Shown piece by piece: positions 1 to 64,000 of a stretch of DNA of 64,000 bases (its first letter is position 1; each line of letters begins with the position of its first letter). Source of the DNA: Hylemonella sp. (GTDB taxonomy: Bacteria > Pseudomonadota > Gammaproteobacteria > Burkholderiales > Burkholderiaceae_C); the NCBI GenBank assembly GCA_030695415.1, contig JAUYQZ010000013.1, forward strand, positions 1-64,000. Reading direction: 5' to 3'. The notes below the pieces were generated by a model. The model worked only from the letters and a program-made list of their open reading frames with translations. It was not told the origin of the DNA and ran no database searches. The position numbers and the translations under genes are program-made.

Positions 1-448
<448 letters not shown>

Positions 449-456
449 TTTCTGGC

Positions 457-506
457 CCGTTCAGGCTGAGCCTGTCGAAGCCCTTCGACAGGCTCAGGGC
501 GAACGG
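457..506. repeat. REP-like palindrome between gapA and pgk
   Basis: Two perfect 15-base arms (466-480 and 483-497, CTGAGCCTGTCGAAG and its complement) are separated by two bases. An outer pair of arms, CCGTTC at 457-462 and GAACGG at 501-506, extends the structure past a small internal mismatch. From memory this is the widespread intergenic palindrome of many beta- and alphaproteobacteria. It could form a stable RNA hairpin between gapA and pgk and so act in transcript processing, but no T-tract follows, so it is not a typical terminator. Confidence 0.85.
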
Positions 507-534
507 AACCTAACGAATTCATTTCAACAGCCCT

Positions 535-1728
535 ATGAACTTCATCCGATTCCAGACCCTCTGCGAGCAGGGCAAGGCCAAGAGTCAGCGCGTCTTCATC
601 CGCGCCGACTTGAACGTGCCGCAGGACGATAGTGGCGCCATCACCGAAGACACCCGCATTCGCGCCTCCTTGCCCTGCATCCGCATGGCGCTCGATGCTG
701 GCGCCGCCGTCATGGTTACCTCGCACCTGGGCCGGCCGACCGAAGGCGAATTCAAGCCTGAGGATTCTCTGGCCCCGGTGGCCAAACGCATGGCCGAGCT
801 GCTCGGTCGTGACGTCCCCCTGGTCGCCAACTGGGTCGACGGCGTGAGCGTGGCCCCCGGGCAGCTCGTCATGCTGGAGAACGTGCGCGTCAACAAAGGC
901 GAGAAGAAGAACAGCGAAGAGCTGAGCAAGAAGATGGCCGCCCTGTGCGACATCTTCGTGCACGACGCCTTTGGAACCGCCCACCGCGCCGAAGCCAGCA
1001 CCTACGGCATCGCGCAGTACGCCAAGGTGGCGAGCGCCGGCCCGCTGCTGGCCGCCGAGATGGACGCCATCTCCAAGGCGCTGAGCAGTCCGAAGCGCCC
1101 GCTGGTGGCGATTGTGGCCGGCTCCAAGGTCTCCACAAAACTCACCATCCTCAAATCCCTGGCCGACAAGGTCGACCAGCTCATCGTGGGTGGCGGCATT
1201 GCCAACACCTTCATGCTGGCCGCCGGTCTGAAGATCGGAAAGAGCCTGGCCGAGCCCGATCTCCTCAAGGAAGCCCAAGCCGTCATCGAAGCCATGAAGG
1301 CCCGCGGCGCCGAAGTGCCGATCCCCACCGACGTCGTGACTGCCAAGGAATTCAAGGCCGATGCCAAAGCCACGATCAAGAAGGCGACCGAAGTCGAGGC
1401 CGACGACCTGATCCTGGACATCGGTCCCGAGACAGCGAAGAAGCTGGCGACCCAGCTCAAGGCGGCTGGCACCATCGTGTGGAATGGTCCGGTGGGCGTG
1501 TTCGAGTTTGCTGCCTTCGAGAACGGCACCCGGGAGATTGCCAAAGCGATCGCCGACTCCAGCGCCTTCTCCATTGCCGGGGGCGGCGACACCCTCGCGG
1601 CCATCGCCAAGTACGGCATCGAGCAGCAGGTGGGCTACATCTCCACGGGCGGGGGCGCCTTTCTGGAAGTGCTGGAGGGCAAGACCCTGCCGGCCTTCGA
1701 GATCCTGGCCAAGCGTGTTCAGGGCTGA
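535..1728 (+). CDS. pgk: Phosphoglycerate kinase
   Basis: A 397-residue cytoplasmic enzyme that transfers phosphate between 1,3-bisphosphoglycerate and ADP. The N-terminal RADLNVP substrate motif, the HLGRP segment, the WNGPVGVFE region and the GGGDTLAA nucleotide-binding stretch near the C-terminus are all present, and the length is normal for the family. The start has no clear Shine-Dalgarno sequence, but the N-terminus MNFIRFQTL aligns with the usual start. It lies 86 bases after gapA, with the REP-like palindrome in the gap, and 32 bases before fba, so all three are probably co-transcribed. A pyruvate kinase gene, often found between pgk and fba in related genomes, is absent here. Confidence 0.97.
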
Positions 1729-1760
1729 TTTTCAATTTTCAAACTAGACAGGACGACATC

Positions 1761-2825
1761 ATGGCTTTTGCTTCCCTTCGCCAGGTTCTCGATCACGCCG
1801 CCGAACACGGCTACGGCGTGCCGGCCTTCAACGTCAACAACCTCGAGCAGGTGCTCGCCATCATGGAAGCTGCCCAGGAAACCGACAGCCCGGTGATCCT
1901 GCAGGCCTCCGCCGGCGCGCGCAAATACGCGGGCGAGGCCTACCTGCGCCACCTGATGCTGGCCGCGGTCGAGTCCCACCCTGACATCCCTGTGGTGGTG
2001 CATCAGGACCACGGCACCTCGGCGGCAGTGTGCCAGCAGTCCATCCGCTCCGGCTTCACCAGCGTGATGATGGACGGCTCGCTGATGACGGACGGCAAGA
2101 CCCCGGCCAGCTACGATTACAACGTGGACATCACGCGTCGCGTCTGCGAGATGGCGCACCCGGTGGGCGTCTCGGTGGAAGGCGAGCTGGGTTGCCTGGG
2201 CTCGCTGGAAACCGGCGAGGCCGGCGAGGAAGACGGCGTGGGCGCCGAGGGCAAGCTCACGCACGACATGATGCTGACCGACCCGGTGCAGGCCAAGGAC
2301 TTCGTGGCGAAGACCGGCGTCGATGCGCTGGCCATCGCCATCGGCACCAGCCACGGCGCCTACAAGTTCAGCCGCCCGCCCACCGGCGACATCCTGGCCA
2401 TCAGCCGCGTCAAGGAAATCCACAAGCGCATCCCCAACACCCACCTGGTGATGCACGGCTCCTCCTCCGTGCCGCAGGAGCTGCTGGCCCTCATCAACCA
2501 GTACGGCGGCAAGATGAAGGAAACCTACGGCGTGCCCGTGAAGGAAATCCAGGAAGCCATCAAGCACGGCGTGCGCAAGATCAACATCGACACCGACATC
2601 CGCCTGGCCATGACCGGCGCGGTGCGCAAGTTCCTGGCCGAGAACCCGGACAAGTTTGACGCCCGCGAGTGGCTCAAACCGGCGCGTGAGGCGGCCAAAC
2701 TGGTCTGCAAGGCGCGTTACCTGGAGTTCGGTTGCGAAGGCCAGGGCGCCAAGATCAAGGGCCAGGGCTTGCCGGTCATGGCGAGCAAGTACGCCCGTGG
2801 CGAGCTGGCCCAACTGGTGAACTGA
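1761..2825 (+). CDS. fba: Class II fructose-bisphosphate aldolase
   Basis: A 354-residue zinc-dependent aldolase of the CbbA/FbaA type that condenses dihydroxyacetone phosphate with glyceraldehyde-3-phosphate. The metal and catalytic motifs [25 protein letters not shown] and [10 protein letters not shown] are visible. The frame is open far upstream into pgk, but the start at 1761 is chosen because [24 protein letters not shown] is the family N-terminus and an AGGA ribosome site (1750-1753) lies seven bases upstream. It closes the gap-pgk-fba group and is followed by a C-rich palindrome and a terminator-like hairpin. Confidence 0.96.
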
Positions 2826-2861
2826 AAGGTCACGGCCCCCACGGTCGCTCAAGTCGTGTAG

Positions 2862-2918
2862 CTCCCTACCCCCCGAGGGGGCCCTCGCGCCTTCGGACGG
2901 CCGTGCGTCGCTCGATCC
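2862..2918. repeat. C-rich palindromic sequence, possibly related to the three-hairpin repeat
   Basis: A CCCCC-CGAG-GGGG core is followed by CGCGCC and CGTGCGTCGC segments that resemble the flanks of the repeats at 3895, 57736 and 63820. The second hairpin typical of those copies is not convincing here, so it is at best a diverged or partial copy. Confidence 0.4.
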
Positions 2919-2938
2919 CTTTCTTGCGATAATTGCAG

Positions 2939-2970
2939 GCCCGGCGTTTCAGCGCCGGGCTTTTCTTTTT
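2939..2970 (+). terminator. Intrinsic terminator or leader hairpin between fba and purC
   Basis: Arms GCCCGGCG (2939-2946) and CGCCGGGC (2953-2960) form an eight-base GC stem with a six-base loop, followed by TTTTCTTTTT. It fits a rho-independent terminator for gap-pgk-fba. A GATAAT hexamer at 2928-2933 just upstream could be a -10 box; if so, the hairpin would lie in the purC leader and could act as an attenuator. The two readings cannot be separated from sequence alone. Confidence 0.75.
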
Positions 2971-2981
2971 CAGGCCGCACC

Positions 2982-3878
2982 ATGACTTCAGCCCTGCACA
3001 CCTCTTCCCTCACCTCCCTGCCGCTGCTCGCGCGCGGCAAGGTGCGCGACAACTACGCCGTGGGCGAGGACCGCATCCTCATGGTCGCCTCTGATCGCAT
3101 CAGCGCCTTCGACGTCATCATGGGCGAGCCGATTCCCGGCAAGGGCGAGCTGCTCACGAAAATGGCGCTGTTCTGGTTCGGCCAACTCGGCCATATCTGC
3201 CCCAACCACCTGACCGGTGAAAACCCCGAAAGCGTGGTGACCCCGGCCGAGGTGGCGCAGGTGCGTGGCCGCGCGATGCTGGTGCAGCGCCTCAAACCGA
3301 TCCCGGTAGAAGCCGTGGTGCGTGGCTACCTGGCCGGCAGCGGCTGGGCCGAGTACCAGGCCAGCCAGTCGGTCTGCGGAGTCAAGCTGCCGGTCGGGTT
3401 AAAGAATGCGAGCAAGCTGCCCGAGCCCATCTACACGCCCGCGGCCAAGGCCGAAGTCGGCGAGCACGACGAGAACATCACCTTCGAGAAGACCGTAGAG
3501 ATGATCGGCCCCGAGCTGGCCGCCAGGATCCGCGACATCTCGATCGCCATCTACAAGGCGGCCAGCGAGATCGCCTTGAAGAAGGGCATCATCATCGCCG
3601 ACACCAAGTTCGAGTTCGGCCTGACGCCGGGCGGCAAGCTGGTGCTGATGGACGAAGTGCTCACGCCGGACTCCTCGCGCTACTGGCCCGTGGAAGGCTA
3701 TCTGGTCGGCGCCAACCCGCCCAGTTACGACAAGCAGTTCCTGCGCGACTGGCTGGAGACCGCAACGGTCAACGGCCAGCCCTGGGGCAAGAAGGCGCCT
3801 GCTCCCAAGCTGCCGCAAGACGTGATCGAGAAGACCGCGGCCAAGTACCGCGAGGCGCTGACCCGGCTCACGGCCTGA
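2982..3878 (+). CDS. purC: SAICAR synthetase
   Basis: A 298-residue enzyme of de novo purine synthesis: it joins aspartate to CAIR using ATP to give SAICAR. The N-terminal [10 protein letters not shown] segment, [19 protein letters not shown], the KFEFG strand and [13 protein letters not shown] are characteristic of the long (about 300-residue) PurC form common in betaproteobacteria. The start at 2982 puts [10 protein letters not shown] before the conserved KVRDNY segment. It is followed at some distance by purE-purK, with a divergent thioredoxin-like gene between, so the purine genes here are clustered but not one operon. Confidence 0.96.
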
Positions 3879-3894
3879 GCGAGAGTGGTAGGCG

Positions 3895-3986
3895 GGGGAT
3901 AAGCCAGGGCACCCGCGGAACTGGCTTTGCCAGGCCGCAGGGTGCGCCCCCCTTGAGGGGGGAGACGCGAAAGCGTCTCGGGGGGT
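3895..3986 (-). repeat. Three-hairpin intergenic repeat, copy 1
   Basis: Three adjacent structures are visible. A long hairpin has GCACCC at 3909-3914 pairing with GGGTGC at 3940-3945 and an inner CTGGC-TTT-GCCAG (3921-3933). Next comes a 16-base near-palindrome of six C and six G around TTGA (3947-3962). Last is GAGACGC-GAAA-GCGTCTC (3962-3979). The same order, inverted, occurs at 63820-63906 and more loosely at 57736-57810. It separates the convergent ends of purC and the thioredoxin-like gene, and could serve as a bidirectional terminator. Confidence 0.75.
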
Positions 3987-3989
3987 GCT

Positions 3990-4952
3990 TTAGTTCAGTG
4001 CCATGCTGAGCTTGCGCCGGTAGGACGCGACCAGCGCCGCCTGTTCATCCTGCTCCACGTTGGCGGGGCCCGCCAGTTCGATGCCACCGGCGCTCTTGCC
4101 GCTGGCTTCGGGGCCCGCGCTCTTGGGCTTGGGCGGCGTCAGCAGTTCCAGGATGCCGACAAAGGTCTTGCGCGGCGCTTCCCCGTCCCACTTCTTGTCG
4201 CGCATGATGATCTCCAGCAGCTCGTCCAGCGCGCCCACCCACTCGTTGGCCACCATCAGCAAACGGGCTTTGGCGAAGCGGGTCTCGAAGTCGCGCTTGT
4301 TGGCGGCGATCAGCGCGTCAAACTTCTCCAGGGGCCACTGGCCGCGCGGGTCGGTGCTGACGAACTCCAGGGCGTTGAGCCATTGCTGCAAGGCCTCGAA
4401 ACGCAAGGGCACCGGAATCTGCGCGAGCGCCGGGGCCATCGCAGCAGCGGCCTCGGCCAAGTGGCCGGTGCCGATCAGCAGCTTGACGTAGTCGTAGCGC
4501 AGCTCGTCGTTGGCCGGCTCGGCCAGCAGGGCCTCGTTCATGCGGGCGATGGCGCTGGCGATGTCGCCCGACTCAAGAGCTTGCTGTGCCTCATTGATTT
4601 CTTCCGGCGGTGCCTGCAGCTGGCCCTCGCCACCCAGGTGCTTGTCCAGGAACTCGCGCAGCTTGCCTTCGGGCAGGGCGCCCATGAAACCGTCCACGGG
4701 CTTGCCGCTCATCATCAGCACGCAGGTCGGGATGCTGCGGATGCCAAAGGCACCGGCCAGTTCCTGCTGCTGGTCCGAGTCGATCTTGGCGAGCACGAAG
4801 CGGCCCGCGTAGGCGGTCTCCAGCTTTTCCAGGATGGGGCCCAGCGACTTGCAGGGGCCGCACCAGGGCGCCCAGAAGTCGACCAGCACGGGCACGGACA
4901 TGGAGGCCTGAATGACCTCAGCTTCGAAGTTTTCGGTGGTGATATCGATCAT
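3990..4952 (-). CDS. Thioredoxin-domain TPR co-chaperone (CnoX/YbbN-like)
   Basis: A 320-residue protein with an N-terminal thioredoxin fold (about residues 1-110) containing WCGPCK, then an alpha-helical C-terminal region with TPR-like repeats (EINEAQQALESGDIASA and later helices). This architecture and length match CnoX/YbbN, which binds unfolded proteins and can form mixed disulfides under oxidative or hypochlorite stress. The WCGPC active site is intact, so redox activity is plausible. The start at 4952 (MIDITTENFEAEV) is the usual thioredoxin-like N-terminus; the open frame upstream overlaps purE on the other strand and is rejected. It is divergent from purE, with only 36 bases between start codons. 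Confidence 0.88.
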   Translation of the reverse strand: MIDITTENFEAEVIQASMSVPVLVDFWAPWCGPCKSLGPILEKLETAYAGRFVLAKIDSDQQQELAGAFGIRSIPTCVLMMSGKPVDGFMGALPEGKLREFLDKHLGGEGQLQAPPEEINEAQQALESGDIASAIARMNEALLAEPANDELRYDYVKLLIGTGHLAEAAAAMAPALAQIPVPLRFEALQQWLNALEFVSTDPRGQWPLEKFDALIAANKRDFETRFAKARLLMVANEWVGALDELLEIIMRDKKWDGEAPRKTFVGILELLTPPKPKSAGPEASGKSAGGIELAGPANVEQDEQAALVASYRRKLSMALN

Positions 4953-4976
4953 TTGGGGCGATCCGGAACGGGAAAG

Positions 4977-4982
4977 TAAAAT
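4977..4982 (+). promoter_or_regulatory. Candidate -10 box of purE, placed for a near-leaderless transcript
   Basis: The hexamer TAAAAT ends exactly six bases before the purE start codon at 4989. A weak -35 candidate, TTGGGG, lies at 4953-4958 with an 18-base spacer. With the usual distance from -10 box to start site, transcription would begin at or next to the A of the ATG. Confidence 0.5.
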
Positions 4983-4988
4983 TCGGGG

Positions 4989-5480
4989 ATGAAAACACTC
5001 ATCGGCGTCGTCATGGGCTCCAGCTCGGACTGGGACACCATGCAACAGGCAGTCCAGATTCTCCACCACTTTGGCATCGGCCACGAAGCCAAGGTGGTGT
5101 CGGCGCATCGCATGCCCGACGACATGTTCGCCTACGCTGAAGGCGCGGCCGGCCGGGGGCTGAAAGCCATCATCGCCGGTGCCGGCGGTGCGGCCCACCT
5201 GCCGGGCATGCTGGCCGCCAAGACCACGGTGCCGGTGCTGGGTGTGCCGGTGCCCAGCAAACACCTGCAGGGTGTGGATTCGCTGCACAGCATCGTGCAG
5301 ATGCCCAAGGGCATCCCGGTGGCCACCTTCGCCATCGGCGCCGCCGGTGCGGCCAATGCCGCGCTGTTTGCCGTGGCCATGCTGGCCAATGAGGACCCGG
5401 CCTTGCGTGCCAAGCTCGACGCCTTCCGCGCCGAGCAGACCGCCACTGCGCGCGGCATGAGCCTGCCGCCCGCGATATGA
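4989..5480 (+). CDS. purE: N5-carboxyaminoimidazole ribonucleotide mutase
   Basis: A 163-residue class I PurE that shifts the carboxyl group of N5-CAIR to give CAIR. Motifs [18 protein letters not shown] (catalytic histidine) and [14 protein letters not shown] are intact. The gene overlaps purK by four bases (ATGA), the usual arrangement for translationally coupled PurE and PurK. The candidate -10 box six bases from the start and the lack of an upstream leader are notable. Confidence 0.96.
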
Positions 5481-6664
5481 GCCACCCCCCACTCTCCGGC
5501 CGCATCCTGCCCGGCTCCATGGTGGGCGGTCAGCCAGCCACCCTGGGCGTGATGGGCGGCGGCCAGCTCGGCCGCATGTTCGTGCACGCGGCCCAGCGCA
5601 TGGGCTACTTCACCGCCGTGCTCGACCCGGACGCTGCCAGCCCGGCCGGCCTGGTCAGCCACCACCACATCCAGACCGCTTACCTGGACGAGCAGGGCCT
5701 GGCGCAGCTGATGCAGCGCTGTGCCGCCATCACCACCGAGTTCGAGAACGTGCCGGCGCCCGCCCTGTTCACCCTGGGCGCGCACCGCCCGGTGGCGCCC
5801 GGCGCCGACGCCGTGGCCATCGCGCAGGATCGCGCCCAGGAAAAGGCGCACTTCACGCGCTGCGGCGTACCGGTAGCGCCCAATGCGGTGATTGAGACGC
5901 CCGAACAATTGACGGCCGTGCAGGATGACCTTTTGCCGGGCATCCTGAAGACGGCGCGCATGGGCTACGACGGCAAGGGTCAGGTGCGCGTGAAGACGCG
6001 CTCCGAACTGGCCGCGGCCTGGGACGCGCTGAAGCACGTGCCCTGTGTGCTGGAAAAGATGCTGCCGCTGGCGGCCGAGTGCTCGGTCATCGTGGCGCGC
6101 GGCTGGGACGGCCAGATGGTCAACTTTCCCGTGCAGCGCAATCTGCACCGTGAGGGCATCCTGGCCGTGACCGAGGTCTTTGAGGGCAATGTGCCGCCCG
6201 CGCTGGCCGCGCAGGCCATCGCCGCCACGAAGTCGATCGCTGAGGGCCTGCGCTATGTGGGCGTGCTCTGCGTGGAGTTCTTTATCCTGCAGGACGGCTC
6301 CCTGGTCGTCAACGAAATGGCGCCGCGCCCGCACAACAGCGGCCATTACAGCATCGACGCCTGCGACCACTCGCAGTTCGACCTGCAGGTTCGCACCCTG
6401 GCGGGCCTGCCCCTGGTGCAGCCGCGCCTGCACAGCCCCAGCATCATGCTCAACCTGCTGGGCGACATCTGGCTGGCCTTCCAGGACGCACCGCCCTGGG
6501 ACCAGGTGCTGGCCCTGCCCGGCACCCACCTGCATCTCTACGGCAAGCTCAAGGCCAGCCAGGGTCGCAAGATGGGCCACCTCAACATCACCGGCCCCAC
6601 CGTGGACGAGGTGCGTGTCACCGCATTGGCGGCCGCCAGCATCCTGGGCATCGAGCCCTTCTGA
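5477..6664 (+). CDS. purK: N5-carboxyaminoimidazole ribonucleotide synthase
   Basis: A 395-residue ATP-grasp enzyme that carboxylates AIR with bicarbonate and ATP, feeding PurE. The N-terminal [12 protein letters not shown] glycine loop, the ATP-grasp segment [11 protein letters not shown] and the metal/ATP site [19 protein letters not shown] are visible. Its ATG overlaps the purE stop. The stop is followed after only 13 bases by the GTG of the Sua5/YrdC gene, suggesting a purE-purK-tsaC-like transcript. Confidence 0.95.
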
Positions 6665-6677
6665 ACAGGGGCACCCG

Positions 6678-7673
6678 GTGATCCTCGACGGACGGGATCC
6701 GGCCTCGGTCAGCGCCGCGGCGCAGGCCTTGCGCGCCGGCGAGCTGGTGGGTCTGCCGACCGAGACCGTCTACGGCCTGGCGGCCGATGCCGCCAGTGAC
6801 AGCGCTGTCGCGAAGATCTTCAGCGCCAAGGGCCGGCCCAGCGACCATCCGCTGATCGTGCACGTGGCCGATGCCAGCGGTGTGGACCACTTCGCGCGCG
6901 AGGTGCCCGCCTTCGCCCACAAACTCATGCAGGCTTTCTGGCCCGGCCCGCTCACGCTGATCCTGCCGCGCCGCGCCGAGGTGGGCGCGGCCGCCGCCGG
7001 TGGCCAGGGCTCGATCGGTCTGCGCTGCCCCGCGCACCCCGTGGCGCATGCCCTGCTGCTGGCCGCCCGCGAACTGGGCGTGCACGGCGTGGCTGCGCCC
7101 AGCGCCAACCAGTTTGGTCGCGTCAGCCCGACCACGGCGGCGCACGTGCGGGGCGAGTTTGGCGACAGCTTGCTGGTTCTCGACGGTGGCGCCTGTTCCG
7201 TGGGCATCGAATCCACCATCGTCGACTGCACGCGCGGCGTTCCCGTGCTCCTGCGCCCGGGCCGTATCACCCGTGAACAGGTGCAGGCGGCCTGCGGCCT
7301 GCGCCTGCTGGCCAAAGAGGATGTTGCGTCGCCGGCGCCACGCGCCTCTGGCACGTTGGAGGCGCATTACGCACCGAACGCCAAGCTGCGTCTGATGGAC
7401 GGCCGCGCGCTGCAGACGGCGCTGGACGTGCTGGGCAAGGATTTCGACGGCGCCACCATTGCCGTCTACGCGCGCAGCCTGCTGCGCGTACCCTGCGCGA
7501 AAGTGCTGTATCGCCGCATGCCCGACGACGCGGCCGCCACCGCGCAGCAGCTGTTCGCCGTGCTGCGTGACTTCGATGCACAGCGTGCCCATTTGATCTG
7601 GGTCGAGACGCCACCGGCGACAGCGGACTGGGAAGGTGTGCGCGACCGCCTGACGCGCGCCGCGGCCAGCTGA
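6678..7673 (+). CDS. L-threonylcarbamoyladenylate synthase, Sua5 type
   Basis: About 331 residues. The N-terminal YrdC domain (roughly residues 10-200) carries PTETVYGLAADA, SAKGRPSDHPLIVH and APSANQFGRVSPTTA, and a C-terminal Sua5 domain follows. The protein makes threonylcarbamoyl-AMP from threonine, bicarbonate and ATP for the t6A37 tRNA modification, the step before TsaB/TsaD; tsaB itself lies at 11592. The start chosen is the GTG at 6678, just after purK with an AGGGG ribosome-site-like stretch. The frame stays open further upstream inside purK, but that part does not resemble the family. Confidence 0.9.
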   Translation: MILDGRDPASVSAAAQALRAGELVGLPTETVYGLAADAASDSAVAKIFSAKGRPSDHPLIVHVADASGVDHFAREVPAFAHKLMQAFWPGPLTLILPRRAEVGAAAAGGQGSIGLRCPAHPVAHALLLAARELGVHGVAAPSANQFGRVSPTTAAHVRGEFGDSLLVLDGGACSVGIESTIVDCTRGVPVLLRPGRITREQVQAACGLRLLAKEDVASPAPRASGTLEAHYAPNAKLRLMDGRALQTALDVLGKDFDGATIAVYARSLLRVPCAKVLYRRMPDDAAATAQQLFAVLRDFDAQRAHLIWVETPPATADWEGVRDRLTRAAAS

Positions 7674-7686
7674 AGCCGAGCGCGCT

Positions 7687-7935
7687 TCAGCGGTAGCGCA
7701 GCTTCATCACCAGGATCGCCAGCGCCAGGGCGAGCGTGACCGAATTGGCCACAATGAGCGGCCAGGCCCCCAGCAGCAGGCCATAGACCAGCCACAGCGC
7801 CACGCCCGCGGTGAACATGGTGTACATACCGAGCGAGATGCCACTCACGTCACGCGTGCGAAAGGTGTGCAGGGCCTGGGGCAGAAAGCTCAGCGTGGTC
7901 AGGCTGGCGGCGATGTAGCCGATCAGGTCGCTCAT
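7687..7935 (-). CDS. SemiSWEET-type sugar transporter
   Basis: A small membrane protein of 82 residues with three predicted helices and a PQ-loop motif (LSFLPQALHTFRTRDVSG), matching bacterial SemiSWEET proteins that work as dimers for facilitated sugar transport. The start at 7935 (MSDLIGYIAAS) gives the usual family N-terminus, and longer in-frame upstream sequence overlaps the diguanylate cyclase. It ends two bases after that upstream cyclase gene in the transcription direction, so the two may be co-transcribed. The transported sugar is unknown. Confidence 0.88.
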   Translation of the reverse strand: MSDLIGYIAASLTTLSFLPQALHTFRTRDVSGISLGMYTMFTAGVALWLVYGLLLGAWPLIVANSVTLALALAILVMKLRYR

Positions 7936-7937
7936 GG

Positions 7938-9131
7938 TCAGTTTCCTGCGACCGATCGCTGGGGGTCGTAGACGGTCACGCGGTTGCGTCCTTCGGCCTT
8001 GGCCTCGTAGAGCGCGCGGTCGGCGTTGCGGATCAGCAGCGCGGCCGTGGTGCCGTGGCCCGGGTAGCCGGCGATGCCGGCGGACAGCGTGGCTTGGATG
8101 GCGAACTCGCCGAAGCCCACCGTCGCAGCCGCAAAGTCCTCGCGCCAGCGTTCGGCACGCTCGCACGCCACGCCCAGGGGCATGCCGGGCAGCAACATCA
8201 GGAACTCCTCGCCGCCATAGCGGCAGGCGACGTCGCTCCCGCGCGCGTGCGAGGCCAGCATGTCCGCCAGCTGGCGCAGCACTTCGTCGCCGGCGGGGTG
8301 TCCCCAGCTGTCGTTGATCAGCTTGAAGTGGTCGATATCGATCAGGATCAGGCTCAGGGGCTGGCCCTCGCGCTGGCAGCGCGCCAGCTCGCGCTCCAGC
8401 GTGCTGTCGAGGTAGCGCCGGTTGTACAGCCCGGTCAGCGGGTCGCGGTTGGCCTGTTCGCTCAGCCGGGCCTGCAGCACCTGGATCTCGTCGAGCTGCC
8501 CGTGCAGGGCGTCATTGGCCGACTGAAGCGCCTGCTCGCTGCGGCGCAGGGCCTCGCGCGTATCGCGCAATTTGAGCGTGCGCTGGAAATTCATGCGCGT
8601 GACCATCAGCAGGAAGACGGCCAGGCCAGCCATGCTCAGGCCGGTGGTGAGTGCACTGGTGTGCAGGTTCGTCGGGGTGCCCGTCACCCACAGCAGAGCC
8701 AGGCCCGGCAGGACAAAGGTGGCTGTGGCCAGCAGGGCACCGCGCAGTCCCTGGTACAGCATGACCGAGATGGTGTTGCAGACGACCAGGGTGAAGGTGA
8801 TCCATAGCGGGTAGCCCAGGCTGGCCGACCACAGGCCCAGCAGCAGGCCGTCGAGCAGAAAGTTGTACAGGCCCGCGCGGATCGGGTCGCGCGCGCGCAG
8901 GGCCCAGGCGTGGACCAGATGCGGATAGACCAGGAAATGCAGGACCAGCAGCACCCAGGCTGTGACGCTGGCGTGGCCAGCGGCCAGATGCGAGCCAACG
9001 ATGGCAAAGCCCATCACCGAGCCACCGGCCCGTATCCGGTGGATCATGCGCAGCAGCGACTGCGCATGCGCCGGCAACGACGCCCGGGTTGGCCCGGAGT
9101 CAGGGACTGCCGGTGCGGTTTCAGAGCTCAT
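7938..9131 (-). CDS. Membrane-bound diguanylate cyclase
   Basis: A 397-residue protein with about six hydrophobic segments in its first 200 residues, a short coiled linker (ALQSANDALHGQLDEIQVLQ), then a GGDEF domain from about residue 225. The catalytic motif is GGEEF within RYGGEEFLML, and an RxxD product-inhibition site (RGSD) lies five residues before it, so c-di-GMP synthesis with feedback control is expected. The N-terminal membrane region is probably a sensor but shows no recognised ligand domain. It is followed by the SemiSWEET gene and preceded by dacB on the same strand. Confidence 0.92.
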   Translation of the reverse strand: MSSETAPAVPDSGPTRASLPAHAQSLLRMIHRIRAGGSVMGFAIVGSHLAAGHASVTAWVLLVLHFLVYPHLVHAWALRARDPIRAGLYNFLLDGLLLGLWSASLGYPLWITFTLVVCNTISVMLYQGLRGALLATATFVLPGLALLWVTGTPTNLHTSALTTGLSMAGLAVFLLMVTRMNFQRTLKLRDTREALRRSEQALQSANDALHGQLDEIQVLQARLSEQANRDPLTGLYNRRYLDSTLERELARCQREGQPLSLILIDIDHFKLINDSWGHPAGDEVLRQLADMLASHARGSDVACRYGGEEFLMLLPGMPLGVACERAERWREDFAAATVGFGEFAIQATLSAGIAGYPGHGTTAALLIRNADRALYEAKAEGRNRVTVYDPQRSVAGN

Positions 9132-9137
9132 GCCGGC

Positions 9138-10595
9138 TCATTCTGGCATGGGGCGCCCGCGGCGCCGCTGCCCGGGCTGACCTTGCTGTGCCACCCACTC
9201 GACGAGAGCTTCCATGGCCGCGCGGGTGGCCCCAGCGTTGGCGTGGTTGACCATGGCCACCAGCACATAGCGTCGTCCACCCTCGGCATGCACGATGCCG
9301 GCGACGGATGCCACATCACGCAGGCTGCCGGTCTTCAGATGGGCGCTGCCCTTGGCGCGCCAGCGGGCGGGGCGCAGGGTGCCGTCCTGCCCGCTGATGG
9401 GCAGGGAGCTCATGAGCTCGGGCATCAGCGGCGAGGCCCAGGCGTATTGCAGCAGGCGCGCCAGCGCGCCGGCCGTCATGCGGTCCTCGCGCGACAGGCC
9501 CGAGCCGTTGACGATCCGTGGCACCTCGCTGGCGCCAAAGCGCTGGCGCCACCAGTCCTGCATGAGTTCGCGCGAGCCGGCCATCGTGCCGCGCCCGTGC
9601 TGCTGCAGGCTCAGGGTCAGGAAGAGCTGCTGCGTCATCACGTTGTTGCTGTACTTGTTGATGTCGCGCACGATTTCGGCCAGCGGGGGTGAATCGAGTG
9701 CGAAGGCCGGCGCCAGCGTCTCGGGCACGGCGCCGTAGCGCACCTTGCCCTGGAGCTGGCCGCCGATGGCGCGCCACATGCCCTCGATGGCGCGCACGCC
9801 ATAGCTGGCCGGATCGGCATAGGCCAGGGGCCAGACCTTTTCATGGCAGGCTGCCGGGTAGCGGCCGGCGAAGCGCGGCTGCGCCGGATCGGAGAAGTCG
9901 GCACGCAGCGTGCCGCGGTAATCACCGCACTCGGTTTCGCGCAGCGGCACGTGGCTGGGCCAGGACACGCCAGCCAGCGGCGGCTCGACATGCACGTGCG
10001 CCGCGTTGGCGCTGCGGTCTGGCACGAAGGTCATCAGCACCGACTTGAAGTTCAGCAGAAGGGCGTCCGGTGCGGCGTTGTAGGGGCGCAGCGGCTCACC
10101 GTCGAACTCGGCCGGGTCCGACGCGACGACTTCGAAGGCGCTGCGGTCGAGCACGATGTCGCCGGCGATGTTGCGGATGTCCAGACCCTGCACGCGGCGC
10201 AGCAGCAGCCACAGGCGTTCGACCACCAGCTTGGGGTCGCCCTGGCCCTTGATGTACAGATTGCCGTAGAGCGTGCCCTCGCGCGCCGCGCCTTCCACAT
10301 AGACCGGGGTGGCCCAGCTCCAGGTCGGGCCCAGGGTCTCCAGCGCGGCCAGGGTGGTGACCAGCTTCATGACGGAGGCCGGGTTCATGGGCACGTTGGC
10401 TCGGTGGCTGAGCAGGGGCGCCGCGGCACCGACTTCCTCGACCACGACACTCACGGCCTCGGCCGGCACCTTGGCGCGTGCGAGCGCCTGGGTCACGGAG
10501 GGCGGCAAGGCCGGCTCGCGCGCCAGCGCGGCCCCACCGACCAGCAGGGCCAGGCCAGCCAGCCAGAACATCAGGAGAGGGCGGGGCAGGGGCAT
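9138..10595 (-). CDS. dacB: D-alanyl-D-alanine carboxypeptidase/endopeptidase (PBP4)
   Basis: A 485-residue periplasmic penicillin-binding protein of the S13 family. A signal peptide (hydrophobic residues 8-23, AREPA cleavage region) is followed by the SxxK active site SVMK (residues 74-77), the SxN motif YSNN and KTGSLRD near the C-terminus. These mark an active serine peptidase that trims or cleaves peptidoglycan cross-links. The size agrees with DacB and includes the large inserted domain between SxxK and SxN. It lies upstream of the cyclase gene on the same strand and is divergent from the EamA transporter. Confidence 0.93.
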   Translation of the reverse strand: MPLPRPLLMFWLAGLALLVGGAALAREPALPPSVTQALARAKVPAEAVSVVVEEVGAAAPLLSHRANVPMNPASVMKLVTTLAALETLGPTWSWATPVYVEGAAREGTLYGNLYIKGQGDPKLVVERLWLLLRRVQGLDIRNIAGDIVLDRSAFEVVASDPAEFDGEPLRPYNAAPDALLLNFKSVLMTFVPDRSANAAHVHVEPPLAGVSWPSHVPLRETECGDYRGTLRADFSDPAQPRFAGRYPAACHEKVWPLAYADPASYGVRAIEGMWRAIGGQLQGKVRYGAVPETLAPAFALDSPPLAEIVRDINKYSNNVMTQQLFLTLSLQQHGRGTMAGSRELMQDWWRQRFGASEVPRIVNGSGLSREDRMTAGALARLLQYAWASPLMPELMSSLPISGQDGTLRPARWRAKGSAHLKTGSLRDVASVAGIVHAEGGRRYVLVAMVNHANAGATRAAMEALVEWVAQQGQPGQRRRGRPMPE

Positions 10596-10629
10596 GGCGT
10601 TGAGTTTAGGGCCTGTTCACGGCGGCGCC

Positions 10630-10635
10630 GATAAT
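10630..10635 (+). promoter_or_regulatory. Candidate -10 box of the EamA gene, near-leaderless spacing
   Basis: The hexamer GATAAT ends six bases before the start codon at 10642. No convincing -35 hexamer is present at 16-18 bases. No Shine-Dalgarno sequence fits, and the spacing would put the transcript start at the ATG. Confidence 0.5.
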
Positions 10636-10641
10636 GCAGGC

Positions 10642-11595
10642 ATGCATTTTCTCAAGGGCTTGTCGCCGCGGACCATCGGCATCGTGGCGGCGGTCATCAC
10701 CGTGGGCATCTGGGCCGCTTTCATTGTCATTGCCCGTGCCTCGGCCCAGGGCACGCTCACGCCTTTCGACATCGCGCTGGCGCGCATCTTCGGCGCCAGT
10801 GTGGTCCTGCTGCCGCTGGGCTGGTGGCTGGTGCGGCGCGACCGCGCCCAGGGGGTAGCCGCGGCCTCGTCCTTCTTCGGCCTGTCGCCGCTGGCGCTGC
10901 GCGTGACCGCGCTGTGCGGCGTGTTTGGTGGCTTCGGTTATGCCTTGCTGGCCTATGCCGGTTTCTTCTACGCGCCGGCCGCGCATGCCTCGGTGCTGAT
11001 GCCCGGCAGCCTGCCGCTGTGGACCACGCTGCTGGCGGCGCTCATCCTGCACACACGCATCACGCCGGCGCGCGCCATCGGCCTGGCCTGCATCGTGGGC
11101 GGTGGCCTGCTGGTGGGAGGCGCCAGCCTGCTGAGCGCCTTCGAGGGCGGTGATGTCTGGAAGGGTGACCTGCTTTTCATGAGTGCCGCGCTGAGCTGGT
11201 CGGCATACAGCGTGCTGGCGCGCCACTACGGGCTGGACGCTGTGCGCGCCACGACCGCCGTGACGGTGTTCGCGCTGTTCAGCTATGTGCCCTTCTACTT
11301 TCTCCTGCAGGGCTTTGATGTCATCCAGAGCCGGCTGCTGGTCGCCCCGCTGGGCGAAGTGCTGTTCCAGGTGGTCTTCCAGGGCGTGGGCTCGGTGGTG
11401 ATCTCGGGCATGACCTTTGTGCGCATGATCCAGTACTTCGGCCCGGTACGCTCCACCATGATCACGGCCCTGGTGCCGGGGCTCTCGGCCCTGGGCGCTG
11501 TCGTCTTCCTGGATGAACCCTTGCACTGGAACCTGCTGGCCGGTCTGGTGCTGGTGACCGTGGGCATCACCTTCGGGGTGCGCAAGACACCATGA
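10642..11595 (+). CDS. EamA-family drug/metabolite exporter
   Basis: A 317-residue inner-membrane protein with about ten transmembrane helices in two EamA halves, as in the DMT superfamily. The start at 10642 (MHFLKGLSPRTIG) is chosen because the first helix follows at once and the GATAAT box lies just upstream; the frame is also open through the dacB intergenic region without family resemblance. The stop overlaps the tsaB start by four bases. The substrate cannot be predicted; members export amino acids, metabolites or drugs. Confidence 0.85.
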   Translation: MHFLKGLSPRTIGIVAAVITVGIWAAFIVIARASAQGTLTPFDIALARIFGASVVLLPLGWWLVRRDRAQGVAAASSFFGLSPLALRVTALCGVFGGFGYALLAYAGFFYAPAAHASVLMPGSLPLWTTLLAALILHTRITPARAIGLACIVGGGLLVGGASLLSAFEGGDVWKGDLLFMSAALSWSAYSVLARHYGLDAVRATTAVTVFALFSYVPFYFLLQGFDVIQSRLLVAPLGEVLFQVVFQGVGSVVISGMTFVRMIQYFGPVRSTMITALVPGLSALGAVVFLDEPLHWNLLAGLVLVTVGITFGVRKTP

Positions 11596-12302
11596 AGCTG
11601 CTGGCCTTCGACACCAGTACCGAACTGATCTCGATCGCGGTCACGCGCGAGGTCGACGGCATGGCGCACGTGTGGCAGCACACCGGCGCCGGCGGCGCCC
11701 AGGCGTCCAGCGCGCTGATCCCGGCCATCGAGACCCTGATGGCCGAGGCCGGGCTGAAATTCGAGGAACTCGACGCCATTGCCTTCGGTCGCGGGCCGGG
11801 CTCCTTCACCGGTCTGCGCACGGCCTGCGCCGTGGCCCAGGGCCTGGGTTTCGGCGCCAATGTGCCGCTGCTGCCGGTGGACACGCTGCTGGCGGTGGCC
11901 GAGGAGGCGCGTGCGCAGCAGGCGCCGCAAGCGCAGAGCCTGCGCCTGCTGGCCCTGCTGGATGCCCGCATGGGTGAGCTCTATGCCGCTTCTTATGTTT
12001 ACACCGAGGGCCGTTGGCAGCAGCAAGCCGATTTCAGCCTGCTCAAGCCGGAGCAAGTGGCGTTGAGCGATGCCCAGGCTCTGGCCGGCAATGTGTTTGC
12101 CGAGTACGGCGAGCGCCTGGCGCTGCCGCCGGACTTGCCCTGCTGGCCCGCTCTGCCCACGGCAGCGGCCATGTTGCGGCTGGCGCCGGCCCTGTTGGCT
12201 GCGGGCAACGCGGTGGCCGCGGCGGATGCCCTGCCGCGCTACATCCGCGATAAAGTGGCCCAGACCACCCAGGAGCGAGCCGCTGTCAAGGCGGGCCACT
12301 AG
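11592..12302 (+). CDS. tsaB: tRNA t6A modification partner TsaB
   Basis: A 236-residue ASKHA-fold protein that partners TsaD in transferring threonylcarbamoyl to A37 of ANN-reading tRNAs. The N-terminal LLAFDTSTELISIAV, FGRGPGSFTGLRTACAVAQGL and DARMGELYAA are family signatures. It overlaps the exporter gene by four bases (ATGA) and is followed by rimI after 15 bases, a widespread tsaB-rimI pair. Confidence 0.94.
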   Translation: MKLLAFDTSTELISIAVTREVDGMAHVWQHTGAGGAQASSALIPAIETLMAEAGLKFEELDAIAFGRGPGSFTGLRTACAVAQGLGFGANVPLLPVDTLLAVAEEARAQQAPQAQSLRLLALLDARMGELYAASYVYTEGRWQQQADFSLLKPEQVALSDAQALAGNVFAEYGERLALPPDLPCWPALPTAAAMLRLAPALLAAGNAVAAADALPRYIRDKVAQTTQERAAVKAGH

Positions 12303-12317
12303 GGCTGTCGTACACCC

Positions 12318-12785
12318 ATGAGTGCCGTCCTCGAACCCGTCGAAGCCCGCCTCGAGCCGCTGGATGCCACGCTGCTCGAACAGCTGCTGCCGATCGAGCA
12401 GCGCGCCTACCCGCACCCCTGGACACGCGGTAACTTCCTGGACGCGCTGCGTTCGGGCTACCACGCCCGGGTGCTGCTGGCCGGTGAGGACGTGCTGGGG
12501 TATTACGTGGCCATGCAGGGCGTGGACGAGGTGCACCTGCTCAACATCACGGTAACGCCTGAATACCAGCGCCAGGGCTGGGGGCGCGTGATGCTCGATG
12601 CCCTGGCTCTGTGGGCGCGCGGACTGGGCGCGCAATGGCTGTGGCTGGAGGTGCGCGTGAGCAATACGCGGGCCATTGCCATCTACGAGTCGCACGGCTA
12701 CCGCCGCGTCGGCGCGCGCAAGGCCTACTACCCCGCCGGCAATGGCCAGCGCGAGGATGCGGTGGTCATGAGCCTGCGTCTGTGA
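12318..12785 (+). CDS. rimI: Ribosomal protein S18 alanine N-acetyltransferase
   Basis: A 155-residue GNAT enzyme. The acetyl-CoA loop is YQRQGWGRVML, preceded by the beta-strand VHLLNITVTPE; the C-terminal NTRAIAIYESHGYRRVGARKAYY is the RimI signature. It acetylates the N-terminus of ribosomal protein S18. It follows tsaB directly, and its TGA overlaps the candidate -10 box of the next gene. Confidence 0.93.
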   Translation: MSAVLEPVEARLEPLDATLLEQLLPIEQRAYPHPWTRGNFLDALRSGYHARVLLAGEDVLGYYVAMQGVDEVHLLNITVTPEYQRQGWGRVMLDALALWARGLGAQWLWLEVRVSNTRAIAIYESHGYRRVGARKAYYPAGNGQREDAVVMSLRL

Positions 12786-12789
12786 CAAT
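12784..12789 (+). promoter_or_regulatory. Candidate -10 box of the UDG gene, near-leaderless spacing
   Basis: GACAAT, preceded by TGT as in an extended -10, overlaps the rimI stop and ends six bases before the ATG at 12796. There is no ribosome-binding site between them. Confidence 0.45.
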
Positions 12790-12795
12790 GCCGCC

Positions 12796-13629
12796 ATGAG
12801 TCTGCAACTCGACGCGCGCCAACGCGCAATGCTTGCTGAAATGGGGGTCCGGGTTTGGCAACCCGAACCCCCGGTGGGGTCTGTTGTTGCTCCCCCCCCC
12901 GGCCCCCCTCGAGGGGGGGAGGCCGCCTTGCCGGCGGCCGCTGTGGCCGTGGCGCGCCCAGCCACAGGTTCGGCGACATCTGTGGTCGCGAGGGTCGTTG
13001 CTCCCGTTTCGCGCGCCATGCCGGCCAAGATCGCGGCCATGGACTGGGATGCCTTGCAACAGGCCGTTGCCGGTTGCCAGGCCTGCGGGCTGTGCCAGAG
13101 CCGCAAGCACACGGTGTTCGGTGTCGGCGACAGGCAAGCCCGCTGGCTGGTGGTCGGTGAAGCCCCGGGCGAGAACGAGGACATCCAGGGCGAGCCCTTC
13201 GTTGGCCAGGCCGGCCAGTTGCTGGACAACATGCTCAAGGCGATCGGACTGAACCGTCAGGGCACGGGGACGCAGGGCGTCTATATCGCCAATGTACTCA
13301 AGTGCCGCCCGCCGGCCAACCGCAATCCGCAGCCCGAAGAGGTGCTGCAATGCGAGCCCTACCTGCGCCGTCAGGTGGCACTGCTGCAGCCGCAGATCAT
13401 CCTGGCGCTGGGTCGCTTCGCCGCGCAGTCGCTGCTGCAGCACAGCGTGCCTGGCGTGGCCACGATGCCGCTGGGCAAGCTGCGTGGCCAGGTGCACAGT
13501 TATGAAGGTGTGCCCGTCATCGTGAGCTACCACCCGTCCTACCTGCTGCGCACGCCGCAGGACAAGGCCAGGACCTGGGCCGACCTGTGCCTGGCCATGG
13601 ACGTGATGCGCGCCGGCGGACCGGTCTGA
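12796..13629 (+). CDS. Uracil-DNA glycosylase, iron-sulfur (family 4) type
   Basis: A 277-residue protein. The catalytic core starts near residue 75 and contains GEAPGENEDIQGEPFVGQAGQLL, the cysteine pairs CQACGLC and KCRPPANRNP...QC that would hold a 4Fe-4S cluster, and the HPSYLLR motif near the end. The enzyme removes uracil from DNA. The first 75 residues are a poorly conserved, proline/alanine-rich linker; roughly codons 30-50 coincide with a C/G-rich double palindrome (12903-12939) like the intergenic repeats of this window. The gene follows tsaB-rimI, a common order in Burkholderiales. Confidence 0.9.
   Translation: MSLQLDARQRAMLAEMGVRVWQPEPPVGSVVAPPPGPPRGGEAALPAAAVAVARPATGSATSVVARVVAPVSRAMPAKIAAMDWDALQQAVAGCQACGLCQSRKHTVFGVGDRQARWLVVGEAPGENEDIQGEPFVGQAGQLLDNMLKAIGLNRQGTGTQGVYIANVLKCRPPANRNPQPEEVLQCEPYLRRQVALLQPQIILALGRFAAQSLLQHSVPGVATMPLGKLRGQVHSYEGVPVIVSYHPSYLLRTPQDKARTWADLCLAMDVMRAGGPV
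12903..12939. repeat. C-rich double palindrome inside the UDG coding region
   Basis: A perfect 16-base palindrome (six C, TCGA, six G; 12903-12918) is followed two bases later by a hairpin with arms GGCCGCC (12921-12927) and GGCGGCC (12933-12939). The arrangement resembles the core of the intergenic repeats at 3895 and 63820. Here it is translated in frame as a Pro/Gly/Ala-rich linker. Confidence 0.75.
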
Positions 13630-13652
13630 ATTTTCAACACGGGAGAACTGGC

Positions 13653-14090
13653 ATGCAAGCCAAACTGATACGAGCACTTCTGACCTTCCTGGCCGTCCTG
13701 GTCCTGTTGGCCATCGCCTGGGTCTGGATCGCCCTGAGCTGGAGCTATGCCGACGGTGAGCGCGCGGGTTACCTGCAGAAACTGTCGCGCAAGGGCTGGC
13801 TGTGCAAGACCTGGGAGGGTGAGCTCGCCATGGTCACGATGCCCGGCGCCATCCCGGAGAAGTTCGAGTTCTCTGTGCGCGACGAAGAGGTGGCGCAGAG
13901 GATCAACCTCCTGGCCGGCAAGCGCGTGGTGCTGGACTATCGCCAGTACAAGTTCATCCCCTCCACCTGCTTCGGCGAGACCGAATACTTCGTCGACGGT
14001 GTGCGGGAGGTGGTGGACCCGCCTGCACAAGCTGCCCCGCAGCCGCTGGCCCCCGCCGTCTCACCCGGCCAGCTGACGCCGGTGCGTTGA
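13653..14090 (+). CDS. Small membrane-anchored protein of unknown function
   Basis: A 145-residue protein with one N-terminal hydrophobic helix (about residues 8-28) and a soluble, probably periplasmic, region ending in a proline/alanine-rich tail. One cysteine pair (KGWLCKTWEGE and STCFGETEY) could form a disulfide. The start at 13653 has GGGAG as ribosome site (13641-13645). I recognise it only as a conserved hypothetical of the group. It sits between the UDG gene and another small membrane protein on the same strand, with short gaps. Confidence 0.75.
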   Translation: MQAKLIRALLTFLAVLVLLAIAWVWIALSWSYADGERAGYLQKLSRKGWLCKTWEGELAMVTMPGAIPEKFEFSVRDEEVAQRINLLAGKRVVLDYRQYKFIPSTCFGETEYFVDGVREVVDPPAQAAPQPLAPAVSPGQLTPVR

Positions 14091-14127
14091 CACACCGGCC
14101 GTCCCCGCCGGCTGGAGGGCTGATGCC

Positions 14128-14463
14128 ATGTACGAATCGAGAAAAGAAGCACCCCTGCCGCACGCCAGTTTTGTCCGGCGTCTCTTGCTGCACCTGTTTC
14201 TCGCGTTGGCTCTGGTGGCGCTCTCACTGCTGGCAGGCATGGTCGGTTACGCGTATTTCGAGCGGCTGGATTGGGTGGATGCCTTCCTTAACGCCGCCAT
14301 GCTGCTGGGGGGCATGGGGCCAGTCCATCTGCCTTTGACGGCCGAGGGCAAGCTGTTTGCCGGGTTTTATGCGCTGTACGCCGGGCTGGTGTTCATCGCC
14401 ACGGCGGCCCTGATGTTCACGCCGGTCATGCACCGCCTGCTGCACAAGTTTCACTGGGACTGA
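14128..14463 (+). CDS. Small two-helix membrane protein with potassium-channel-like layout
   Basis: 111 residues with two transmembrane helices (about residues 20-42 and 78-103). Between them lies DAFLNAAMLLGGMGPVHLPLT, followed by GKLFAGFYALYAGLVFI. The order helix, pore-like segment, then GK/RLFxxFYAL helix resembles two-TM potassium channels, but GGMGP stands where TVGYG would be expected. Selective potassium conduction is therefore doubtful. The resemblance is my pattern reading and not a firm homology. It lies 37 bases after the preceding hypothetical gene and 30 before the hydrolase. Confidence 0.7.
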   Translation: MYESRKEAPLPHASFVRRLLLHLFLALALVALSLLAGMVGYAYFERLDWVDAFLNAAMLLGGMGPVHLPLTAEGKLFAGFYALYAGLVFIATAALMFTPVMHRLLHKFHWD

Positions 14464-14493
14464 CTTCGAATTCATTCACAAGAGGAGACGCGC

Positions 14494-15573
14494 ATGAGAC
14501 AAGCACTTCAAAAGACGGGCTGGCACATGCTGGCCCTGGCTCTGGTCCTGCTGGCGGGGAGCAGCCTGGCCAGCGCGGCCGACTATCCGGCCCCCAAGCC
14601 GGGCACCTGGGTCATCAAGAATTTCCGCTTCAACACCGGCGAGGTGATGCCGGAGCTGAAGGTGAACTACCACACGGTCGGCGAACCGACCGGTGAACCG
14701 GTGCTGATCCTGCACGGCACGGGCGGCTCCGGCCGGGGGCTGCTCAGCCCGGGTTTTGCTGGCGAACTGTTCGGGCCCGGGCAGCCGCTCGATGCCGCGC
14801 GCCACTACATCATCCTCCCGGATTCCATCGGCGCCGGCGGCTCGTCCAAGCCTTCGGACGGCCTGCGCATGGCCTTTCCGAAGTACAACTACGAGGACAT
14901 GGTGCGGGCCCAGCATGCGCTGGTGACCGAGCATCTCGGGATCAGGCAGCTGAAGCTGGTGCTGGGCAACTCCATGGGAGGCATGCACACCTGGCTGTGG
15001 GGCGTCATGTACCCGGATGCCATGCGCAACCTGGTGCCCATGGCCTCGATGCCGGTGGAGGTGGCCGGGCGCAACTGGATGACGCGTCGCATGCTGATGG
15101 AGGTGATCAAGCTCGACCCCGACTGGAACAACGGCAACTACACGCGCCAGCCGCGCGGGCTGCAGGTCGCGCAGCTGTACTTCAGCGTGGCCACGCTCGG
15201 GGGCAACCAGGGCCTGCACCAGATCGCGCCGACGCGCGAGAAGGCCGACCAGTACGTCACCGACCAGCTGGCCAGGGGGTCTGCGAGCGATGCCAACGAC
15301 ATCCTCTACCAGTTCGATGCCCTGCGCGACTACAACCCGGCACCCCGGCTCGAAGCCATTCGCGCCCGCCTGCTGGCCATCAATGCCGCCGACGACGAGC
15401 GCAACCCGCCCGAACTCGGCGTCATGGAGCGCGAACTCAAGCGCGTGAAGAACGGCAGCCTCTACCTCATACCCGCCAGCCCCAACACCCGCGGCCACGG
15501 CACCACGGGGCAGGCCAAGTGGTGGACGGCCCAGTTGCAGGCCTGGCTCGCTCAGGATGCAGCAAGACGTTGA
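14494..15573 (+). CDS. Secreted alpha/beta hydrolase, homoserine-acetyltransferase-like
   Basis: A 359-residue protein with a signal peptide (hydrophobic core about residues 13-25, cleavage near SLASAA). The alpha/beta-hydrolase core has LILHGTGGSG (oxyanion region), the nucleophile elbow GNSMGGMH and a late histidine in NTRGHGT. Overall it is close to MetX-like homoserine O-acetyltransferases, but the export signal argues for a periplasmic esterase/hydrolase. A strong ribosome site (AGAGGAG) precedes the start. Its end overlaps thpR by 17 bases. Confidence 0.8.
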   Translation: MRQALQKTGWHMLALALVLLAGSSLASAADYPAPKPGTWVIKNFRFNTGEVMPELKVNYHTVGEPTGEPVLILHGTGGSGRGLLSPGFAGELFGPGQPLDAARHYIILPDSIGAGGSSKPSDGLRMAFPKYNYEDMVRAQHALVTEHLGIRQLKLVLGNSMGGMHTWLWGVMYPDAMRNLVPMASMPVEVAGRNWMTRRMLMEVIKLDPDWNNGNYTRQPRGLQVAQLYFSVATLGGNQGLHQIAPTREKADQYVTDQLARGSASDANDILYQFDALRDYNPAPRLEAIRARLLAINAADDERNPPELGVMERELKRVKNGSLYLIPASPNTRGHGTTGQAKWWTAQLQAWLAQDAARR

Positions 15574-16111
15574 AACGCCCGCCCAGGCCCGGCTGTTCCT
15601 GGCTCTGGTGCCGGAGGGGCCGGTCCGGGCCGAGCTGAGTGCGCACACCCAGGCCTGGCGCTGGAATGAGGGGGCCCAACGCTACGCCCCGCCCGACTGG
15701 CACGTGACCCTGCACTTCATCGGTCCGGTGCCTCGCAGTCGCTTGGACGCGTTACGGACCGGCCTGTCCCAGCCCTTTACCCCTTTCGAATTGCGCTTTG
15801 GCGAGCCTGTGCTTTGGCCGCATGGGCTGGCGGTGCTCTTGCCGATGGCCACGCCGCCCGCTTTGCAGTTGCTGCATGACCGCCTGGGCGCGCAGCTGCG
15901 CCGGCTGGGCTTGCGTACCGACGAGCGCGCCTACCGGCCGCATCTCACCCTGGCGCGTCGCGCCGCACAGGCGGTCCCGCCCGCGCCGCCGGCCTGGGGA
16001 TGGATGGTGCGGGGCTATGTGCTGATGGAGTCGACCGGCCACCCCGAGGCGCGCTACCGCGAACTGTGGCGCTACGGTGCGGACGAAGAGGGCGGGATCG
16101 CCCAGGCTTGA
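15557..16111 (+). CDS. thpR: RNA 2',3'-cyclic phosphodiesterase (LigT/ThpR)
   Basis: A 184-residue protein of the 2H phosphoesterase family. Both HxTx motifs are present: HVTLHFIG and HLTLARR. The family opens 2',3'-cyclic phosphates and can join 2'-5' RNA ends in vitro. The start at 15557 lies inside the end of the hydrolase gene, indicating translational coupling. Confidence 0.9.
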   Translation: MQQDVETPAQARLFLALVPEGPVRAELSAHTQAWRWNEGAQRYAPPDWHVTLHFIGPVPRSRLDALRTGLSQPFTPFELRFGEPVLWPHGLAVLLPMATPPALQLLHDRLGAQLRRLGLRTDERAYRPHLTLARRAAQAVPPAPPAWGWMVRGYVLMESTGHPEARYRELWRYGADEEGGIAQA

Positions 16112-16139
16112 CGCACAATCCGCGTCAGTAACGCGTCAA
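16108..16139. promoter_or_regulatory. Inverted repeat upstream of the MarR gene, candidate autoregulatory operator
   Basis: TTGACGC (16108-16114) and GCGTCAA (16133-16139) form a perfect inverted repeat, with further GCGTC units inside. CACAAT at 16114-16119 could be a -10 box. The repeat ends 14 bases before the MarR start codon, a typical place for self-repression. Confidence 0.5.
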
Positions 16140-16153
16140 TTCCCGAAACCGCC

Positions 16154-16645
16154 ATGACCACCCAGACCGCCTCCGCCCCCTTGTCCATCGAGATCTATGA
16201 CGAGCCGGGTCACCTGATTCGCCGTGCCCAGCAGATCGCCGTCTCCAAGTTCCATGAGGTGCATGGGCGCCACGTCACGCCCATCCAGTACGCCATCCTG
16301 CGCACCCTGCACGAAACCCCGGGCATCGACCAGGTCACGCTGGCGCAGCTGATTGCGCTGGACACCTCCACCACGGCCGATATCGCGGCGCGGCTGGAGA
16401 CCAAGGGCTGGATCCTGCGCGAAGTGATGCCACGGCGCCAGCGCCGCCTGTCCCTGACCCCGGAGGGTGAAGAGGTGCTGCTGGAACTCAAGCCCGGCGT
16501 CGACGTGCTGTACCACGGCATGATGAGCAGCCTGGAGCCGGCCGAGCAGAAGGAGTTCATGCGCCTGCTGCGCAAGTTTGTGCACTTGCACGATCCCCAG
16601 CACCAGTCCGCGGTGCGCAAGATCCGTCTCGCCGCCAAGGCCTGA
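16154..16645 (+). CDS. MarR-family transcriptional regulator
   Basis: A 163-residue protein with a winged-helix DNA-binding region in the middle (PGIDQVTLAQLIALDTSTTADIAARLETKGWI), then the wing with PRRQRRLSLTPEGEE, and helical ends for dimerisation. It lies about 160 bases upstream of vanA in the same orientation. Because vanAB has a promoter overlaid with inverted repeats and no GntR/VanR gene is nearby, this MarR protein is the best local candidate for controlling vanillate demethylase. That link is inference. Confidence 0.88.
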   Translation: MTTQTASAPLSIEIYDEPGHLIRRAQQIAVSKFHEVHGRHVTPIQYAILRTLHETPGIDQVTLAQLIALDTSTTADIAARLETKGWILREVMPRRQRRLSLTPEGEEVLLELKPGVDVLYHGMMSSLEPAEQKEFMRLLRKFVHLHDPQHQSAVRKIRLAAKA

Positions 16646-16713
16646 GGCGGCGGCCCGAACCGACCGCTTGTCGGGAGACTCCCTGAATAAGGGTCAGCAC
16701 GGAGCCGGCGGAT

Positions 16714-16776
16714 TTGACACGGACTGCTCATTCCGTACAATGAATGACATTCAGTATGCGGAATGAAGATTTCCGC
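16714..16776 (+). promoter_or_regulatory. vanAB promoter with overlapping operator repeats
   Basis: TTGACA (16714-16719), a 16-base spacer and TACAAT (16736-16741) make a near-consensus sigma70 promoter. Around and after the -10 box are inverted half-sites: TCATTC (16728) with GAATGA (16742), the perfect GAATGACATTC (16742-16752), and GCGGAATGAAGATTTCCGC (16758-16776). A repressor bound here would block RNA polymerase, fitting substrate-induced control. Confidence 0.8.
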
Positions 16777-16804
16777 ATGTTTTATCCCTCACAAGGAGTC
16801 CGCC

Positions 16805-17854
16805 ATGTTTCCCAAGAACACCTGGTACGTCGCCGCCACGCCCAACGAGATCGACGAAAAGCCCCTGGGCCGCACCGTCTGTGGCGAGCGCATCGCCTTC
16901 TACCGCGGTGCGGAGAACAAGGTTGCGGCCGTGCAGGACTTCTGCCCGCACCGCGGCGCGCCCCTTTCGCTGGGCTATGTGAGCGAGGGCAAGCTGGTCT
17001 GCGGTTACCACGGCCTGGAAATGGGCTGCAACGGCAAGACCGTGGCCATGCCGGGCCAGCGTGTGGGGGGCTTCCCGCCCATCAAGAGCTACCCCGTGGT
17101 GGAGCGTTACGGTTTCATCTGGGTCTGGCCCGGTGAGCCGACAGCGGCCGACGAGAGCAAGATCCCCGTGCTGGAGTGGTATGACCATCCCGAGTGGGCT
17201 TACGGCGGCGGCCTGTACCACATCGCCTGCGACTACCGCCTCATGATCGACAACCTGATGGACCTGACGCACGAGACCTATGTGCACAGCACGTCCATCG
17301 GTCAGAAGGAAATCGACGAGACGCCCTGCAAGACCGTGGTCGAGGGCGACAGCGTCGTCACCAGCCGGTTCATGAACGGCATCAAGCCTCCCCCGTTCTG
17401 GAAGGCCGCGCTGCGCGGCAGCAACTTGCCTGACGACCAGTTGGTGGATCGCTGGCAGATCTGTCGCTTCACGCCGCCCAGCCACGTGATGATCGAAGTG
17501 GGCGTGGCCCTGCAAGACCATGGCGGCTACGACGCGCCGAACGACAAGAAGGCCTACAGCGTGGTGGTGGACTTCATCACCCCCGAGACCGAAACCTCGA
17601 TCCACTACTTCTGGGGCATGGCGCGCAAGTTCAACCCGAAAGACAAGGCGCTGACCGCCACCATCCGCGAAGGCCAGGGCAAGATCTTCGCCGAAGACCT
17701 GGAAATGCTGGAGCGCCAGCAGCAGAATCTGCTCACCTATCCGGACCGCAAGCTGCTGATGCTCAACATCGACGCCGGGGGCGTACAGTCGCGCAAGATC
17801 ATTGACCGCCTCATCGCCGCCGAGCTGGCGGCGCCGGCTCCCGCCACGAACTGA
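16805..17854 (+). CDS. vanA: Vanillate O-demethylase oxygenase subunit
   Basis: A 349-residue Rieske non-haem iron monooxygenase that turns vanillate into protocatechuate and formaldehyde. The Rieske cluster ligands are in CPHRGAPLS and CGYHGLE; the mononuclear iron site is in DLTHETYVHSTS. MFPKNTWYVAATPNEID is the VanA N-terminus; the start at 16805 has AAGGAG upstream, so a longer in-frame extension from 16763 is rejected. vanB follows after eight bases. Confidence 0.95.
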   Translation: MFPKNTWYVAATPNEIDEKPLGRTVCGERIAFYRGAENKVAAVQDFCPHRGAPLSLGYVSEGKLVCGYHGLEMGCNGKTVAMPGQRVGGFPPIKSYPVVERYGFIWVWPGEPTAADESKIPVLEWYDHPEWAYGGGLYHIACDYRLMIDNLMDLTHETYVHSTSIGQKEIDETPCKTVVEGDSVVTSRFMNGIKPPPFWKAALRGSNLPDDQLVDRWQICRFTPPSHVMIEVGVALQDHGGYDAPNDKKAYSVVVDFITPETETSIHYFWGMARKFNPKDKALTATIREGQGKIFAEDLEMLERQQQNLLTYPDRKLLMLNIDAGGVQSRKIIDRLIAAELAAPAPATN

Positions 17855-17862
17855 GGAAGCAC

Positions 17863-18831
17863 ATGAGTTCTGCCCCGACCCTGCAGGTGCGCGTGGCCCG
17901 CAAGGCCCAGGAAGCACTGGACATCGTCACGCTCGAGCTGGTGGCGGCCGACGGCCGCACGCTGCCTGCCTTCTCGGCCGGTTCGCACGTGGACGTGCAG
18001 CTGCCGGGGGGTATCACGCGCCAGTACTCGCTGTGCAACGACCCGAAGGAAACCCACCGCTACCTGATCGGCGTGCTGCGTGATGTCGCCTCGCGCGGCG
18101 GCTCCGTGGCGGTGCACGATGCCGTACGGGAAGGCGATCTGCTGACCATCAGCGCGCCGCGCAATCACTTCGCCCTGGCCCACGACGCGACGCAGCATCT
18201 GCTGCTGGCCGGCGGCATCGGCGTCACACCCATCCTGTGCATGGCCGAGCGCCTGGCCATCACGGGCGCCGCGTTCGAGATGCATTACGCCACGCGGGCT
18301 CCCGAGCGCACGGCCTTCCGCGAGCGCATCGCAGCCTCGATCTTCGCGGAGCGTGTGCACTTCCATTACGACAACGGCGACGCGGCGCAGAAGCTGGACC
18401 TGAAAAAATTGCTGGATAAGCCGCAGGCGGGTACCCACCTCTACGTGTGCGGACCCAAGGGTTATATGGACGCCGTGCTGGGCACCGCGCGCACCCAGGG
18501 GTGGCCGGAAGAGCAGTTGCACTATGAGTTCTTCGGTGCGGAGGTCGTGAAGTCTGACAGCGACGCCGGCTTCGAGATCAAGCTGGCCAGCTCCGGGCGC
18601 ATCATCATGGTGTCCAAGGACCAGACCGTCACCCAGGCCCTGGACGCCGCCGGCGTGGAGGTCATGGTGTCCTGCGAGCAGGGTGTGTGCGGCACCTGCC
18701 TCACGCGCGTGCTCGAAGGCGTACCCGACCACAAGGACAGCTACCTGACGCCACAGGAGCAGGCCGCGAACGACCAGTTCACGCCTTGCTGCTCGCGCTC
18801 CAAAACGCCGCGTCTGGTGCTCGACCTCTGA
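17863..18831 (+). CDS. vanB: Vanillate O-demethylase reductase subunit
   Basis: A 322-residue reductase of the phthalate-dioxygenase-reductase type: FMN-binding domain (RQYSLCN), NAD-binding domain ([25 protein letters not shown]) and a C-terminal plant-type 2Fe-2S domain with CEQGVCGTC. It passes electrons from NADH to VanA. The size and domain order are standard. It is followed by a terminator-like hairpin at 18845. Confidence 0.94.
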
Positions 18832-18844
18832 GCGCGCTGCAAGA

Positions 18845-18866
18845 GGGGGCCCTGCGCCCCCTTCTT
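18845..18866 (+). terminator. Terminator-like hairpin after vanB
   Basis: GGGGGC (18845-18850) pairs with GCCCCC (18856-18861) across a five-base loop, followed by TTCTT. The tail runs straight into the candidate -10 box of pyrF, so the end of one transcript and the start of the next share bases. Confidence 0.65.
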
Positions 18867-18871
18867 ACAAT
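18866..18871 (+). promoter_or_regulatory. Candidate -10 box of pyrF, near-leaderless spacing
   Basis: TACAAT ends six bases before the pyrF ATG (18878), with AGCGGC between. No good -35 hexamer is visible because the expected position falls in the hairpin. No Shine-Dalgarno sequence is present. Confidence 0.5.
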
Positions 18872-18877
18872 AGCGGC

Positions 18878-19717
18878 ATGACTTTCCTCGACATGCTGCG
18901 TGCCGCCGAGCGGCAGAACCATTCCATGCTTTGCGTGGGCCTGGACCCGGACCCGGCGAAGTTCCCCGCCGCCATGAAGGGCGATGCCAGCAAGATCTAC
19001 GATTTCTGCGCCGCCATCGTGGAGGCCACAGCCGATCTGGTGATCGCCTGGAAGCCGCAGATCGCCTACTTTGCCGCGCACCGCGCTGAAGACCAGCTCG
19101 AAAAGCTCATGGTCCATATGCGCCGAGTCTCGCCGCAGGTCCCCGTGATCCTGGATGCCAAGCGCGGTGACATCGGCAGCACGGCCGAACAGTACGCCAA
19201 GGAGGCCTTCGAGCGCTATGGCGCCGACGCCGTGACCCTTTCGCCCTTCATGGGCTTCGATTCCATCCAGCCTTACCTCAAGTACCACGGCAAGGGTGCC
19301 TTCCTGCTGTGCCGCACCTCCAACCCGGGCGGCGACGACCTGCAGGCCCAACGCCTGGCCAGCGTGCCCGGCGAACCGCTGGTGTACGAACACATCGCCC
19401 GCCTGGCCCAGGGACCCTGGAACACCAATGGCCAGCTGGGCCTGGTGGTGGGTGCTACCTACCCGGCCGAGATCGAGCGTGTGCGGGCCGTGGCGTCTAC
19501 CGTGCCCTTGCTGATCCCCGGCGTGGGTGCGCAGGGCGGTGACGCCGCGGCCACGGTCAAGGCCGGCTGGCGCGCCAGCGGCGGCGAGACCACGGCACCG
19601 ATCGTCGTCAACTCCTCGCGCGCCGTGCTCTACGCCTCGCAGGGGGCTGACTACGCCGTGGCGGCACGCGAGGTGGCCCGGCAGACGCGGGACCAGCTGC
19701 ACGCAGCGCGCGGCTGA
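18878..19717 (+). CDS. pyrF: Orotidine-5'-phosphate decarboxylase
   Basis: A 279-residue enzyme of the type 2 (longer) PyrF subfamily that makes UMP from OMP in pyrimidine synthesis. Signatures are [12 protein letters not shown], the catalytic [24 protein letters not shown] and [11 protein letters not shown]. It stands alone between vanAB and the RcnB-like lipoprotein. Confidence 0.95.
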
Positions 19718-19822
19718 CGACCGCCCAGCCGGAAACAAAACGTAGCGGGCGGGCACGGGCCCATCGCCGGAGGCACAATCAATGACGTGTTTTTTGCAGC
19801 CCACGCTGCGCAGGAGTAGCTC

Positions 19823-20407
19823 GTGATCAAGATTCTCAAATCATTGCCGATGTACGCCGTGGTCGCTGCCATGGTCCTGGGCGGCTGTTCCGTGGTGGCC
19901 GAGGCCCCCGGCGCCAGTGGTCCAGGTCGGGACAAGGACCGCTACGAGCGGCGCGATGACCGCCGGGATGAGCAGCGCGACAGCCGCCGCGACGATAAAC
20001 ACGATCGGCGTGACGATCGAAAGGATGCTCGGAAGGACGACCGGCGGGAGGATCATCGTGACGATCGCCGCGGTGGATCAGCCGTGCAGATCCAGATCGG
20101 CGGCTATTTTGGCGAGCGCCAGCGCGCCTCGGTCTACGAAGCCTACGGCCAGCCGTCGCGCGCCAACTGCCCGCCCGGCTTGGCCAAGAAGAACAACGGC
20201 TGCCAGCCGCCCGGACAGGCCAAGAAGTGGAAGATGGGCCAGCCCCTGCCGCGTGACGTGAGCTATCGACCCGTCGAGGCCGACATCCGCGTGCGCCTGG
20301 GTACGCCACCGGCCGGCCACGAGTTCGTGCGCGTGGCGCAGGACATCCTGCTGATCGCGGTGGGCACCGCCATCGTCATCGACGCCATCGAAGACCTGCA
20401 GCGCTGA
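19823..20407 (+). CDS. RcnB-like lipoprotein with a charged repeat
   Basis: A 194-residue protein starting with GTG after an AGGAG ribosome site. A lipoprotein signal ends in LGGC (cysteine near residue 21). Residues about 33-85 are a low-complexity stretch of arginine and aspartate (RRDDRRDE-type units), then comes an RcnB-like part with GLAKKNNGCQPPGQAKK, and a final hydrophobic segment (LLIAVGTAIVIDAI). RcnB family members act in periplasmic metal homeostasis, but the role here is unproved. Confidence 0.75.
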   Translation: MIKILKSLPMYAVVAAMVLGGCSVVAEAPGASGPGRDKDRYERRDDRRDEQRDSRRDDKHDRRDDRKDARKDDRREDHRDDRRGGSAVQIQIGGYFGERQRASVYEAYGQPSRANCPPGLAKKNNGCQPPGQAKKWKMGQPLPRDVSYRPVEADIRVRLGTPPAGHEFVRVAQDILLIAVGTAIVIDAIEDLQR

Positions 20408-20426
20408 GCAGGCGGCAGCCGCAGTC

Positions 20427-22688
20427 ATGTCCACAGGCCAGACCGGCGGTGCGCGCGAACGCGGCAAGCGATCTGAGTTCACCCGCAGCCTGCGCATCGC
20501 GCTGGTGCTGGTCGTTGCGCTGATCGCGGCTTTTGCCCTGTATGTCGAGACCGAGCGCCGGATCGACCGGGCCAACGAGCGGCTGCACCTGTCGCACCAG
20601 CTGGCCGACCAACTGCGCATGTCGTCCGAAGACCTGACGCGTGCTGCCCGCAGCTACGTGCAGACGGGCGAAACGATCTACCGCCAGCAGTTCGACGACA
20701 TTCTCGCCATCCGCGAGGGCCGTGAGCCGCGGCCTGTGAACGACCACGGCAGCTACTGGGAGCCGGTTACCGTTGAAGGCAAGCCGGTGCAAACCGATGG
20801 TGGGCGGCACGAGAGCCTGCTGGAGCTGATAGGCCGATCGGGCATCAGCGAGCCGGAGTACCGTCAGCTGGAGCTGGCCAAGAACAACTCCGATGCGTTG
20901 ACCCGCATCGAATATGCGGCCATGGCACTGGTGGACACGCCTGGCCCCAACATGCCTGAGCGGCGCCAGACGGCTAGCCAGATGCTGCACGATGGTGTCT
21001 ACCGGCAGGCCAAGGCCGACATCATGCGGCCAATTGCGAGCTTTCACGACCAGATGGACCAGCGCACCCGCCGCGAGGTGACCGAGGCTACACAGATCGC
21101 GACCTTGACGCGCCTTGTTGTGATGGGCCTGGGCGTGGCCGTGCTGCTGGCGCTGTGGGGCAGTGTGCGCAAGCTGCGTACCCTGCTCGGCGGCACGCCG
21201 GATGAGGTGCACGCCCACATAGCCCGCCTGGGCCAGGGCAACTTCCGCGAGGAGATCAAGATCGAGCCCGGCCGGAAGAACAGCGTGCTGGGCTGGCTGA
21301 GCCAGACGCAGCAACAGCTCCATCAGCTTGACCTGGGCCGACGCGAGGCCAGCGCCCAACTGGCGCAGCTGGCGGATTTCGATCCGCTGACCGGGCTGCC
21401 CAACCGTCGCCTGCTGCAGGATCGCGTGGACACGGCGCTGAGCCACGCGGGCCGACATGGCGAATCCCTGGCCCTGATGTTTCTCGATCTCGACCGGTTC
21501 AAGAACATCAATGACACGCTGGGCCATCACCTGGGCGACGAGTTGCTGGTCCAGGTGGCGCAGCGCCTGAAGTCGACCTTGCGTGAGGAGGACACCGTCT
21601 GCCGCCATGGCGGCGACGAGTTCGTCTTGCTGTGCCGCGGCACCGATGCCAATGGCGCGGCGCAGGTGGCGCGCAAGGTCCTGTCCCTGGCTGCCGAGCA
21701 CTACCGCGTCGGCTCGCACGACCTGGCGGTGACCTGTTCGATCGGTATCGCCATCTATCCTTCGGACGGCAATTCGCTGGAGACCCTGTCCATGAGCGCA
21801 GACACGGCGATGTACCGCGCCAAGCAGGCCGGCCGCAACGACTTCCGCTTTTTCAAGGCAGAGATGCAGACCCAGTCGGCGCGAACGCTGCAGCTGGAAA
21901 ACGGCCTGCGCCGCGCGCTCGAACTTGGGCAGATGTATCTCGAATACCAGCCCCAGTGCAGCCTGCACAACGACGAGATCACGGGGGTGGAGGCGCTGCT
22001 GCGCTGGAACCATCCTGCGCTGGGGCCGCTCTCCCCGGTCGAGTTCATTCCCGTTGCAGAGGACAGCGGCCAGATCCTGGAGATCGGCGAGTGGGTGCTG
22101 CGCACGGCCTGCCGGCAGCTTCGGGCCTGGCAGCTGGCCGGGCTGGCCATTCCCCGCGTGGCCGTCAATCTGTCAGCGGTGCAGTTCCGGCTGGCCAATC
22201 TGCCGGAGCGGGTGAGCGAATTGCTGGAGGAGGCCGGCCTGTCCCCATCGTGCCTGGAACTGGAGCTGACCGAAAGCGTGGCCATGGAGAATCCGGAGAG
22301 CGCCATCCAGGTCATGGAGAACCTGTCGCTGCGTGGCGTGCAGATGTCCATCGACGACTTCGGCACCGGCTACTCCTCGCTCAACTATCTCAAGCGCCTG
22401 CGGGTCTACAAGCTCAAGATCGACAAGTCCTTCGTGCAGGACATCGCCAGCGACCAGGATGACCGGGCCATCGTGCGGGCCATCGTGAGTCTGGCCCGCA
22501 GCCTGGGCTATCTCACCATCGCCGAAGGCGTGGAGACCCCGGCGCAACAGGCCTTCCTGCGCGACAACGGCTGCGACGAGATGCAGGGCTACTACTACAG
22601 CAAGCCCCTGCGGGCCGACGGGCTCGAGGCCTTTGTGCGTAGCCGACAGCTGGACACGCGGGCTGCGCCGGATCGGGCCAAGTTCTGA
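20427..22688 (+). CDS. Membrane GGDEF-EAL c-di-GMP signalling protein
   Basis: A 753-residue protein. A first transmembrane helix (about residues 26-43) and a second near residue 230 enclose a periplasmic sensor region without a recognised domain. The GGDEF domain has an intact HGGDEF motif with an RxxD inhibition site (REED) five residues before. The EAL domain has EALLRW, NLS, ELTES, DDFGTGYSS, KIDKSF and EGVET, so all main catalytic residues are kept. Both synthesis and breakdown of c-di-GMP are possible. It starts 19 bases after the lipoprotein gene and may respond together with it. Confidence 0.93.
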   Translation: MSTGQTGGARERGKRSEFTRSLRIALVLVVALIAAFALYVETERRIDRANERLHLSHQLADQLRMSSEDLTRAARSYVQTGETIYRQQFDDILAIREGREPRPVNDHGSYWEPVTVEGKPVQTDGGRHESLLELIGRSGISEPEYRQLELAKNNSDALTRIEYAAMALVDTPGPNMPERRQTASQMLHDGVYRQAKADIMRPIASFHDQMDQRTRREVTEATQIATLTRLVVMGLGVAVLLALWGSVRKLRTLLGGTPDEVHAHIARLGQGNFREEIKIEPGRKNSVLGWLSQTQQQLHQLDLGRREASAQLAQLADFDPLTGLPNRRLLQDRVDTALSHAGRHGESLALMFLDLDRFKNINDTLGHHLGDELLVQVAQRLKSTLREEDTVCRHGGDEFVLLCRGTDANGAAQVARKVLSLAAEHYRVGSHDLAVTCSIGIAIYPSDGNSLETLSMSADTAMYRAKQAGRNDFRFFKAEMQTQSARTLQLENGLRRALELGQMYLEYQPQCSLHNDEITGVEALLRWNHPALGPLSPVEFIPVAEDSGQILEIGEWVLRTACRQLRAWQLAGLAIPRVAVNLSAVQFRLANLPERVSELLEEAGLSPSCLELELTESVAMENPESAIQVMENLSLRGVQMSIDDFGTGYSSLNYLKRLRVYKLKIDKSFVQDIASDQDDRAIVRAIVSLARSLGYLTIAEGVETPAQQAFLRDNGCDEMQGYYYSKPLRADGLEAFVRSRQLDTRAAPDRAKF

Positions 22689-22708
22689 GGCCCGAAGTCA
22701 TGCGCGCC

Positions 22709-25612
<2,904 letters not shown>

Positions 25613-25754
25613 GGCCTGCTGCTGCAGGGCGCGGGCCAGATAGCGCCCCTGGCCCTCTTCGGCGTGGACGGGAGGACGGAGGCCTTCAGGAGTGGGGTTC
25701 AAGGACGGGCAATCGGCAAAACCACTGATGATAGAGCGTTCCACGCAGCGAGGC

Positions 25755-25781
25755 TTGCCCGCCGGCCCGATCGGGGACAAT
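25755..25781 (+). promoter_or_regulatory. Candidate promoter of the MFS gene
   Basis: TTGCCC (25755-25760) and GACAAT (25776-25781) with a 15-base spacer form a weak sigma70-like promoter between divergent uvrA and the MFS gene. A transcript from here begins near 25788 and excludes start codons upstream of it. Confidence 0.4.
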
Positions 25782-25883
25782 ACACACCTGCCCCGCATTC
25801 ACGCGGGTCCCGTCCTTTCCGGTGTCATCCCCCCCTTGTCCTCCTCCGCTGCGATTCTCCCCGTCAGTCCCGACGCCTACGCC

Positions 25884-27053
25884 ATGACCGCGCGGGAGCG
25901 GCGCGCCAGCGCCTCCCTGGCGTCTATTTTTGCCTTGCGCATGCTGGGCCTCTTCCTGGTGCTGCCCGTGTTTGCGCTGGAGGCGGCGCGTTACCCCGGG
26001 GGTGAGGACCCCATGCTCGTCGGCCTGGCCATGGGCATCTACGGCCTGACCCAGGGCCTGCTGCAGATCCCCTTCGGCATGGCCTCGGACCGGCTCGGAC
26101 GCAAACGCGTCATCATCGCCGGCCTGGTGGTCTTCGCCTTGGGCAGTTTTTTGGCGGCATCGGCTGGCAGCCTGACCTGGTTGATCATTGGCCGCTCCCT
26201 GCAGGGCGCTGGCGCCATCTCGGCGGCCGTCACTGCCCTGCTGGCGGACCAGACGCGTGACGAGGTGCGCACCAAGGCCATGGCCTTGGTGGGTGCCAGC
26301 ATCGGCCTGATGTTTGCGCTCTCCCTCGTGGTGGCGCCCCTGCTGGTGTCCCACATCGGCCTGGCCGGCCTGCTTGCGCTGACCGGCGCTTTGGCCCTGG
26401 GCGGCGTGGCCGTGGTGATCTGGTGGGTGCCGGCCGAGCCCCTGCAGCACAAGAACCAGCCGCGCGGCAAGCTCTCTGAGGTGCTCACGCATGCCGCCTT
26501 GCTGCGCCTGGACGCCGGCGTCTTTATCCTGCACGCCGTGCAACTGGCCATGTGGGTGGCCATCCCCGCCCTGCTGGTGCAGGCCGGCCTGCCCTCGGCG
26601 CAGCACTGGTGGGTCTATCTGCCGGCCGTGCTGGCCTCCTTTTTTGTCATGGGCGTCACCCTGTTCCCGCTGGAGCGGCGCGGTTACCTGCGCGCCGCCT
26701 TTCTGGGGTCGATCGCCCTGATGGGTCTGGTGCAGCTGGGCCTGCTGTGGGCAGCGCACGCGCCGCAAATCGCCTGGCTGGCCTTCATGCTCTTTCTCTT
26801 TTTCTGCGGCTTCAATGTGCTGGAAGCCAGCCAGCCCAGCCTGGCCTCGCGCGTAGCCCCGCCCCATGCGCGGGGCGCCGCCCTGGGCGTGTACAACACG
26901 CTGCAGTCGCTGGGCTTTTTTGCCGGCGGCCTGGCGGGCGGCTGGCTGGTCAAGACGCAGGGCGTGCCGGCACTTTTCATCGCCTGCGCGGTCGGCATGG
27001 GGCTGTGGCTGCTGCTGGCCTGGCCCATGACGGCGCCTGGCCGCAAGGCCTGA
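25884..27053 (+). CDS. MFS transporter (YajR-like)
   Basis: About 389 residues and 12 transmembrane helices. The MFS loop motif between helices 2 and 3 is GMASDRLGRKRVI, and SLQGAGAISAAVTALLADQTR is the motif of helices 4-5. The ATG at 25884 is the conservative start; homologues often read through DAYAMTARERR, so translation may begin at TTG 25836 instead, adding 16 residues. The gene is divergent from uvrA. Members are proton-driven exporters of drugs or metabolites; the substrate is unknown. Confidence 0.85.
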   Translation: MTARERRASASLASIFALRMLGLFLVLPVFALEAARYPGGEDPMLVGLAMGIYGLTQGLLQIPFGMASDRLGRKRVIIAGLVVFALGSFLAASAGSLTWLIIGRSLQGAGAISAAVTALLADQTRDEVRTKAMALVGASIGLMFALSLVVAPLLVSHIGLAGLLALTGALALGGVAVVIWWVPAEPLQHKNQPRGKLSEVLTHAALLRLDAGVFILHAVQLAMWVAIPALLVQAGLPSAQHWWVYLPAVLASFFVMGVTLFPLERRGYLRAAFLGSIALMGLVQLGLLWAAHAPQIAWLAFMLFLFFCGFNVLEASQPSLASRVAPPHARGAALGVYNTLQSLGFFAGGLAGGWLVKTQGVPALFIACAVGMGLWLLLAWPMTAPGRKA

Positions 27054-27071
27054 ACTGACTCCCCATGTGCA

Positions 27072-27120
27072 TTGACGCCTGAGCTTGATGCGTCCATAAT
27101 GGATCTGTTTTGGATCCAAA
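27072..27120 (+). promoter_or_regulatory. Toxin-antitoxin promoter and palindromic operator
   Basis: TTGACG (27072-27077), a 17-base spacer and CATAAT (27095-27100) form a good sigma70 promoter. Just downstream is the perfect 12-base palindrome TTTGGATCCAAA (27109-27120), with a second GGATC at 27101. The palindrome ends eight bases before the antitoxin start, the expected site for autorepression by an RHH antitoxin. Confidence 0.8.
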
Positions 27121-27128
27121 GTAGCGCC

Positions 27129-27446
27129 ATGCCCCATCTTTCCATCAAGGACGTCCCGGCAGCCTGGGCGGAAGCCCTGCGCCAGCGCGCGCTCCAGCAC
27201 CACCGATCCTTGCAGGGTGAGTTGATGGCTATCCTGGAGCAGGTGCTCACACAGCCGCCAAGCAGCCCTGCACCGGCTGGGCCGGTCGCTGGCCCTGGCC
27301 TGGACCGGACCGGTCGGCCTGTGCTGCGCCAGGGCAGCAAGACGCTGGCGCAGGTGCGTCAGGAGCTGCTGGCCCGGTATCCGCAAGCCATCACGGCGCA
27401 GGCGTCCAGCGTCGCGCTGATCCGCGAGGGGCGTGAGAGCCGATGA
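27129..27446 (+). CDS. FitA/VapB-like ribbon-helix-helix antitoxin
   Basis: A 105-residue protein. Residues 1-40 (MPHLSIKDVPAAWAEALRQRA) fit an Arc/FitA-type ribbon-helix-helix DNA-binding domain; the rest is a longer, proline-rich and helical tail that would bind and neutralise the toxin. The start at 27129 directly follows the palindromic operator. The stop overlaps the toxin ATG by four bases, the standard arrangement for VapBC-type modules. The tail is longer than in short FitA proteins. Confidence 0.85.
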   Translation: MPHLSIKDVPAAWAEALRQRALQHHRSLQGELMAILEQVLTQPPSSPAPAGPVAGPGLDRTGRPVLRQGSKTLAQVRQELLARYPQAITAQASSVALIREGRESR

Positions 27447-27868
27447 GCCAGCTGCACATTGCCGAACCCCCGGCGCATTACCAGGCCCGTCCGCCCATCG
27501 TGGTGGATTGCAGCGCGCTGGCCGGTATCGTCTTTCGTGAGCCTTGGGGTGAACAGGCATGGGAGCGGCTGGAGGCGCGCAGCCTGCACGCGCCCTATCT
27601 GCTGCAGGTCGAAATCGCCAGCGTGGCCGTCAAGAAGCTGCGTCGCGGCGAGGAGCATGCCGCCTACGGACTGGGGCTGGCAGCCGAGATGGACATCGAC
27701 CTGCACGCCGTCGACCCGGTGGCTGTGACCACCCTCGCGCAACGCTATCAGCTCAGTGCCTACGATGCGGCCTACCTGTGGCTGGCCTCCGAGCTGCGCT
27801 GCCCGCTGGCGACCTTCGATCAGCAACTGGCCCAGGCGGCTCACAGCCACCTCGGCAGTCTGGCCTGA
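27443..27868 (+). CDS. PIN-domain toxin (VapC-like)
   Basis: A 141-residue PIN-domain ribonuclease. The acidic catalytic residues appear as VVDCSAL, the glutamate in [16 protein letters not shown] and LATFDQQL, so the active site looks complete. It would cut RNA, in known VapC proteins often tRNA or rRNA, when free of antitoxin. It overlaps the antitoxin gene by four bases and ends 52 bases before ssb. Confidence 0.88.
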
Positions 27869-27920
27869 CACCGCCCCATTTGCGGCACAATCTTTCCATC
27901 TGAGCAAGAGAGAACACACC

Positions 27921-28406
27921 ATGGCATCCGTCAACAAAGTCATCCTGGTCGGCAACTGCGGCCGCGACCCCGAAATCCGCTACCTGCCCTCGGGGCAGGC
28001 CGTGGCCAACGTGAGCGTGGCCACCAGCAGCAAGCGCAAGGACAAGAATTCCGGCGAAATGATCGAGGACACCCAGTGGCACCGCGTCACCTTCTATGAC
28101 CGCCTGGCCGAGATCGCCGGCGAGTACCTGAAGAAGGGCCGCCCGGTCTACGTTGAGGGCCGCATCAAATACGGCAAGTTCACGAACAAGGATGGCGTCG
28201 AGCAGAACACCTGCGACATCATCGCCACCGAAATGCAACTGCTTGGCGGCCGCGAAGGCATGGGTGGTCCGGAGGAGGAGGGTGGTGGCCAGCGCCGTGC
28301 CGCCCCCCCGGCCCAGCGCCCGGCCGCCAGCGCCGCCCCGCGTCCGCAGGCTCCGGCCAAGTCGGCCAGCGGCTTCGAGGACATGGACGACGATATTCCG
28401 TTCTGA
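27921..28406 (+). CDS. ssb: Single-stranded DNA-binding protein
   Basis: A 161-residue SSB. The OB-fold starts [26 protein letters not shown] and ends near residue 112; a glycine/proline/alanine-rich linker leads to the acidic tail DMDDDIPF that recruits repair and replication proteins. The start at 27921 follows an AAGAGAGAA ribosome site, and a CACAAT box at 27886-27891 could be its -10. The chromosomal copy in many relatives also sits next to uvrA and an MFS gene, as here apart from the toxin-antitoxin pair between them. Confidence 0.96.
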
Positions 28407-28437
28407 CCCCGGGAGGGTCGTTGCGGACCGATTGAAG

Positions 28438-28469
28438 CCCCGCCAACCGTACGGTCGGCGGGGTTTTTT
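28438..28469 (+). terminator. Strong intrinsic terminator after ssb
   Basis: CCCCGCC (28438-28444) pairs with GGCGGGG (28457-28463), with the inner ACCGTACGGT also self-pairing, followed by six T. It separates ssb from the RND operon. Confidence 0.92.
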
Positions 28470-28481
28470 GTCCCCCGGGCC

Positions 28482-28511
28482 TTGTACTCCTGGGGGTATG
28501 TCAGGTATACT
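28482..28511 (+). promoter_or_regulatory. RND operon promoter with CsoR-type operator in its spacer
   Basis: TTGTAC (28482-28487) and TATACT (28506-28511) with an 18-base spacer form a sigma70 promoter. The sequence TACTCCTGGGGGTATG (28485-28500) overlaps the -35 and spacer. It has the form of known CsoR/RcnR-family operators, in which TAC and GTA flank a C/T-rich half and a G-tract. The CsoR-type gene at 33647 closes the same operon, so autoregulation of all five genes is likely. Confidence 0.75.
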
Positions 28512-28534
28512 GCACCGAGTATATGGAGAAAGCC

Positions 28535-29593
28535 ATGAAATCGATCCACGCCCTCGCCTTTGTCGTTTCCCTCGCCGTCCTGGCCGGTGCGCCTGTTCTG
28601 GCCCAGGGCGGCGTCACCGTGCCGACGGTCCAGATCGGCGCGCGAGACGTCTCTACCGGTTATGAGATCGATGGCGTCATCGAGCCGGTCAAGCAGAGCG
28701 TGGTCTCGGCCCAGGCTTCCGGTCGCGTCGTCAAGCTGCTGGTGAAGATGGGCGATCGCGTCAAGGCGGGCCAGCTGCTGGCCACCATTGACGACCAGGA
28801 AACCGCGGTGGGAGTGCAGCGCAGTCAGGCGCACGTGGCCCAGAGCGAGGCCGAGCTGCGCAACGCCCGCGTCAACTTCGAACGCACGCGGGACCTGCGC
28901 GCCCAGGGCTTCGTCAGCCAGGCTGCGCTGGACGTGGCCGAAACCCAGTACAAGGCGGCTCAGGCCGGCAACGCCCAGGCCTCGGCCGGCGCGCGTGCCT
29001 CGGCCCTGTCGCAGGGCTACACGCGCGTGACGGCGCCCTATGACGGCTGGGTGCTGCAGACACACGCCGAAGCCGGCGATCTGGCCGTGCCGGGCAAGCC
29101 CATCGTGACGGTCTACGCACCGCTGCCGCTGCGCGCCGTGGTGCAGGTGCCGGCCTCCCTGGCCGACAGCACCCGCGCGGCCAGGGAAGTGCTGGTGCAA
29201 CTGAGTGAGGCCAATGGGGACACCCGGTGGGTCGCGCCGGTCAAGCGCAGCGCCATGCCGGCCGCCGACCCCGTGTCGCAGACGGTGGTCTGGCGCCTGG
29301 ACCTCTCGTCCCAGGCGGCGCAGAATCTGCTGCCGGGCCAGCAGGTGCGTGTGCGCTTTGTCGGCGGCCAGGTCAGCCGCACCGTGGTGCCTGCTGCCGC
29401 TGTGCTTCGCCGGGGTGAGTTGACCGCCGTGTATGTGGCCAGCGAGCGTGGCTTCGTGCTGCGCGCCGTGCGCCTGGGGGCCGATCACGGGGCCGAGGGC
29501 GTGGAAATCGTGGCCGGGCTGGCCGCCGGCGAGCGCGTCGCGCTCGACCCGGTCAAGGCCGGCCTGGCTGGCGCCGTTGCCGCCAAACCTTGA
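28535..29593 (+). CDS. RND efflux periplasmic adaptor subunit
   Basis: A 352-residue HlyD/AcrA-type membrane fusion protein. A signal peptide (MKSIHALAFVVSLAVLAGAP, cleavage near VLAQG) is followed by a lipoyl-type domain split around a short helical hairpin (QSEAELRNARVNFERTRDLR), a beta-barrel and a membrane-proximal domain. The ATG at 28535 is preferred over 28523 because GGAGAA lies four bases upstream of it. The adaptor links the inner-membrane pump to an outer-membrane channel; no outer-membrane gene is in the operon. Confidence 0.9.
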   Translation: MKSIHALAFVVSLAVLAGAPVLAQGGVTVPTVQIGARDVSTGYEIDGVIEPVKQSVVSAQASGRVVKLLVKMGDRVKAGQLLATIDDQETAVGVQRSQAHVAQSEAELRNARVNFERTRDLRAQGFVSQAALDVAETQYKAAQAGNAQASAGARASALSQGYTRVTAPYDGWVLQTHAEAGDLAVPGKPIVTVYAPLPLRAVVQVPASLADSTRAAREVLVQLSEANGDTRWVAPVKRSAMPAADPVSQTVVWRLDLSSQAAQNLLPGQQVRVRFVGGQVSRTVVPAAAVLRRGELTAVYVASERGFVLRAVRLGADHGAEGVEIVAGLAAGERVALDPVKAGLAGAVAAKP

Positions 29594-29601
29594 GGTCCAG
29601 C

Positions 29602-32600
29602 ATGAAAGACAGCCAGGAGCAGCGCATGGGAATTTCCGGACGCATCGCGGCGGCCTTCCAGGCCAACGCCATCACGCCTTTGCTGGCCCTGGTGGCCCTG
29701 CTGCTGGGTCTGTTCGCCGTGCTCGTGACGCCGCGCGAAGAAGAGCCGCAGATCAACGTGACCATGGCCAATGTGCTGATCCCCTTCCCCGGGGCCAGCA
29801 GCATCGACGTGCAGAACATGGTGGCGCGCCCGGCCGAGCAGGTGCTCAGCCAGATCGCCGGCATCGAACACACCTATTCCGTGGCCCGTCCGGGCCTGGC
29901 CGTTCTGACGGTGCAGTTCAAGGTCGGTGTGCCGCGTACCGAAGCGCTGGTGCGCCTGTACGACGTGCTCAACGCGAATCAGGACTGGATGCCGCGCGAC
30001 CTGGGCACGCTGAGCCCCATCGTCAAGCCCATGGGTATCGACGATGTGCCGGTGCTGGCCGTGACCCTGTGGAGCAAGGAAGGGGCCCCTGCGCATGAGC
30101 TCGAGCGCGTCGCGCACGAGGTGGAGACCGAACTCAAGCGCGTGCGAGGCACCCGCGAGGTCGAGACCATCGGCGGCCCCGGCCGTGCCGTGCACGTCTG
30201 GCTGGAGCCCACGCGCCTGCGCGCCCGTGGCATCGACGTGCTGACGCTCAAGCAGACTCTGTCGGCTGCCAACTTCGGCATGCCCGCGGGCAGCGTGCTC
30301 GATACCAAGGCCAGGAAGGCCAGCGGCGCCTCGCAGATGCTCAGCGTCGAGACCGGCGAGTTCCTGACGTCAGCGAAGGACGTGGGCAACATCGTGGTCG
30401 GCGTGCACCAGGGCGCGCCGGTGTACCTGCGCGAAGTGGCCCGCATCGAGGCCGGCGCCCAGCAGCCGCAACGTTATGTCTGGTTCACGCCGGGTGCCGC
30501 CATGGCCAAGGCCGCGGGCGCCGACACCAGCGCCGCCGCCGGCCAGGTCTACCCCGCCGTCACGCTGACCGTGACCAAGAAGCCGGGCGAAAACGCGGTG
30601 GACGTGGCGCGCGCCGCCAACGAGCGCGTGCAGGCCCTGCGCAACACCATCATCCCCTCCAATATCGAGTCGACCGTCACCCGCAACTACGGCGCGACCG
30701 CGGCCGACAAGGCCAACAAGCTGATCCAGAAGCTGGCCTTCGCCACCGGCTCGGTCATCCTGCTGGTCGGATTTGCGCTGGGCCGGCGCGAGGCAGTCAT
30801 CGTCGGTGCAGCCGTGATCCTGACGCTGATGGCCACGCTGTTCGCCTCCTGGGCCTGGGGCTTCACGCTGAATCGCGTTTCGCTGTTCGCGCTGATCTTC
30901 TCCATCGGCATCCTGGTGGACGACGCCATTGTGGTGGTGGAGAACATCCACCGGCATCAGCAACTCACGCCCGATGCACCGCTGCGCGAGATCATCCCGC
31001 GTGCCGTCGATGAAGTGGGCGGCCCCACCATCCTGGCCACGCTGACCGTGATCGCCGCCCTGCTGCCCATGGCTTTCGTGTCTGGTCTGATGGGCCCCTA
31101 CATGAGCCCGATCCCGATCAACTCCAGCCTGGGCATGGCGCTGTCACTGGCCATCGCCTTCACCGTCACGCCGTGGCTGGCGCTCAAGCTGATGAAGGAG
31201 CACGGTCCTGCCCATGGCGGACCCGACGCGCACGCCAGCGGCGGCATCGGCGCCAAGCTGCAGACCGTTTTCACCCGTGTGCTCACGCCTTTCCTGACCA
31301 GCTCGCGCCAGCGCATGCTGCTGCTGGCCGGCATCCTGGGCGCGCTGCTGCTGTCGGTGGCGCTGACCCTGGTGCCTTCCTCGTTTGTCGGCGTGGTGCT
31401 CAAGATGCTGCCCTTCGACAACAAGAGCGAGTTCCAGGTGCTGGTCGAAATGCCGGCCGGCGCCCCGCTGGAGGACACGGCCGCGACCCTGCACGAGCTC
31501 GGCGCCTATCTGGCGCAGCAGCCCGAGGTGCAGGACCTGCAGGGTTACGCCGGTACGGCCTCGCCCATCACCTTCAACGGCCTGGTGCGCCAGTACTACC
31601 TTCGTGCTGAAGCCGAGCAGGGCGATCTGCAGGTCAACCTGGTGGACAAGCAGCACCGCAGCGACAAGAGCCATGCGATTGCGCAGCGCCTGCGCCCCGA
31701 TCTGGAAAAGATCGGCTTGAAGCACGGTGCTCGCGTCAAGGTGGTCGAAGTGCCGCCGGGCCCCCCCGTCATGAGTCCGCTGGTGGCCGAGATCTATGGT
31801 CCGGACGAGGCCGGTCGCCAGCAACTGGCACAGCGCGTGGCCCAGGCCTATAGCGCGACGCCGGACATTGTGGGTGTGGATACCTCGCTGAAGGAAGACG
31901 CGCCGCGCGCCTGGCTGCGCGTGCGCCGCCAGCGCGCCGAGTCGCTCGGCATCCCGGTGGCCGCCGTGGCACAGACCGTCTCGGCCGCGCTCTCGGGCAC
32001 CGACGCCGCCTGGCTGCACGACGCCCAGTCCAAGTACCCCGTGCCGGTGCGCCTGCAGTTGCCGCGCGACAAGCAGGTGGGCCTCGACGCGCTGCTGGCC
32101 CTGCCCATGCGCGCGGCCAACGGCCAACTGGTCCCCCTGTCTGAACTGGTGCGCGTGGAGCGCGGCGTCATCGACAAGCCACTCTTCACCAAGGACCTGA
32201 CCAACGTCAGCTATGTGTTCGGCGACATGGCCGGCCAGCTCGACTCGCCCCTGTACGGCCTGTTCGCCATTCGCCCGCGCCTGGCAGACGCTGCGCTCAA
32301 GGACACGGGTGAATTGAACGAATACTGGATCAGCCAGCCCACCGACACCTACCGCCAATACGCACTGAAGTGGGACGGCGAGTGGCAGATCACCTATGAG
32401 ACCTTCCGAGACATGGGCGCCGCCTATGGCGTCGGCCTGATCCTGATCTATCTGCTGGTGGTGGCGCAGTTCCGCTCCTACACCACGCCTTTGGTCATCA
32501 TGGCGCCGATTCCCTTGACCATCATCGGCGTCATGCCGGGCCACGCCCTGCTGGACTCACAGTTCACCGCCACGTCGATGATCGGCATGATCGCGCTGGC

Positions 32601-32931
32601 CGGCATCATCGTGCGCAACTCCATCCTGCTGGTGGACTTCATCGAACTGCAGGTCAGCCAGGGCATGAAGTTCCGCGAGGCCGTGGTGCAGTCGGCCGCC
32701 GTTCGCGCCCAGCCGATCGCGCTGACCGGCCTGGCCGCCATGATCGGCGCCTTCTTCATTCTGGACGACCCTATCTTCAATGGCCTGGCCATTTCGCTGA
32801 TCTTCGGCATCCTGGTCTCCACCCTGCTCACGCTGGTGGTGATCCCGGTTCTGTACTATTCTCTATACCACCGGAGGTATGAGAACGCCGATGGCACGCC
32901 CCTCCAATCCGCAACTGTTTCCGCAAACTGA
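29602..32931 (+). CDS. RND efflux pump, inner-membrane transporter
   Basis: About 1109 residues with 12 expected transmembrane helices and two large periplasmic loops. Motifs include the N-terminal TPREEEPQINV and the TM4 aspartates in GILVDDAIVVVENIH needed for proton flow; IIVRNSILLVDFIE marks the second half. An alternative ATG at 29626 has a good AGGAG site and gives MGISGRIAAAFQ, so the first eight residues are uncertain. The pump works with the adaptor encoded just upstream; its substrate is unknown, and the neighbours suggest a redox or sulfur stress product. Confidence 0.92.
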   Translation: MKDSQEQRMGISGRIAAAFQANAITPLLALVALLLGLFAVLVTPREEEPQINVTMANVLIPFPGASSIDVQNMVARPAEQVLSQIAGIEHTYSVARPGLAVLTVQFKVGVPRTEALVRLYDVLNANQDWMPRDLGTLSPIVKPMGIDDVPVLAVTLWSKEGAPAHELERVAHEVETELKRVRGTREVETIGGPGRAVHVWLEPTRLRARGIDVLTLKQTLSAANFGMPAGSVLDTKARKASGASQMLSVETGEFLTSAKDVGNIVVGVHQGAPVYLREVARIEAGAQQPQRYVWFTPGAAMAKAAGADTSAAAGQVYPAVTLTVTKKPGENAVDVARAANERVQALRNTIIPSNIESTVTRNYGATAADKANKLIQKLAFATGSVILLVGFALGRREAVIVGAAVILTLMATLFASWAWGFTLNRVSLFALIFSIGILVDDAIVVVENIHRHQQLTPDAPLREIIPRAVDEVGGPTILATLTVIAALLPMAFVSGLMGPYMSPIPINSSLGMALSLAIAFTVTPWLALKLMKEHGPAHGGPDAHASGGIGAKLQTVFTRVLTPFLTSSRQRMLLLAGILGALLLSVALTLVPSSFVGVVLKMLPFDNKSEFQVLVEMPAGAPLEDTAATLHELGAYLAQQPEVQDLQGYAGTASPITFNGLVRQYYLRAEAEQGDLQVNLVDKQHRSDKSHAIAQRLRPDLEKIGLKHGARVKVVEVPPGPPVMSPLVAEIYGPDEAGRQQLAQRVAQAYSATPDIVGVDTSLKEDAPRAWLRVRRQRAESLGIPVAAVAQTVSAALSGTDAAWLHDAQSKYPVPVRLQLPRDKQVGLDALLALPMRAANGQLVPLSELVRVERGVIDKPLFTKDLTNVSYVFGDMAGQLDSPLYGLFAIRPRLADAALKDTGELNEYWISQPTDTYRQYALKWDGEWQITYETFRDMGAAYGVGLILIYLLVVAQFRSYTTPLVIMAPIPLTIIGVMPGHALLDSQFTATSMIGMIALAGIIVRNSILLVDFIELQVSQGMKFREAVVQSAAVRAQPIALTGLAAMIGAFFILDDPIFNGLAISLIFGILVSTLLTLVVIPVLYYSLYHRRYENADGTPLQSATVSAN

Positions 32932-32947
32932 ACTCAAGGAGTCTGAA

Positions 32948-33172
32948 ATGACCGTAGAACGCTATATCCGCATCATGGCCGGTTTCTTTGTCATGCTGTC
33001 GCTGGCCCTGGGCGTCGAAGCCAGCCCGATCTTCGTGAGCCCCTGGTTCCTGGCCTTCACCGCCTTCGTCGGCTTCAACCTGTTCCAGTCCGGCTTCACC
33101 GGTTTCTGCCCGCCCGGCATTCTGCTGAAGAAGCTGGGCGTGCCTGAAGGCGGCGCCTGCGGCACCAAGTAA
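32948..33172 (+). CDS. DUF2892 (YgaP transmembrane-like) membrane protein
   Basis: A 74-residue protein with two helices: MTVERYIRIMAGFFVMLSLALG and FLAFTAFVGFNLFQSGFTGF. It ends with FCPPGILLKKLGVPEGG and a second cysteine near the C-terminus (residues 54 and 71). This matches the DUF2892 domain, which in YgaP is fused to a rhodanese that handles persulfide sulfur. Start 32948 has AAGGAG six bases upstream. The two cysteines could take part in sulfur chemistry; that is inference. Confidence 0.85.
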   Translation: MTVERYIRIMAGFFVMLSLALGVEASPIFVSPWFLAFTAFVGFNLFQSGFTGFCPPGILLKKLGVPEGGACGTK

Positions 33173-33190
33173 GCCAACAGGACCAGACCG

Positions 33191-33637
33191 ATGAGCGAAG
33201 GGATGCCCCGCGTCACGCTGCGTCAGCAGCGTGACTATCAGTTCGAGATTGACTTCGGTGCCGAGCTGCCCAAGTTGCTCGGTGACGAGCATCCGCCGCT
33301 GGGCCAGGGCGCCGGGCCCACGCCTGGGCAGCTCCTGGCCGCCGCCGTGGGCAACTGCCTGTCGGACTCGCTGCTGTTCGCCTTGCGCAAGTTCAAGCAG
33401 GCACCGGAGCCCATCAGCTGCGAGGTCACGGCCGAGATCGGCCGCAACGCCGACAAGCGCCTGCGCGTGCTCGGCTTCGACGTGCAACTCAGGCTGGGCG
33501 TGGCCGCCGACACGCTGCAGCACCTGGACCGCGTGCTCGAGCAGTTCGAGGCCTTTTGCACCGTCGCCAGCAGCGTGAGCCAGGCCATCCCCACGCGCAT
33601 CGCCGTGTTCGATGCCACGGGCCGTCAACTGAAGTGA
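33191..33637 (+). CDS. OsmC-family peroxiredoxin-like protein
   Basis: A 148-residue OsmC/Ohr-superfamily protein. The two conserved cysteines are C56 (AAVGNCLSDSLLFAL) and C123 (FEAFCTVASSVSQAI), in the positions used for thiol-dependent reduction of organic hydroperoxides or hydropersulfides. It lies 18 bases after the DUF2892 gene and 9 before the repressor gene. Confidence 0.88.
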   Translation: MSEGMPRVTLRQQRDYQFEIDFGAELPKLLGDEHPPLGQGAGPTPGQLLAAAVGNCLSDSLLFALRKFKQAPEPISCEVTAEIGRNADKRLRVLGFDVQLRLGVAADTLQHLDRVLEQFEAFCTVASSVSQAIPTRIAVFDATGRQLK

Positions 33638-33646
33638 AGGTGTGTC

Positions 33647-34009
33647 GTGACTGCTGAAGCCAAAGTGAAAACCACCGCCAAGGCGGCCACGTCGCCCGCG
33701 GGCTCGGAGACCTGCCACCCCACGGTGCTGACCGACGCCGACTCGCGCACCGAAATCCTCAACCGCCTGCGCCGCGCCGAAGGTCAGCTGCGCGGCATCC
33801 AGCGCATGATCGAAGATGGCGAGAACTGCCTCAAGATCGGCCAGCAGTTCAGTGCCGTGCGCAAGGCGCTGGACAGCACCTACCTGCGCATGACGGTCTG
33901 CTTCATGGAGCAGGAACTGGAAGCGCGCCTCTCGCCCGGCGAAGAGAAGAAGGCCGACCTCTCGGCCATGATGAAAGACATGGAAACGCTGCTGGCCCGT
34001 ATGGGCTGA
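33647..34009 (+). CDS. CsoR-family repressor with atypical cysteines
   Basis: A 120-residue all-helical repressor starting with GTG. The core RTEILNRLRRAEGQLRGIQRM is the family's DNA-binding helix 1; C61 occupies the conserved helix-2 cysteine position. At +25 and +29, where copper CsoR has His and Cys (and CstR has Cys at +29), it has Phe86 and Glu90, with a cysteine at +24 (C85) instead. An N-terminal extension adds C23-H24. Copper sensing like CsoR is therefore unlikely; thiol, persulfide or other-metal sensing is possible. As last gene of the operon, it probably binds the operator at 28485. Confidence 0.85.
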   Translation: MTAEAKVKTTAKAATSPAGSETCHPTVLTDADSRTEILNRLRRAEGQLRGIQRMIEDGENCLKIGQQFSAVRKALDSTYLRMTVCFMEQELEARLSPGEEKKADLSAMMKDMETLLARMG

Positions 34010-34027
34010 TCCTGCCGCGCCGCGGCC

Positions 34028-35077
<1,050 letters not shown>

Positions 35078-35098
35078 CTACAGGTTCTACAAACGAGA

Positions 35099-35120
35099 AG
35101 GGGCTGCCGAAGCAGCCCCT
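35099..35120 (-). terminator. UUCG-type hairpin between BMP and deaminase genes
   Basis: Nine-base arms (35099-35107 and 35112-35120) enclose TTCG on the minus strand. The following bases (TTCTCGTTTG) are T-rich but interrupted. It may be a partial terminator or an mRNA-stabilising hairpin that raises the binding-protein transcript above the deaminase. Confidence 0.65.
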
Positions 35121-35138
35121 GATCATCCGCGCGCGGGT

Positions 35139-36281
35139 TTATTTGCCCCCGGGGATCTTGCCTTCCACGCCCTTGACGTAGAAGTTCACGCCGCCAAGGA
35201 ACTTGTCGTCGGCGACTTCGTCCTTCTTCAGCACTTCTTTGCCGTCCTGGCCGACGATGGGGCCCTTCCAGATCGAGAAGCTGCCGTCCTTCAGGCCGGC
35301 CTTGATCTCGTCGATCTTCTTCTTGCTGTCTTCGGGCACGTCGGCGGCGATGGACACCATGTCGATGGCGCCTTCCTTCACGCCCCACCAGGCCTGCCCG
35401 GTGGTCCACTTGCCCTCGAGCGCATCACGCGTGGCCTTGGTGTAGTAGGGTGCCCAGTTGATGATGGCCGAGCCCAGGTGGGCCTTGGGGCCGTAGGCCG
35501 TCATGTCGCTGTCCCAGCCAAAGGCGCGCTTGCCCATCTTCTCGGCGGTCTGCAGCACGGCCGAGGAGTCGGTGTTCTGCATCAGCACGTCGGCGCCGCC
35601 GTTGATCAGCGCGGTGGCGGCTTCGGTTTCCTTCGGAGGGTTGAACCACTCGCCCACCCACACCACCTTGGTCTTGACCTTGGGGTTCACCGACTGTGCG
35701 CCCATGGTGAAGCTGTTGATGTTGCGGATCACCTCGGGGATCGGGATCGAGCCCACCACACCCAGGGTGTTGCTCTTGGTCATCTTGCCGGCGATCACGC
35801 CGGCCATGTAGGCGCCCTCATACGTGCGGCTGTCGTAGGTGCGCATGTTCTCGGCGGTCTTGTAGCCGGTGGCGTGCTCGAACTTCACGCCCTTGTTGTC
35901 GGCGGCGACCTTGAGCATGGGCTCCATGTAGCCGAAGGTGGTGCCGAAGATCAGGGTGTTGCCCTGGCCGGCCATGTCGCGGATCACGCGCTCGGCGTCG
36001 GCGCTTTCCGGCACCTTCTCGACGAAGCTGGTGACGATCTTGTCGCCGAATTCCTTCTCGATGGCCTTGCGTCCGTTGTCGTGCGCGAAGGTCCAGCCGC
36101 CGTCACCGACGGGGCCCACGTAGGCGAAGGCGATCTTCAGCGGCGCGGCCTTGGGGGCGGGCGTGGCAGCCGGCGTGGCGGCAGCGGGCTCCTCCTTCTT
36201 GCCGCAGCCCACGAGGGCAGCGGCAGCGATGGCGGAAATGGCGGCAGCCTGGAACAGGCGGCGTTTGGTCAGGTCGGTCAT
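35139..36281 (-). CDS. BMP-family purine/nucleoside-binding lipoprotein
   Basis: A 380-residue ABC-transporter binding protein. A lipoprotein signal with TAT-like KRR ends in LVGC (C26), then an alanine/proline linker, and the BMP domain from KIAFAYVGPVGDGGWTF. This family binds nucleosides or purines. Start 36281 has GAGGA upstream; a GTG four codons earlier is less likely. It is encoded last among the transport genes (ATPase, permease, permease, binding protein), next to purine breakdown genes, which supports a purine ligand. Confidence 0.9.
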   Translation of the reverse strand: MTDLTKRRLFQAAAISAIAAAALVGCGKKEEPAAATPAATPAPKAAPLKIAFAYVGPVGDGGWTFAHDNGRKAIEKEFGDKIVTSFVEKVPESADAERVIRDMAGQGNTLIFGTTFGYMEPMLKVAADNKGVKFEHATGYKTAENMRTYDSRTYEGAYMAGVIAGKMTKSNTLGVVGSIPIPEVIRNINSFTMGAQSVNPKVKTKVVWVGEWFNPPKETEAATALINGGADVLMQNTDSSAVLQTAEKMGKRAFGWDSDMTAYGPKAHLGSAIINWAPYYTKATRDALEGKWTTGQAWWGVKEGAIDMVSIAADVPEDSKKKIDEIKAGLKDGSFSIWKGPIVGQDGKEVLKKDEVADDKFLGGVNFYVKGVEGKIPGGK

Positions 36282-36327
36282 GGGTGTCCTCACTGGGTTG
36301 AAAAAACGGGTGGAAGAGACGTCGGGA

Positions 36328-37251
36328 TTATGAGCCGGGCGTGAATGTCTTGCCCAGCGATGCGGGCATGTTCACACGGATCCAGGCGGGATTGCGCGAA
36401 ATCAGTGCCAGCACCACGATGGTGGCCAGGTAGGGCAGCATGTCCAGGAACTGGCTGGGCACTTCCACGCCCGTGCCCTGCAGGTGGAACTGCAGCATGG
36501 TCACGCCACCGAAGAGGTAGGCGCCCAGCAGCACCCGCGCCGGCCGCCAGGTGGCAAAGGTGGTCAGGGCCAGCGCGATCCAGCCCTTGCCGGCCACCAT
36601 GCCCTCCACCCACAGCGGGGTGTAGATAATGGACAAATAGGCGCCGGACAAGCCGCACAGCGCGCCGCCGGCGACCACCGCGGCCAGGCGGATGCGCCGC
36701 ACCGGGTAACCCAGGGCGTGCGCCGACTCGGGCGATTCGCCCACGGCACGCAGGATCAGGCCGCTGCGGCTGCGACCCAGCCAGACGATCAGCGCCACGG
36801 TCAGTGCCATGGTCAGATAAACCAGGGGATGCTGGCGGAACAGCGCCGGGCCCAGCCAGGGAATGTCGCCCAGCAGCGGCACCACCCACTGCGTGCGCTC
36901 GGGCAATTTGGCCTGCACATAGGCGATGCCCGCAAAGGCCGAGAAGCCGGCACCGAAAAGGCTCAGCGCCAGGCCGGTCGCATAGGGATTGGTGTTGAGC
37001 CAGATCACCAGCCAGCCGAAGAGCGCGGCCAGCAGCGCCCCGGCGCCCATGCCGGCCACAAAACCCAGCCAGTCGTTGCCGGTGTGCACCACGGTGGCGA
37101 AGCCGGCGATGGCCGCGCAGAGCATCATGCCCTCGGCCCCCAGGTTGACGATGCCCGACTTCTCGTTGAGCAGCAAGCCCAGTGCGGCCAGCGCCAGCAC
37201 CGTGCCGGCATTGAGCGTGGCCGCGAGCAGTAGCGCGTAGGACTCCATCAT
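36328..37251 (-). CDS. ABC transporter permease, purine/nucleoside type (second)
   Basis: A 307-residue permease with about eight to ten helices, of the BPD_transp_2 family like LivM/RbsC and the YufQ/BmpC type. ALGLLLNEKSGIVNLGAEGMML at the N-terminus is the characteristic loop. It overlaps the other permease by four bases. Confidence 0.9.
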   Translation of the reverse strand: MMESYALLLAATLNAGTVLALAALGLLLNEKSGIVNLGAEGMMLCAAIAGFATVVHTGNDWLGFVAGMGAGALLAALFGWLVIWLNTNPYATGLALSLFGAGFSAFAGIAYVQAKLPERTQWVVPLLGDIPWLGPALFRQHPLVYLTMALTVALIVWLGRSRSGLILRAVGESPESAHALGYPVRRIRLAAVVAGGALCGLSGAYLSIIYTPLWVEGMVAGKGWIALALTTFATWRPARVLLGAYLFGGVTMLQFHLQGTGVEVPSQFLDMLPYLATIVVLALISRNPAWIRVNMPASLGKTFTPGS

Positions 37252-38309
37252 CCCTCCTTGCCCCAGCGCAGCCGGTAGTTGATCAGCGTGTCGCAGGTCA
37301 GCAGTGTGAACAGCAGCAGGCCCTGGAACACCCCGGTGATGGACTTGGGCAGGCCCAGGCGCGACTGCGCCAGTTCACCGCCGATGTAGAACATGCTCAT
37401 GAGAATGGCCGAGAACACCATGCCCACGGGGTGCAGCCGCCCCACGAAAGCCACGATGATGGCCGCAAAACCGTAACCGGCGGGCACATAGGGCGTGAGC
37501 TGGCCGATGGGCCCCGCCACCTCCAGCGCCCCGGCCAGGCCGGCCGCGCCGCCGGAAACCAGCAGCGCCGTCCACAGCGCGCGGCGCGAGGAGAAACCCG
37601 CGTAACGCGCGGCGGCCGGTGCCAGGCCCCCGACCTGCAGCGCAAAACCCGCGCGCAGGCGGAACAGGAAGACCCAGAGCACCCCTGCGCCCAGCAGCGC
37701 CAGGATCAGGCCGATGTTCATGCGCGAGCCACTCATCAGCCGCGGGATCTGCGTCACCGCCTCGAAGGTCCTGGTCTGCGGAAAGTTGTAGCCTCCCGGG
37801 TCCTTCCACGGGCCGTGCACCAGGAAGTTCAGCAGCTGGATGGCCACGTAAACGAGCATCAGGCTCACCAGGATTTCGTTGGCATTGAAGCGATCGCGCA
37901 GCAGGGCCGTGAGCCCGGCCCACAGCATGCCGCCCAGCACACCGGCGATCAGCAGCGCCGGGATGATCCAGGGCCCCGTGCCCTTGTCGGCCAGCAAGGC
38001 CACGCCGCCCGCAAACACCGCACCGATGACGAACTGCCCCTCGGCACCGATGTTCCAGACATTGGAGCGAAAACACACCGCCAGGCCCAGCGCGATGATC
38101 AGAAGCGGCGTGGCCTTGACCATCAGTTCACCCAGGGCGTAAGTCGATTTGATCGGCTCCCAGAAGAACATCTGCAGACCGCGCAAAGGGTCCTTGCCCA
38201 GCGCGATGAAGAGGATCACGCCCAGCAGCACCGTGAGCGCCAGCGCCAGCAGGGGCGAACCCAGGCTCCAGGCGCGCGCGGGCTGGGGACGGGCTTCAAG
38301 CCGCAGCAT
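37248..38309 (-). CDS. ABC transporter permease, purine/nucleoside type (first)
   Basis: A 353-residue permease of the YufP/BmpB type. Typical segments are FRSNVWNIGAEGQFVIGAVFAGG and the GSRMNIGLILALLGAG helix. It overlaps the ATPase gene by 14 bases and the next permease by four, so all are translationally coupled. Confidence 0.9.
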   Translation of the reverse strand: MLRLEARPQPARAWSLGSPLLALALTVLLGVILFIALGKDPLRGLQMFFWEPIKSTYALGELMVKATPLLIIALGLAVCFRSNVWNIGAEGQFVIGAVFAGGVALLADKGTGPWIIPALLIAGVLGGMLWAGLTALLRDRFNANEILVSLMLVYVAIQLLNFLVHGPWKDPGGYNFPQTRTFEAVTQIPRLMSGSRMNIGLILALLGAGVLWVFLFRLRAGFALQVGGLAPAAARYAGFSSRRALWTALLVSGGAAGLAGALEVAGPIGQLTPYVPAGYGFAAIIVAFVGRLHPVGMVFSAILMSMFYIGGELAQSRLGLPKSITGVFQGLLLFTLLTCDTLINYRLRWGKEG

Positions 38310-39861
38310 GGGCGGCCTCCTGTTCGTGCAGGTGCTGCTGCACCTCGGTGTGCCACAGGCCGCTCATCCACTCGCCGATGCGTTCGGTGGTGGCCTCGGC
38401 CCGGGACAGTGAGGGCGAGAGCCGACCCTTGGCCATCACGTGCAGGCGGTCGCTGAGCTCGAACAGCTCGTCCAGCTCCTCGCTCACCACCAGCACGGCG
38501 CAGCCCGCGTTGCGCAGCGCCAGGATCTCGGCGCGGATCTGCGCGGCCGCACCCACGTCCACGCCCCAGGTGGGCTGCGAGACGATCAGCAGGCGCGGGC
38601 CCGCGTCGATCTCGCGGCCCACGATGAACTTCTGCAAATTGCCGCCCGAGAGACTGCGCGCTGCGGCATGTTCGTTCGCCGCCTTGACGTTCAGACGCGC
38701 GATGATGCCGCGGGCCTGTGCGGCCAGGGCGCCGGTACGGATCCAGCCCAAGGGGCCCAGCGATTCGTGTCGCGTGAGCAGCAGGTTGTGCGCCAGGCCC
38801 ATGGCAGGCACGGCGCCGCGGCCCAGGCGTTCTTCAGGCACGAAGTGCAGGCCCAGGGCGCGCCGGCGCGCCGGGTCCAGCCGGCTCGCGTCGTGCTCGC
38901 CCAGGCGGATGCTGCCGCTCGCGCTGCGCAGGTCTTCACCCGACAGGGCATACAGCAGCTCGCGCTGCCCGTTGCCCGACACGCCCGCAATGCCCACCAC
39001 TTCGCCCGCGCGCACCTGCAGGGCCACCGTGTCCAGGTCCACGCCAAAGGGGTCCAGCCGCGGCAGGCTCAAGTCCCGAACGTCCAATTGCACCGCGCCG
39101 GTCTGGGGCGGCGTGTGCAGCAGGGCCGGCGGCTCGGCGCCGATCATCAGGCGGCTCAGCGAGGCATTGCTTTGCTCGCGCGGGTCGCAGGTGCCGGTGA
39201 CTTCACCGCCGCGCAGCACCGTGCAGGCCGTGCACAGGGCGCGGATCTCGTGCAGCTTGTGGCTGATGTACAGGATGCTGCAGCCCTGCGCGGCGAGCTG
39301 GCGCAGCACCTCGAAGAGCTTCTCAACGGCCTGGGGCGTGAGCACCGAGGTCGGTTCATCCAGAATCAGCAATTGCGGCTCGCCCAGCAGGGCGCGGATG
39401 ATCTCCACGCGCTGCATCTCGCCCACACCCAGGCTGTGCACCGGGCGTTCGGGGTCGATGTCCAGGCCGTATTGCCGTGCCTTGTCGCGGATGCGTTGGG
39501 TCACCTCGGCCAGCGTCAGGCTTTTGTCCAGCCCGATCCAGACGTTCTCTGCCACGGTCAGTGAATCAAACAGGCTGAAATGCTGGAACACCATGCTGAT
39601 GCCCAGGGCCCGCGCCTGCTGCGGGTTGCGGATCTGCACCGCCTGCCCGTTGTAGACGATCTGGCCTTCGTCAGGCTTCACCGCGCCGTAGACGATCTTC
39701 ATCAGGGTGGACTTGCCCGCACCGTTTTCGCCCAGCAGTGCATGGATTTGGCCCGGGAGCACCGTCAGCGAGATGTTGCGGTTCGCCACCACGCCGGGAT
39801 AGCGCTTGGTGATACCCAGCAGCGACAGGCGAGGCGGGGCTTCTGCGACCGACGTGCTCAT
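38296..39861 (-). CDS. ABC transporter ATPase with two ABC domains (YufO/RbsA-like)
   Basis: A 521-residue ATPase. The first module has GENGAGKST and the LSVGE-like SLGVGEMQ; the second has GVSGNGQRE as degenerate Walker A and LSGGNLQK. Walker B ILDEPTSVL is clear. This twin-domain layout is usual for sugar and purine-nucleoside importers. Start 39861 (MSTSVAEAPP) is preferred; a GTG at 39906 would lie at the transcript start of the candidate sigma54 promoter. Confidence 0.9.
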   Translation of the reverse strand: MSTSVAEAPPRLSLLGITKRYPGVVANRNISLTVLPGQIHALLGENGAGKSTLMKIVYGAVKPDEGQIVYNGQAVQIRNPQQARALGISMVFQHFSLFDSLTVAENVWIGLDKSLTLAEVTQRIRDKARQYGLDIDPERPVHSLGVGEMQRVEIIRALLGEPQLLILDEPTSVLTPQAVEKLFEVLRQLAAQGCSILYISHKLHEIRALCTACTVLRGGEVTGTCDPREQSNASLSRLMIGAEPPALLHTPPQTGAVQLDVRDLSLPRLDPFGVDLDTVALQVRAGEVVGIAGVSGNGQRELLYALSGEDLRSASGSIRLGEHDASRLDPARRRALGLHFVPEERLGRGAVPAMGLAHNLLLTRHESLGPLGWIRTGALAAQARGIIARLNVKAANEHAAARSLSGGNLQKFIVGREIDAGPRLLIVSQPTWGVDVGAAAQIRAEILALRNAGCAVLVVSEELDELFELSDRLHVMAKGRLSPSLSRAEATTERIGEWMSGLWHTEVQQHLHEQEAAHAAA

Positions 39862-39915
39862 GATGTCAAAAGGGGTGATCGTGGGTAAGGAATCCGTGTG
39901 AGCCACACTAGCTTA

Positions 39916-39931
39916 AGCTATAACTGTGCCA
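39916..39931 (-). promoter_or_regulatory. Candidate sigma54 promoter of the purine transporter operon
   Basis: On the minus strand the sequence TGGCACAGTTATAGCT matches the consensus TGGCAC-RNNNN-TTGCW with one mismatch in the -12 element (TAGCT). The GG and GC pairs have the required spacing. Transcription would start near 39905, giving a 44-base leader to the ATPase start. Nitrogen-regulated purine uptake would fit, but this is inferred from a single match. Confidence 0.5.
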
Positions 39932-39936
39932 AGCCC

Positions 39937-39956
39937 TGCATACCAATATTGCATAC
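39937..39956. promoter_or_regulatory. Repeat in the transporter/xdhA intergenic region
   Basis: TGCATAC occurs at 39937-39943 and again at 39950-39956, framing the palindrome CAATATTG (39944-39951). The unit sits just upstream of the candidate sigma54 element and 53 bases before xdhA. It is a candidate binding site for a regulator of purine genes, with no regulator gene nearby. Confidence 0.45.
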
Positions 39957-40008
39957 AAACCGCTGTGTGTCGACCCCCGCGGGTATGACGTTTGCTTCGG
40001 AGACCGAG

Positions 40009-41436
40009 ATGGAAGAACAAGCGCTGCAATTTGTCCGCCGTGGCGAGATCGTCTCGCTCACGGGCGTGACCCCCACCCGCACGCTGCTGGAAGTGCTGCG
40101 CGAGGACCTGCAGTGCACAGCCGTCAAGGAAGGCTGCGGCGAAGGCGATTGCGGCGCCTGCACCGTGGTGCTGGCCGAGCCTGCAGGCCAGGGCCTGGCC
40201 TACAAGGCCATCAACAGCTGCATCCGCCTGGCGCATTCGGTGCACGGTATGGCGGTCTGGACCGCGCAGGATCTGCCCGCTTCGGAGGGGGCCCTGCATC
40301 CCTGCCAGCAGGCGATGGTGGACTGTCACGGCAGCCAGTGCGGTTTCTGCACCCCCGGTTTTGTCATGAGCCTGTTTGGCATGTACCAGAACCGGGTGCT
40401 GGCCGGCCAGACCATCAGCCGCGAGACGGCGCAGACCGACCTCTCGGGCAATCTATGCCGCTGCACCGGTTACCGCCCCATCTTCGACGCAGCCCAGCAA
40501 ATGGGCATCCTGCCGCGTGTCGCGGTGGACGAGCCCGCCGTGCGGGCCCAGCTGCGCCAGATTCCCTCTGCCTCCGTGGCTGCCTACAGCGCGCCCACAA
40601 CCTTGGCTGAGCTTCTGCGGCTACGTGCCGAGTTGCCGCAGGCTCAGCTGGTGGCCGGCTGCACCGACGTGGGGCTCTGGGTCACCAAACAGCACCGGCA
40701 GTTCGCCCACGTGCTTGATGTGACCCGTGTGGCGGAGCTGCGCGAGCTGCGCCATACGCCTGACATGCTGAGTATCGGCGCGGCTGTCACCCTGCACGAG
40801 GCCTACGCCGCCTTGGTGGCGGACCGCCCGCAACTGCAGCGTTTTGCCGAACGTTTTGCCGGCCTGCCCGTGCGCAACAGCGGCACCCTGGGCGGCAACG
40901 TGGCCAACGGCTCGCCCATCGGCGACAGCATGCCCCTGCTGCTGGCCATGGGCGCCACGCTGGTGCTGGCCAGTGTGCGCGGGGAACGACGCGTGGCGTT
41001 GGACGCCTTCTATACCGGCTATCGCAAGAACCTCATGGCGCCCGATGAGGTGCTGGCCTGCATAGAAGTGCCGCGCCCCGTGGCTGATGAGCACCTGCGC
41101 GTCTACAAGATCTCCAAGCGCCAGGACGACGACATTTCCGCCGTCTGTCTGGCCCTGAACCTCACGGTGCGTGAGGGTCGTATTGCCAGCGCCCGCATCG
41201 GCGCCGGCGGTGTGGCGGCCACGCCCGTGCGCGCACCCAAGACCGAAGCCGCCTTGTCGGGCCAGCCCTGGGCCTCCGCCACGTTTGAAGCTGCCGCCCC
41301 CGTGCTGTCGGCCGAGTTCACGCCCATCTCTGACATGCGCGCCAGCGCCGCCTACCGCAGCAGCGTGCTGGGCCGCCTGCTCTTGCGTTACTGGAGTGAG
41401 GAGCAGGGTGAGTTGCAGCTGGAGGCATTGACATGA
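40009..41436 (+). CDS. xdhA: Xanthine dehydrogenase small subunit (FeS and FAD)
   Basis: A 475-residue subunit. Two 2Fe-2S motifs are clear: GCGEGDCGACTVVL and CGFCTPGFVMSLFG with NLCRCTGYRPI. The FAD domain follows (LVAGCTDVGLWVTK, GTLGGNVANGSPIGD). It carries electrons from the molybdenum site to NAD. The start at 40009 is chosen because GGAG lies six bases upstream and MEEQALQFVRRGE begins the ferredoxin domain; 111 bases of open frame upstream overlap the promoter region. It overlaps xdhB by four bases. Confidence 0.94.
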   Translation: MEEQALQFVRRGEIVSLTGVTPTRTLLEVLREDLQCTAVKEGCGEGDCGACTVVLAEPAGQGLAYKAINSCIRLAHSVHGMAVWTAQDLPASEGALHPCQQAMVDCHGSQCGFCTPGFVMSLFGMYQNRVLAGQTISRETAQTDLSGNLCRCTGYRPIFDAAQQMGILPRVAVDEPAVRAQLRQIPSASVAAYSAPTTLAELLRLRAELPQAQLVAGCTDVGLWVTKQHRQFAHVLDVTRVAELRELRHTPDMLSIGAAVTLHEAYAALVADRPQLQRFAERFAGLPVRNSGTLGGNVANGSPIGDSMPLLLAMGATLVLASVRGERRVALDAFYTGYRKNLMAPDEVLACIEVPRPVADEHLRVYKISKRQDDDISAVCLALNLTVREGRIASARIGAGGVAATPVRAPKTEAALSGQPWASATFEAAAPVLSAEFTPISDMRASAAYRSSVLGRLLLRYWSEEQGELQLEALT

Positions 41437-43721
41437 GCGCCACCGAGCTCATCCCCGCCAGCGGCCAGTCGATCGCCCACGAAAGCGCACGGCATCAGGT
41501 CCAGGGCCTGGCGCCTTATATCGACGACCTGCCCGAACTGCGCGGCACCCTGCACGCCGCGCCCATCCTCTCGCCCGTGGCCCACGGCAAGCTCAAGGGC
41601 GTGGACACGACGGCGGCACGCGCCATGCCCGGCGTGGTGGACGTGGTGCTGGCCGCCGACATCCCGGGTGACCCGCTGCTGGCCACCTTTGTGCACGACG
41701 AACCCATCTTCGCGCACGATACCGTGCAGCACGTGGGCCAGGTCATCGGCCTGGTACTGGCCGAGACCGTGATGCAGGCGCGCCGCGCCGCGCGTGCCGT
41801 GAAGCTCGACATCGAAGCCCTGCCCGCCCTGCTCACCGCCCGCGCTGCCCATGCCGCGCAGAGTTATGTGCTGCCGCCCGTCACTGTCAAACGCGGCGAA
41901 CCCGAGCAGGCCCTGCAGGCAGCGAAGCATCGCTTAAGCGGCAGCTTCGAAGTCGGTGGCCAGGAACACTTCTACCTTGAAGGCCAGATCGCCTACGCCA
42001 TCCCGCAGGAGCAGCAGCAGTGGCTGATCCACAGCAGCACCCAGCACCCGGGTGAGATCCAGCACTGGGTGGCCCATGCCCTGGGGCTGGACAACAGCCG
42101 CGTGCGCGTCGAGTGCCGGCGCATGGGCGGCGGTTTCGGCGGCAAGGAGACGCAGGCCGGGCATCTGGCCGTCTGGGCCGTGCTGGCCGCGCTCAAGACC
42201 GGTCGCCCGGTCAAGCTGCGTCTGGACCGCGACGACGACTTCATGGTCACCGGCAAGCGCCATCCCTTCGCCTACGACTACACCGTGGGTTATGACGACA
42301 CGGGGCTCATCACCGCCTTGCAGCTCACCCTGCTGGCCGAATGCGGCTTCAGTGCCGATCTCTCGGGCCCCGTGGCCGACCGTGCCGTCTTCCACAGTGA
42401 CAACGCCTACTTCCTGAGCGATGTGCGCATCGACAGCTACCGCTGCCGCACCAACACGCAGAGCCACACCGCCTTCCGCGGCTTCGGCGGCCCGCAGGGC
42501 GTGATCGCCATCGAGACCATCCTGGGCGACATCGCGCGCCAGTTGGGCCGCGACCCGCTGGATGTGCGCCTGCGCAACCTCTACGGGATCACCGAGCGCA
42601 ATGTCACCCACTACCAGATGACGGTGGAAGACAACATCCTGCAGCCGCTGATGCAGAAACTGGAGAGCACCTCGCGTTACCGCGAGCGCCGCGCCGAGAT
42701 CGCCGCCTGGAACCGCGAGCACAGCGTGCTTAAGAAAGGCCTGGCCCTCACGCCCGTGAAGTTCGGCATCAGCTTCACCGCCACCCTGTTCAACCAGGCC
42801 GGCGCGCTGGTGCACGTTTACAACGACGGCAGCGTGCTGGTGAACCACGGCGGCACCGAGATGGGCCAGGGCCTGCACACCAAGGTGGCGCAGATCGTGG
42901 CCGACGAGCTGGGCCTGCCTTTTGACCGCGTGCTGGTCAGCGCCAGCGACACGGCTCGCGTGCCCAATGCCAGCGCCACCGCCGCCTCCAGTGGCACCGA
43001 CCTCAACGGCCGCGCGGCCCAGTTCGCCGCGCGCCAGGTACGTGAGAACCTGGCCGCCTTCGTGGCCGGCCTGCAGGGTTGCGGCGCGGGCGAGGTGCGT
43101 TTTGCGAATGGCATGATCCACGCCGCCGGCAGCACACGCGACTTCCGCGAGGTGGTCAAGGCCGCTTACGCCAACCGCATCCAGCTCTGGAGCGATGGCT
43201 TCTACCGCACGCCCAAGATCCACTACGACAAGACCACGCTCACGGGCCGGCCCTTCTACTATTTCGCCTACGGCGCGGCCTGCTGCGAGGTGGCCATCGA
43301 CACGCTCACGGGCGAGAGCCGTGTGCTGGCCGTGGACATCCTGCACGACGTGGGCCGCAGCATCAACCCGGCCATCGACATCGGCCAGGTCGAGGGCGGT
43401 TTCATCCAGGGCATGGGCTGGCTGACCACCGAGGAACTGGTCTGGAACGCCGACGGCAAACTGGCCACCCACGCGCCCAGCACCTACAAGATCCCCGCTA
43501 CCGGTGACATCCCCGAGAAAATGCGCGTGGATTTCTGGCCCGAACCCAACCGCGAGGACAACGTCTTCGGCAGCAAGGCCGTGGGTGAGCCGCCTTTCAT
43601 GCTGGGCATCGCCGTCTGGGAAGCCATCCGCGATGCCGTGGCTGCCACCCGCACCGATGGCCGCGTGGCCATGAACGCCCCCGCCACTCCCGAGCGCGTC
43701 TGGCGCGCTCTGCAAGACTGA
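41433..43721 (+). CDS. xdhB: Xanthine dehydrogenase large subunit (molybdenum)
   Basis: A 762-residue molybdopterin subunit that oxidises hypoxanthine to xanthine and xanthine to urate. Visible signatures include GGGFGGKETQ near residue 235, HTAFRGFGGPQG, and GEPPFMLGIAVWEAIRDA with the catalytic-glutamate region near the end. The length is typical of bacterial XdhB. It is coupled to xdhA and followed after 11 bases by the guanine-type deaminase. Confidence 0.95.
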   Translation: MSATELIPASGQSIAHESARHQVQGLAPYIDDLPELRGTLHAAPILSPVAHGKLKGVDTTAARAMPGVVDVVLAADIPGDPLLATFVHDEPIFAHDTVQHVGQVIGLVLAETVMQARRAARAVKLDIEALPALLTARAAHAAQSYVLPPVTVKRGEPEQALQAAKHRLSGSFEVGGQEHFYLEGQIAYAIPQEQQQWLIHSSTQHPGEIQHWVAHALGLDNSRVRVECRRMGGGFGGKETQAGHLAVWAVLAALKTGRPVKLRLDRDDDFMVTGKRHPFAYDYTVGYDDTGLITALQLTLLAECGFSADLSGPVADRAVFHSDNAYFLSDVRIDSYRCRTNTQSHTAFRGFGGPQGVIAIETILGDIARQLGRDPLDVRLRNLYGITERNVTHYQMTVEDNILQPLMQKLESTSRYRERRAEIAAWNREHSVLKKGLALTPVKFGISFTATLFNQAGALVHVYNDGSVLVNHGGTEMGQGLHTKVAQIVADELGLPFDRVLVSASDTARVPNASATAASSGTDLNGRAAQFAARQVRENLAAFVAGLQGCGAGEVRFANGMIHAAGSTRDFREVVKAAYANRIQLWSDGFYRTPKIHYDKTTLTGRPFYYFAYGAACCEVAIDTLTGESRVLAVDILHDVGRSINPAIDIGQVEGGFIQGMGWLTTEELVWNADGKLATHAPSTYKIPATGDIPEKMRVDFWPEPNREDNVFGSKAVGEPPFMLGIAVWEAIRDAVAATRTDGRVAMNAPATPERVWRALQD

Positions 43722-43732
43722 CCACACCATCT

Positions 43733-45139
43733 ATGACTACCTTGCTCATCAGGGACGCCCGCTGCATCGCCACCCAGGACGACGTGCGCACCGAACTGAA
43801 AGACGCCTCGATCTTCATCCGTGACGGTTTCATCGAGCAGGTCTTGCCCGCTGGCAGCGATCTGCGACCGTGGCAGGAGCAGGCCGACGAGGTGATCGAT
43901 GCGCGCCGCCATGTCGTCATCCCCGGCATGGTCAACACGCACCACCACATGGTGCAGTGCCTCACGCGTGCGATACCCGGTGTGCAGAACGCCGAGCTCT
44001 TCTCCTGGCTCAAGGGCCTCTACCCCATCTGGGCCGGCCTCACGCCCGAGATGGTCAAGGTCTCCAACCAGGTGGCCATGGGCGAGCTGCTGCTCAGCGG
44101 TTGCACCACCAGCAGCGACCACCTCTACATCTACCCCAATGGCGTGCGCCTGGACGACAGCATTGAAGCCGCGCACACCATCGGCATGCGCTTCACGGCC
44201 ACCCGCGGCAGCATGAGCGTGGGCGAAAGTCAGGGCGGCCTGCCGCCCGACCGCGTGGTGGAAAAAGAAGACTTCATCCTCAAGGAAACGCGCCGCCTGA
44301 TCGAGACCTGGCACGACACAAGCCCCGGCGCCATGCTGCAGGTGGCCGTCGCCCCCTGCTCGCCCTTCACCGTGAGCCAGGATCTGATGCGCGAATCGGC
44401 CAAGCTTGCGCGTGCCTACGGCGTGCGCCTGCACACCCACCTGGCCGAGAACGACCACGACATCGCCTACACCCGCGAGCATTTCAACTGCACACCGGCC
44501 GAATACGTGGAAGACCTGGGTTGGGTGGGTGAAGACGTGTGGCACGCCCACTGCGTCAAGCTCGACGAGCACGGCAGCTATCTGTTTGCGCGCACAGGCA
44601 CCGGCATCGCCCACTGCCCCTGCAGCAATATGCGCCTGGCCAGCGGCATCCTGCCGCTGCGCAAGTTGCTGAACCTCGGTGTGCCCGTGGGCCTGGGCGT
44701 GGACGGCAGCGCCAGCAACGACGCGGGCCATCTCTTGAATGAAGCGCGTCAGGCCATGTTGTTGGCGCGTGTGGGCAAGGCTCTCGAACCCTTCGGTTGT
44801 GACACCGGCCCGGCCGAGATGACCCCGCGCGACGCGCTCTGGCTTGCCACCCGTGGTGGTGCCCGTGTGCTGGGCCGCAGCGACATCGGCCAGATAGCAC
44901 CCGGCAAATGCGCCGACTTGGCCATGTACCGCACCGACACCCTGAGCATGGCCGGCGCCGCCGTGCACGACCCCGTGGGCGCGCTCATGCTCTGTTCCAG
45001 CGACAACGCCGACTACACGGTGGTCAATGGCAAGGTCGTGGTGCGCCAGGGTGAGCTCACTACGGTGGACACGGGTTTGTTGATCGAACGCCAGAACACC
45101 CTGGCCTGGCAACTCGCGCAGCAGGCAGGCACGCGCTGA
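43733..45139 (+). CDS. 8-oxoguanine/guanine-type deaminase
   Basis: A 468-residue amidohydrolase of the TRZ/ATZ group. Zinc ligands lie in NTHHHMVQ, HTHLAEN, HAHCVKL and the aspartate of VDGSASND. The sequence resembles bacterial 8-oxoguanine deaminases, which also group near guanine deaminases and triazine hydrolases. Placed directly after xdhAB, it would feed xanthine (from guanine) or uric acid (from 8-oxoguanine) into the pathway. The exact substrate is inference. Confidence 0.85.
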   Translation: MTTLLIRDARCIATQDDVRTELKDASIFIRDGFIEQVLPAGSDLRPWQEQADEVIDARRHVVIPGMVNTHHHMVQCLTRAIPGVQNAELFSWLKGLYPIWAGLTPEMVKVSNQVAMGELLLSGCTTSSDHLYIYPNGVRLDDSIEAAHTIGMRFTATRGSMSVGESQGGLPPDRVVEKEDFILKETRRLIETWHDTSPGAMLQVAVAPCSPFTVSQDLMRESAKLARAYGVRLHTHLAENDHDIAYTREHFNCTPAEYVEDLGWVGEDVWHAHCVKLDEHGSYLFARTGTGIAHCPCSNMRLASGILPLRKLLNLGVPVGLGVDGSASNDAGHLLNEARQAMLLARVGKALEPFGCDTGPAEMTPRDALWLATRGGARVLGRSDIGQIAPGKCADLAMYRTDTLSMAGAAVHDPVGALMLCSSDNADYTVVNGKVVVRQGELTTVDTGLLIERQNTLAWQLAQQAGTR

Positions 45140-45140
45140 A

Positions 45141-45950
45141 TCAGCCCGGCAGGCGCTGCAGCAGCTGCGCCGCCACCGCCACCGCAATCACCTCGGGCTG
45201 TTTGCCCACGATGCCCGGCACGCCAATGGGGCAGGTCACCCGCGCGAAATCCATCTCGTCGTAGCCCCGTGCCTCTAGCCGGTGGCGAAAGGTGGCCCAC
45301 TTGCTTTTGCTGCCGATCAGGCCGATGTAGGGCAGGTCATCCTGCTCACGTGCGCGGCGCAGGCACAGGGCCAGGATCTCCAGGTCTTCCGCATGGCTGA
45401 AGCTCATGATGAGCACAGAGGAGCCCGGGGCGATGTCGGCCACGGCCGCCTGCACCGGGTCCGAATGCTCACAACGGATGTTGGGCGCCGTGTCCGCAGG
45501 AAAGATCTCGTCGCGGCTGTCGATCCAGTGCAACGCAAAGGGCAGGTGGGCGAGCTGCCGCGCAATGGCCTGGCCCACATGGCCGCCACCGAAGAGAGCC
45601 ACGGGTGCGGCAGGAGTCTGCAGGCGCTGCGCCAGCCTGGCTGCATCCTGCGGGCCCAGCAACTCGTAGTTCAGAAACACCACGCCGCCACAGCACTGAC
45701 CCATGCTGGGGCCGAGGGCTACGCGTTGGGGTTCGGTGGGGACAGGAGCGCCTGCAAGCATGGCGCGGGCACGTGCGATGGCATCGAACTCTAGATGGCC
45801 ACCGCCGATGGAGCCGATCACGTGTGTGGGTAGTACGGCCATCCAGGCGCCAGCCTCGCGCGGCGCCGAGCCTTCCGTGCGCCCGACGCGTACCAGAACG
45901 GCCCGGGCTTTGGGTAGCGTCGCCTGAAAATCGAGGAGGGCGGAGGTCAT
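45141..45950 (-). CDS. xdhC: Xanthine dehydrogenase accessory protein XdhC
   Basis: A 269-residue protein that binds the molybdenum cofactor, helps its sulfuration and inserts it into XdhB. VLVRVGRTEGSAPREAGAWM and GSIGGGHLEFDAI form the N-terminal XdhC domain, and ALFGGGHVGQAIARQL with GLIGSKSKWATF form the Rossmann-like part. The start at 45950 avoids overlap with mnmA, whose stop is 30 bases upstream on the same strand. Its end meets the end of the deaminase gene on the opposite strand with one base between. Confidence 0.92.
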   Translation of the reverse strand: MTSALLDFQATLPKARAVLVRVGRTEGSAPREAGAWMAVLPTHVIGSIGGGHLEFDAIARARAMLAGAPVPTEPQRVALGPSMGQCCGGVVFLNYELLGPQDAARLAQRLQTPAAPVALFGGGHVGQAIARQLAHLPFALHWIDSRDEIFPADTAPNIRCEHSDPVQAAVADIAPGSSVLIMSFSHAEDLEILALCLRRAREQDDLPYIGLIGSKSKWATFRHRLEARGYDEMDFARVTCPIGVPGIVGKQPEVIAVAVAAQLLQRLPG

Positions 45951-45979
45951 GCGCTGCGGCGCCCGTGGCACGGCCTGCG

Positions 45980-47185
45980 TCAGGCTCGGGCAGCGTCGAT
46001 CACGCCACCGCCCAGACACACCTCGCCGTCATACAGCACGGCCGACTGCCCCGGCGTCACCGCCCACTGCGCCTCCGGGAAAACCAGGCTGAATCCTGCA
46101 CCTTCGATGTCGCTGATCGTGCAAGCCGCATCCGCCTGCCGGTAGCGTGTCTTGGCCGCCAGGGCGCCGGGCTTGGGCGGTTCGCCTGCGACCCAGCTCG
46201 CATCCTGAGCGTGGAGCAGATAGCTCTGTAGCAACGGGTGCTCGTGCCCCTGCACCACCCACAGCGTGTTCTTCTCCATGTCCTTGCGTGCGACGAACCA
46301 GGGCGCGTGCTCACCGCCGCCCTTTTGCGCGCCCTTGGCCTTGATGCCGCCGATGCCCAGGCCTTGCCGTTGGCCCAAGGTGTAGAAGCTCAGGCCTTCG
46401 TGTTTGCCGATGGTGCGGCCATAGGCTTTATCGCCCGGCGCGGGGGTGCCGTCCTTGATGGGGCCGGGTTCCTTCTGGATGTAGCGGTTGAGGAACTCGC
46501 GGAAGGGCCGCTCGCCGATGAAGCAGATGCCGGTGCTGTCCTTCTTCTTGGCGTTGGGCAGGCCGATCTCGGTGGCGATGCGGCGCACCTCGGTCTTGTG
46601 CAGCTCGCCCACGGGGAAGAGTGTCTTGCTCAGTTGCGCCTGGTTGAGACGGTGCAGGAAATAACTCTGGTCCTTGCTCGGGTCCAGGCCTTTGAGCAGT
46701 TGGTAGCTCAAGCGGGCGCCATCGCGCGCGGTCGCGTGCGATGTTCCATCTTGCCCAAGGGGCTCGCCTGTGTCGGCTGCAACGCAGCGGACACGGGCGT
46801 AATGCCCTGTCGCGATCTTCTCCGCGCCCAGACGCATGGCGTGGTCCAGGAAAGCCTTGAACTTGATCTCGGCGTTGCAGAGGATATCGGGGTTGGGCGT
46901 GCGGCCGGCCTGGTATTCACGCAGGAACTCGGCGAAGACGCGGTCCTTGTACTCGGCGGCGAAGTTGACGTGTTCGATCTCGATGCCGATCACGTCGGCC
47001 ACGGCGGCGGCGTCCACGAAGTCAATGTTGGACGAGCAGTATTCGCTGTTGTCGTCATCTTCCCAGTTCTTCATGAAGATGCCGATGACCTCGTAACCCA
47101 TTGTTTTAAGCAGATGCGCGCTGACCGCAGAGTCCACGCCCCCGCTCAAACCCACCACCACCCTTTGTTTGCCTTTGCTTGCCAT
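45980..47185 (-). CDS. mnmA: tRNA-specific 2-thiouridylase
   Basis: A 401-residue enzyme that thiolates U34 of Lys, Glu and Gln tRNAs. [15 protein letters not shown] is the PP-loop, [12 protein letters not shown] holds the first catalytic cysteine and [12 protein letters not shown] the second. The region around [20 protein letters not shown] is a lineage-specific insert, explaining the slightly large size. The start at 47185 (MASKGKQRV) is supported by position before the PP-loop; a GATAAT box (47200-47195) lies nine bases upstream. Confidence 0.95.
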
Positions 47186-47194
47186 AGGTATGCG

Positions 47195-47200
47195 ATTATC
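47195..47200 (-). promoter_or_regulatory. Candidate -10 box of mnmA
   Basis: GATAAT on the minus strand ends nine bases before the mnmA ATG, leaving a leader of only a few bases. No ribosome-binding site is visible. Confidence 0.4.
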
Positions 47201-47236
47201 CCAGCCATGACGAACAGTGATCGCTGACAGGCTTTT

Positions 47237-48166
47237 ATGGAACTCAGGCAACTCCGTTATTTCATGCGTGTGGTCGAGCTCGGCAGCATGAGTCGCGCCG
47301 CGCTGGAGCTCGGCATGGTGCAGTCGGCGCTGAGCCAGCAGATCAGCCGGCTCGAGGGCGAGCTCTCCACCCGGCTGCTGCAGCGCAGCAGCAAGGGCGT
47401 GACGCCCACCGAGGCGGGGCTGGCCTTTTTCCGCGAGGCCCAGCTGACCCTGCGCCATGCCGAGCAGGCGGTGCGTGCGGCGCAGCAGGCGCGGCTGTCG
47501 GGTTCGGTCAGCGTGGGGCTGGCGCCCACCACGGCCGCCGTGCTGGGCATGCCCCTGCTGCTGGCCATGCGCGAGCGTTACCCCGACGTGCGCCTGCACC
47601 TGGTGGAAAGCCTCTCGGGCCACATCTCCACCATGCTCAATGCGCGCCAGCTGGACCTGGCGGTGCTCTTCAACACCGACCCCGCGCGACGCTGGAGCGT
47701 GATGCCGCTGCTGGAGGAGAAGCTCTATTTCATGCGCTCACGCAAGGGTCTGGGTGCCAAGGTGCCGGCGAAGGTGCGCGCGGCCAGCCTCAAGGATGTG
47801 CCGCTCATCATGCCCACCGGGGGGCACGGCCTGCGCAGCGCGCTGGATGCCGTGTTCGCCCGGGCCCATATCCAGCCCAGGATCGTGGCCGAGATCGATT
47901 CCCTGGCCATGCTGATGGAGGCGGTGGACGCCGGCATCGGGGGCACCCTGCAACCCTGGTCGGCCGTCGGCCGCTACAGCGACGCGACCGAGCGTTTCGC
48001 CCTGTCGGAGCTGGCCGAGCCGCAGGCGCGCCGCCGTAATGCGCTGTGCAGCCTGTCGGACGACGAACTCTCGCCGGCCGCGTTGGCCACGCGCGTGGTG
48101 CTGGCCGACTGCGCGCGCGAGCTGGTGCGTTCGGGGCGCTGGGTCGGCGCCACCCTCATCGATTGA
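47237..48166 (+). CDS. LysR-family regulator 1
   Basis: A 309-residue LysR protein: winged helix at residues 1-60 ([35 protein letters not shown]), then an inducer-binding domain. It is divergent from mnmA and convergent with the next LysR gene, with three bases between stop codons. The two are similar along their whole length (Nac-like group). Its target is unknown; no divergent partner gene other than mnmA is present. Confidence 0.9.
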
Positions 48167-48169
48167 ACC

Positions 48170-49105
48170 TCAGAGCAGGTTCACGCCTTTCCACGTCCCG
48201 CTGTTTACCAGCTGCTTGACGGTCTCGCGCAGCTCGCCGCGCACGGCGGCGGCGGCCGGGGTCAGGCGCTCGGGGTCCACCGAGTAGAGGAAGTTGGGGC
48301 GTTTCATCTCGGCGTCGGAAAACCCCAGGGTGCGCCAGCCTTCGCGCATGCGGCCTTCGAGCAGGGCGGCCGACATGGGCTTGATGGTGGCGCCCATGCC
48401 ATCGCGCACGCAGGTCATCAGCAGCGAGAGCGAGTCGATCTCGGCCACCACGTGCAGGGCCAGGTTGCGCTGCTCGAACTCGGCGGAGATGCGGCGGCGC
48501 AGGCCGTGGATGCCGGTGGGCAGGATCAGGGGCAGGTCGGCCGTATCGGTGCAACTCAGCTTGATGCGACGTGGCGGTACCAGGTCACTGTCCTCGGGCA
48601 GCATGACAAAGAGTTCTTCCTCCACCAGCGCCTCGGCCGGCAGGTCGGGTACGGCGTCGCGGCTGAAGAGGATGGCCAGGTCCAGCTGGCCCATGCGCAT
48701 CATCTGCGCGAGGTGGCCGCTCATGCCCTCGACCACATTGAGAACGATCCCTGGGAATTTCTCGCGGATGCGGCGCATGAAGGGGACGCCCACGGCGCAG
48801 ACCGTGGTGGCCGCCAGACCCACCGAAACCATGCCGTGCACGGTGCCCGGTTCCTGCCGCGCGATGGACAGGGCCTGGTCCAGCTGGCGCAACATGAAAC
48901 GCGCATGGTGGTGCAGGGCGGTGCCGTTTTCCGTCGGTGTTACGCCCTTGGCGGTGCGGATCAGCAAGGGCTTGCCGACCTCGGCTTCGAGCTTGGCGAT
49001 GTGCTGGCTCAGCGCGGGCTGGGCGATGAACAGCTGGCGCGAAGCCTTGGCCAGGCTGCCACTTTCCACGATCTGTACGAAATACCGGAGTTGTCGCAGG
49101 TCCAT
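48170..49105 (-). CDS. LysR-family regulator 2, divergent from the catabolic cluster
   Basis: A 311-residue LysR protein with DNA-binding helix QLRYFVQIVESGSLAKAS and ALSQHIAKLEAEVG. Its start faces that of the substrate-binding protein at 49253 across a 147-base region with repeated CCTATAAG boxes. This divergent layout is classical for LysR activators, so it very likely controls the cluster beginning at 49253. Confidence 0.9.
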   Translation of the reverse strand: MDLRQLRYFVQIVESGSLAKASRQLFIAQPALSQHIAKLEAEVGKPLLIRTAKGVTPTENGTALHHHARFMLRQLDQALSIARQEPGTVHGMVSVGLAATTVCAVGVPFMRRIREKFPGIVLNVVEGMSGHLAQMMRMGQLDLAILFSRDAVPDLPAEALVEEELFVMLPEDSDLVPPRRIKLSCTDTADLPLILPTGIHGLRRRISAEFEQRNLALHVVAEIDSLSLLMTCVRDGMGATIKPMSAALLEGRMREGWRTLGFSDAEMKRPNFLYSVDPERLTPAAAAVRGELRETVKQLVNSGTWKGVNLL

Positions 49106-49113
49106 CGCCGCAT

Positions 49114-49157
49114 CCTATAAGTTTTTGAGGATGGCCCCCTATAAGAAATAGCTATAC
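49114..49157. promoter_or_regulatory. Candidate LysR binding region
   Basis: CCTATAAG occurs at 49114-49121 and 49138-49145, 24 bases apart. The second copy lies in CTATAAGAAATAG (49139-49151), an inverted CTAT/ATAG pair, and ATAGCTAT (49148-49155) is a perfect palindrome. The region begins nine bases before the LysR start and lies upstream of the binding-protein gene, as expected for a LysR recognition and activation site. Confidence 0.55.
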
Positions 49158-49252
49158 CCCATCTCGGAAAACAGTATTTTTCAGAGTGGCGCGCCCTTCC
49201 TATCATTGGCCCTGCATTCCATTGCACAGATAAACCAACAGGAGACAAACCC

Positions 49253-50524
49253 ATGGAATCCGAGCGGAACAAGGCTGTAGACCAGGCGCTATCCAGCCAG
49301 CGCCGCAGCCTGCTGCAGGCCGGCGCCCTGGTGGCCAGTAGCGCCGCCCTGGGTTTCCCCGGGCTGGCAGGTGCGCAAGCGGGCCCGATCAAGATCGGCC
49401 ACCTCACGCCCATGACGGGTTTCCTCGGTGCGCTGGGCGAGTACGCCGCCCAGGGCATCAAGATGGCGGCCGAGGAGATCAACGCCGCTGGTGGCGTGAT
49501 GGGGCGCCCGCTGGAAGTGATCAGCGAGGACTCGGTCAACCCACAGACCGCCGCGACCAAGGCGCAGCGCATGGTCGAGCAGAACAAGGTGGCGGTGCTG
49601 ATGGGCGAGATCAACTCCGGTGCGGCGCTGACCATCTCCCAGGTGGCCGCGCGCAACAAGATCCTGTTCATGAGCATCGGCGCGCGCTCCGACGCGCTGC
49701 GCGGCAAGGACTGCAACCGCTACACCTTCCACGTGGATATCCCGGTCACGGTGATGGTCAACGCCGCCGGCGAGGCGCTGGTGCGTGAAGGCCACGTCAA
49801 GGGCAAGAAGATCTTTGCCCTGACCGCGGACTACCTGTTCGGTCACGATCTGTCGAAGGCGGCCAAGCGCTTCTTCACAGCCAATGGTGGCACCGTGATC
49901 GGCGACGAGCTGGTGGCCACCGACGTGACCGACTTCAGCCCCTACCTGCTGAAGATCCGCCAGGCCCGCCCCGACCTGGTGGCCACCAATTTGGCCGGCA
50001 ACCAGGTGACCAACTTCGTCAAGCAATACGCCGAGTTCGGCCTTCCCTTCCCGGTGGCGGGTTTCAACCTGAACACGGCCGACGCCTGGGCCGCCGGCGA
50101 GGGCAACCTGGGCGGCATCTGGCCCACTGTGTGGCACCACGAGCTCAAGACCCCGGGCTCGCAGGCCTTCGTGGCCAACTTCACCAAGAAATACGGCCGC
50201 ATTCCTGAGAACCACGCCTGGATCGAGTACGTGTCCCTGCAGATGATGGCCCAGGCCATGAATGCCACCAAGTCCACCGACACCGATAAGCTCATCGCCT
50301 ACTTCGAGACGGAAGCGCAGTTCGACATTCTGAAGGCACGCAAGGCCTACTTCCGCAGCTGGGACCATCAGCTGATGCAGGAGGCTTACCCCTTCACCGT
50401 CAAGCCCAAGGGCCAGGCCAGGAACAAGCAGGACTTCCTGCTCTTCGGCGAGGCCGTGCCGGCAGCGAACCAGCCGCTGGACTCGCTGGCTCCTACGAAG
50501 GCGGAGAGCGCCTGCAAGATGTAA
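49253..50524 (+). CDS. Branched-chain-type ABC substrate-binding protein
   Basis: A 423-residue periplasmic binding protein of the Peripla_BP_6 family. The N-terminus has a twin-arginine-like signal (SSQRRSLLQAGALVASSAAL), then KIGHLTPMTGFLGALGEYAAQG, the usual first strand and loop. Such proteins bind amino acids, aromatic acids or other small carboxylates. A GGAG ribosome site precedes the start. It opens the cluster and is followed by a strong hairpin and the permease. Confidence 0.9.
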   Translation: MESERNKAVDQALSSQRRSLLQAGALVASSAALGFPGLAGAQAGPIKIGHLTPMTGFLGALGEYAAQGIKMAAEEINAAGGVMGRPLEVISEDSVNPQTAATKAQRMVEQNKVAVLMGEINSGAALTISQVAARNKILFMSIGARSDALRGKDCNRYTFHVDIPVTVMVNAAGEALVREGHVKGKKIFALTADYLFGHDLSKAAKRFFTANGGTVIGDELVATDVTDFSPYLLKIRQARPDLVATNLAGNQVTNFVKQYAEFGLPFPVAGFNLNTADAWAAGEGNLGGIWPTVWHHELKTPGSQAFVANFTKKYGRIPENHAWIEYVSLQMMAQAMNATKSTDTDKLIAYFETEAQFDILKARKAYFRSWDHQLMQEAYPFTVKPKGQARNKQDFLLFGEAVPAANQPLDSLAPTKAESACKM

Positions 50525-50543
50525 GGGCGGTCCTGAGCCAAAA

Positions 50544-50579
50544 GGTTGCGGGGCGCCGCCATGGTGGCGCCCCGCAACC
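50544..50579 (+). other. Long intergenic hairpin after the binding-protein gene
   Basis: Perfect 14-base arms (50544-50557 and 50566-50579, GGTTGCGGGGCGCC type) enclose a short region that can pair further. No T-tract follows. Such hairpins between binding-protein and permease genes often protect the upstream mRNA, giving more binding protein than membrane parts. Confidence 0.8.
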
Positions 50580-50636
50580 GTCCCGCACCCAGCGAGGTGC
50601 CGGTCTGACCCACCAGCTCTCCCATTCTGGAATTCC

Positions 50637-51512
50637 ATGGAAATCGTGTTCTTGCTCGAGCAGGTCGTCAACGGCCTGGTGCTCGGCGGCTATTACCTGC
50701 TCCTGGCGCTCGGCCTGTCGCTGATCTTCAGCGTGGGCGGTATCGTCAACCTGGCGCATGGCGCCTTCTACGCACTGGGCGCCTATGTCTCGCTGGAGGT
50801 GATCAAGCACGCCGGCTTCACCGGCAGCATCTTCATCACGCCGGCGCTCGTGGGCCTGCTGGGGATCCTGTTCGAGCGCTATCTGCTGCGCCGCTTCTAC
50901 ACGGCCGATCCCATCCTGAGCCTGCTGGTGACCTTCGGCCTGGCCATGGTGGCCGAGCAGGCTCTGCGCATGATCTGGGGCTCGGCCCCGCTGGCCTCCA
51001 CCATGCCGTCCGAGTTCAAGGGCCAGCTCATCATGGGCGACATGATGTTCTCGAGGTACCGCCTCTTCATCCTGGGCGTGGTGATCGTCGTCATGTCCGG
51101 CATCTGGCTGCTGCTGCACAAGACCTCCTTCGGCCGCGTGGTGCGCGCCGGCGTGCAGAAACCCGACATGGTCGCGGTTCTGGGCATCAAGCTGCAGCCC
51201 TATATGACGGCCGTCGTCATGCTGGGCGTGGCCACCGCCGCGCTGGGCGGCGTGCTCTTCGGCCCCATCACCATCGTGCACCCGGCCATGGGCACCGAGA
51301 TCATGACGGTGGCCTTCGTGGTGGTGGTGATCGGCGGGCTGGGCAGTTTCTGGGGCGTGGTGCTGGCGGCCTTGCTGGTGGGCGTGGTGCGCGGCATCAC
51401 CATCCATTTCCAGCCGGCGGCCGGCGAGGCCTCCATGTACGTGCTGATGTTCCTGGTGCTGATGTTCCGGCCGCGCGGCCTGTTGGGTGAGCGCATCGAG
51501 CGCTTCGAGTGA
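50637..51512 (+). CDS. LivH-like ABC permease
   Basis: A 291-residue permease with about eight helices. It opens with VFLLEQVVNGLVLGGYYLLLALGLSLIF and has the LivH loop GIVNLAHGAFYALGAY. Together with the fused protein at 51523 it would form the membrane channel for the ligand bound by the protein at 49253. Confidence 0.92.
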   Translation: MEIVFLLEQVVNGLVLGGYYLLLALGLSLIFSVGGIVNLAHGAFYALGAYVSLEVIKHAGFTGSIFITPALVGLLGILFERYLLRRFYTADPILSLLVTFGLAMVAEQALRMIWGSAPLASTMPSEFKGQLIMGDMMFSRYRLFILGVVIVVMSGIWLLLHKTSFGRVVRAGVQKPDMVAVLGIKLQPYMTAVVMLGVATAALGGVLFGPITIVHPAMGTEIMTVAFVVVVIGGLGSFWGVVLAALLVGVVRGITIHFQPAAGEASMYVLMFLVLMFRPRGLLGERIERFE

Positions 51513-51522
51513 GTAGAAGAAA

Positions 51523-54057
51523 ATGTCTGCGACCCTGAATTCCAAATACCGGCCCCTGTGGGTGGCCGCGGCGGCGCTGGTGCTGCTGCCCCTGGTGTTC
51601 CAGGCCATCGGCCTGACGCTGGACGCAGCCACCGTGGTGGTCATCCTGGCCATGGCAGCCATGGGCCTGAACCTGCTGGTGGGCACCACCGGCCTGGTGT
51701 CCTTCGGCCACAGCGCCTGGTTCGGCATCGGCGGCTATGCCGCGGCACTGGCGCAGCTGCACTGGTTCAAGGACCAGATCGTGCTGCCCTTCGCCTTCTC
51801 CATCCTGTTCACGGCGTCCCTCTCTCTGCTGGTGGGCTTCCTGATCCTGCGCCGCCGCGGCGTCTACTTCTCACTGCTGACGCTGGCGCTGACCGCCCTG
51901 ACCTTTGCCATTGCCTTTCGCTGGACCAGCCTGACCGGCGGCGAGGGGGGGCTGGGCGGCATCGAGCGTGGTGGTGTAGCTCTGCTCGATCTCAACAGCC
52001 ACCTGGTCTATTACGTGCTGGTGGCCCTGATCGGTTTTGGGGTGCTCTATGCGCTGCTGCGTGTGGTGCGTTCGCCCTTCGGTCATGTGCTGGTGGCGAT
52101 CCGCGAGAACGAGCAGCGCGCCACCTTCCAGGGTTACAACATCGACCGCTACAAGCTGCTGGCCTTCGTGATTTCGGCCACGGTGACCGGCCTGGCCGGC
52201 GCGTTGATGGTCTTTCTTCATCGTCTGGCGGCGGCCGAGTCGACCACGGTGGCCTTCTCGGGCGAGTTGCTGGCCATGGTGGTGATCGGCGGCATGCACA
52301 GCTTCCTGGGTCCGGCCCTGGGAGCGCTGTTCTTCCTGCTTTTCCGCGAACTGTTCTCCATCTACACCGACAACTGGCTGCTCTATTTCGGCCTGATCTT
52401 CGTCGGCTTCATCATCTTCTCGCCGGCCGGCCTGACCGGGATCTGGGCCCAGCTCAAGCGGTGCTGGCGTCCCGCGCCTGAGGATGGTGCCGCCATGAGC
52501 AAGCGCAAGATTTTCGAAGGCCTGCCTTTGCCCGAGTTCCTGCGTCCGAAGCGTGTCGAGGGTGCCGTGCTGGAAGCGCAGGGGATCAGCAAGCGTTTCG
52601 GCGGCATCCAGGCCGTGCGCGAGAACAGCCTCAGCGTGCAGGCCGGGCAGATCCATGCACTGATCGGCCCCAACGGCGCGGGCAAGACGACCACCTTCAA
52701 TCTGATCTCGGGTATGTTCATGGCCGACACCGGCACGGTGCGCCTGCACGGGCACGAGATCCAGCACCTGGCGCCGGACCGCATCTGCCAGCACGGCCTG
52801 GCGCGCTCCTTCCAGATCACCAACCTGTTCAAGGGCCTGACGATCTACGAAAACCTGCGCCTTTCGCTGCAGGCGCGGCACGCGGCGCGCTTCAACGTCT
52901 GGCGTGACATCGACAGCTACCCCGAGGTCCATACCGAGACCGCCGAGCTCATGAAGTTCCTGGGTCTGCAGGGCATGGAACAGGTGGGTGGCGCCGACCT
53001 GTCCTACGGCGGCCAGCGCCTGGTGGACCTGGGGATCGCCTTGGGCTCCAAGCCACAGGTGTTGCTGCTGGACGAGCCCCTGGCAGGCCTGGCGGCGGCC
53101 GAGCGCGAAAGGGTCTCGCGTCTGGTCACTACGATTGCCAGCAATATCCCCGTGCTCATCGTGGAGCATGACATCGACCGGGTGCTGTCCATGTCGCACC
53201 GCGTGACGGTGATGAACCAGGGCGAGGTCCTGATGAGCGGTACGCCCGACGAGGTCCGCCGCGACCAGCGCGTGCAGGAGATCTACACGGGCACAGGCAC
53301 GCCGCCCGTCACCGGCCGAACCGGCGTCGCCACCGGCGACCGCCCCCTGGTGCTGGACTTCGAGAAAATCAACGCCTTCTACGGCAAGAGCCACATCCTC
53401 AACGATGCCAGCCTCCAGGTCCGCGAGGGCGAGATCGTGGCCCTGCTTGGACGCAATGGCGCAGGAAAATCAACCTTGCTGAAGAGCCTGGTGGGCCTGC
53501 TGCCGCCGGCCAGCGGCCGCGTGAACTTCAACGGCCGCGAGATCGCGGGCCTGAGCGCGCCCGACATCGCGCGTCTGGGCATCGGCTATGTGCCGCAAGG
53601 CCGCGGGCTCTTTGCCGGCATGACTGTGACCGAGAACCTGGCGCTGGGCCGGTTGGCACGGCCTACGGACGGCAAGACCGGCGTGGTCTGGGACGAAGCG
53701 CAGATCCTCGAGTACTTTCCGCGACTGAAGGCGCGCATGAACGTTGCGGCCGACTACCTTTCAGGTGGAGAGCAGCAGATGGTGGCCGTGGCACGCGCGC
53801 TGTCGGGCAACGTCAAGCTGCTGCTGCTGGACGAACCCTTCGAGGGCCTGGCGCCCACCGTGGTGCAGGAGTTGTTCACCGTATTCGACCAGCTGCGCCA
53901 GCATGTTTCCATCGTCATCGTCGAGCACAACCTCGACCTGGTGTTGGCGCTGGCCGACCGCGCCTACGCGCTGGAGCGCGGCGCCGTCTTCCACGAAGGC
54001 CCGGCCGCACCGCTGCTGACCGATCTCGATTACCGCAAGAAGATCTTGTGGCTGTAA
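51523..54057 (+). CDS. Triple fusion: LivM permease, LivG ATPase, LivF ATPase
   Basis: One 844-residue frame holds three proteins that are usually separate. Residues about 1-320 are a LivM-like permease (GLVSFGHSAWFGIGGYAAA). From about 325, MSKRKIFEGLPLPEF leads into a LivG-type ATPase (Walker A GPNGAGKTT near 382, YGGQ signature near 493, LLLDEPLAG). From about 605 a LivF-type ATPase follows (GRNGAGKST near 644, LSGGEQQ near 746, LLLDEPFEG). An in-frame ATG at 52495 could allow separate ATPase translation. No frame break was seen. Confidence 0.92.
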   Translation: MSATLNSKYRPLWVAAAALVLLPLVFQAIGLTLDAATVVVILAMAAMGLNLLVGTTGLVSFGHSAWFGIGGYAAALAQLHWFKDQIVLPFAFSILFTASLSLLVGFLILRRRGVYFSLLTLALTALTFAIAFRWTSLTGGEGGLGGIERGGVALLDLNSHLVYYVLVALIGFGVLYALLRVVRSPFGHVLVAIRENEQRATFQGYNIDRYKLLAFVISATVTGLAGALMVFLHRLAAAESTTVAFSGELLAMVVIGGMHSFLGPALGALFFLLFRELFSIYTDNWLLYFGLIFVGFIIFSPAGLTGIWAQLKRCWRPAPEDGAAMSKRKIFEGLPLPEFLRPKRVEGAVLEAQGISKRFGGIQAVRENSLSVQAGQIHALIGPNGAGKTTTFNLISGMFMADTGTVRLHGHEIQHLAPDRICQHGLARSFQITNLFKGLTIYENLRLSLQARHAARFNVWRDIDSYPEVHTETAELMKFLGLQGMEQVGGADLSYGGQRLVDLGIALGSKPQVLLLDEPLAGLAAAERERVSRLVTTIASNIPVLIVEHDIDRVLSMSHRVTVMNQGEVLMSGTPDEVRRDQRVQEIYTGTGTPPVTGRTGVATGDRPLVLDFEKINAFYGKSHILNDASLQVREGEIVALLGRNGAGKSTLLKSLVGLLPPASGRVNFNGREIAGLSAPDIARLGIGYVPQGRGLFAGMTVTENLALGRLARPTDGKTGVVWDEAQILEYFPRLKARMNVAADYLSGGEQQMVAVARALSGNVKLLLLDEPFEGLAPTVVQELFTVFDQLRQHVSIVIVEHNLDLVLALADRAYALERGAVFHEGPAAPLLTDLDYRKKILWL

Positions 54058-54077
54058 CACCCAAGGGAGAAATGATC

Positions 54078-54464
54078 ATGAGCAAGAAACCCGAACTGCG
54101 ACTCCTGCTGGAGAAGATGGCCAATATGCCCTGGAAGGAGTACCCGGGCCACTTTGGCGGCGCCCTCTCCAAGGAGCTGGCAGGGCCCACGACCACCGGT
54201 AGCTCGCGCGTGGATTTCCGCATCTCTCGCTACGCACCTGCGGCCTATGTGGGTGAACACGTGCACAAGGTGCAGGAGCAGGTCTATTACGTGCTCGAGG
54301 GCGAGGGCATACTGACCCTGGACGACAAGAAGCACCTGATGCGCGCGCACGATTACGTCTATGTGCCACCCGGCATCCGCCACAGCTTCACCAACACCGG
54401 CACCGATGGCCTGGTGTTCCTGGTGATCACCACGCCGGCCGATGACGAAGAGGAGACGCGCTGA
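54078..54464 (+). CDS. Cupin-domain protein
   Basis: A 128-residue single-domain cupin. Metal ligands are suggested by GEHVHKVQEQVYYVLEG (two His, Glu) and the later RHSFTNTG histidine. The ATG at 54078 has AGGGAG eight bases upstream; starts at 54048 and 54072 are too early or too close. It overlaps the aldehyde dehydrogenase start by one base. Such cupins may be isomerases, dioxygenases or ligand sensors; the role here is unknown. Confidence 0.85.
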   Translation: MSKKPELRLLLEKMANMPWKEYPGHFGGALSKELAGPTTTGSSRVDFRISRYAPAAYVGEHVHKVQEQVYYVLEGEGILTLDDKKHLMRAHDYVYVPPGIRHSFTNTGTDGLVFLVITTPADDEEETR

Positions 54465-55933
54465 TGGACCGCAAGGTATCTGCCGTGATCGACACGGCCA
54501 CGTCCGCCGCTCCGGCCGTCTACGGCCTGCTGGTCAATGGCCAGTGGATCGCAGGCGCGGGCCCGCGCGTCTCCGTGCGCGACAAGTACAAGCTGCAGCC
54601 CTGCGCCACCCTCACCACTGCCGATGCGGTGCAGGTGCGCCAGGCCGTGGAGGTGGCGCACGCCGCCTTCCGCCAGGGCGCGCCGGTCGCCTATGAGCGT
54701 GGTGTCGTGCTGGACCGCGCCGCCCAGCTGCTGGAGGCGCGCAGCGAGGAGTTCGTGCGCGCCATGCAGCTGGAAGCCGGTTTCACCGAGTCCGACGCGG
54801 CCGGTGAAGTGCGCCGCTGCCTGCAGACGCTCAGGCTCTCGGCGGAAGAGGCGCGCCGCCTGGCCGGCGACGTGATTCCGCTGGCTGGCGCGCCCGGCGC
54901 GGCCGGCCGCCTGGGTTTCACCCTGCGTGTGCCCCTGGGCGTGGTGGCCGCCATCACGCCCTTCAATTCGCCGCTCAACACGGTCACGCACAAGGTGGCG
55001 CCGGCCTTTGCCGCCGGCAATGCCGTGATCCTCAAGCCCTCGTCCTTCACGCCCATCACGGCCTGTCTGCTGGCCGAGGTGCTGCTGGATGCCGGGATCC
55101 CGAAGGGCTTTCTCAGCGTGCTGCACGGCAGTGCCGAGGTGGTGCAGGCCCTGCAGGCCGACGAGCGCGTGCGCTTTTTCGCCTTCACCGGCAGCACGGA
55201 AGTGGGCCGCAAGATCCAGCAGGCCGCCGGCCTGCGCCGCACGCAGATGGAACTGGGCTCGATCGCCTGCACCATCCTGTGCGACGACGCCAAGCTGGAC
55301 GTGGCGCTGCCCAAGGTGGTCAATGCCGGTTTCCGCAAGGCAGGCCAGGTCTGCACCTCGGTGCAGCTTCTGCTGGTGCACGAGTCGCTGCTCAAGGATG
55401 TGGAGTCGCGCCTGGCGCAACTGGTCAAGGAGTTGAGCTACGGCGATCCGCAGGATCCCAAGACCTTCGTCGGCCCGGTCATCAGCGAAGACAATGCCAT
55501 CCGCATCGAGGGCTGGATCAACGAGGCCCTGACCTCGGGCGCCAGGCTGCTGGCTGGCGGCCCTCGCCAGGGCGCGCTGGTGCCGCCCACCCTGCTGACC
55601 AACATCAGCGACAGCATGAAGGTGGGCTGCAACGAAATCTTCGGCCCGGTGGTCTGCATCCTGCCCTTCAAGACCCTGGCGCAGGCCATCGCGCGCGTCA
55701 ACGCCACGCCTTTTGGCCTGGCCACCGGCATCTTCACCAACCGCCTGGGTGACGCACTGGCCGCGGCGCAGCAGTTGGAGGTGGGCGGTGTACACGTCAA
55801 CGAGACCTCGAGCTCGCGCGTGGACCTCATGCCGTATGGCGGATCGAAGGACAGCGGCTTCGGCCGTGAGGGCCCGCATTACGCGGTTCATGAAATGACA
55901 GAAGAGCGTATCGTCACCATCACGACGGTCTGA
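54464..55933 (+). CDS. Aldehyde dehydrogenase family protein
   Basis: A 489-residue NAD(P)-dependent dehydrogenase. The catalytic cysteine is C297 (GQVCTSVQ) and the general base E263 (MELGS); the cofactor loop FTGSTEVGRKI is intact. It oxidises an aldehyde to an acid in the cluster's pathway. The C-terminal EMTEERIVTITTV resembles vanillin/salicylaldehyde and succinate-semialdehyde enzymes, but the substrate is not predictable. The gene is coupled to the cupin and 23 bases before the thiamine-diphosphate enzyme. Confidence 0.9.
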   Translation: MDRKVSAVIDTATSAAPAVYGLLVNGQWIAGAGPRVSVRDKYKLQPCATLTTADAVQVRQAVEVAHAAFRQGAPVAYERGVVLDRAAQLLEARSEEFVRAMQLEAGFTESDAAGEVRRCLQTLRLSAEEARRLAGDVIPLAGAPGAAGRLGFTLRVPLGVVAAITPFNSPLNTVTHKVAPAFAAGNAVILKPSSFTPITACLLAEVLLDAGIPKGFLSVLHGSAEVVQALQADERVRFFAFTGSTEVGRKIQQAAGLRRTQMELGSIACTILCDDAKLDVALPKVVNAGFRKAGQVCTSVQLLLVHESLLKDVESRLAQLVKELSYGDPQDPKTFVGPVISEDNAIRIEGWINEALTSGARLLAGGPRQGALVPPTLLTNISDSMKVGCNEIFGPVVCILPFKTLAQAIARVNATPFGLATGIFTNRLGDALAAAQQLEVGGVHVNETSSSRVDLMPYGGSKDSGFGREGPHYAVHEMTEERIVTITTV

Positions 55934-55956
55934 CAGCAGAGAGGAAAGAGTTAGCT

Positions 55957-57735
55957 ATGCCCAAGATGAAAGGTGGCGAACTGATCGCCCAGTACCTGGT
56001 CCAGGAAAAAGTGCCGTATATCTTCGGCATCTGCGGCCATGGCAATGTCGGCATTCTCGATGCGCTGTACGACGTCAAGGATGATCTCAAGCTGATCTCG
56101 CCGCGCCATGAACAATGCGCCGGCCACATGGCCGACGCCTACTTCCGCGTCAAGCACAAGCCGGTCGCCACGTTGACCTCCACCGGCCCGGGCTCGGCCA
56201 ATATGGTCATGGCATGCGCCACGGCACTGTCGGACTCCTCAGCCTTCATGGCCATCACCTCCAACGTGCCGACTTCGCAGCACAACCGCGCGCCCTTCCA
56301 GGAGCTGTACAAACACAACCAGGCTGACTTCGCCCAGGTGATGCGCCCGGTGGTCAAGCGCGCCTTCCAGCCCACGCGCGTGGACATGCTGCCCCTGGCC
56401 CTGCGCCAGGCCATGGACACCATGGTCACGGGGCGCCCCGGCCCGGTGAACCTGGACATCCCCTACAACGTCTACCAGGAAGAGGCCGACGTCGAAGTGC
56501 CGCCGGCGTCAAACATCCACCGCACGCACCGACCCGGCGCCAACGACGCCGACATCGCCACCACCCTGGACCTGCTGGCCGCAGCCCATCAGCCGGTGCT
56601 CTTCATCGGCCACGGCGCCACCCTGTCCGAGGCCGGCCCCGAGATCACCGAGCTGGCCGAGAAGCTGGGCATCCCGGTGATCACCTCGCCCAACGGCATG
56701 GGCGCCCTCCGCGGTGACCACCCTCTGGCCCTGGGTTTCATCGGCCGCAACGGCGCCTACCCGGCCAACGAGGCCGGCCGTCGTTCCGACCTGGTGATCA
56801 CGCTGGGTACGCGTTTCGACGACCGCAGCTCGTCGAGTTGGTTCGACGGTTATTCCTGGAACTTCCCCAAGACCAAGCTGGTGCACGTGGATATCGACCC
56901 GCAGGAGCTGGGCCGCAACTACGCGCCCACGCTGGGTGTGATCGCCGACGTGAAGGTCTTCACGCGCCAGTTGCTCAACGCCATCCCGGGCCGCAAGGAG
57001 ATCACGGCCACGCGTTATGCGCCCTGGATGGCCCAGGTGCAGGGCTGGCAGGCCCAGTGGGAAGCTTTTGTACGCCCGCACTTCGGCGATTCCACCAGCC
57101 CGCTGCGCCCCGAGTTCGTCGTGGGCACGCTGCAGAAGGTGCTGCCCGACGACGTGATCCTCGCGCTGGACTCGGGTGTGCACCACAACTGGTTCATGCA
57201 GTTCTGGCAGGCTAAACGCCCCCAGAGCATGCTCAACAGCTGGGGTTACTCCAGCATGGGCTTTGGTGTCTGCGGCGTGATGGGCGCGGCGTTGGCCGCA
57301 CCGGACCGTCCCTGCGTGGCCGTGGTCGGCGATGGCGGCTTCACCATGGCGCCCTATGTGCTGTGCACCGCAGTGGAATACAACCTGCCGGTCGTCTGGA
57401 TCATCTGGAACAACTTCGCCTGGGGCGCCATTCGCGATCTGCAGTACGGCCTGTTCGACGGCCGCGAGATCGGCACGGCCTTCTACCACGGAGAAACCGG
57501 CGCGCGCTACAACCCCGACTTCGCCGCCTGGGCTCGCGCCTGCGGTGCCGACGGCTACACCGTGACCCGCCCGCAGGACCTGGGCGCCACCGTGCAGCAG
57601 GCCCTGAAGAACAAGCGCCCCTGCGTGATCGACGTGCACGTGGACGCCGAGGTGCGCCCGCCCTCCACCGGCACCTGGCAGCTGCCGCCCATCCCTTACA
57701 AGGAGCCGATCTACGGCAAGCCGTGGAAAGGGTAA
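55957..57735 (+). CDS. Thiamine-diphosphate-dependent enzyme, acetolactate-synthase-like
   Basis: A 592-residue protein of the acetolactate synthase/benzaldehyde lyase superfamily: N-terminal Pyr domain with the activating glutamate E52 (SPRHEQCAGH), a central domain (ADVITSPNGMGALRG-type), and a PP domain with the GDGG...NN metal motif (VVGDGGFTMAPYV, WIIWNN). It could join or cleave 2-keto or 2-hydroxy-keto compounds. Anabolic acetolactate synthase is unlikely, as no ilvN/ilvC is adjacent and the context is catabolic. Confidence 0.88.
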   Translation: MPKMKGGELIAQYLVQEKVPYIFGICGHGNVGILDALYDVKDDLKLISPRHEQCAGHMADAYFRVKHKPVATLTSTGPGSANMVMACATALSDSSAFMAITSNVPTSQHNRAPFQELYKHNQADFAQVMRPVVKRAFQPTRVDMLPLALRQAMDTMVTGRPGPVNLDIPYNVYQEEADVEVPPASNIHRTHRPGANDADIATTLDLLAAAHQPVLFIGHGATLSEAGPEITELAEKLGIPVITSPNGMGALRGDHPLALGFIGRNGAYPANEAGRRSDLVITLGTRFDDRSSSSWFDGYSWNFPKTKLVHVDIDPQELGRNYAPTLGVIADVKVFTRQLLNAIPGRKEITATRYAPWMAQVQGWQAQWEAFVRPHFGDSTSPLRPEFVVGTLQKVLPDDVILALDSGVHHNWFMQFWQAKRPQSMLNSWGYSSMGFGVCGVMGAALAAPDRPCVAVVGDGGFTMAPYVLCTAVEYNLPVVWIIWNNFAWGAIRDLQYGLFDGREIGTAFYHGETGARYNPDFAAWARACGADGYTVTRPQDLGATVQQALKNKRPCVIDVHVDAEVRPPSTGTWQLPPIPYKEPIYGKPWKG

Positions 57736-57810
57736 CCCCCTGAGTCGCTTCGCGCCTTCCCCCAGGGGGACGCCACCAGCAGCCCGGCAAAGTCGGTTCT
57801 GCGGCGGCCC
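57736..57810 (+). repeat. Three-hairpin intergenic repeat, copy 2 (diverged)
   Basis: Five C at 57736 lead to GCGC-rich bases, a CCCCC-A-GGGGG palindrome (57759-57769), and ACGCC...GGCG arms enclosing CCGGCAAAGTCGG. The order equals the copy at 63820. It lies between the thiamine-diphosphate enzyme and the SDR gene and could end or weaken transcription inside the cluster. Confidence 0.7.
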
Positions 57811-57849
57811 ACGATAAGACATTGAGACAGACGAACCTTTGGAGTACTT

Positions 57850-58572
57850 ATGAGCAAGAAGATTGCACTCGTTTTCGGTGGCACCCGCGGCATCGGCGCG
57901 GCCACGGTCCAGAAACTGGCCGAAGGCGGCTACGACGTGGCTTACACCTATGTGAGCAGCGCGCCCAATGTGCCGGCCAAGATCGGCAGCGCCACGACCC
58001 GGGGTTACAAGGTCGATATCCGCGAGCCGGCCCAGGTGGCCCAGGTGTTCACCGATGTGGCCATGGACTTCGGCAGCATGCCCCACTGCGTGGTGGCCAA
58101 TGCCGGCATCAACGTACCCATGGGCCCGATGGCCACTTTCGACGCCGAGAACTTCCGCAAACTGGTTGAAGTGAACATCGTCGGCGCCTTCAACGTGCTG
58201 AGCGCGGCGGCGAAAAACGTGGTCGATGGCGGCAACATCATCGGCCTGACCACCTCCATGGTCCGTGTGGCCATACCCGGCGGCGGTCCCTACACTGCGA
58301 GCAAGGCCGCGGTGGAAAGCCTGCTGCGTTCCATGTCCAAGGAATTGGCGCCGCGCAAGATTCGCGTCAACGGCGTGGCCCCGGGCCCCGTTGACACGGA
58401 CCTGTTCCGCGCCGGCAAGGACGAGGCGGCCATTGCCCGCTCGGCCGGCATGAGCCCCTTCAACCGCGTGGGCCAGCCGGACGAGGTGGCCGAGGTCGTG
58501 GCCTTCCTGGCCTCCGACAAGGCTTCGTGGGTGCATGGCCAGATCATCCAGCCGAATGGCGGCATGGTCTGA
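57850..58572 (+). CDS. Short-chain dehydrogenase/reductase (FabG-like)
   Basis: A 240-residue SDR with a Rossmann GGTRGIGAATV loop, NAGIN and the catalytic PYTASK (Tyr, Lys) after LTTSM serine region. It reduces or oxidises an alcohol/ketone with NAD(P). Good ribosome site (GGAG) before the start. Specific substrate unknown. Confidence 0.9.
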   Translation: MSKKIALVFGGTRGIGAATVQKLAEGGYDVAYTYVSSAPNVPAKIGSATTRGYKVDIREPAQVAQVFTDVAMDFGSMPHCVVANAGINVPMGPMATFDAENFRKLVEVNIVGAFNVLSAAAKNVVDGGNIIGLTTSMVRVAIPGGGPYTASKAAVESLLRSMSKELAPRKIRVNGVAPGPVDTDLFRAGKDEAAIARSAGMSPFNRVGQPDEVAEVVAFLASDKASWVHGQIIQPNGGMV

Positions 58573-58588
58573 TCACGCAAGCCGGATC

Positions 58589-59485
58589 ATGAGACTCGCG
58601 GTCTTCACCAAGAACTTTACGAACCCGGCCTACGGCGCGGCGCGCCTGGGCGCGGAGCGTGCGGCCGCGGTCTTCGGTGACGAGGTGCTGCACTTCGTTC
58701 CCCAAAAGGGTGATGACCCGGTGGAGCAGAGCGCGCTGATCGAGCAGGCGCTGGCTTTGCAGCCGCGCCCCGATGCCTTCGTGTTTTCGCCCGTGCATGC
58801 GAGCAAGGTGGACGCGGCGATCGGCCAGGTGGTCGCAGCCGGCATCCCCATGATCGGCTTCGTCAACCCGATCGCAGCCGCGCCCATGGTGAGTTACGTC
58901 AGCTCGGACGATGAGCAGCTGGCGCAGGCGATCGCAAGCTACCTGTTCAAACATCTGCAAGGCAAGGGCAGGGTGCTCGTCGTGACGGGCCCCGAGGAGT
59001 CCTACACCAGCCTGGAGCGCCTGCGCGGCTTCCGTGAAGCCGCGTGCGAAGTGCCCGGCATCGTGTTGGTGGGTCAGGTCGCGGGTGACTACGTGCGCGA
59101 GACCGCCCGGGACCGCACGGCGGCCTGGCTGCAGGCGAACGCCGCACCCGATGCGGTGCTGGTGGCCAACGACATCATGGCCATTGGCGTGCTGGATGCA
59201 CTGGACGCCGCGGGCCAGACTGCGGCCGTGGTGGGCGTGAACGCCATCCCCCAGGCCATAGCGGCCATTGCCGCCGGCCGCATGCTGGCCACCGCCGATT
59301 TCAATGCCATGCAGATGGCCTACCTGGCGGCCGAATGCGCGGCGCGCCATCTGCGTGGTGAGACGGTGCCGGCTTCGGTGGAGCTGCCTGTGCAGATCGT
59401 GGACCGAGGCAATTGCGCGCAGTGGAACCTGCCGTACGAGCAGCGCCCGGTCATCACACTCGAACAAATGAGGAGACAAAAATGA
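58589..59485 (+). CDS. Sugar-binding-like protein without signal peptide
   Basis: A 298-residue protein of the Peripla_BP_4/RbsB type (MRLAVFTKNFTNPAYGAARLGAERAA; later ANDIMAIGVLDALDAAG and VVGVNAIPQAI). It starts directly with the first beta-strand: there is no signal peptide and no helix-turn-helix, so it is neither an ordinary periplasmic receptor nor a LacI repressor. It overlaps the next gene by four bases. It may be a cytoplasmic ligand sensor, a truncated receptor, or have a mis-set start; upstream in-frame codons overlap the SDR end and encode no signal. Confidence 0.8.
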   Translation: MRLAVFTKNFTNPAYGAARLGAERAAAVFGDEVLHFVPQKGDDPVEQSALIEQALALQPRPDAFVFSPVHASKVDAAIGQVVAAGIPMIGFVNPIAAAPMVSYVSSDDEQLAQAIASYLFKHLQGKGRVLVVTGPEESYTSLERLRGFREAACEVPGIVLVGQVAGDYVRETARDRTAAWLQANAAPDAVLVANDIMAIGVLDALDAAGQTAAVVGVNAIPQAIAAIAAGRMLATADFNAMQMAYLAAECAARHLRGETVPASVELPVQIVDRGNCAQWNLPYEQRPVITLEQMRRQK

Positions 59486-60459
59486 AGAGAAACTTTCTGA
59501 TGCAGCTGGGTCGTGGTTTGCTGGCTGCCACCTTGGCCTGCAGTGGCGTTGCCATGGCTCAGGACTACCCGAACAAGCCGATCCGTCTGGTGGCGCCGTT
59601 CGCGCCCGGCGGAGCGGTCGACATCCTGGCGCGCATCATCGGTGAACGCCTGAGCGCCCAGTACGGGCAGAGCGTGATCGTCGACAACAAGCCGGGCGCC
59701 AGCGGCCATCTGGGCGCGCAGCTCGTGGCCACGTCGCCCGGTGACGGCTACACGCTGATGGTGGGCACCATCGGCATCCACGCAGCCTATGCCAGCTACA
59801 GCAAGCTGACCTACAACCCGCCCACCCAGCTGCAGCCCATCATGGTCATCGGTGAGTCGCCCAATGTGGTGCTGGTGCCGGCGAACTCGAAGTACAAGAC
59901 CTTTGCCGACTTCCTGGCCGACGCGAGAGCAAATGCCGGCAAGATCAACTACGCCACGGCCGGCGCGGGCTCCTCGGTGCATATGGTCACCGAGCTGTTC
60001 CAGCTGGCCATCGGCCAGCGCATGAACCATGTGCCCTACAGGGGTAGCGGCCCGGCGCTGATCGATCTGATCAGCGGTCAGGTCGACGTGATGTTCGACA
60101 ACATGTCGTCAGGGCTGCCCCACGTGGAGAGTGGCAAGTTGCGTGTGCTGGCCGTGACCGGCTCCGCGCGCGATCCGCGCCTGCCCAATGTGCCGACCAT
60201 CGCCGAGACGGGCGTCCCGGGTTACAGCGGGACCTCCTGGTTCTCGCTGGCCGCACCGGCCAGCATGCCGGCTGCACTGGTGGCCAAGCTCAACCAGGAC
60301 GTGCAGCGCGCGCTGGCTTCGCCCGAGGTGGTGGCGCGTTACGACAAGTTGGGCATGAATTACACGCCCAACAGCCCGGCCGAGGCCGCGGCATTTTTCA
60401 AGAGCGAAACCGTCAAATGGACCCGCGTGATCGAAGCGGCCAAGATTCAACTCGACTGA
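59482..60459 (+). CDS. Tripartite tricarboxylate (Bug) receptor 1
   Basis: A 325-residue periplasmic binding protein. Signal peptide MKRNFLMQLGRGLLAATLAC with cleavage after MAQ, then DYPNKPIRLVAPFAPGGAVDILAR, the Bug family signature. No TctA/TctB membrane genes are in the window, so it is an orphan receptor, as common in Comamonadaceae. AGGAGA ribosome site; four-base overlap with the gene before. Confidence 0.92.
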   Translation: MKRNFLMQLGRGLLAATLACSGVAMAQDYPNKPIRLVAPFAPGGAVDILARIIGERLSAQYGQSVIVDNKPGASGHLGAQLVATSPGDGYTLMVGTIGIHAAYASYSKLTYNPPTQLQPIMVIGESPNVVLVPANSKYKTFADFLADARANAGKINYATAGAGSSVHMVTELFQLAIGQRMNHVPYRGSGPALIDLISGQVDVMFDNMSSGLPHVESGKLRVLAVTGSARDPRLPNVPTIAETGVPGYSGTSWFSLAAPASMPAALVAKLNQDVQRALASPEVVARYDKLGMNYTPNSPAEAAAFFKSETVKWTRVIEAAKIQLD

Positions 60460-60465
60460 CCCAAG

Positions 60466-60489
60466 CAACCAACCAACCAACCAACCAAC
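60466..60489 (+). repeat. (CAAC)6 tetranucleotide repeat
   Basis: Six exact CAAC units lie between the stop of the first Bug receptor and the AAGGAG site of the second. They do not alter spacing between ribosome site and start codon. Confidence 0.9.
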
Positions 60490-60502
60490 GAAGGAGACAG
60501 GC

Positions 60503-61474
60503 ATGTTGAAGAAACTGATCCCTACCTTGCTGGCAACCGGCCTGCTGGCCGCCAGCGTCTGTGCCCAGGCCCAGGACGTTTTTCCCTCCCGCCCGGTCAA
60601 GATCGTCGTGCCCTATGCGGCCGGCGGCCCGGCCGACCTGCTGGCCCGTGGTGTGGCCGAGAAGCTGGGCCCGCGCCTGGGCCAGCCCGTGGTGGTGGAG
60701 AACAAACCCGGGGCCGGCGGCCACACGGGCGCCGAACAGGTGGCCAAGGGCCCGGCCGATGGCTACACCCTGGTGCTGGCCACGATCGCGCACAACGGCG
60801 CGGTGGCGTTGTATCCGAAGCTGCGCTATGAGCCCATGAAGGAACTCAAGCCGGTGATCCTGCTGGCCGAGGCGCCCAGCATCCTGATCGTCAAGCAGGA
60901 CCTGCCCGCCAGGTCGGTGCAGGAGCTGCTGGCGCTGGCCAGGGCCCAGCCCGGCAAGCTGACCTATGGCTCGGCCGGTAATGGTTCGGCCATGCACATG
61001 GCGGCCGAGTTGTTCCGCTACATGAGCAAGGTGGATTACGTGCACGTGCCCTACCGCGGCGGCGCGCCGGCCATGGCCGACCTGCTGGGCGGCCAGATCG
61101 ACATGCTGTTCGAGAGCCTGGGCACGGCGCACCCGCAACTCAAGAGCGGCAAGGTGCGCGCCCTCGCGGTGACCGGCACCAGCCGCAGCCCCAGCCTGCC
61201 CGATGTGCCCACGGTGGCCGAAGCCGGCGTGCCCGGTTACTCCTCGGTGCCCTGGTACACGCTCTCGGTGGCCAGCGGCACGCCGGAGCCCGTCGTCAAC
61301 AAGCTCAATGCCGAGCTCAACCTCGTGCTCAAGGACAAGGAACTGGTGCAGCGCTGGGACGGCCTGGGCATCATGGCCCTGGGGGGCAGCCCGGCGGATG
61401 CGCAGAAGCGCAACGAGGCCGAGACGAGCAAGTGGACGGCTGTGATCAACGCGGCGAATATCAAGCTGGATTGA
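60503..61474 (+). CDS. Tripartite tricarboxylate (Bug) receptor 2
   Basis: A 323-residue paralogue of the preceding receptor. Signal peptide MLKKLIPTLLATGLLAAS (cleavage after AQA), then FPSRPVKIVVPYAAGGPADLLAR. Strong AAGGAG ribosome site. Two receptors in tandem may recognise related ligands or arise from duplication, although they differ over much of their length. Confidence 0.92.
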   Translation: MLKKLIPTLLATGLLAASVCAQAQDVFPSRPVKIVVPYAAGGPADLLARGVAEKLGPRLGQPVVVENKPGAGGHTGAEQVAKGPADGYTLVLATIAHNGAVALYPKLRYEPMKELKPVILLAEAPSILIVKQDLPARSVQELLALARAQPGKLTYGSAGNGSAMHMAAELFRYMSKVDYVHVPYRGGAPAMADLLGGQIDMLFESLGTAHPQLKSGKVRALAVTGTSRSPSLPDVPTVAEAGVPGYSSVPWYTLSVASGTPEPVVNKLNAELNLVLKDKELVQRWDGLGIMALGGSPADAQKRNEAETSKWTAVINAANIKLD

Positions 61475-61483
61475 TATTTCGGC

Positions 61484-62950
61484 ATGCAAAGAGAAGAACA
61501 GACGTACGACGTGGTGGTGGTCGGCGGCGGCGGCGCCGGCCTGGCTGCGGCCATCGAGGCCCGTGAGCGCGGGCGCAGCGTGCTGCTGCTGGAGAAGAAC
61601 CCGACCCTGGGAGGTTCCACGGCCTGGTCCATCGGGTCGGTGACGTCCAGCGGCACGCCGCATCAGAAGCAGCGCGGCATCGTGGACAATTCCGCGGACC
61701 ACTGGGCCGACATGCCGGGGTTTGCGGGTGAGCTCGATGCACGTGACAACCCCGAACTGCGCCGCATCCTCTGCGACGAGATCCCCGCCACCTTCCAGTG
61801 GCTGCTTGATTCCGGTGTGCGTTTCATGGGCCCCATGCCCGAGCCGCCGCACCGGCAGCCGCGCATGCACAACGTGCTGCCCAATTCGCGCTCTTTCATC
61901 TACCACCTGGGCCGGCGCGCGCGCCGTGCGGGCGTGGAGATCCGCACCAGCATGCGCGTGACTGCGCTGGTGCAAGAAGACGGCCGTGTCACCGGCGTGG
62001 ACGCCGAGGGTGACAGCGGCCTGATGCGCTACACGGCGCGCGGCGGCGTGGTGCTGGCCGCGGGCGACTTCACCAACGGCCCCGAGTTCAAGGCCCGTTT
62101 CATGGGCGCGCAGGAGGCCAAGGTGGAGGGCGTGAACCTCACCGCCACCGGCGACGGCCAGCGCATGGCCGAGAGCCTTGGGGCGCGCATCGTTAACGGC
62201 GACCTGGCCCTGGGTCCCGAGATCCGTTTCATCGCCCCGGCCACCGAGACCTTCGTGCGGCGCCTGCCGCCCTGGCGCTGGCTGGCCGTCTTCATGCAGT
62301 GGTCGCTGGACCACCTGCCGCAGGCCATCCTGCGGCCCTTCATGATGAAGTTCCTGACCACGGCACTGGCGCCCTCGACCACCCTGTTCGAGCAGGGGGC
62401 CGTCCTGGTCAACCAGCGCGGCGAGCGTTTCGGCAACGAACTCGACAAGCCGGCCTGGCGCCTGCCCGACCAGCCCGGCAAGCTGGGCTACATCGTGATC
62501 GACCAGGCGCTTGCCGCACAGTTCTCGGCCTGGCCGCACTTCGTGTCCACCGCGCCGGGCATCGCCTATGCCTACATCCCCGACTACCGCCAGAACCGGC
62601 CCGACGTCTACGCCGAAGCGCCCACGCTGCCGGAACTGGCGCGCCAGCTGGGCATGGACGCGACGGTGCTGGCGAGCAGCGTGGCGGCGGCCCCGGTGCG
62701 CCCCCTGGGCGCGGGGCCCTATGTGGCACTGGGCCCGGTGCGTTCGGTCTTCGTGCACAGCGAAGGCGGCCTGATGGTGGACGTCCAGCACCGCGTGCTG
62801 GACGTCCACGCCCTGCCCGTGGCGGGCCTGTACGCCGCAGGCTCCACCGGCCAGGGCGGCCTGCTGCTCAAGGGCCATGGCCACCACCTGGCCTGGGCCT
62901 TTGTCTCGGGCCGGCGTGCAGGTCGCCTGGCGGCCCAGGCCGTGCGCTGA
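61484..62950 (+). CDS. FAD-dependent dehydrogenase (fumarate reductase/KSTD-like)
   Basis: A 488-residue flavoprotein. The FAD-binding loop is VVVVGGGGAGLAAAIEA and the C-terminal flavin segment is GLYAAGSTGQGGLLLKGHG. The fold is that of fumarate reductase flavoprotein or 3-ketosteroid dehydrogenases. It has no obvious signal peptide and no haem motif. It begins nine bases after the second Bug receptor, without a clear ribosome site. Substrate unknown. Confidence 0.87.
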   Translation: MQREEQTYDVVVVGGGGAGLAAAIEARERGRSVLLLEKNPTLGGSTAWSIGSVTSSGTPHQKQRGIVDNSADHWADMPGFAGELDARDNPELRRILCDEIPATFQWLLDSGVRFMGPMPEPPHRQPRMHNVLPNSRSFIYHLGRRARRAGVEIRTSMRVTALVQEDGRVTGVDAEGDSGLMRYTARGGVVLAAGDFTNGPEFKARFMGAQEAKVEGVNLTATGDGQRMAESLGARIVNGDLALGPEIRFIAPATETFVRRLPPWRWLAVFMQWSLDHLPQAILRPFMMKFLTTALAPSTTLFEQGAVLVNQRGERFGNELDKPAWRLPDQPGKLGYIVIDQALAAQFSAWPHFVSTAPGIAYAYIPDYRQNRPDVYAEAPTLPELARQLGMDATVLASSVAAAPVRPLGAGPYVALGPVRSVFVHSEGGLMVDVQHRVLDVHALPVAGLYAAGSTGQGGLLLKGHGHHLAWAFVSGRRAGRLAAQAVR

Positions 62951-62958
62951 CCTGTCCT

Positions 62959-62981
62959 GGTCATCACAATTTGTGATGACC
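62959..62981. promoter_or_regulatory. 23-base palindrome between FAD dehydrogenase and SDR genes
   Basis: GGTCATCACA (62959-62968) and TGTGATGACC (62972-62981) are perfect inverted arms around ATT. No T-tract follows. A TATACA hexamer at 63020-63025 could be the -10 box of the SDR gene. The palindrome is a likely operator, or a bidirectional RNA hairpin. Confidence 0.6.
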
Positions 62982-63059
62982 CCCTTGCGACGAGGGGCTC
63001 GCCCAGGCCGTACGCCCGGTATACAGTTCACATCCTCAGTTTTGTGGACACCAAAAACC

Positions 63060-63815
63060 ATGGATTTCCAACTCAAGGACAAGACGGCTCTGGTCACCGG
63101 CGCGAGCGTGGGTATCGGCCGAGCCATTGCCAAGACCCTGGCCGCTGAAGGCGTGCGCCTGGCCATCACGGCGCGCCGCGTGGACAAGCTCAAGGAGGTG
63201 GCCGCCGAGATCGTGGCCGCTGGCGGTCATGCCCCGGTGCTGATCGAGCAGGACATGTACGCCGAGGACGCCGCGAAGAGCCTGGCACAGGCCGCCGTCA
63301 AGGGCCTGGGGCACGTGGACATCCTGGTCAACAACGCCGGCGGTTCGCGCAGCTTCAAGGACCTGCACGTGAGCGAAGAGCAGTGGCAGGAGGCGATCAC
63401 GCTGAACTTCCACCGCCCGCGCCAGCTGGGCGACGCGCTGATCGACCAGATGATCGAGCGCAAGTGGGGCCGCATCGTCTGCATCACGGGCAAGAGCGAG
63501 CCCGAGCACATCAACGGCGCCTTCTGCGCCAAGGCCGGCATCCACAGCTGGGCCAAGGGCCTGTCGCGCATGGTGGGCCAGCACGGCATCACGGTGAATT
63601 GCGTGCCGCCCGGGCGCATCCTGTCCGAGCAGATCATGCGCAACTACTCGCCCGAGTACCAGAAGTGGCAGTGCGAGAACGAGATTCCCGTGGGCCGCTA
63701 CGGTGAACCCGAAGAGCTGGCCAATCTCGTGACCTTCCTGGCCTCGCCGCGTGCCGCTTACATCACGGGCGCCGTCATCCCCGTGGACGGCGGCTTGCGC
63801 AAATACCAGTTTTGA
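63060..63815 (+). CDS. SDR-family protein lacking the catalytic tyrosine
   Basis: A 251-residue SDR with ALVTGASVGIGRAIAKTL and NNAGGSR. Where Tyr-x-x-x-Lys is expected the sequence reads AFCAKAG, so Tyr is replaced by Ala while Lys remains; the preceding region is CITGKSEPEH. Either a divergent SDR branch with another proton donor or a non-classical reaction is implied. The start at 63060 gives the normal N-terminus; upstream in-frame bases contain the palindrome region. Confidence 0.85.
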   Translation: MDFQLKDKTALVTGASVGIGRAIAKTLAAEGVRLAITARRVDKLKEVAAEIVAAGGHAPVLIEQDMYAEDAAKSLAQAAVKGLGHVDILVNNAGGSRSFKDLHVSEEQWQEAITLNFHRPRQLGDALIDQMIERKWGRIVCITGKSEPEHINGAFCAKAGIHSWAKGLSRMVGQHGITVNCVPPGRILSEQIMRNYSPEYQKWQCENEIPVGRYGEPEELANLVTFLASPRAAYITGAVIPVDGGLRKYQF

Positions 63816-63819
63816 AGCA

Positions 63820-63906
63820 CCCCCAGGCTGCGCGCCCTACGTGCGCTCCGCCACCCCCCTCGAGGGGGCAACGCCAGTGGACCGGCAAAGCCGGCTCCAC
63901 GGCGTT
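63820..63906 (+). repeat. Three-hairpin intergenic repeat, copy 3
   Basis: Five C at 63820, GCGC pairs at 63830 and 63843, the 14-base palindrome of five C, TCGA, five G (63855-63868), and AACGCC (63870-63875) with GGCGTT (63901-63906) around CCGGC-AAA-GCCGG (63882-63894). It equals the copy at 3895 in inverted orientation. Confidence 0.8.
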
Positions 63907-63965
63907 CCCCGATAAGCCCCGTTTCATGCGCCGCGGGTCGCGTACTTCGCAATAGAGCAACTGAT

Positions 63966-64000
63966 ATGAGTCTGGATGTTTTGGTGATCGGCGGCGGCAA
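63966..64000 (+). CDS. Start of an FAD-binding protein, cut by the window end
   Basis: Only 11 full codons are visible: MSLDVLVIGGG, then an incomplete codon. The beginning is that of a dinucleotide-binding strand and glycine loop, as in TcuA-type FAD dehydrogenases. No more can be said. Confidence 0.55.
   Translation, partial: MSLDVLVIGGG

Follow-up and report, generated by a model that had tools for sequence, protein, structure and literature searches.

An RND efflux operon with a CsoR-family candidate repressor in Hylemonella sp. and its likely link to reactive sulfur stress

The window analysed here, the whole stretch of 64,000 nucleotides from contig JAUYQZ010000013.1 of Hylemonella sp., carries on its plus strand five genes (28535-34009) in the order MFP, RND, DUF2892, OsmC and CsoR-family, separated in operon order by gaps of 8, 16, 18 and 9 bp. 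Each of the five proteins passed its Pfam cut-off in a profile search, and the earlier note's account of five closely spaced same-strand genes with a CsoR-type gene last was borne out. The gene 5' of the operon reads as ssb and has a strong terminator hairpin at its end; a convergent adenosine deaminase gene comes next after the operon. No sulfur transporter, SQR or rhodanese gene lies in the window's own operon, which counts against the reading favoured below. The features are as follows.

28434-28474, plus strand: intrinsic terminator of the upstream gene, taken as the operon boundary (fold -24.1 kcal/mol, z -3.77)
28482-28487, plus strand: weak -35-like hexamer TTGTAC, kept in 10 of 11 aligned relatives, below the consensus threshold
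28484-28499, plus strand: predicted operator 1, GTACTCCTGGGGGTAT, with 2 mismatches to ATACC-N6-GGTAT and 1 to ATACYCYNNRGGGTAT
28506-28511, plus strand: -10 element TATACT, kept in 11 of 11 aligned relatives
28507-28522, plus strand: second, imperfect operator-like palindrome ATACTGCACCGAGTAT, with TATACT...GTAT in 11 of 11 aligned relatives
28535-29593, plus strand: periplasmic adaptor (MFP) of an RND pump (PF16576; TIGR01730, 191.1 bits against a cut-off of 94.9)
29602-32931, plus strand: RND permease (PF00873)
32865-32880, plus strand: perfect ATACC-N6-GGTAT palindrome within the 3' end of the RND gene, 5' of DUF2892, from a motif scan; role uncertain
32948-33172, plus strand: DUF2892 / YgaP-like transmembrane protein with Cys54 (PF11127)
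33191-33637, plus strand: OsmC-family protein with two conserved cysteines (PF02566)
33647-34009, plus strand: CsoR-family (PF02583) putative repressor with Cys23, Cys61 and Cys85 (profile, alignment and predicted structure)

A sigma70 promoter with an operator in its spacer had been proposed for this region, and the proposal stands in part. The operator is present and the elements are conserved, GGGTAT and the later GTAT being kept, like TATACT, in all 11 relatives aligned. However, TTGTAC agrees with TTGACA at only 3 of 6 positions (by eye), a consensus scan found no sigma70-type promoter, and the predicted operator reaches into the -35 and is not confined to the 18-bp spacer between TTGTAC and TATACT. 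Judged by alignment, the promoter is weak in consensus yet conserved, and the predicted operator overlaps it. Tandem sites 16-24 bp apart were found in several relatives. In the window, ATACYCYNNRGGGTAT at up to 2 mismatches gave 4 hits (2 places, both strands) against 0.49 expected, a count of 4 or more being reached in 2 of 100 shuffles of the window, and in the relatives' promoters the motif is far above background. The palindrome at 32865-32880 had no same-place counterpart at up to 1 mismatch among the 59 relatives' loci scanned.

The last protein fits the CsoR/RcnR family profile PF02583 (70.7 bits, cut-off 22.8) and is the only PF02583 protein encoded by its own genome. Its predicted fold has three helices (31-56, 61-95 and 99-119; mean pLDDT 80.9), and the first 20 Foldseek matches were all CsoR, CstR, FrmR or InrS chains, with a best E value of only 2.4e-3 (none below 0.001) and query TM-scores of 0.37-0.57. 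Cys61 and Cys85 are 24 residues apart, with Phe at +25 and Glu at +29 (Cys61 = 0). The cysteine count began with 60 rows, the window and 59 family loci, and two rows without an anchor were dropped to leave 58: L038, whose match holds a stop, and L079, whose intact frame, found in a separate reading, has both cysteines. One of the two regulators of L069 was counted. The +24 cysteine occurred in 53 of the 58 rows and a cysteine at +29 in none; the 5 regulators that lack the +24 cysteine, 3 of which (the cysTWA type) lack both, count against the favoured reading. C61 and C85 were invariant in a 19-row alignment (A1). A cysteine at the exact position of Cys23 was found in 22 of the 58 rows, in which starts were picked by script and several are perhaps 5' of the true start, and Cys23 is not claimed as a third conserved sensor residue.

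Several assignments of the regulator were tried and set aside. The copper ligands of CsoR, which we take to include His at +25 and Cys at +29, as also seen in solved chains, are not reproduced: Cys61 of the Cys/His(+25)/Cys(+29) set is present, with Phe and Glu at the other two positions. Standard CstR membership is ruled out because the second cysteine is at +24 rather than about +29. The FrmR equivalog NF008464 scored 30.9 bits against a cut-off of 133; RicR and FrmR were the only NCBIfam matches, both far under cut-off. In a regulator tree the +24 group stood apart from the solved CsoR, CstR and FrmR chains, a hint only, with long branches and few columns.

The RND permease matched the superfamily profile PF00873 (474.1 bits) and reached the cut-off of none of the 16 NCBIfam models listed; it fell below those of the heavy-metal RND (CusA/CzcA) model TIGR00914 (222.8 bits vs 701.45) and the curated multidrug subfamilies NF033617 and NF000282 (444.2 and 352.7 bits vs 1250). 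The DUF2892 protein has PF11127 alone in 74 aa and not the membrane plus rhodanese architecture of YgaP; its Cys54 is kept in 120/120 relatives aligned. The OsmC protein matches the broad PF02566 only at family level, scoring well under the Ohr/OsmC peroxiredoxin subfamilies TIGR03561 and TIGR03562 (23.1 and 19.6 bits vs 88.85 and 85.8), and its Cys56 and Cys123 are kept in 47/47 relatives aligned. Rows in both alignments were matches above 45% identity from both of the overlapping locus sets.

These sets, which have some genomes in common, were the 80 named loci, the best 80 of at least 492 confirmed matches, and the family set of 59 loci fetched for 60 matches (the best 56 besides the window's own and four weaker ones, L087-L090). 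A search for a conserved RND-DUF2892-(OsmC)-CsoR neighbourhood, which the earlier note had proposed as a check, gave a positive answer: an RND of either type, DUF2892 and CsoR occurred together at 74 of these best 80 and at 44 of the 59 family loci. All five genes were found at only 19 of the best 80, and OsmC near the regulator at 20 of them, some loci being cut by contig ends; by this comparison OsmC is the least constant member of the operon. Another RND, about 39-40% identical, replaces the pump in 6 of the 59 family loci and 14 of the best 80.

Sulfur genes recur in the relatives' operons, with an SQR-like flavoprotein at 30 of the best 80 named and 15 of the 59 family loci, a SLAC1/TDT (SLAC1/TehA-type) permease at 2 and 16 respectively, and a rhodanese at L043. 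Orthologous regulators adjoin cysT/cysW/cysA-like genes in L081-083 and L110 (names read from the sequence), and a sister paralog of the regulator adjoins sox-like genes with the same operator motif in between. In other families too, the same RND occurs with DUF2892, often with SQR-like genes, at L275 (beside an ArsR-type gene), L301-303 and L314-315; of the loci with SQR-like matches, 30 were read. Of 369 genomes of the class, about 100 have a copy of the RND at 53-66% identity, and 160 match it at 1e-220 if a group at 41-45% identity is counted; short flanks were read around 29 of the matches and long flanks around 20. Sulfur markers were absent from 14 of the 20 long-flank RND loci outside the family (one, L293, is a 44% paralog), and no sulfur genes lay within about 1.5 kb of the regulator at 7 of 11 loci with distant regulators in the rest of the class.

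The relatives' operator consensus is ATACC-N6-GGTAT, which at up to 1 mismatch was found in the promoters of 28 of 36 and 23 of 51 relatives. A genome-wide scan of the window's own genome with ATACCN6GGTAT was at background (26 hits vs 22 in the control), and a tighter pattern was therefore used. At up to 1 mismatch the own genome has three sites, namely those of the window's operon and of a pcm-rhodanese-TolC unit, and a third at a distance of 3-4 kb from genes for Sulf_transp and FCSD. Over 26 genomes of the genus there were 53 forward hits vs 2 control hits, and 14 of the 15 perfect matches lay just 5' of pcm-rhodanese. These counts are partly circular because the family set's operon promoters supplied the pattern and the pcm-rhodanese site of the window's genome was known before the genus scan; the pcm-rhodanese sites of the other genomes were not used in making it. 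A weak site close to another SQR-like flavoprotein gene (G000:C2:191504) was left out of the counts.

Published systems are compared here as described in excerpts of the papers cited. ScCsoR of Streptomyces coelicolor is a sulfane-sulfur sensor that binds ATACCn6GGTAT, with two sites in the pdo promoter, in a circuit of CsoR-like sensor, PDO, rhodanese and sulfite transporter (PMC7533328). The systems share a CsoR-like DUF156 protein, a site (the relatives' ATACC-N6-GGTAT is the published one) and a rhodanese in the circuit (PMC7533328); such an operator before sulfur genes, as in the CstR/ScCsoR type, was found in relatives, the window's own site having 2 mismatches. Unlike the pair here, the sensing cysteines of ScCsoR, Cys37 and Cys66, are 29 apart, and its four genes described in the excerpts include no RND pump, DUF2892 or OsmC (PMC7533328). 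Sites of copper CsoR and RicR also resemble ATACCn6GGTAT (PMC7533328), so the operator is no guide to the signal. CstR (S. aureus, E. faecalis, S. pneumoniae; YrkD of B. licheniformis) resembles the regulator in its CsoR fold and is a dithiol sensor of reactive sulfur, the role proposed for the regulator, with rhodanese, SQR and sulfite-exporter targets; in the excerpts the second cysteine of SpCstR is at +29 and the E. faecalis pair is C31/C62, in contrast to +24 with Glu at +29 here. TTHA1953 of Thermus thermophilus is a CsoR-family, thiol-dependent repressor of sulfur oxidation genes, but has C39/C68 (+29), a longer TACNNTACNNNNGTANNGTA site and targets distant from its gene (PMC10318464).

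An Azospira suillum MFP/RND/SQR operon is the closest precedent found. This operon, Dsui_3440-3443, encodes an MFP, an efflux pump, an SQR and an unknown protein, was implicated by Bar-seq and is highly expressed under H2S, and a separate DUF2892 gene of this species rose about 10-fold under H2S (PMC5358917). Deletion of Dsui_3440-3443 left the H2S oxidation rate unchanged (PMC5358917), which counts against the favoured reading. CsoR is absent from the main text of that paper (term count 0), unlike the regulator-bearing operon here; among open-licence PMC papers none on this operon composition was recognised, PMC5358917 being nearest. In E. coli, the sulfide-responsive repressor YgaV controls YgaP, which unlike the DUF2892 protein here has rhodanese activity (PMC9774250). 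PF11127 is named for the membrane domain of YgaP, and DUF2892 here is that domain standing alone; YgaV is an SqrR/BigR homolog, whereas the regulator here is CsoR-type.

Comparison of the operon, its conserved operator, the candidate regulon members, the sulfur neighbourhood and the cysteine pattern leads us to favour, with moderate confidence, a self-regulated operon for reactive-sulfur stress that has a variant cysteine sensor and a pump probably switched on by toxic reactive sulfur. A self-regulated sulfur or redox stress operon had been suggested earlier, and the regulator gene within the operon and the CsoR-type promoter site agree with it; as to its sulfur theme, the neighbour genes and the other genes with the same operator make the link well supported in comparative terms, with the 14 of 20 RND loci elsewhere without a sulfur marker on the opposite side. 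The CsoR-family protein would bind and repress through one or two ATACC-N6-GGTAT-type sites overlapping the promoter. When sulfane sulfur (polysulfide, organic persulfide) rises, the helix-2 cysteines C61 and C85 would react and the repressor would be released, so that pump, DUF2892, OsmC and repressor would be produced together. The MFP-RND may pair with TolC from the second unit under the same operator (pcm-rhodanese-TolC), and the pump may clear the membrane or periplasm of a compound derived from sulfur or damaged by it, while DUF2892, with its conserved membrane cysteine, and OsmC, with its two, may handle persulfide or peroxide groups.

Bacteria are known to oxidise reactive sulfur or export sulfite. 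Only tentatively do we suggest a dedicated tripartite RND pump that exports reactive sulfur, be it polysulfide, organic persulfide or an amphiphile modified by sulfur. Its regulator would belong to an undescribed class of CsoR-family sensor, with cysteines 24 apart, which in other proteobacteria also adjoins sox-like and sulfur-transport genes. If true, a multidrug-class pump in sulfur stress would tie sulfur metabolism to the type of efflux pump that underlies antibiotic tolerance. In the regulator group, the effect that shifting one cysteine along the same helix has on sensing by a CsoR-type repressor can be tested cleanly. Direct, cheap experiments in Comamonadaceae could start from the candidate regulon, which comprises the pump operon, pcm-rhodanese-TolC, a cluster for sulfur transport and sulfide dehydrogenase and, where the paralog is present, sox.

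Sulfur might instead be the signal only, inducing a general RND pump with a non-sulfur cargo such as toxic amphiphiles, respiratory poisons or metal complexes, and we regard this as a serious possibility. The RND type is as widespread in the class as described above, most RND loci read there lack sulfur genes, and the 39-40% identical RND takes the pump's place at the 6 family loci and 14 named loci given above; a P. aeruginosa efflux pump is, moreover, derepressed by sulfane sulfur via MexR, as described in excerpts of PMC9495516. Against it, the regulated clade ties the same RND to DUF2892, often with SQR-like genes, as do L275, L301-303 and L314-315.

An operon responsive to electrophiles or peroxides (formaldehyde, organic hydroperoxide, quinone), in which OsmC would carry out the detoxification, seems unlikely. 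The two OsmC cysteines are fully conserved in the relatives aligned, FrmR belongs to the same Pfam family, and thiol sensors often answer to more than one oxidant, according to the source excerpts; yet no OsmC match lay near the regulator at 60 of the named loci (best 80 of at least 492), some cut by contig ends, the FrmR equivalog cut-off was missed, and the neighbours as read, with no dedicated search, showed no formaldehyde dehydrogenase. Metal-responsive efflux, in which Cu(I), Ni(II) or Co(II) would be both the signal for the CsoR-type protein and the cargo of the RND, is very improbable, although the regulator belongs to PF02583, its sole NCBIfam matches, far under cut-off, are RicR and FrmR, and metal CsoRs have similar operators (PMC7533328, in excerpt). 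The ligand positions +25 and +29 are Phe and Glu, the RND misses the CusA/CzcA model, and on these two grounds metal sensing was rejected as the main reading; the neighbours as read, again with no dedicated search, showed no metal chaperone or P-type ATPase. In plasmid searches, 54 records matched the RND at E up to 1e-100, none of them reaching 60% identity; the regulator matched 364, of which 2 had 60-80% identity.

The five closely spaced same-strand genes described in the earlier note are present in the window sequence, where they are tightly packed, with intergenic gaps of 8-18 bp:

28535-34009, + strand: RND periplasmic adaptor (MFP), RND permease, DUF2892/YgaP-type membrane protein (74 aa), OsmC-family protein and CsoR-family repressor (the regulator), in that order

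A strong terminator, which ends a preceding gene readable as ssb, marks the 5' boundary, and the 3' neighbour is a convergent adenosine deaminase gene. The sigma70 promoter previously proposed is weak in a consensus scan, but its elements are conserved: TTGTAC is kept in 10 of 11 aligned relatives, and GGGTAT, TATACT and a later GTAT each in all 11. Upstream of ssb, at 27072-27868, a small ORF pair resembles, from its sequence only, an antitoxin and a PIN-domain toxin.

Among the matches listed, the nearest named relatives are filed under Curvibacter (Comamonadaceae), then Rhodoferax, Hylemonella, Polaromonas and Thiomonas. The regulator is the only PF02583 protein in the window's own genome (G000) and has some match in 146 of 299 genomes of the family; a class-wide alignment search, at a limit that we set at 1e-12, matched 11 of 369 genomes, G000 included. 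Matches above ~65 bits, a boundary drawn by score gap and neighbourhood, are taken as one regulator group holding 55 of the 59 fetched loci. Neighbourhoods were counted in two sets that share genomes, the best 80 of 492 confirmed matches (named set) and the 59 family loci (family set, including four weaker loci, L087-L090); contig ends interrupt some loci.

Table. Genes in regulator neighbourhoods (named set; family set)
RND of either type, DUF2892 and regulator together: 74/80; 44/59
RND type of the window: 60/80; 40/59
Second RND type alone: 14/80; 6/59
DUF2892: 75/80; 45/59
OsmC: 20/80; 27/59
Complete five-gene set: 19/80; 23/59
Inserted SQR-like flavoprotein: 30/80; 15/59
Inserted second SQR-like flavoprotein: 3/80; 2/59
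Inserted SLAC1/TehA-type permease: 2/80; 16/59

The RND-DUF2892-OsmC-CsoR neighbourhood for which a search had been suggested is therefore conserved except for OsmC, which is found in just a minority of either set. Judged from gene content, pump, DUF2892 and regulator are the stable core of a variable operon, and the window's five-gene form is one version of it. In L044-L047, L051, L052 and Thiomonas L149, L164 and L170, a different RND set (the second type, its RND ~39-40% identical to that of the window) substitutes for the pump; regulator and DUF2892 are retained there, with a TolC-type gene in most.

Regions upstream of the relatives' MFP genes yielded the motif ATACC-N6-GGTAT, which frequently occurs there in pairs, 16-24 bp apart. 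With up to one mismatch it is found in 28/36 promoters of the family set and 23/51 of the named set, compared with 4/36 and 7/51 for the reversed control and a background of ~0.003 per 160 bp. A tighter form, ATACYCYNNRGGGTAT, matches 20/36 and 23/51 promoters (control, 0), and a scan with it of 26 genomes of the genus, G000 included, gave 53 forward matches, spread over 19 of these genomes, against 2 control matches. Fourteen of its 15 perfect matches in the genus (14 genomes) lie a few bases upstream of pcm, which is followed by a rhodanese gene; the one exception lies at the edge of a contig. A TolC-type gene comes next in all four such loci read further, Pfam-tested in G000 only. G000 holds three sites with up to one mismatch, at the window's operon, at pcm-rhodanese-TolC (G000:C19:40352) and at G000:C47:9394, which has genes for a Sulf_transp permease and a flavocytochrome c sulfide dehydrogenase flavoprotein 3-4 kb away. 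Four of six second-type pump operons (L045, L047, L051, L052) keep a site 1.5-1.8 kb upstream of MFP, roughly coinciding with the start of the TolC gene. Sites also lie between the genes leading into sox and the divergent gene of a sister CsoR-family paralog with the +24 cysteine (counted from the first cysteine of helix 2) in three loci:

L231, 7382-7699: sister paralog, divergent from genes leading into a sox-like cluster
L236, 7401-7718: the same arrangement
L241, 3007-3324: the same arrangement

No site was found in this interval in L238, from another sister-paralog genome. The motif equals the 16-bp site ATACCn6GGTAT of ScCsoR, the Streptomyces coelicolor sensor of sulfane sulfur, two of which are described in the pdo promoter; since the same source, as excerpted, likens it to copper CsoR and RicR sites, the motif indicates the regulator's family and not its signal (PMC7533328). 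A perfect ATACC-N6-GGTAT palindrome at 32865-32880, within the 3' part of the RND gene and shortly ahead of DUF2892, is possibly an internal operator or a coincidence; the relatives' loci scanned have no counterpart at that place.

The regulator's predicted structure follows the three-helix plan of CsoR: C61 opens helix 2 and C85 (+24) lies inside it. Its top 20 Foldseek matches, of modest score, are all CsoR, CstR, FrmR or InrS chains. An alignment of 19 sequences shows no change at either cysteine. Over 58 rows both are present in 51, the +24 cysteine in 53 and a +29 cysteine in none; the five rows lacking +24 are three cysTWA-linked proteins without either cysteine and L085 and L086, which have the first only. 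The regulators of L081, L082 and L083, which belong to the same group and adjoin cysT/cysW/cysA-like genes, carry Gly and Ser at these positions and, having lost both cysteines, may not be thiol sensors. Reported sensing pairs, in the text available, are Cys37/Cys66 in ScCsoR (PMC7533328) and C39/C68 in TTHA1953 (PMC10318464); for E. faecalis CstR the pair is given as C31/C62, and alignments place the second cysteine of SpCstR at +29. The window's regulator appears CstR-like in targets and operator, but its second cysteine is at +24 and not +29, which argues against standard CstR membership; as a sensor it is a CsoR/CstR variant. In its partners, DUF2892 Cys54 is kept in 120/120 aligned relatives and OsmC Cys56 and Cys123 in 47/47.

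Besides the insertions tabulated, L043 carries a rhodanese gene, and genes of other kinds are inserted elsewhere. The inserted flavoproteins resemble type III sulfide:quinone reductase (SQR), yet score 108.3 and 82.1 bits against a model cut-off of 525. Among pump-less regulator loci, L081-L083 and L110 have cysT/cysW/cysA-like genes, and none was seen near the regulator in L121, L140 and L144. The sister paralog, with equal cysteine spacing, adjoins sox-like genes in L087-L089, L231, L236 and L241 and no such genes in L090; cys and sox names come from reading the sequences, not from family searches. G000 has two SoxY matches (G000:C22:5974-6282 and G000:C46:29140-29466), despite which no sox-linked CsoR paralog was found in it. 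Of 11 distant regulators elsewhere in the class, four (L172, L173, L176, L179) lie near what reads as a YeeE-, SQR-, SoxB- or persulfide-dioxygenase-like gene; the other seven, of which L180 and L181 look metal-linked, have no such gene within ~1.5 kb. Outside the family, L275 combines the window's RND type with DUF2892, an SQR-like gene and an adjoining divergent ArsR-type gene; in L292 this RND type stands alongside DUF2892, rhodanese and an ArsR-type gene, and in L290 alongside DrsE_2. Five of the 30 SQR-like loci read, from three other families, repeat the order RND-DUF2892-SQR-like (L301, L302, L303, L314, L315).

We consider the operon and its sulfur link well supported by these sequence comparisons, and that it is a sulfur-stress operon is fairly probable. 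We infer that the repressor would bind DNA and sense persulfide and that the pump may carry a sulfur cargo; that the pump is dedicated to exporting reactive sulfur and is controlled by a sensor of a new class is a bolder reading, less likely than not. The permease, a PF00873 member, scores below both the curated multidrug and the CusA/CzcA cut-offs. Copies of its type (53-66% identity) are found in ~100 of 369 genomes of the class, and matches at 1e-220, which take in a group of 41-45% identity, in 160. Of 20 RND loci read with long flanks (one, L293, a 44% paralog), six have DUF2892, an SQR-like gene, rhodanese or DrsE_2, counting L289, where DrsE_2 is ~4 kb off; the other 14 have none of these markers, which is the chief sign that the pump may carry something other than sulfur compounds. 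There is a precedent, likened by gene description only, in Azospira suillum, where Bar-seq pointed to an operon, encoding MFP, an efflux pump, SQR and an unknown protein, that was strongly expressed in the presence of H2S; a DUF2892 gene elsewhere rose ~10-fold, and deletion of the operon is described as leaving the H2S oxidation rate unchanged (PMC5358917, in excerpt), which would fit a protective rather than a catabolic role. Reportedly, sulfane sulfur also relieves the repression of an efflux pump by MexR and of an ohr gene by OhrR (PMC9495516, in excerpt). A 59-66% identical RND pump is found across many families of the class (L246-L274), often with a LysR-type gene following it, and in L300, L313 and L317-L322 an apparent cytochrome bd oxidase subunit gene, so named from its sequence, shortly follows the SQR-like flavoprotein gene.
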